Below are positions 1 through 20,849 of a DNA stretch of 20,849 nucleotides, one piece after another. The position numbers and the translations under genes are program-made. The first letter of the stretch is position 1. Every line of letters begins with the position of its first letter. Origin of the DNA: a virus; IMG/VR virus record IMGVR_UViG_3300021517_000177, positions 1 to 20,849 of that record, one strand, 5' to 3'. Under the pieces are notes generated by a model, which had not been told where the DNA came from, did not search any database, and was given only the letters and a program-made list of their open reading frames with translations.

Positions 1-3
1 AAT

Positions 4-363
4 ATGTTAAGAAAGTATATTATTCAAGATTATACAAGTAAGAAGTTTTATATTTTATCTATTGGTAAGTATATTTTCAGGGCAGATAAGTTGCCTGAAT
101 ATACTAAAAAAAGTATAGGAGAACATCCAGAGGGGTCGAAGCATGAATTTCGGCGAGGGGAACGCCCCTTTGAAATTTGGGACGGTAAAAAAAACGTAAA
201 AAATCGAGATTTTACCTACGATAAAACGAAACATTTTTTATTGGGAGAGGAGATATTTGTTTGGAATCATGAAGTAGGTAAATATTTTAGGGTTAAAATT
301 GTAGGTATATTAGATGCTGAAGTATTTAAGAAGATGAAAACATTAATCGAAGTGGAGGGTTAG
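4..363 (+). CDS. Hypothetical protein, 119 aa, start uncertain
   Basis: I do not recognise this protein. It is basic and rich in Lys, Tyr and aromatic residues, with no signal peptide, membrane segment or cysteine motif. A short charged stretch around residues 40-60 (HPEGSKHEFRRGERPFEIW) is its most distinctive part. The frame is already open at base 1, so the ATG at position 4 may be internal and the gene may begin upstream of the window; no ribosome binding site can be judged. It ends 4 bases before the next gene, and its last codons supply that gene's GGAGG signal, so the two are almost certainly co-transcribed. AT-rich codon use matches the other phage genes here. Confidence 0.6.
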   Translation: MLRKYIIQDYTSKKFYILSIGKYIFRADKLPEYTKKSIGEHPEGSKHEFRRGERPFEIWDGKKNVKNRDFTYDKTKHFLLGEEIFVWNHEVGKYFRVKIVGILDAEVFKKMKTLIEVEG

Positions 364-367
364 AAAA

Positions 368-1270
368 ATGAGTTTTGTTTCATTAAGTAAATTTATTGTG
401 GAACTACGTGAAATTGTCATAGGTGGAGGATTGGGACCTTATCATTCGTCATCACTTCGTCTTAAAGCGGCGGCTTTGGCCATGCAATATACCAAGTCTC
501 CAGTTGGGCATGAGGCAGAGCTTGAGCTTGTAAATTGCGCGGCTTTGGCAGTTTCAATGCAAGAGAAAATGGTTGTGCATCAGTTGTCTCCACAGGCTGT
601 AGATCTTGTGAAATTAACAGATCTTAAACATGCCCCCATAGATTGCCCAAAAATTTTAATGGGGCCCTGGATTGTGGAGGTTCGTAATCCAGAAAAAGAA
701 GTATTTTTTGATAATGTTGTGGGTATGGGAGGATATAAAACGGAGGATGGTAAACAATATATGATCATTTGGTGTTATCCAGATGGTTGTGCTGTTGCTG
801 AGGTTAAATGGTTTTTCGATGGTCGACCCATCGAAGAATCGGAGATAGGAGATGATATTGTTTTGCCCGAAAACAGAGCAAAATATTACAATATATTAGA
901 TCAAGCAAATCGATTTATACTTACTTTAGCGGAGCTTTTAGATGCGGAGGGGGCTCCTATTTTGGAGCGTGATGAACATCGAATACCAAAGAAAAGGGAG
1001 GGGAGGAAGAAGACAAAAAATATGTTAAATGCTTGGGTTGTAAAGTATATTTCTCTTACAAAAGATAATGAAAAAAAGCATGTGGAGGCCAGATTTTCAG
1101 ATTCATCATTGGTAAGAGATAATGCAAATTTGATTCAGACTATGGTCACAGGTCATATAAAAAATCAAGTTTATGGACCTGGTAATACTTTACGAAAAAA
1201 AGTATATATACGAAGTTATGAAAGTCGTAGGTGGGTTTCGAAAAGACCCACAAAAGTCGTAGTTAATTAA
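368..1270 (+). CDS. Uncharacterised phage protein with C-terminal GHxxxQ-YGPG-LRK motif, 300 aa
   Basis: The start ATG follows GGAGGG at good spacing. The first ~90 residues are helical and hydrophilic. Residues ~95-160 look like a small beta-rich domain (WIVEVRNPEKEVFFDNVVGM, then YMIIWCYPDG). The basic C-terminus (about residues 240-290) contains VTGHIKNQVYGPGNTLRKK followed by VYIRSYESRRWV. From memory, a motif of the form RGHxRxQ-YGPGxxLRxxxxIxP occurs near the C-terminus of many uncharacterised phage and plasmid proteins. I know no established function for it. A nucleic-acid-related role is a guess from the basic tail. It is co-transcribed with its neighbours, leaving 4 bases upstream and 22 bases to the ATG of the next gene. 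Confidence 0.75.
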   Translation: MSFVSLSKFIVELREIVIGGGLGPYHSSSLRLKAAALAMQYTKSPVGHEAELELVNCAALAVSMQEKMVVHQLSPQAVDLVKLTDLKHAPIDCPKILMGPWIVEVRNPEKEVFFDNVVGMGGYKTEDGKQYMIIWCYPDGCAVAEVKWFFDGRPIEESEIGDDIVLPENRAKYYNILDQANRFILTLAELLDAEGAPILERDEHRIPKKREGRKKTKNMLNAWVVKYISLTKDNEKKHVEARFSDSSLVRDNANLIQTMVTGHIKNQVYGPGNTLRKKVYIRSYESRRWVSKRPTKVVVN

Positions 1271-1292
1271 AGTTTTGAAAATAGGAGATCAA

Positions 1293-1547
1293 ATGTCAAA
1301 AAAAGTAGAAAGTGTGTATAGTGTGCCTGATGAGATTTGGGACATCAACGACGTAAAAATTTATACATGGCAGACCGAGCCGGGAGGTAATGTTTATTAT
1401 CTTTCTGAAGCTCATAGGGATGCATCGGCGCCTCATGGCGCCAAGAAAGGATCATTAGTAGTTAGGTTAAATGAAGTTTTACACCTTTGTGAGGATTTGT
1501 ATTATTGTGTTTCTCTGCGTTTCGAAAGAAAAGGAGAAAGAAAATGA
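1293..1547 (+). CDS. Small hypothetical protein, 84 aa
   Basis: I chose the ATG at 1293 because AGGAG (1283-1287) lies 5 bases upstream. A TTG at 1275 in the same frame would add six residues but has no better signal. The product is not recognised. It has one short glycine turn (TEPGGNVYYLSEAHRD) and ends in a basic tail (RFERKGERK). The stop codon TGA overlaps the first ATG of a hexanucleotide repeat. In the +1 frame that repeat reads as a run of about sixteen alternating Glu/Asp residues ending in TGA at 1594-1596. A one-base change near the stop would therefore attach an acidic tail, which suggests the gene may once have been longer. Confidence 0.55.
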   Translation: MSKKVESVYSVPDEIWDINDVKIYTWQTEPGGNVYYLSEAHRDASAPHGAKKGSLVVRLNEVLHLCEDLYYCVSLRFERKGERK

Positions 1548-1591
1548 AGATGAAGATGAAGATGAAGATGAAGATGAAGATGAAGATGAAG
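1544..1591 (+). repeat. Hexanucleotide microsatellite (ATGAAG)x8
   Basis: Eight perfect tandem copies of ATGAAG fill 48 bases directly after the preceding gene. In one frame they encode Met-Lys repeats in a tiny open frame that ends at 1615 (eight MK pairs then NDHAYHW), behind AAGGAG at 1531-1536. In another frame they encode Glu-Asp repeats, and in the third they are full of stops. Copy-number change by replication slippage moves in steps of six bases, so it would lengthen or shorten the peptide without shifting frame. Nothing shows that either peptide is made. Confidence 0.85.
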
Positions 1592-1598
1592 AATGACC

Positions 1599-1636
1599 AT
1601 GCCTACCATTGGTGAAGAACTTTTTAACATCGGATT
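1599..1636 (+). pseudogene. Relic of a TIGR02996/LRR gene start
   Basis: The first 18 bases (ATGCCTACCATTGGTGAA) are identical to the start of the intact LRR gene at 2071. The following bases diverge but still read MPTIGEELFN against MPTIGEQFLN. After about a dozen codons similarity ends, and the frame runs on without homology to a stop at 1737-1739. It lacks the conserved LVYADFLQQ segment. I read it as the left-over 5' end of a third family member, lost by deletion or replaced by the gene at 1672. Confidence 0.6.
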
Positions 1637-1639
1637 AAT

Positions 1640-1666
1640 TACCCCTACTGGGGTACTGAAAGGAGG
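1640..1666 (+). promoter_or_regulatory. Leader hairpin plus ribosome binding site, copy 1
   Basis: TACCCC and GGGGTA form a 6-bp stem around the loop TACT (1640-1655), followed by AGGAGG at 1661-1666 and the ATG at 1672. The same arrangement and much of the flanking sequence recur at 2043-2066, in front of the LRR gene. Having two copies only ~400 bp apart points to a duplicated control element, possibly acting on translation or mRNA stability. There is no T-run, so a terminator is unlikely. Confidence 0.5.
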
Positions 1667-1671
1667 CCACA

Positions 1672-2016
1672 ATGGCCAAAACAGGTTGGATTGCTGTCAT
1701 ATACGATCAAAATATATCAGAGGCCAAGGTTTGGAGTAAGAGACTCTTATTCGGGGCTTACAGCAATCGAATCAAAGCAATTGTCAAGTTTCAATTAATA
1801 ACAAATCCTGAACGCCGGGTCAAGTTTTGTGAGGCGGTTTTTGAAACAAAGGAACAGGCTCTGGCTGTAGCTTACGCTTGCCAGTGGGCTGGGTCTATCT
1901 GTGGCGCAAGACGCCGCAGAGCAGTACCAAATGTCCCTACTTTTGACCCTGAGGAGGTCAGAGGAGACCCAATTTATCGCATTGAAAGTTTATATTCTCG
2001 TGAAAAGGATAGGTAA
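1672..2016 (+). CDS. Hypothetical protein, 114 aa
   Basis: The ATG lies 5 bases after AGGAGG. The product is not recognised. It opens with a beta-like segment (GWIAVIYDQ), has an alpha-helical Ala-rich centre with three cysteines (ALAVAYACQWAGSICGARRRR), and ends in an acidic and then basic tail. No membrane segment is convincing. It is placed between a relic TIGR02996 start and an intact TIGR02996 gene, and it has the same hairpin leader as the latter. This suggests it was inserted into, or brought in with, a duplicated expression cassette. Base composition is a little more GC-rich than the genes at 1-1547. Confidence 0.65.
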   Translation: MAKTGWIAVIYDQNISEAKVWSKRLLFGAYSNRIKAIVKFQLITNPERRVKFCEAVFETKEQALAVAYACQWAGSICGARRRRAVPNVPTFDPEEVRGDPIYRIESLYSREKDR

Positions 2017-2042
2017 TTCAGCCTGCCCTAACATTGTATTGC

Positions 2043-2066
2043 CCCCCTACCGGGGTAGATAGGAGG
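2043..2066 (+). promoter_or_regulatory. Leader hairpin plus ribosome binding site, copy 2
   Basis: CCCC-TACC-GGGG (2044-2055) forms a short GC stem, followed by AGGAGG at 2061-2066 and the ATG at 2071. It matches copy 1 at 1640-1666 in stem position, loop type and downstream ribosome binding site, and upstream both share TAACAT...ATT. The shared design argues that the genes at 1672 and 2071 are expressed in the same way. Confidence 0.5.
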
Positions 2067-2070
2067 TCGC

Positions 2071-3339
2071 ATGCCTACCATTGGTGAACAATTTCTTAAT
2101 GCTATTCTGACCAACCCCGAAGACGATGCCTCAAGGCTTGTCTATGCTGACTTTTTGCAACAGGAGACTGACCCAAGTTTGCAAGCGCGAGGTGAGTTGA
2201 TTGCGGTGCAAATGGCCCTAAGTCAAAGTGAGATTTCACATGAGCAACGTCAAGAGCTTGTATCAAGAGAGAAGGCCTTGCTCGATGAGTATGGTGAGGT
2301 TTGGTGTGAGTCTTTGGGTCTTAAAAAAATGGAGGTGTGTTTTAACGAGTGGAAAAATGGAGAATGTTTTGATTTTTGGTATATAAAACGAGGTTTTTTC
2401 TATGCCATTGTAGTCACAACGAAGAAATTTCTGGAGGTGTGTGAAGTTGTTTTTTCTAAAGAACCCATTGTGGAGATGAAAGTGTTTTCTTTTGGAGAAG
2501 ATGAAAAAAAACAAAATAAACAACTGAAAAAGTTGTTAGTATCACCTCACCTCGCAAACCTTACAAGCTTGGATTTAGATGATAACAAGCTAGGCGCAAA
2601 AGGGGCACGAGCTCTTGCCAAATCTCCTCATCTTACAAAGCTTACAAGTTTGGATTTGAGGTACAACAACCTAGGCGCAGAAGGCGCCCAAGTTCTTGCC
2701 AAATCTCCTCATTTGGCAAACCTTACAAGTTTGAATTTGAGGTATAACAACTTAGGCGCAGAAGGAGCTAAAGCTCTTGCCAAATCTCCTCATTTGGCAA
2801 ACCTTACAAGTTTGGATTTGAGGTACAACAACATAGGCGCAGAAGGCGCCCAAGTTCTTGCTAACTCACCTAACTTGGCAAATCTTACAAGCTTAGATTT
2901 GGCTAGTAACAATTTAGGCGCAGAAGGCGCCCAAGTTCTTGCTAACTCACCTAACTTGGTAAATCTTACAACCCTAGATTTAGGGTACAATAATTTGGGT
3001 GATAAAAGCGTCATAGATATTGTCAACTCATCCTATCTGGCAAACCTTGCAAATTTAGATTTGGGTAGTAACAACATAGGTATAGGAGGTATCCAAGCTC
3101 TTGCAAACTCACCCTACATTGTAAACCTTACAAGTTTGAATTTGTGGGGTAATAAGATAGGCGCAGAAGGAGCTCAAGTTCTTGCCAAATCTCCTCATCT
3201 TACAAAGCTTACAAGTTTGAATTTGGGTAGTAACAACCTAGGTCTTGAAGGCGTCCAAGTTCTCGTTGACTCACCTTATTTGGTGAATATTAAAAGTTTA
3301 GATTTGACTGGTAATAATTATAAAAAAAGGAAAAAATGA
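2071..3339 (+). CDS. TIGR02996-domain leucine-rich-repeat protein, 422 aa
   Basis: Residues 1-50 match the 'repeat-companion' domain TIGR02996 (NPEDDASRLVYADFLQQ, then SLQARGELIAVQ). Residues ~80-155 form a linker with the RGF-type segment (YIKRGFFYAIVV) that often follows this domain in large bacterial families. Residues 158-422 are nine full and one partial 27-residue leucine-rich repeats of ribonuclease-inhibitor type (consensus SPHLANLTSLDLRYNNLGAEGAQVLAK). LRR domains make curved protein-binding surfaces; the partner is unknown. There is no signal peptide or enzyme domain, so it should be cytoplasmic or packaged with the virion. The stop overlaps the ATG of the next, related gene. The family is abundant in Planctomycetota and Myxococcota; its presence in a phage suggests capture from a host. 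Confidence 0.85.
   Translation: MPTIGEQFLNAILTNPEDDASRLVYADFLQQETDPSLQARGELIAVQMALSQSEISHEQRQELVSREKALLDEYGEVWCESLGLKKMEVCFNEWKNGECFDFWYIKRGFFYAIVVTTKKFLEVCEVVFSKEPIVEMKVFSFGEDEKKQNKQLKKLLVSPHLANLTSLDLDDNKLGAKGARALAKSPHLTKLTSLDLRYNNLGAEGAQVLAKSPHLANLTSLNLRYNNLGAEGAKALAKSPHLANLTSLDLRYNNIGAEGAQVLANSPNLANLTSLDLASNNLGAEGAQVLANSPNLVNLTTLDLGYNNLGDKSVIDIVNSSYLANLANLDLGSNNIGIGGIQALANSPYIVNLTSLNLWGNKIGAEGAQVLAKSPHLTKLTSLNLGSNNLGLEGVQVLVDSPYLVNIKSLDLTGNNYKKRKK
2542..3336 (+). repeat. 81-bp tandem repeats encoding LRR units
   Basis: Coding repeats with an exact 81-base period; for example the string AAATCTCCTC recurs at 2620, 2701 and 2782. Several neighbouring units are nearly identical at the DNA level, especially between 2620 and 2960. 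Such repeats can expand or contract by recombination while keeping the reading frame. A related 81-base array lies in the next gene. Confidence 0.85.
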
Positions 3340-4430
3340 AAAACCTTGGAAAACAATTATTGGCCAAAATATTGGCCGACCCCAAAGATGATGCCGCAAG
3401 GCTTGTATATGCAGACTTTTTGCAACAGCAAACTGATCCAAGTTTGCAAGCGCGAGGTGAGTTTATTGCGGTACAAATTGCACTGATCCAAGGGGAGGGT
3501 AAGATTTCGCCCGAGCGTCGTCAAGAGCTTGCATCAAGAGAGAAGGCCTTGCTCGATGAGTATGGCGAGCTTTGGTATGAAGAATTGGGCCTCCCGGAGA
3601 AGCTTGGTGTGAGATATGAGCGAGGTTTTGTGCATTTTATAAAATGCACTGAGAGTCAATGGCTCGAATCTCATGAGATATTGAAAGGTAGATCTCCTGT
3701 ACAGGAGATCTGTTTTGAATGGCCCGTTTCGATCGAGTTACTTCGGTCAAAAACATTAAAAAACATAAAAATATTAAATTTATATAATAAAGATATAGGC
3801 CCCATGGGGGCAGAGGTTTTGTCTCAATCTTCTCACTTAACAAGTCTTGTTGGGCTTTATCTTAATCATAACAAAATAGGTGATGAAGGGGTAAAGGCTT
3901 TGGCCTCCTCACCTTACTTGGCAAACCTAACAGATCTTTATCTTTTTAATAATAATATAGGTGATGAAGGGGCAAAGGCTTTGGCCTTCTCTCCTTATTT
4001 AGAAAATTTAGTGGATGTATCTTTTGTATGTAATAACATAGGTTCAGAAGGGGCAAAGGCTTTGGCCTCCTCACCAAACTTGAAAAATCTTAAGCAATTT
4101 CATCTCCACAATAATAATATAGGTGATGAAGGGGCAAAGGCTTTGGCCTCCTCACTTCACCTTGCAAACCTTACACATTTTGATCTGAGCCGTAATAACA
4201 TAGGTTCAGAAGGGGCAAAGGCTTTGGCCCAATCATCTTACTTGAAAAATCTTACACATCTTAACATTTATTATAACAACTTAGGTTTAGAAGGTGTTAT
4301 AGCTTTGGCCCAATCACCTTACTTGGTAAATCTTAAAAGTTTGGATTTGAGATATAACAAGGTATGTGCAGAAGACGCTCAAGCTCTTAAAAAATCTCCT
4401 TACTTGGCAAAATGTAAAATACAACTTTGA
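3336..4430 (+). CDS. TIGR02996-domain leucine-rich-repeat protein, second paralogue, 364 aa
   Basis: The start overlaps the stop of the previous gene (ATGA), so translation is probably coupled. Residues 1-50 are a close copy of the TIGR02996 domain of its neighbour (DDAARLVYADFLQQ, SLQARGEFIAVQ). Residues ~75-130 hold the companion segment with YERGFVHF. Residues ~137-364 are about eight 27-residue leucine-rich repeats, here with the consensus SPYLANLTDLYLFNNNIGDEGAKALAS. The repeat sequence differs from that of the first paralogue (GDEGAKALAS against GAEGAQVLAK), so the two domains have evolved separately or are made to bind different partners. There is no secretion signal or catalytic domain. 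It looks like a tandem duplication in a phage accessory island. Confidence 0.85.
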   Translation: MKNLGKQLLAKILADPKDDAARLVYADFLQQQTDPSLQARGEFIAVQIALIQGEGKISPERRQELASREKALLDEYGELWYEELGLPEKLGVRYERGFVHFIKCTESQWLESHEILKGRSPVQEICFEWPVSIELLRSKTLKNIKILNLYNKDIGPMGAEVLSQSSHLTSLVGLYLNHNKIGDEGVKALASSPYLANLTDLYLFNNNIGDEGAKALAFSPYLENLVDVSFVCNNIGSEGAKALASSPNLKNLKQFHLHNNNIGDEGAKALASSLHLANLTHFDLSRNNIGSEGAKALAQSSYLKNLTHLNIYYNNLGLEGVIALAQSPYLVNLKSLDLRYNKVCAEDAQALKKSPYLAKCKIQL

Positions 4431-4439
4431 GGTAGCAAC

Positions 4440-4877
4440 ATGGCATTCGCGATAAAGACAACTAAAACCATGAAAGGTTTTGATGGGCACATTGAAATCT
4501 ACCTACCAGGTGTGGTCCTGTTTTTAGGGGAATACTTATACAGGTTCAAAAACTTGTATGTAGAAGACTGTCTATACTGCTCCCATCGCTGTAAAGAATG
4601 CAAGGTATGTCAAGATCCTGATTGTGATACAGGCTCTGACTGCTCAGATTGTGAGTTTTGTCAAGGCAGTGGCGGGTGTTTTGACAAACATTACGAGGTT
4701 GTGCTTTTGTCAAGAGAGGAGATAGCGAAGCGTCTTATCGAGAAACTTATGCAAGTTTTTCCCAATGAACTTGTATTTTATCCTTCGGAATTGTTGATAG
4801 AGTATTCGTTAAAAGAGCCAACAATCGAGATCTCCGAACAAGAAATTGAAAAAGTTTGGGTTGAAAGGGTTTTTTGA
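4440..4877 (+). CDS. Cysteine-rich, probably zinc-binding protein, 145 aa
   Basis: Residues 44-80 contain ten cysteines (44, 47, 51, 54, 57, 62, 68, 71, 74, 80), several as CxxC pairs, including CEFCQGSGGC, which resembles a DnaJ-type CxxCxGxG motif. This is most simply two metal-binding knuckles. The N-terminal 40 residues look beta-rich (HIEIYLPGVVLFLGEYLYRF). The C-terminal 60 residues look helical and acidic. The ATG follows GAGGT at acceptable spacing, 9 bases after the second LRR gene, so it probably belongs to the same transcript and may act with the LRR proteins. I do not recognise the family. A membrane role is unlikely. Confidence 0.65.
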   Translation: MAFAIKTTKTMKGFDGHIEIYLPGVVLFLGEYLYRFKNLYVEDCLYCSHRCKECKVCQDPDCDTGSDCSDCEFCQGSGGCFDKHYEVVLLSREEIAKRLIEKLMQVFPNELVFYPSELLIEYSLKEPTIEISEQEIEKVWVERVF

Positions 4878-4924
4878 AACAACGAAGTCTACGAAAAAAT
4901 AGGGTTATTTCTGCTTAACCTACT

Positions 4925-5056
4925 ATGTTTTTGGTTCAATCATTTTACTTGGTAAATTTAGAAAGATTAGATTTAAGATATAATAGGATAGATGATAATG
5001 GTATTAAGGAGGTTTTGAAAAATACAAAGTTGAAGAATACATGGTTAATTATATAG
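4925..5056 (+). pseudogene. Orphan 3' end of an LRR gene, 43 codons
   Basis: An open frame from ATG 4925 to TAG 5056 reads MFLVQSFYLVNLERLDLRYN then RIDDNGIKEVLKN. This is one and a half LRR units, aligning with the last units of the gene at 3336 (SPYLVNLKSLDLRYN). There is no TIGR02996 start and no ribosome binding site in front of its ATG. It is best read as the 3' remnant of a third or fourth family member, separated from the intact pair by the cysteine-rich gene. The sequence has drifted toward AT-rich composition, as expected of an older relic. Confidence 0.65.
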
Positions 5057-5090
5057 TATGTGTTTGTTGTATATACTGGGAGGTATGAAA

Positions 5091-5531
5091 ATGTTATCAG
5101 ATAAGCAATATTTAAAGTATTATGAGAAGTCAAATAATTTACCGACATTGGTGGGTACTGATTCTGAAGTTGAATTTGCAAGGTTTTTGAGAAAGGATTA
5201 TCTCAAATCATGGGAATATTCCCATGATGATTTTAGGAGAATATATGTGGAGGACAAAGAATTTTGTAAAAAACACGCAGATTGGTTAGATTTTATTCAA
5301 GCAAACATACTTGTTCTTAGAGAAAAATGGTGTTCAGAAACGAATGCCAAAGTTTTTATAGAGCTACAAACGTCTACAATACCTACGTTAGTTGCAAAGC
5401 TTATGAATGAACAGGAGAATGGTCTTTTACAAGTAAATAAATGCAATGAGTATATATCTATGAAAGATTTGATTTCTATGTGTAAGACAAAATCGGTGAA
5501 GAATTATTTCAATAAAAAGGGGGTAAAATGA
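5091..5531 (+). CDS. Hypothetical protein, 146 aa
   Basis: I chose the ATG at 5091 because GGGAGGT at 5078-5084 lies about 7 bases upstream. The in-frame ATGs at 5058 and 5085 have no usable signal, or one that is too close. The product is mostly helical and charged, with a segment LPTLVGTDSEVEFARFLRKD near the N-terminus and NAKVFIEL in the middle. This weakly recalls uncharacterised proteins with an L-x-GT-xxQ-xxWA-xxLR opening and an AKxxID motif, but I cannot confirm the match. It overlaps the next gene by 4 bases (ATGA), so the two are translationally coupled. No enzyme motif is visible. Confidence 0.65.
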   Translation: MLSDKQYLKYYEKSNNLPTLVGTDSEVEFARFLRKDYLKSWEYSHDDFRRIYVEDKEFCKKHADWLDFIQANILVLREKWCSETNAKVFIELQTSTIPTLVAKLMNEQENGLLQVNKCNEYISMKDLISMCKTKSVKNYFNKKGVK

Positions 5532-5941
5532 TTGGTCTTATACAATGTGGAGCTAAGAAGTTACCCCACAAAGCATGTGCGAAAGATTTATACATAGGAG
5601 GTCTTTATACCATGTATAGGAGAACTATTGAGTTGGTAACTTCTGAATGGTATATCCTATCAGCCAAACATGGTCTTTTAAGGCCCTATGATGAGATCGA
5701 TCCATATGATCAAACTTTACCCAAAGAAGGTTCAACATCGTGGGATTGGCTTGTTTTGAACCAATTGCATAGTATTTTGGGGGGGCGTAATGAAGTTCTT
5801 TGTGTTTTGGCTTCAAGGCGATATACAAGTGGATGGGCTCATGATTTTAGGGTCATAACCCCTGTGGATGGACAATCATTGGGTAGATGTATGTCGAGGG
5901 CGAAGTCTATTCAACGTTTTTTTAATGGGTTAGGAGGATAG
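5528..5941 (+). CDS. DUF6884-type protein, 137 aa
   Basis: This matches the pattern of the DUF6884 group: an N-terminal IGLIQCGAKKL with conserved Cys7, then AKDLYIGGLYTMYRR (18-32), then WYILSAKHGLLRPYDEIDPY (41-60). These motifs recall domains associated with deazaguanine-modifying enzymes of tRNA and DNA and with YaaA-like proteins, but the biochemical role of stand-alone phage copies is not settled to my knowledge. A link to nucleotide or DNA-base modification is only an inference from family resemblance. It overlaps the upstream gene by ATGA and has 1 base to the next gene, inside a run of small early-type genes leading to nrdJ. Confidence 0.75.
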   Translation: MIGLIQCGAKKLPHKACAKDLYIGGLYTMYRRTIELVTSEWYILSAKHGLLRPYDEIDPYDQTLPKEGSTSWDWLVLNQLHSILGGRNEVLCVLASRRYTSGWAHDFRVITPVDGQSLGRCMSRAKSIQRFFNGLGG

Positions 5942-5942
5942 C

Positions 5943-6221
5943 ATGATTCAAAGTCGAAAATATATATGGGAGACATCGTATAAGGATGGGTTTGTCAAGA
6001 TGCGAGGTTTGTATACATTTGAGGAGATCATGAATGCACTTGACATCAGCAGTAAGCGAGAAAGTATGCAGAATATAGTCGTTCACAAAGTTTATTATGA
6101 TGGAAAATTGTGTGCTACGATTTCAAAGACCATGATTAATTTTTATGATGGGCAGGAGAGGATTCGTGGTGTTTTGGATACACATTCCATGGAATTTATT
6201 CCTGCCTCACAAATCAATTAG
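5943..6221 (+). CDS. Hypothetical protein, 92 aa
   Basis: The ATG is preceded by TAGGAGGA at good spacing, and the start is one base after the stop of the DUF6884-type gene. The protein is not recognised. It is a mixed alpha/beta small protein without cysteine clusters or membrane segments; residues ~38-80 (IVVHKVYYDGKLCATISKTM) look like a beta-sheet. Tight packing shows it is part of the same operon. Confidence 0.6.
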   Translation: MIQSRKYIWETSYKDGFVKMRGLYTFEEIMNALDISSKRESMQNIVVHKVYYDGKLCATISKTMINFYDGQERIRGVLDTHSMEFIPASQIN

Positions 6222-6229
6222 GAGGATAT

Positions 6230-6490
6230 ATGAGTGTGGAGAAAAGTGATGAAGTGAATTCTAAAGTGGATATCATGAATTCAAAAAAAAATAAATCTAA
6301 GAAGAAGGGTCGTCATCATGCTCTCAAAGGTATGTGGGCTGATGCTGAAAAAATATGTGGAGGTGTGGCGTGTTTGGCTCGTAGATTGGGTGTTCATCCG
6401 TCAGCAATTCGGAGATACAGTCAAGGAGAGATGGTTCCGAAGCAGTCCGTTAAGATACTGTTAGATCAAGTGTTGTCTGAAAATAAGTAG
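6230..6490 (+). CDS. Small helix-turn-helix DNA-binding protein, 86 aa
   Basis: Residues ~39-82 form a compact helical domain of Cro/YdaS-like type: AEKICGGVACLARRLGVHPS, with the recognition helix probably PSAIRRYSQGE, then a final helix KQSVKILLDQVL. The N-terminal 30 residues are a lysine-rich, probably disordered arm. The ATG follows AGGAGG. A second in-frame ATG (residue 16) is possible but has a poorer signal. As the only recognisable DNA-binding regulator in the window, it is a candidate to bind one of the dyads at 17748, 17884 or 20404; no direct evidence links them. Proteins of this size in phages often act as Cro-like repressors or gene switches. Confidence 0.7.
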   Translation: MSVEKSDEVNSKVDIMNSKKNKSKKKGRHHALKGMWADAEKICGGVACLARRLGVHPSAIRRYSQGEMVPKQSVKILLDQVLSENK

Positions 6491-6498
6491 GATGTATT

Positions 6499-6546
6499 AT
6501 GAGTGAAATATATAATGTGAATATTGAACATGTTAAAAAAGGATAG
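6499..6546 (+). CDS. Possible 15-residue leader peptide before nrdJ
   Basis: A short frame ATG...TAG encodes MSEIYNVNIEHVKKG. TAGGA lies 6 bases upstream of its ATG. Its stop TAG lies inside the AGGATAGGAG signal that serves nrdJ at 6555, so ribosomes finishing it would unload at the nrdJ start. This could be coupling, or chance in an AT-rich gap. Confidence 0.25.
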   Translation: MSEIYNVNIEHVKKG

Positions 6547-6554
6547 GAGAAAAA

Positions 6555-9500
6555 ATGATTAATCGTTTCTATACAAAAGAGTATAATGACCCTTTTTTTG
6601 ATGTTGAGTGGGTGAATCGTGATAGCTCAATAAAAAATTCTGAGGGGTATGTAGTTTTTGAACAAAAAAAAGTGGAGGTACCTTCATATTTTAGCCAATT
6701 AGCGACAGATATATTGGCTTCGAAGTATTTTCGAAAAACTGGATTATACTCTGTTGATAAAAGAGGAGAAACTTCATTTAAGGATGTTATTTTACGTATT
6801 GTTAGAACCATTAAGTGTAGGGGGGTTCAAGAAGGTTATTTTTTAAATAAAGAGGAGGCTGATGTATTTGCCGATGAACTTTCTTATATGCTTGTACATC
6901 AAATAGGAGCTTTTAATTCTCCAGTGTGGTTTAATTGTGGGCTTTGGCATGAGTATAGTATAAAAGGTAATGGAGAAGCGTGGGTGTGGTCGAATCAGGA
7001 TTATGAGCCTAAACGTTTTGAAAATGTGTATGAAAGACCTCAATGTTCTGCTTGTTTTATACAATCTGTTAAAGATGATTTGGGAAGTATATATGATCTT
7101 TTGAAAACTGAATCTATGTTGTTTAAGTTTGGTTCAGGTACAGGATCTAACTTTAGTAATATCAGGGGTAAACAGGAGAAACTATCAGGTGGGGGTATGT
7201 CAAGTGGTTTGATGAGTTTTCTTGAGGTGTTTGACAAGGCCGCGGGGGTTATTAAAAGCGGAGGGGTAACACGTCGTGCCGCAAAGATGGTATGTCTTGA
7301 CATGGATCATCCGGAAATATTAGATTTTATCCAATGGAAAGCAAAAGAGGAGAAAAAGGTTAAAGCATTGATTAATGCTGGTTATTCAGATGATTTCAAT
7401 GGTGAAGCCTACAGAACTGTGTCGGGTCAAAATTCAAATAATTCAGTGAGAATTACTGATGATTTTATGCATGCGGTTCAGAATGGAGAAGATTGGTTTA
7501 CTATTTTTCGTGCAAGTGGAGATAAAGGACCTACTTATAAGGCCGATAAATTATGGTCGGAGATAGCTGAATGTGCTTGGGAATGTGCAGATCCAGGTAT
7601 CCAGTATCATTCTACAATTAATAGGTGGCATACTGTTCCAATAACTGGTCCTATTCGTGCAAGTAACCCATGTGTTACTGGGGATACTTTGGTTGCGACA
7701 TCCAAGGGTTTGCAGCGCATAGATTCAATGTTAGATTCGCAAAGTCAAATTGTAGGTTCAGATGGTGAACTCTACACCATTAAACCAGCCTTTAAAACGG
7801 GGGTAAAACCCGTTTACAAACTTTCTACCAAATCAGGTTTAGAACTGAAGCTCACAGCCGATCACCGCGTTCTTACCAAAAACCGCGGTGATGTTGCAGC
7901 ATGCGAGCTCACCAAAGATGATGTTCTTGTTTTGGGCAAACCTCAATTTGGTACACAAACGATGGATCTCCGTTTGGCTCAATTTCTTGGCCTCATGTTG
8001 GGGGACGGTTGTATTTCTGGTGCACAGCAAACGGCTACCCTGACATTTGGTAGCCGTAATAATGATCTCGCTCAAAGGGTCCACAAAGACTTAAATTCCT
8101 ACCGTGTTGAAAAAGTTTCTGATGGGCGCGCTTTGCAAGATACGGAAGTGCGCCGAATCAAGGCCAAAGAAATCGAGCCTGAAACAAGTTTGAACACAAA
8201 CGAAGAACGGCACGTTTTGAGTATCAATACAAGCGTTCGGTGTGTCGTTGAGCCTTTAATGCGATATGCCATCTTGTACCAAGGTAGCCAGCAAAAAGCA
8301 CTTAAAAATGAGGCTTTTCTACTCAACAAAGAGTCCGTCGCTGCCATTTTAAGAGGTCTTTTCACCGCCAATGGTACCGTAGCCAATTATGGAGACAAAT
8401 ATCAGTATATCTCTCTTGAAAGTGTGTCCTCCACCTTGCTTTCTCAAGTGCAACAAATTTTGTTAGGTTTTGGTATCAAATCGAAAATATACCGCAATCG
8501 TAGAGTTGCAGGTCAAACAATGACTTTTTTACCGGATGGCAAAGGCGGTCGTAAAGAATACCCCATACAACAACTTCACTCTTTGCGCATCAGCCGAAGC
8601 TCTCTTTTGATCTTTGAAAAAGAGATAGGTTTTATGCCAGAAAGCGCAAAAAGTCATGCACTCGCGACTTTGAATCAACAAGTGAGTGTCTATGAAGATC
8701 GTTGGGAAGACAAGGTAGAAAGCCTTACATTGATAGGTGAACACCCCGTCTACGATCTCACAGAACCGGTGACGCATCATTTTGTGGCCAATGGTCTTGT
8801 TGTGCACAACTGTTCGGAGTATATGTTTCTCGATGATACCGCATGCAACCTTGCAAGCTTAAATTTAACGCAGTTTTTGCGAGAAGATGGTTCTTTTAAC
8901 TTAGAAGGCTATCGTCATGCGATTCGTGTTTTCTTTATTGCCCAAGAAATTTTGGTTGATTTTTCTTCCTACCCTACACGTGATATTGCCCGTAATAGTC
9001 ATAATTACAGACCTCTTGGGTTAGGGTATGCCAACCTTGGCACTTTGCTGATGATCCAAGGTATTCCCTACGACAGTGATGCAGGGCGGGCGTGGTGTGG
9101 GGCTTTGACTTCTATTCTCACAGGTCATGCCTACCGTGTGTCTGCAGAAATGGCCGCACGAAAAGGCCCCTTTGCGGGTTATACCGCCAATCGTGAGCCC
9201 TTTTTGCGTGTCATGGGTATGCATCAAGAAGCTGCTCGTGAAATTAATTCTAAAGCTTGCCCCCCTGAGCTTTTCAAAGCGGCTCAGGAGGAATGGGTAT
9301 TGGCAATTGATTTAGGTAAAAAAGTAGGTTTTCGTAATGCTCAGGCGACTGTACTTGCGCCTACAGGCACTATTGGTTTGCTTATGGATTGTGACACAAC
9401 GGGTATTGAACCTGATTTTTCTATTGTGAAGTTTAAGAAACTCGCCGGGGGAGGGTATTTTAAAATTGTCAATCAATCGGTGCCCCAAGCTTTGCGCAAA

Positions 9501-10826
9501 TTGGGGTATTCTGAGCCTCAAGTGCAAGATATCTTGGCCTATGTTTTGGGCACAAACACTTTGCTTGGAGCTCCACATATCAACCGTGCAAGCCTCAAAG
9601 CCAAAGGGCTTACCAACGAAGATCTCGACAAAATTGAAGCGGCCTTGCCCTCATCCTTAGATTTGAGAGGTGCGTTCTCACCTTGGGTGCTTGGCAAAGA
9701 GACCATGGTGCGCTTTGGTTTTGTTGACACCAAACCAGGTTTTGATCTGCTCTCCAACCTTGGGTTTTCAGCTGAACAAATCGAAGAAGCCGGTGATCAT
9801 ATTTCAGGTAACATGACCATTGAAGGTGCACCTCACCTTCGAGGCGAACATTTGCCCGTGTTTGATTGTGCCAATCGATGTGGTAAAAAAGGTCAAAGGT
9901 TTTTGGCGCCCATGTCTCATTTGCGCATGATGGCGGCGGCCCAACAATTTTTGTCGGGGGCCATCAGCAAAACTGTTAATTTACCCAATGATGCCACCGT
10001 TAAAGACATTGAAGACATCTACTACCAAGGTTGGAAACTTGGATTAAAGGCGGTGGCGGTATATAGGGATGGTTGTAAAAATTCACAACCATTATCAACA
10101 AGTGGAGTTCGAAAAGAAGTTCAAAAAAACAATGTGGAGAATCAAGAAGAACTTCCTAAGTGTAGGGAGTCTAATGTGAGCGGCGAAATTGATGAGTTTA
10201 CATCGAATGCATTTAATCATGGGCAAAGGCGTAGATTACCTGAAAAAAGAACAGGTTTTACCCAAGAAGCCCGCGTGGGCGGGCACAAGATTTTCTTGCG
10301 TACAGGCGATTATGCAGAAGGTAAATTGGGCGAAATCTTCATTGACATGCATAAGGAAGGGGCGGCCTTCCGTTCGATGATGAACTGCTTTGCCATGTCT
10401 GTGAGCATTGGCTTGCAACACGGTGTGCCCCTTGAAACCTATGTTGAACAATTTACCTTCACACGCTTTGAGCCCCAAGGTACGGTCGAAGGGCATCCTA
10501 ACATTAAGTTAGCAACTTCGATTGTTGACTATATTTTCAGGGTGCTCGGTGTTGAATACCTACGCCGTTATGACTTGTGCCAAGTGAAATCAGAGAATTC
10601 AAAATTGGAGGAATCAAAAAAACATTATGTACCTCCAGTTATTAAGAAACATATTGGGATACAGGTTGTGGATAATGGTGAGTTGCAAACTAAAAATAGT
10701 TTGAATGATCAATTAGATACTATGATGGGAGATGCCCCTATGTGTGATGTGTGTGGGCACACAACGGTTCGCAATGGTACTTGTTATAGATGTTTGAATT
10801 GTGGAAATTCTATGGGTTGTAGTTAA
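6555..10826 (+). CDS. nrdJ: Class II (B12-dependent) ribonucleoside-diphosphate reductase with intein, 1423 aa
   Basis: Reduces ribonucleotides to deoxyribonucleotides using adenosylcobalamin, supplying dNTPs for phage DNA synthesis in the cytoplasm. Exteins are residues 1-372 and 753-1423, giving a 1043-residue mature enzyme. Seen: QCSACF with C164/C167 and the partner Cys in DDTACNLASLNL (C764), the expected redox pair; the N-P-C-S-E active-site motif (N371, P372, then C753, S754, E755 after splicing), whose Cys should be the thiyl-radical residue; the phosphate loop PTGTIG (936-941); a domain near 1220-1320 (FAMSVSIGLQHGVPLETYVE) typical of the NrdJ C-terminus; and a terminal cysteine cluster (C1397, C1400, C1410, C1413, C1416, C1422) likely to re-reduce the active site or bind zinc. 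AGGAG precedes the start. Composition changes sharply from the intein onward. Confidence 0.93.
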   Translation: MINRFYTKEYNDPFFDVEWVNRDSSIKNSEGYVVFEQKKVEVPSYFSQLATDILASKYFRKTGLYSVDKRGETSFKDVILRIVRTIKCRGVQEGYFLNKEEADVFADELSYMLVHQIGAFNSPVWFNCGLWHEYSIKGNGEAWVWSNQDYEPKRFENVYERPQCSACFIQSVKDDLGSIYDLLKTESMLFKFGSGTGSNFSNIRGKQEKLSGGGMSSGLMSFLEVFDKAAGVIKSGGVTRRAAKMVCLDMDHPEILDFIQWKAKEEKKVKALINAGYSDDFNGEAYRTVSGQNSNNSVRITDDFMHAVQNGEDWFTIFRASGDKGPTYKADKLWSEIAECAWECADPGIQYHSTINRWHTVPITGPIRASNPCVTGDTLVATSKGLQRIDSMLDSQSQIVGSDGELYTIKPAFKTGVKPVYKLSTKSGLELKLTADHRVLTKNRGDVAACELTKDDVLVLGKPQFGTQTMDLRLAQFLGLMLGDGCISGAQQTATLTFGSRNNDLAQRVHKDLNSYRVEKVSDGRALQDTEVRRIKAKEIEPETSLNTNEERHVLSINTSVRCVVEPLMRYAILYQGSQQKALKNEAFLLNKESVAAILRGLFTANGTVANYGDKYQYISLESVSSTLLSQVQQILLGFGIKSKIYRNRRVAGQTMTFLPDGKGGRKEYPIQQLHSLRISRSSLLIFEKEIGFMPESAKSHALATLNQQVSVYEDRWEDKVESLTLIGEHPVYDLTEPVTHHFVANGLVVHNCSEYMFLDDTACNLASLNLTQFLREDGSFNLEGYRHAIRVFFIAQEILVDFSSYPTRDIARNSHNYRPLGLGYANLGTLLMIQGIPYDSDAGRAWCGALTSILTGHAYRVSAEMAARKGPFAGYTANREPFLRVMGMHQEAAREINSKACPPELFKAAQEEWVLAIDLGKKVGFRNAQATVLAPTGTIGLLMDCDTTGIEPDFSIVKFKKLAGGGYFKIVNQSVPQALRKLGYSEPQVQDILAYVLGTNTLLGAPHINRASLKAKGLTNEDLDKIEAALPSSLDLRGAFSPWVLGKETMVRFGFVDTKPGFDLLSNLGFSAEQIEEAGDHISGNMTIEGAPHLRGEHLPVFDCANRCGKKGQRFLAPMSHLRMMAAAQQFLSGAISKTVNLPNDATVKDIEDIYYQGWKLGLKAVAVYRDGCKNSQPLSTSGVRKEVQKNNVENQEELPKCRESNVSGEIDEFTSNAFNHGQRRRLPEKRTGFTQEARVGGHKIFLRTGDYAEGKLGEIFIDMHKEGAAFRSMMNCFAMSVSIGLQHGVPLETYVEQFTFTRFEPQGTVEGHPNIKLATSIVDYIFRVLGVEYLRRYDLCQVKSENSKLEESKKHYVPPVIKKHIGIQVVDNGELQTKNSLNDQLDTMMGDAPMCDVCGHTTVRNGTCYRCLNCGNSMGCS
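7671..8810 (+). other. In-frame intein with LAGLIDADG endonuclease domain, 380 aa
   Basis: Residues 373-752 of the precursor. Splicing blocks: A, CVTGDTLVATSKG, with Cys1 at 373; B, LKLTADHRVLT, with the conserved Thr and His; F/G, VYDLTEPVTHHFVANGLVVHN, ending in the His-Asn pair. The next residue is Cys753, the +1 nucleophile. All residues needed for standard class 1 splicing are present, so it should be active and leave SNP-CSEY. Between the blocks lies a dodecapeptide endonuclease: motif 1 FLGLMLGDGCI with catalytic D484; motif 2 ILRGLFTANGTV, where Asn606 stands at the expected catalytic Asp. The endonuclease may therefore be inactive or impaired. Length is typical of a full-size intein. 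Confidence 0.93.
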
Positions 10827-10843
10827 GGAAAAGGGTTTTGATT

Positions 10844-11728
10844 ATGAATATTGAAGAATGTAAGGGTAGGTATATACCAGTATTAGACCATGGATTTGTT
10901 GCGTTGGTTGATAGTATGGGGGGTGATGAAACTATAGAAAATGCAGCTCGATTGTCATATTTGAGTGAACCGAGAGGAGAGGAGGTACGGAGGAAGTTAA
11001 TACGTTATTTATATGCTCATCAGCATATGTCACCCTTTGAAATGGTGGAACTTGTATTTGATATTGGTCTACCTATTTTTGTCATGAGACAACTTGTAAG
11101 GCATAGAACGGCATCACTTAATGAGGTTTCCGCAAGATACACTCAACTTTCAGATCTATTTTATGTTCCAGAATCTTCGAGAATACAAGCTCAAAGTAAA
11201 ACCAATAAACAAGGTTCTGGTGAAACATTGGAAGAGTATAAAGTAGAACATATTCTCAAAGCTATGCAGGGTTCGAATAATATTGCATATGCAACTTATG
11301 ATACATTACTTGAATTGGGTTTGAGTAGAGAAGTGGCTAGGGTATGTTTACCGGTTTCTGTATATACAAGGGTTATATGGAAAATGGATCTACGTAATTT
11401 ACTTCATATGTTGGGTCTTAGGTGTGAAGAACATGCTCAATGGGAGGTTAGACAATATGCTGATGTGATGGCGGGTTTTGCTAAGATTGTAGCACCGATG
11501 GCGTTTGAAGCTTGGAAAAATTTTACTTATATGGGTATTCGATTGGGAGAGGAGGAATTGGAGATGTTGCATAAGTGTATGACTTTGGGGGGGTATGAGG
11601 ATGAAGCAACAAAGGTTATTGATAGGTTGGATAAAGCTTTGAGTTTGGGTAAGAAGTCTTTTGATATTGATTTCAGTAAGGCTAGATCTAAATGTTTTTA
11701 TGACGAGAAGTATATAAGTGAAAAATGA
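10844..11728 (+). CDS. thyX: Flavin-dependent thymidylate synthase ThyX, 294 aa
   Basis: Methylates dUMP to dTMP with methylenetetrahydrofolate, FAD and NADPH, without producing dihydrofolate. The signature RHRxxSxNExSxRY is complete: RHRTASLNEVSARY (residues 86-99). Other family blocks are HMSPFEMVEL (61-70), a second conserved region DLRNLLHMLGLRCEEHAQWE, and the following QYA helix. The size suits the family (about 220-300). I prefer the ATG at 10844, 8 bases after AAGGG, over a TTG at 10838. It lies 17 bases after nrdJ, an obvious functional pair for making phage dNTPs. The stop overlaps the start of a small membrane protein gene (ATGA). Codon use is AT-rich, unlike the central part of nrdJ. 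Confidence 0.95.
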   Translation: MNIEECKGRYIPVLDHGFVALVDSMGGDETIENAARLSYLSEPRGEEVRRKLIRYLYAHQHMSPFEMVELVFDIGLPIFVMRQLVRHRTASLNEVSARYTQLSDLFYVPESSRIQAQSKTNKQGSGETLEEYKVEHILKAMQGSNNIAYATYDTLLELGLSREVARVCLPVSVYTRVIWKMDLRNLLHMLGLRCEEHAQWEVRQYADVMAGFAKIVAPMAFEAWKNFTYMGIRLGEEELEMLHKCMTLGGYEDEATKVIDRLDKALSLGKKSFDIDFSKARSKCFYDEKYISEK

Positions 11729-11895
11729 CACAAATTTTATGGTTTTTATTTCCAAGGTTGTTACTCTTTATGATATTTTATCATATGGAAAAATTCTTTG
11801 TGGAAGAGGGTATTATACCAGGTGGTAAGTTAGGTATTGTATTATTGGTAGGTTATTGGTTTGTTGTTTATATTGGTATTTTTTATATATGGTAG
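11725..11895 (+). CDS. Small two-helix membrane protein, holin candidate, 56 aa
   Basis: The ATG overlaps the thyX stop (ATGA), and the stop TAG overlaps the AGGAGGT signal of the next gene. Residues 4-19 (ILWFLFPRLLLFMIFY) and 36-56 (LGIVLLVGYWFVVYIGIFYI) are hydrophobic, separated by a charged loop MEKFFVEEGIIPGGK. This is the size and shape of a class II or III holin, and the two genes after it look like cell-wall enzymes. That context makes a lysis role plausible but not proven. There is no clear ribosome binding site of its own, so it probably depends on coupling to thyX. It could also be a small inner-membrane protein of another kind. Confidence 0.5.
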   Translation: MTQILWFLFPRLLLFMIFYHMEKFFVEEGIIPGGKLGIVLLVGYWFVVYIGIFYIW

Positions 11896-11905
11896 GAGGT
11901 GTGTG

Positions 11906-12928
11906 ATGAAACCAATTGGATTAGGAGGATGGGTAGCGTTTGAATCGGCTTTACATCCTGGAGGTAAGGAAAAAGACTTGGAAGTCGCCATTGAGCGAGC
12001 ATACAAGATGGGTATGTCGTGGGTAAGTTTGAGGGGGGGTGCTGGGGGTGCGAATGATGCATCTTTTGATAAACGCACAGTAGAGGCTTGGAAAAATGCA
12101 AAACAGTATGATGGTTCATCTTTTGGGGTTTATGTGTGGATATTTGCATATCCAGGTACAGTGGAGAAAGAGATAAGTGGATATAAGAAGTTTTTGGATT
12201 TAGGGGTTGATGGTGCAATCATTAATGCTGAATTTGAGATAGATACTGATGCTTATACCGAGGAGGAGAAAGTTGACAAGGCAAAAAGACTTGTGGAAGG
12301 TATAAGGAAAGTTGGTTATGATTTTGTAGCTCATGCACCTCCGGATTATAGGGGTAGTGAGTCTCCGGCCAAATATGTGGATGGTAAACCATTTGATGTT
12401 TGGTATACATTCGATGAACTATGTGACATGGTTATGCCCCAAGTTTATGCGTGGGAACATAATGATTCAGGACATCTTTATCATTTGAGTCAGGTGGTCA
12501 GGAGATATAAGAATAGACCACAAGGTGTACAACTGGAGAAAGTACAACCTGTTATGTGTACATATAGACCCAAAACAAGAGGTTTTAGAAAAAACGTTGA
12601 GGGAAGGTATATACCTATCTCCACTCCGAAAATAGATGATGAAGCGAAAGTTGTTGCTCGTGATTTATTGGAAGGCTTGATGCATCCATGGGTACAGACT
12701 TCACAAGCCCCTTCACTTTATTCCCTCGATGCGATAACTTTCATCAATGGTGCTTCAGATGAAGTTGTGGGGGGCGTGGCGACATTGGAAGCGGAGAGGA
12801 GACATTTGCAGGTTTGGAATCAAGTGCGTGCGTGGGATCCGGACAATGTTGAGTGGAGGCCATCTCAAGATGCCCAAGCATTTATCGATCAAGTTCTTTT
12901 TCCTCCACATTCGGAGACTTTGGTGTAG
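11906..12928 (+). CDS. TIM-barrel glycosidase-like protein, possible endolysin, 340 aa
   Basis: The sequence reads like an alternating beta/alpha barrel: an opening strand GLGGWVAF, then MSWVSLRGG, FGVYVWIFAYPG, VDGAIINAEFEID (104-113), YDFVAHAPP, DMVMPQVYAWEHN, VQPVMCTYR, LDAITFINGA. Acidic residues at strand ends, especially E109 and E111, are candidate catalytic groups, as in GH25- or GH18-like barrels. I cannot assign a glycosidase family. There is no cell-wall-binding repeat. I chose ATG 11906 because AGGAGGT (11894-11900) lies 5 bases upstream; an in-frame ATG at 11861 would add a hydrophobic leader but overlaps the membrane-protein gene. Neighbours suggest wall degradation during lysis; a virion-borne hydrolase is an alternative. 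Confidence 0.65.
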   Translation: MKPIGLGGWVAFESALHPGGKEKDLEVAIERAYKMGMSWVSLRGGAGGANDASFDKRTVEAWKNAKQYDGSSFGVYVWIFAYPGTVEKEISGYKKFLDLGVDGAIINAEFEIDTDAYTEEEKVDKAKRLVEGIRKVGYDFVAHAPPDYRGSESPAKYVDGKPFDVWYTFDELCDMVMPQVYAWEHNDSGHLYHLSQVVRRYKNRPQGVQLEKVQPVMCTYRPKTRGFRKNVEGRYIPISTPKIDDEAKVVARDLLEGLMHPWVQTSQAPSLYSLDAITFINGASDEVVGGVATLEAERRHLQVWNQVRAWDPDNVEWRPSQDAQAFIDQVLFPPHSETLV

Positions 12929-12996
12929 AGTTGATACAGAAGAGTTATAAAAGAGTTGAAGTGTGAAGTGAGTGATATTAAAGCAAGTGGAGTTGT

Positions 12997-13024
12997 AAAG
13001 CCCCTATAAAATAAGGGGCTTTTG
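12997..13024 (+). terminator. Intrinsic terminator after the TIM-barrel gene
   Basis: AAAGCCCCT (12997-13005) pairs with AGGGGCTTT (13014-13022), a perfect 9-bp stem with an 8-base AT-rich loop, followed by a short T stretch. The A-run on the left means it could also stop transcription from the other side. It lies only 18 bases before the next start codon, so the downstream gene must rely on read-through or on a promoter inside this gap; I see no clear promoter there. Confidence 0.85.
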
Positions 13025-13039
13025 TATTTGGAGGTTGTG

Positions 13040-13555
13040 ATGAATAGTATAAATTTCCTTTTGGCCGCGACTTTGTCATGGGTGCCGGCGAAAGAAGCCG
13101 ATATGATTCGTAGAACTCAGATAGTGCGTGATGCTTTAGAAGCGGTAAAAGTGGAGGGGCGATTGTTTACGGAGGGCACTGGAGATGTGCAAACGGCTCT
13201 TTTTATGCTGGCAATCGCATCATATGAATCTGGATATCATGTGGGTGTGGATAATGGGCGTATTCGCGGAGACGGAGGTCAATCATGGTGCTTAATGCAA
13301 ATGCGCGTGGGGGCTTATAAAGGGGTCTACGGATGGTATGGGAGAGATTTGGTTGTTGATCGAGTGAAGTGTTTTCGAGCTGGTCTATGGGCTCTTCATC
13401 AGTCATTAAAGGCTTGTAAATACATGAAGGGGTCGGATAAATTTTCGGCGTATGCCCATGGAAAATGTATAAAGAATTCTCGGGCCATGAAAACGCGGTA
13501 CAATCGAGCAGCAAAGTGGATACAGGAGCATGGTGACAAATTGGAGGCGCAATGA
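13040..13555 (+). CDS. Lysozyme/lytic-transglycosylase-fold protein, 171 aa
   Basis: Residues ~55-145 resemble a soluble lytic transglycosylase (SLT-like) fold. MLAIASYESGY carries the likely catalytic E63; QSWCLMQMRVG (81-91) corresponds to the conserved G-LMQ block after the catalytic Glu; FSAYAHGKC matches the region near the C-terminal Y/N-x-G motif. It would cut the glycan strands of peptidoglycan. The N-terminus (MNSINFLLAATLSW) is weakly hydrophobic and could be a short export or anchor signal. The ATG at 13040 follows GGAGGT (13030-13035); an in-frame TTG at 13022 lies in the terminator. It comes after the TIM-barrel gene and overlaps the next gene by 4 bases, so it could be a lysin or a virion enzyme used during entry. 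Confidence 0.7.
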   Translation: MNSINFLLAATLSWVPAKEADMIRRTQIVRDALEAVKVEGRLFTEGTGDVQTALFMLAIASYESGYHVGVDNGRIRGDGGQSWCLMQMRVGAYKGVYGWYGRDLVVDRVKCFRAGLWALHQSLKACKYMKGSDKFSAYAHGKCIKNSRAMKTRYNRAAKWIQEHGDKLEAQ

Positions 13556-14112
13556 GTTACGGTGTTGAAGCGAAAAAATATGTTGTTTGTTCGGGTAGCA
13601 AGAAAACAACATATGTGGAGGGGGATATTGTAAGTGAAATAGAGGCTGATGTTTTGCGGACTCATGGGGGCATTGTGATGCCTTGTGAGTCTCATTTATA
13701 CGGCTATTTGGCATCTGGATATGTGAAATATCATTGGGGTCGCACACAAATTTTTGTAGCTACCCCAAAGATGGTTTGCCCAGTAACTTTGAACTTAAAA
13801 TCATCAGCGTTGGTGCTCAATTGGGTCATGGCAATAGGAGATACTGGAGACCGCAAAGAAATGCGTGGGGGTGTTCAATTATCAGATGATACAAGGGTGT
13901 TACAATCAAGAGTAGGGAATGTTATTTATTCTACAAAGGTAGATTTTGAGAAAAATCTAACAGAAAAGAACTTTGTATCTTTGGGTAACCATTGGGTTTT
14001 ACAAGGTAATGCTAAACTTGCAATGACTCATGATGGTAATATGGGTGTAGCGATGTATGGTTGGGGTCACGGGTTTTATGTGAAGTGGATAGCATTTTGT
14101 CAATCAAAGTAG
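13552..14112 (+). CDS. Hypothetical protein, 186 aa, possibly structural
   Basis: Overlaps the preceding lysozyme-like gene by ATGA. The product is not recognised. It is predicted to be mainly beta-strand, with many short strands (KKYVVCSGS, VKYHWGRTQIFVATP, VLNWVMAIGDTG, MGVAMYGWGHGFYVKWIAF), no membrane segment and three cysteines. Its position between a wall hydrolase and the portal module suggests a minor virion or tail-associated protein. That is inference from place only. Confidence 0.55.
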   Translation: MSYGVEAKKYVVCSGSKKTTYVEGDIVSEIEADVLRTHGGIVMPCESHLYGYLASGYVKYHWGRTQIFVATPKMVCPVTLNLKSSALVLNWVMAIGDTGDRKEMRGGVQLSDDTRVLQSRVGNVIYSTKVDFEKNLTEKNFVSLGNHWVLQGNAKLAMTHDGNMGVAMYGWGHGFYVKWIAFCQSK

Positions 14113-14125
14113 GAGGTAGGAGAAA

Positions 14126-14620
14126 ATGAAATTTCAGAATAGATTTGTCAGAAGAAAAGGGGGTACTGGCCCTGTACCATTGTTAGGTTCAGATGTAGAT
14201 CCTACTACTTATGGTATAGATTCAGCTGGTATAGAGTCTTCAAAAGCAGCAGCATTGAATGATGTTAATAGCAATGTACTTTGTGCCCGTAATTATAGCA
14301 ATTTGGGTTGGCCTGTACATAGGGTAGCAGTGGGATATAAGCCTCCCTCCGGTACTGTGAATTTAGTGGCAAATGCATATGTATTGGATAGAGGAACTTT
14401 TATATGGTTCCAAATAGGTCCTGTGGATGTACCATTGATACCTAATAAAATAACGTTTTTTGACATGGTATCTCCAGTGGAACAAGGTTCACAAGTAGGT
14501 TTTGATACTATGCAAGGTCAATCATTTGATTTTTTCTTGAGAGTGACTGATCCGGGTGGAGCTCCGGATGGAGAACACATATTTGTAATGTTACCCGATC
14601 TCACAACTATAGGTTATTAA
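14126..14620 (+). CDS. Hypothetical protein, 164 aa, probable minor structural protein
   Basis: Starts behind a double signal (AGGAGGTAGGAG). The N-terminus is basic and Gly-rich (RRKGGTGPVPLLG). The rest is beta-rich with Gly/Pro turns (WPVHRVAVGYKPPSG, VLDRGTFIWFQIGPVDVPLI, FDFFLRVTDPGGAPDGEHI), which suits a small beta-sandwich virion protein such as a head or neck accessory. The family is not recognised. It ends one base before the next ATG. Confidence 0.55.
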   Translation: MKFQNRFVRRKGGTGPVPLLGSDVDPTTYGIDSAGIESSKAAALNDVNSNVLCARNYSNLGWPVHRVAVGYKPPSGTVNLVANAYVLDRGTFIWFQIGPVDVPLIPNKITFFDMVSPVEQGSQVGFDTMQGQSFDFFLRVTDPGGAPDGEHIFVMLPDLTTIGY

Positions 14621-14621
14621 T

Positions 14622-14849
14622 ATGTTGAGGAAGTGGATAGGAGAACAGTTTGTAAGAGTGGGTAAGTGGATGATGTATTCGCATGAATCTACAGAACCTA
14701 TTATTGTGGATAATCAACCTATTCAACCTACTTTATCTCATAAAGGGCGAAAAATGGTTTATGAGGCTGAATTTTTGAAAGACAATGTTAGTGATGAAAG
14801 AGAACCTACCTTGGAAGGTTCTCTAAGAAGTAGGTTTGGGAAAGGTTAA
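14622..14849 (+). CDS. Small hypothetical protein, 75 aa
   Basis: Lies one base after the preceding stop and 5 bases before the portal gene, without a strong ribosome binding site of its own, so coupling is likely. The N-terminal 20 residues are amphipathic (MLRKWIGEQFVRVGKWMMYS); the rest is charged and probably disordered. I cannot assign a function. Small proteins just before the portal gene are sometimes head-tail connector or packaging accessories, but nothing in the sequence shows that here. Confidence 0.5.
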   Translation: MLRKWIGEQFVRVGKWMMYSHESTEPIIVDNQPIQPTLSHKGRKMVYEAEFLKDNVSDEREPTLEGSLRSRFGKG

Positions 14850-14854
14850 GCATC

Positions 14855-16597
14855 ATGTCGATTCAATTGGCAGCACAGTACGGGGGTAGTGGGTTTAACT
14901 TAGATGCTAATTACAATGTTTATAGACACATTAGTTCAGAGAGATATTATGAACTGGAGAGTAGATATGCGTATTATATGTGTACGCAACATGATAAAAA
15001 GACCTATGATTTTGATGGTAGATTGATGAATTTTATGGGGCCGCGTACTGTGGGTACAGCCCCTTTTTTATCGGCAGAACCTGTGCCTTTTTATGTGCCG
15101 TTGAATCAACGGAGACCATCTAACCCGTATAGGTTAGGTATGGCCATGGTAAGGGCATTTACCAACATGGTATTTGGAGAATTTAGGTTTCCTAAGTTTT
15201 CAATACCAGATGATGATGATACGCAAGATTTTGTAAATGAAATTGTGAGGCTTACAAAGTTACCCGCAGTTATGATAAAAGCTCGTAATATAGGAGGTTC
15301 TACGGGTTCTGTAGGTTTATCATGGTGTTATTACAAGGGAGAACCTAGAGTATCTGTTCACAACCCAAAAAACATTGTAATTCATACTTGGGTGGATAGG
15401 GATAAACTTATACCGTGTCATGTGACAGAAATACAATTATTTGAGCGGGATGATTATGATAATACGAAACAAAGGGTAGTTCGAAATCTTTATTGGGCTC
15501 GTAGAGATTGGACATTGGATGTTGACCTTGTATATAAGCACAAATTATTTGTAAGTGGTCAGGAACCCAATTGGGAGGTTGATGAGGATCGTTCGGTTGT
15601 GCATAATGATGGTATATGTCATTTTGTATGGATACAAAATACTTCTTCAGAAACCTATGAAATGGATGGTTTACCTGATTATCATGGTCAGTATGAGGCC
15701 CTTGATGAAGTGGATACATTGCACTCGATTATTTCTAAGGGTACAAAGTCAAACATGGATCCTACTCTTATTATCAAGGGTGATGTGGATATGTATAATC
15801 GAATAGGAGGTTTGAAAAAGGGGTCAGATAATGCGTTGATGTTGGGTCTTCAGGGTGATGCACGGTATATGGAGATGTCTGGTTCTGGTATAAATGTGGC
15901 CCTACAAGTGTTTGAAAGAAATCGACAATCAATATTGGAGACCTCCCAATGTGTAATTACTGACCCAAATATTTTGGCGGCCCAGGGTGTATCGTCTGTA
16001 GCATTGAAAGCCATGTATTCTTCGATGCTTGGTCAGTGTGATGTGCTTCGTGAATGTTATGGTACGGCTTTATCAAAGTTACTAGGAGACATGATAAAAG
16101 TTGCTCAGCAAATGGTAGAACGATCACAAGGTGAAGTTGTGTTTAGTTTTCCAAAGCGTGTGATTGAAGACCCTATATATGATCTGACAACCGGAGAGGA
16201 GAAGGAGGTTATAAAGAGGTTTATAAATCGTACACCGGGTCAAGGTTCAATCATAGAACCTGAATGGGGGCCCTATTTTATGCCTACCCCTGATGATCAA
16301 ATAAAAGTAGTCCAAGGTGTTGCAACAGCAACGGGGAATAAACCTACTATTTCTCAAGAAACAGGTTCTAACATTGTATCTACAATATTTGGTGTGAAGG
16401 GGAATCAAGAGTATAAACGTGTGCTGGAAATGCAGAAAAAAGAACGAGAAATGCAGGCGAATATGTTTGGTGATCAAAGTGGATATGTAGGGGGTCAGGT
16501 ACAGGAGGATGGTGAATTACCATTTGGAGCAAGCCCAAGACCAAGAACTGGAGATGATTTTGTAGATGAGAGTGATCCTGATCTACTTGAAGGGTAA
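14855..16597 (+). CDS. Portal protein, 580 aa
   Basis: Would form the dodecameric ring at the head vertex through which DNA is packaged. Supporting features are its length (portals are commonly 450-600 aa); an N-terminal region with aromatic-rich helices and NPYRLGMAMVRAFTNMVFGE (about 90-110), typical of the portal entry domain; a beta-rich wing region (RVSVHNPKNIVIHTWVDRDK); the conserved block YEALDEVDTLHSIISKGTKS with NMDPTLIIKGD (about 285-310); the long-helix region QVFERNRQSILETSQCVITD; and an acidic, Gln- and Pro-rich C-terminal tail (about 500-580). It is followed 3 bases later by a head morphogenesis gene, the classic SPP1 gp6/gp7-like order. No terminase gene lies upstream in this window. 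Confidence 0.85.
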   Translation: MSIQLAAQYGGSGFNLDANYNVYRHISSERYYELESRYAYYMCTQHDKKTYDFDGRLMNFMGPRTVGTAPFLSAEPVPFYVPLNQRRPSNPYRLGMAMVRAFTNMVFGEFRFPKFSIPDDDDTQDFVNEIVRLTKLPAVMIKARNIGGSTGSVGLSWCYYKGEPRVSVHNPKNIVIHTWVDRDKLIPCHVTEIQLFERDDYDNTKQRVVRNLYWARRDWTLDVDLVYKHKLFVSGQEPNWEVDEDRSVVHNDGICHFVWIQNTSSETYEMDGLPDYHGQYEALDEVDTLHSIISKGTKSNMDPTLIIKGDVDMYNRIGGLKKGSDNALMLGLQGDARYMEMSGSGINVALQVFERNRQSILETSQCVITDPNILAAQGVSSVALKAMYSSMLGQCDVLRECYGTALSKLLGDMIKVAQQMVERSQGEVVFSFPKRVIEDPIYDLTTGEEKEVIKRFINRTPGQGSIIEPEWGPYFMPTPDDQIKVVQGVATATGNKPTISQETGSNIVSTIFGVKGNQEYKRVLEMQKKEREMQANMFGDQSGYVGGQVQEDGELPFGASPRPRTGDDFVDESDPDLLEG

Positions 16598-16600
16598 TTA

Positions 16601-17698
16601 ATGGCTGCCAAAGACATAAAAAAAGCTCAAGCGACATTGGCTCGTAATCGACTGGAGGCCTATAGATTGGCGGAAATTAAGGGTAAAGAACAAACCAAGG
16701 GTTTGATGGAAGAAGCTGCCAACGAGCTTCGTCAAATGTTATCGAGCGTGAATGCCCCCGATGAAGGTACTTTTACAGGGGCGCAAATGAGAGCGACACT
16801 TGCCCAACTGGAGGATGTGATTTCAAACTTAACTGAAGATTTGGGTAAGGAGATTGTAAGAGGAGGTAGAACGGCGGCGCGAGAATCGGTACTTAATACA
16901 AGTGAATACCTTGGAAGAGTAGATAGGGCACATAAAGGTCTCGGGGAACAAGGTTTAGCCATCAAAGAAGCATCGATGCTTGATTATGCGACGAAAGCTA
17001 CTGAATCTACTATTATACGTAGACTATCATCTTTACCCGATGATCCTGATGGTTTGGGCGTACTTGCAAGGTATGGTTTATCTACCATCCAAGATTTTGA
17101 ACAAGTGATGCAAAAAGGTCTTCTCATGAAGAAATCGTGGAGTGAAATGAGAGATGAACTTGTAACAAAGTCTCCGTTTCTACAGGGGTCTCCTATGTCG
17201 TGGGCAGAGAGAATTTTGCGTACAGAAATCATGGGTGCATACAATCGTAGTGGATGGGAGACCATGAGATATGCAGATGAAGAACTTGGGGACATGGTAA
17301 AGATTCTTGCGGCTACCTTTGATGACCGTACGGGTTCTGATTCAATAGCCTTGCATGGTCAGATACGAAAAGTGGAGCAGGCATTTGATTGGTGGGGTGG
17401 TAAGTATATGCATCCTCCCAATCGACCCAATGATCGCGAAGTTGTGGTGCCCCATCGTATTGCGTGGCCATTACCTGAATATCTTCAAATTCGTTCGGAG
17501 GCGGAGGTGTTTGCAAGGTGGAGAAAGGAGAAGCGTAAGGGTTCTCCACCTGCAAGGCCAAAGATGACGACAGTACCATTGTCGAAGTTTGGCAAAGAAC
17601 AAAAACCCAAAGAGAAGAAACAAGATGGTCGTGAGCGGCAACAAGTCATTTCAAATGTGGAGACGAGTGGTGCGAGTGAAGTTTCGTTTGAAGAATGA
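16601..17698 (+). CDS. Head morphogenesis protein, Mu F / SPP1 gp7 type, 365 aa
   Basis: A minor head protein that joins the portal to the procapsid. The N-terminal 180 residues are helical and charged. The family core is clear: SWAERILRTEIMGAYNRSGW (about 200-218), then AATFDDRTGSDSIALHGQ (237-254), the counterpart of the usual DDRTxxxCxxxHG block, and HPPNRPNDREVVVPHR, the counterpart of HPxCRC. The cysteines normally present in the latter two blocks are missing, so a metal- or disulfide-stabilised form is unlikely. The C-terminal 60 residues are Lys/Arg/Gln-rich and probably disordered. It lies 3 bases after the portal gene. A 263-bp gap follows, so this gene closes a transcription unit. 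Confidence 0.85.
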   Translation: MAAKDIKKAQATLARNRLEAYRLAEIKGKEQTKGLMEEAANELRQMLSSVNAPDEGTFTGAQMRATLAQLEDVISNLTEDLGKEIVRGGRTAARESVLNTSEYLGRVDRAHKGLGEQGLAIKEASMLDYATKATESTIIRRLSSLPDDPDGLGVLARYGLSTIQDFEQVMQKGLLMKKSWSEMRDELVTKSPFLQGSPMSWAERILRTEIMGAYNRSGWETMRYADEELGDMVKILAATFDDRTGSDSIALHGQIRKVEQAFDWWGGKYMHPPNRPNDREVVVPHRIAWPLPEYLQIRSEAEVFARWRKEKRKGSPPARPKMTTVPLSKFGKEQKPKEKKQDGRERQQVISNVETSGASEVSFEE

Positions 17699-17747
17699 CC
17701 TTGTAAAAAAAAGATATGTTGAAAGAGAAGTATTTTAGTTATTGCCG

Positions 17748-17765
17748 AGTAACATCGATGTTACT
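17748..17765. promoter_or_regulatory. 18-bp perfect palindrome, probable protein-binding site
   Basis: AGTAACATCGATGTTACT equals its own reverse complement across all 18 bases. Beyond it, TTGC (17742-17745) and GCAA (17770-17773) add a partly matching outer arm. Without a loop it cannot form a good RNA hairpin terminator, so an operator for a dimeric regulator is the simplest reading. Confidence 0.6.
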
Positions 17766-17883
17766 TACCGCAAGCATAAACATACTTGAAATAAGGTCAA
17801 TTTCTATTCGCTCATCAATAAAATATCTTATATTTCAACACACAAACTTACATACTAATGTTTGACCACAAAGTAATTATTGA

Positions 17884-17918
17884 TCAATATTTGTCGCGAA
17901 TATTGATGAACGACAAAT
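17884..17918. repeat. Two overlapping inverted repeats
   Basis: TCAATATT (17884-17891) pairs with AATATTGA (17899-17906). Separately, ATTTGTCG (17889-17896) pairs with CGACAAAT (17911-17918). The arms interleave, so only one stem can form at a time. This could be two operator half-site pairs or an RNA switch near the 5' end of the downstream transcript. Confidence 0.55.
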
Positions 17919-17961
17919 TGTGTATATTGTAAATGGAGGGGGGAATAAACAGGAGCTAACC

Positions 17962-18366
17962 ATGGCAAGAAGAGAAGGCGAAACATCAGGAGACGGAGTC
18001 ACATCTCCGTTTGGTAATGGTAATGGGGCACCACAGGCAACGGGGTCTGTTTCTGGGGCCGCAAATTTCACAGTGGATCCAACTGGAGGTAGAGGAAATA
18101 TGAAAATGGACAAGATTCAGGGGCAAGATCGTAATTTGAATAGTTCACAACCTACAGGAACATTGCAGCAAGATCCAACTGTAAGTGTGGGTTCAACAAT
18201 GTTTCTTCCAACCCCATCACCTGGAGCAGGGAGATCACAAGGCATCAACCCCCCTAAAAAACCGTTTAAATTAACTTCTCCTACGGTGCGTTCGTATAGC
18301 ACTCAGGATCTTCAAAAGAATGGAGCTGTGCCGGGTGCACCTCCAGTGGACAATGAGTCCAAGTAA
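17962..18366 (+). CDS. Low-complexity Gly/Pro/Ser/Asn-rich protein, 134 aa
   Basis: The ATG at 17962 follows AGGAG (17951-17955). An in-frame TTG at 17920 lies in the control region and is less likely. The protein is rich in Gly, Pro, Ser, Thr, Asn and Gln throughout, with no hydrophobic core, and is probably disordered (for example SPFGNGNGAPQATGSVSG and PTPSPGAGRSQGINPPKK). It may be a disordered head accessory or decoration-related protein; position between the head morphogenesis gene and the scaffold supports a head role, but no family is recognised. Its stop overlaps the next start (TAATG). Confidence 0.55.
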   Translation: MARREGETSGDGVTSPFGNGNGAPQATGSVSGAANFTVDPTGGRGNMKMDKIQGQDRNLNSSQPTGTLQQDPTVSVGSTMFLPTPSPGAGRSQGINPPKKPFKLTSPTVRSYSTQDLQKNGAVPGAPPVDNESK

Positions 18367-18773
18367 TGGGTACATTACTTTTCAAAGGGGATATTGAGGT
18401 ACGCCCTCAACAGGTATCGGAGACGAGTTTTCCTGGAGGTCGTGCTGATATTATTTTAAGGCTTACGCCATCTCCCAAACCTGAAAACGTGCATACAGGT
18501 GTGCAATTACGTGATGTGAACACCCTTGTATATGTTGTTCTTTCGGGACTTGGATCATCTGATTCGGTGACCCAAGCCAATTTTTTATATGTTCGGACCA
18601 ATGCCCCTATGCTTCTTCGATTGACCTTTGAGGACGGTGCAAGTCCGGATATTGTATCGGTGGTTCCCATCAATGGGGTATACATATTGGAGGTCGATCA
18701 GAACCGGTATCTGAAACTCCTGGAGGTTTTAGGACAGGGGAAAATCGAGTGGTTTGTAAGTGGTCTACAATAA
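18366..18773 (+). CDS. Hypothetical beta-rich protein, 135 aa, probable virion protein
   Basis: Starts in a TAATG overlap with the preceding gene, indicating coupled translation. The predicted strands (TLLFKGDIEVRP, RADIILRLTPS, TLVYVVLSGLG, MLLRLTFEDGA, GVYILEVDQNRYLKLLEV) suggest a compact beta-sandwich, a fold common among decoration and head-completion proteins. There are no cysteines and no membrane segment. The family is not recognised; the structural role is inferred from predicted fold and position. Confidence 0.55.
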   Translation: MGTLLFKGDIEVRPQQVSETSFPGGRADIILRLTPSPKPENVHTGVQLRDVNTLVYVVLSGLGSSDSVTQANFLYVRTNAPMLLRLTFEDGASPDIVSVVPINGVYILEVDQNRYLKLLEVLGQGKIEWFVSGLQ

Positions 18774-18789
18774 TGGAAAGTAGGTAGTT

Positions 18790-19452
18790 ATGCCTGGATT
18801 AAAGTTCAAAGATTTGTTGAATCAAAGTAACCCTAACAAGGTTGCAAGTTTACTGGAGAAGTTAGATTTGGGTAATGTTCTAAGAGCATTACCAGCACGG
18901 TTAACAAAGGCGGTTCCCGCTTTATCTCCGTTCCAACTTGGAACATTGCAATCGTTCACATTACCCGATGATGCAAAGGCATCATTTATTTTTAGAGCTT
19001 ATTCAAGAGCAGCAACGGCGGGTTCAGGAGAACTTACCATTGTTGCCTACGGTACAACACCGGCCACTGGGCAAATTGCTGTAGCTCCAAATGGAGACAT
19101 TGTTGTATTGGCTGCTGATGCTCATTTATCAGTAGATATTGAGTATTTGCCGATGTACTATGATGTACTCGAACTTTCCCAGGTTAATGTGGTTTCTGAT
19201 GCAGTGGTTTTACCAACTACGGTTACTCCACTTTTACTTTTAGAAGCAGAAGCATTGGTAGGTACAGCACCTGGTAAGAAAATTATCCTAACTCCTGGAG
19301 CCTCCCCCGCGGCGGGTCGAGCGCGAATCAATGCTGCAAAAACCCAAGTATTGTTTAACAGTACTGATGCAATCACAAGTGCAAAATTGAAATTGGCTGT
19401 GGCCCCCGCAACAGATCTCAATGCTCTATTGCCAAGTCCAGCTGAATTTTAA
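18790..19452 (+). CDS. Hypothetical virion protein, possibly decoration protein, 220 aa
   Basis: The ATG follows GTAGGTAG at usable spacing. Residues 1-45 are helical and basic (KFKDLLNQSNPNKVASLLEK). The rest is Ala/Thr/Val/Leu-rich and beta-like, with repeats of strand and turn (GELTIVAYGTTPATGQIAVA, DIVVLAADAHLSVDIEYLP, AKLKLAVAPATDLNALLP). This suits a surface or decoration protein expressed with the capsid genes. I do not recognise a family. GC content and C-ending codons are higher than in the portal gene, similar to the genes around it. Confidence 0.55.
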   Translation: MPGLKFKDLLNQSNPNKVASLLEKLDLGNVLRALPARLTKAVPALSPFQLGTLQSFTLPDDAKASFIFRAYSRAATAGSGELTIVAYGTTPATGQIAVAPNGDIVVLAADAHLSVDIEYLPMYYDVLELSQVNVVSDAVVLPTTVTPLLLLEAEALVGTAPGKKIILTPGASPAAGRARINAAKTQVLFNSTDAITSAKLKLAVAPATDLNALLPSPAEF

Positions 19453-19467
19453 GATAGGAGAGAGACA

Positions 19468-20262
19468 ATGAATGAGGCGCAATCAATTGATAAATTAGAT
19501 CCAAACATCACAACTACCCCCGTTGTTGTGCATCAAGAATCAAATGGAGCAGTTAAACCTCCTACTCCACTTTCTCATCAAACATCTCAATCCAAGCAAG
19601 AAATACCCGATGATCCAAGTGAAGCAACCAATGAAGCTTCCTATGTGATCAAAGGGTCAGATTTCAAAGCTCGTATGGATCGAGCCAATAAGTCGTTTCT
19701 GAAGAAGCTTGGCGTAGAGTCAAAAGAAGAACTGGAGACAAAACTTACCAAGTACAATGAAATGGAGAAACAACTTGAAACCCAACGTCGGGCAACAATG
19801 AGTGAACAGGAGAAGCTCAGAGAAGACTTGGAAAGAGAACGTAAAGCTCGCACGCATTATCAAAACAAGCTTCAAATGGAACGTGATCGAGCAGCAATAA
19901 GCAAAGAGGAGAAAAGGGTCTACCTTGCGGCTTCCAAGTTTATAAATCCTAAACTCATTCCCGCAGCAGCAGATAAATACAAAAAGTATCTCAAACAAAA
20001 CTACACACCCAAACAAATCGATCGATTAACAGAGAAAAACATGGTCGAGTTTTTCAATAGGTTTGTGAAGAAAAACCCCGAATTTTCAAAGGATTTCATG
20101 AAAGTAGCTAAACGCCCTCAAGTTGTTCCAACCAATGGGCCCAAGGTAGATCCTCCGAATATCCAGACGACATCTCTTTCAAATACAAAAACTGCTGCAC
20201 CAAACAAACCTAATTCTCTTTCCAATCAAGAATTCAAAGAGAAATTCGGATTTATGCCCTGA
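19468..20262 (+). CDS. Probable capsid scaffolding protein, 264 aa
   Basis: Would guide capsid assembly from inside the procapsid. Residues 1-65 are disordered and Thr/Pro/Gln-rich. Residues ~85-150 form a strongly charged coiled coil (EELETKLTKYNEMEKQLETQ, then EKLREDLERERKARTHYQNK). Residues ~155-220 are helical and basic (RVYLAASKFINPKLIPAAAD, TEKNMVEFFNRFVKKNPEF). It ends in a short basic and aromatic tail (NQEFKEKFGFMP), like the C-terminal capsid-binding ends of scaffolds. It sits directly before the capsid gene, the usual scaffold position. AGGAG precedes the ATG. A strong terminator follows, separating its expression from that of the capsid gene. No protease motif is visible. Confidence 0.75.
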   Translation: MNEAQSIDKLDPNITTTPVVVHQESNGAVKPPTPLSHQTSQSKQEIPDDPSEATNEASYVIKGSDFKARMDRANKSFLKKLGVESKEELETKLTKYNEMEKQLETQRRATMSEQEKLREDLERERKARTHYQNKLQMERDRAAISKEEKRVYLAASKFINPKLIPAAADKYKKYLKQNYTPKQIDRLTEKNMVEFFNRFVKKNPEFSKDFMKVAKRPQVVPTNGPKVDPPNIQTTSLSNTKTAAPNKPNSLSNQEFKEKFGFMP

Positions 20263-20331
20263 TAATTAATTCATGTCTCCATATGGAGGTTCGGGCGTAT
20301 ATCAACCATCAATTTCATGATCAACACACAT

Positions 20332-20356
20332 ACCTCCGTATCGGAGGTTTTTTTTT
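20332..20356 (+). terminator. Intrinsic terminator between scaffold and capsid genes
   Basis: ACCTCCG (20332-20338), loop TAT, CGGAGGT (20342-20348), then a run of nine T. This is a textbook rho-independent terminator. A related but loopless palindrome, CTCCATATGGAG, lies upstream at 20277-20288 without a T-run. Confidence 0.92.
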
Positions 20357-20381
20357 AGAAGCATAATTTGAAATTTTCTCT

Positions 20382-20410
20382 TTGAATGTCTAAATATAAA
20401 ATTATACAAT
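20382..20410 (+). promoter_or_regulatory. Sigma70-like promoter for the capsid gene
   Basis: TTGAAT (20382-20387, 4 of 6 to consensus), a 17-base spacer, and TACAAT (20405-20410, 5 of 6). It lies just after a strong terminator, so it would restart transcription for the capsid gene about 130 bases downstream. Confidence 0.6.
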
Positions 20411-20428
20411 TACCCACAGTAATTGTAT
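20404..20428. promoter_or_regulatory. Dyad overlapping the capsid promoter -10 box
   Basis: ATACAATTAC (20404-20413) pairs with GTAATTGTAT (20419-20428), a perfect 10-bp inverted repeat with a 5-base centre. It covers the -10 box and the likely start point, the position of a classic operator. A further hairpin, GCTCG-ATCCC-CGAGC (20431-20445), follows in the leader. Confidence 0.6.
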
Positions 20429-20542
20429 CGGCTCGATCCCCGAGCATCGTTTGCTCCTCCTACGCTCACATCGGCGGTCAAAAGGTGGACACATATAGAG
20501 CAAACCAATCAAAAGTTTCAACCCTTTTGGGAGGTATCCTCA

Positions 20543-20849
20543 ATGTCCCTAATTTATGCAGTTCCGCCAGCAATCGTAGATATGAATCAAAAAGGTCTCC
20601 TAGAGCGTGCCCTCTATGAAGGTCTCTACCCTTACTTGGGTTACCGTATGGAGGCTACAAGAGAAGAATGGCCTCCTAACTCCGGGCAAGAAATTGTCAT
20701 GTCCCGCGCTGGTATTCTCAAACCAGTTGTTGTTCCAAATACTCCAGGTGTCGATCCAACACCACAAAACGAACCCTACGAACAATGGGTCGCCAATCTA
20801 CAACAATTCTCCACTACAACTGATGCCAATATGCCAACAAGCGCTACGG
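20543..20849 (+). CDS. Major capsid protein, N-terminal part, cut by window end
   Basis: The ATG follows GGGAGGT (20529-20535) at 7 bases. The visible 102 codons begin MSLIYAVPPAIVDMNQKGLL and continue with YEGLYPYLGYRMEATREEW, then EIVMSRAGILKPVVVPNTPG. Such an N-terminal helical arm followed by a beta region (the E-loop area of the HK97 fold) is typical of large-phage capsid proteins. Position after portal, head morphogenesis and scaffold genes supports the call. Codon use is strongly biased to C-ending codons (TAC, CTC, GTC, AAC), unlike upstream genes, as expected for the most highly expressed product. It has its own promoter and leader. The 3' end is outside the window. Confidence 0.75.
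   Translation, partial: MSLIYAVPPAIVDMNQKGLLERALYEGLYPYLGYRMEATREEWPPNSGQEIVMSRAGILKPVVVPNTPGVDPTPQNEPYEQWVANLQQFSTTTDANMPTSAT

Follow-up and report, generated by a model that had tools for sequence, protein, structure and literature searches.

The closest described relatives of the intein reported here can be distinguished by where they interrupt their ribonucleotide reductase (RNR) host proteins (insertion points are marked below with a slash). The phage RIR1 inteins: those of Bacillus phage SPbeta BnrdE (SNL/CVTGET...VTGN/CSEV) and Corynebacterium phage P1201 NrdE (SNL/CVTGDT...VTGN/CSEI), both sequenced cultured phages, occupy homologous positions and have the radical cysteine as the +1 residue. 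The split intein NrdJ-1: this is inserted in an NrdJ after the radical cysteine (NPC/SEI), with a serine as its +1 residue (PMC13123727). The archaeal intein PI-PfuI: this is PfuRIR1-1, the RIR1-1 intein of P. furiosus (PMC7090010). The Aquifex aeolicus NrdB intein: this splits catalytic residues of the R2 subunit, at its di-iron site (PMC8772380). Finally, the bacterial NrdJ inteins found in this work (L259, L335-L339 and, from Myxococcota, L353): these are inserted at ASNP/C...HN/CSE(Y/F)MF, and display a block A of the form CVTGDT and a LAGLIDADG endonuclease.

The phage intein reported here is most similar to the last of these, with the same insertion site, block A and endonuclease and 46-59% identity; it differs in residing in a phage rather than in a cellular host, in having an asparagine where they retain the aspartate of the second LAGLIDADG motif, and in an additional insert of ~12 residues. 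With the SPbeta and P1201 inteins it shares the radical cysteine as +1 residue, but their hosts are class Ib enzymes whereas ours is a class II enzyme; moreover, the SPbeta intein is only 26% identical to it and ends in GN instead of HN, while that of P1201 is short. NrdJ-1 likewise lies at the radical cysteine of an NrdJ but differs in position and in being split. PI-PfuI (1dq3) matches it in its Hint and LAGLIDADG fold (E 4e-15) at 15% identity, and the Aquifex intein resembles it in separating catalytic residues of an RNR, albeit in a different subunit. We interpret the element, with a probability of about 90%, as an ordinary class 1 LAGLIDADG mobile intein at a widespread site directly before the radical cysteine of RNRs.

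The intein and the radical cysteine of the phage NrdJ

The window, i.e. the whole stretch of DNA that was analysed, comprises a complete virus record of IMG/VR (20,849 bases), a single contig of an uncultivated virus. It contains an intact nrdJ ORF (6555..10826, + strand, as are its parts and thyX below) with an uninterrupted frame of 1423 aa, which codes for the precursor of a class II (B12-dependent) RNR: it matches TIGR02504 with 567 bits (cut-off 400) and Pfam Ribonuc_red_lgC (E 1.9e-130), exceeds the curated Pfam cut-offs for the class II N domain and the TSCPD domain, and in phmmer alignments against the PDB its active-site cysteines align in SACF and TACNL. Directly 3' of it is thyX (10838..11728), a nucleotide-metabolism neighbor that codes for a flavin-dependent thymidylate synthase, and genes downstream have matches in families of portal, head morphogenesis and scaffold proteins. 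Positions 5528-5941 code for a DUF6884 protein that weakly resembles YaaA.

The intein spans residues 373-752 (7671..8810; 380 aa) and combines a Hint domain with a LAGLIDADG endonuclease. It scores 52.4 bits against Pfam Intein_splicing (PF14890; cut-off 35.8), 72.5 bits against LAGLIDADG_3 (cut-off 22.5) and, from residue 373 onward, 31.7 bits against NCBIfam intein_Nterm (TIGR01445; cut-off 24.5). Its predicted structure (mean pLDDT 86.7) matches the endonuclease-bearing PDB inteins TliVMA, PI-PfuI and PI-SceI with E-values of ~1e-17 to 1e-13. The intein is thus confirmed as real and not a chance resemblance, at the place given by the initial annotation, whose end at 8813 takes in the codon of the +1 cysteine. 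The junctions read SNP/CVTGDT...VVHN/CSEYMF, flanked by ...RASNP and CSEYMFLDD, and all the residues expected of a class 1 intein are present: Cys1 of block A (CVTGDTLV; 7671..7673), T62 and H65 of block B (T-A-D-H; 7854..7865), the penultimate His379 and terminal Asn380 (8805..8810), and the +1 cysteine. Upon alignment with 10 homologous inteins, C1, T62, H65, H379 and N380 are invariant in all 11. With these residues intact, we infer that the intein splices: a thioester would form at Cys1 and be attacked by the +1 cysteine of the extein, followed by cyclization of Asn380, thereby joining SNP to CSEYM and restoring the catalytic loop.

In phmmer alignments against the PDB, the extein segments ...SNPC (372/373) and CSEYM (753 onward) align to one and the same cysteine, namely Cys476 of the NrdJ in 7b9p/7b9q and Cys322 of the Thermotoga maritima NrdJ in 1xje, both of which sit in an N-P-C-(S/G)-E motif. 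We take Cys322 to be the residue bearing the thiyl radical, equivalent to Cys439 of E. coli NrdA. The +1 cysteine (8811..8813) therefore corresponds to the radical cysteine of the mature NrdJ (NP-C-SE). Thus, the solved NrdJ structures uphold the earlier proposal that the radical cysteine is the splice-junction cysteine, and the junction ...HN/CSE bears out the related one that it doubles as the +1 splicing nucleophile. Because residue 1 of the intein is also a cysteine, the precursor retains the letters SNPC, though without the strand that follows. The alignment of the +1 cysteine with the radical position nonetheless makes activity of the unspliced precursor very unlikely, and its inactivity can be soundly inferred. 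The further contention that dNTP supply is fully dependent on splicing was too strong, since the phage host will have an RNR of its own; in addition, any intein in an essential site imposes a like dependence.

The first LAGLIDADG motif of the endonuclease (block C, FLGLMLGDGC; 7983..8012) retains its catalytic Asp112. The second, which takes the form GLFT(T/S/A)DGTV in close homologues, reads GLFTANGTV, with Asn234 (codon AAT, 8370..8372) in place of the aspartate. The catalytic aspartates are those of blocks C and E; in PhoVMA, a link has been drawn between losing them and inactivity of the endonuclease (PMC8966425). An active enzyme should have the aspartate in both motifs; hence, the asparagine in motif 2 suggests that the endonuclease is probably inactive. 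An intein at NP/C in another virus NrdJ (L132) also has an asparagine in this motif (GLFSANG) and has probably lost its endonuclease function in parallel.

Codon use, extein phylogeny and a mosaic nrdJ

Base composition changes sharply along nrdJ. The GC skew drops from ~+0.4 to ~0 at the start of the intein and recovers past ~10.05 kb. Upon segmentation by third codon position, nt 7770 emerges as the main breakpoint (0/200 permutations), with a range of 7659..7773 that takes in the 5' edge of the intein at 7671. Of the NNC/NNT codons, NNC makes up 0.11 in the N-extein (aa 1-372, ending in ...RASNP; 6555..7670), which is fast-evolving and phage-like in codon use, and 0.12 (2/16 NNC) in the first 33 intein codons. 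Its share then rises to 0.43 over the remaining intein codons and 0.35 in the barrel part of the C-extein (aa 753-1165; 8811..10049), which combines foreign-like codon use with a slower branch. Thereafter it alternates: 0.19 in a linker closer to the phage (aa 1166-1240; 10050..10274), 0.51 in the foreign-like TSCPD region (aa 1241-1342; 10275..10580), and 0.07 in the phage-like C-terminal end with its cysteine-rich CxxC tail (10581..10823). The N-extein differs significantly from the intein (p 3e-13) and from the C-extein (p 2e-9), and resembles the neighboring thyX (0.07) and portal (0.14) genes. Among 14 other intein-bearing RNR genes used as controls, only two show a significant codon step between the N- and C-exteins. 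The contig itself is patchy in composition, with shares of 0.38-0.39 in the ORFs at 1672-2016, 4440-4877 and 19468-20262; since some other contig genes reach 0.3-0.4, the codon use is foreign-like only in a relative sense.

In quick trees of 68 proteins, both the N- and C-exteins join the NrdJ of a Myxococcota MAG (L250), with support of 93 and 90, respectively. The end branch of the contig is, however, 0.88 in the N-extein tree versus 0.29 in the C-extein tree, and its N/C distance ratio is 1.42 as against 0.81-1.00 in 15 reference relatives. The C-extein trees and identities point to Myxococcota as a candidate host group. Two adjoining genes (2071-3339 and 3336-4430) code for leucine-rich repeat proteins, each with an N-terminal TIGR02996 domain, and are less phage-like in codon use than their neighbors; they are possibly recent cell-derived cargo or host-interaction proteins. 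TIGR02996 exceeded its cut-off in 8 of 189 sampled genomes of one phylum (that of G002) and in 0 of 14 control genomes, which is weakly consistent with a Myxococcota host.

Taken together, we consider it fairly probable that the intein and the bulk of the C-terminal portion of nrdJ were brought in from a cellular gene. The simplest account starts from a myxobacteria-like nrdJ already resident in the phage, whose stretch from the intein to the barrel was replaced more recently by that of a cellular allele. Here the donor would be a myxobacteria-like gene, which would have entered the older phage-resident nrdJ by recombination, in an exchange such as homing with co-conversion would produce, with the endonuclease since apparently inactivated by the D to N change. 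That homing was the cause of the mosaic is, in turn, more tentative: in this scenario, homing with a long, one-sided co-conversion would have replaced the radical-site half of an older, phage-adapted nrdJ with that of an intein-bearing, myxobacteria-like host gene, and the second catalytic aspartate of the endonuclease would have been lost later. There are precedents for the individual elements: nuclease genes occur at the borders of phage-phage exchange, and the NrdA of ICP1 contains an intein (PMC10448857); extein residues have been co-converted at the haloarchaeal MCM (PMC10643990); and recombination within the gene is seen in intein-bearing phage methylases (PMC9957025). Homing with co-conversion would be expected to leave a single seam where the intein is inserted. 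Against pure homing speak a best break ~100 nt inside the intein and the need for several exchanges. As the first 33 intein codons are phage-like, the breakpoint may lie at that internal point and not at the homing cut, which would fit an exchange between two alleles already bearing the intein; the return of phage-like codon use in the linker and C-terminus requires more than one exchange.

An unlikely alternative is that a whole intein-bearing nrdJ was acquired once from a host and that its codon differences reflect uneven selection instead of recombination. The grouping of both halves with the same sister (L250) is in its favor, but it has to accommodate a threefold difference in NNC/NNY between adjoining segments of one gene and a threefold longer branch for the N half, when 15 relatives show N/C ratios of 0.8-1.0; nor would a single acquisition lead one to expect so abrupt a change where the intein begins. 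Far less probable still is that metagenome assembly fused a phage nrdJ to a cellular one. While the window is a single contig of an uncultivated virus and no close relative of the intein or the N-extein was found in IMG/VR, a chimera would need at least three switches, every one of them in frame within a continuous ORF, and would have to explain why phage-like codon use returns at the 3' end.

No donor with the foreign codon use of the contig was found, the nearest C-extein being 74% identical. Close-relative scans recovered no relative of the intein in viral and genome contigs and none of the N-extein in viral contigs, and a blastn search of phage records with the intein plus C-extein returned only a 150-base match. 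In 11 related loci found through their portal proteins (35-45% identity), nrdJ is absent near the structural genes, and in eight portal-relative records searched whole there was no nrdJ match beyond one weak stretch of 55 aa; hence, these relatives furnished no sister gene with an empty site.

Recurrence of the site, regulation and significance

The insertion lies directly before the radical cysteine and thus belongs to the NP/C (or NL/C) radical-cysteine allele of RNR inteins, and not to the NrdJ-1 allele (NPC/SEI), which follows the cysteine and has a +1 serine; the initial annotation had rightly placed the latter one residue later (PMC13123727). Scanning 2.9 million virus contigs with a DNA pattern for NP/Cxx-GDT yielded at least 119 matches, of which at least 79 have exteins matching the contig RNR in BLAST, with both exteins recognized in at least 54 of these. 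Seven further loci without BLAST support have class II RNR domains by Pfam, some just under the cut-off. The pattern for the neighboring site, NPC/C, gave 85 matches: three resemble the contig NrdJ in BLAST, and three others checked by Pfam have class II RNR domains. L165, L169, L178 and similar loci encode viral class II RNRs that contain RNR-II insertion domains; their intein is at NPC/C, so that the radical cysteine is the -1 residue. One further class II RNR ORF (L153:1268-5446, - strand; 1393 aa) has two intein regions, the second at ~aa 786-1074.

Homologous inteins of the form ASNP/CVTGDT...HN/CSE(Y/F)MF occur in 6 of 46 genomes of a bacterial phylum (that of L259). The nearest intein relative found, with 56-59% identity, is at the same site in a Myxococcota genome (G354) whose NrdJ stems from a different branch (40% for the N-extein and 56% for the C-extein), while the nearest C-exteins lack an intein; the intein therefore moves independently of its host gene, and its presence is patchy, being absent from most sampled NrdJ relatives. 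At the radical cysteine, then, there are two neighboring positions at which inteins recur in viruses and bacteria. NP/C is probably favored as the most conserved DNA of the gene, because imprecise deletion would be hard there and new alleles would always carry the target.

Placement at the radical cysteine had also prompted the suggestion of a redox or temperature switch governing dNTP supply of the phage, which we regard as very doubtful. As both C1 and C+1 are cysteines, a disulfide could form between them, like that between catalytic cysteines by which the Pol II intein of P. abyssi is blocked (PMC5874633), and the Aquifex R2 protein indicates that an RNR intein is able to affect cofactor loading (PMC8772380). 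However, C1 combined with C+1 is common among inteins, so that the disulfide argument applies to many of them; the recurrence of the site over many RNRs and phages is what a mobile element whose target is conserved would show; and the patchy presence likewise does not favor a regulatory role. Control by redox state or temperature was thus not borne out by any evidence specific to this contig, and NP/C being one of two adjacent recurrent RNR sites, the placement needs no special regulatory story. The notion of a distinct new site particular to this NrdJ, proposed as a neighboring variant from its one-residue offset to NrdJ-1, is rejected with near certainty, as the identical site is held by SPbeta, P1201, many IMG/VR RNRs and bacterial nrdJ genes and is already catalogued as common, the very finding that the initial annotation had named as telling against it.

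What sets this locus apart is that, in a mosaic nrdJ, an edge of the intein coincides with a probable seam of recombination joining phage-like to cell-like DNA, which makes it a concrete example of such an overlap.
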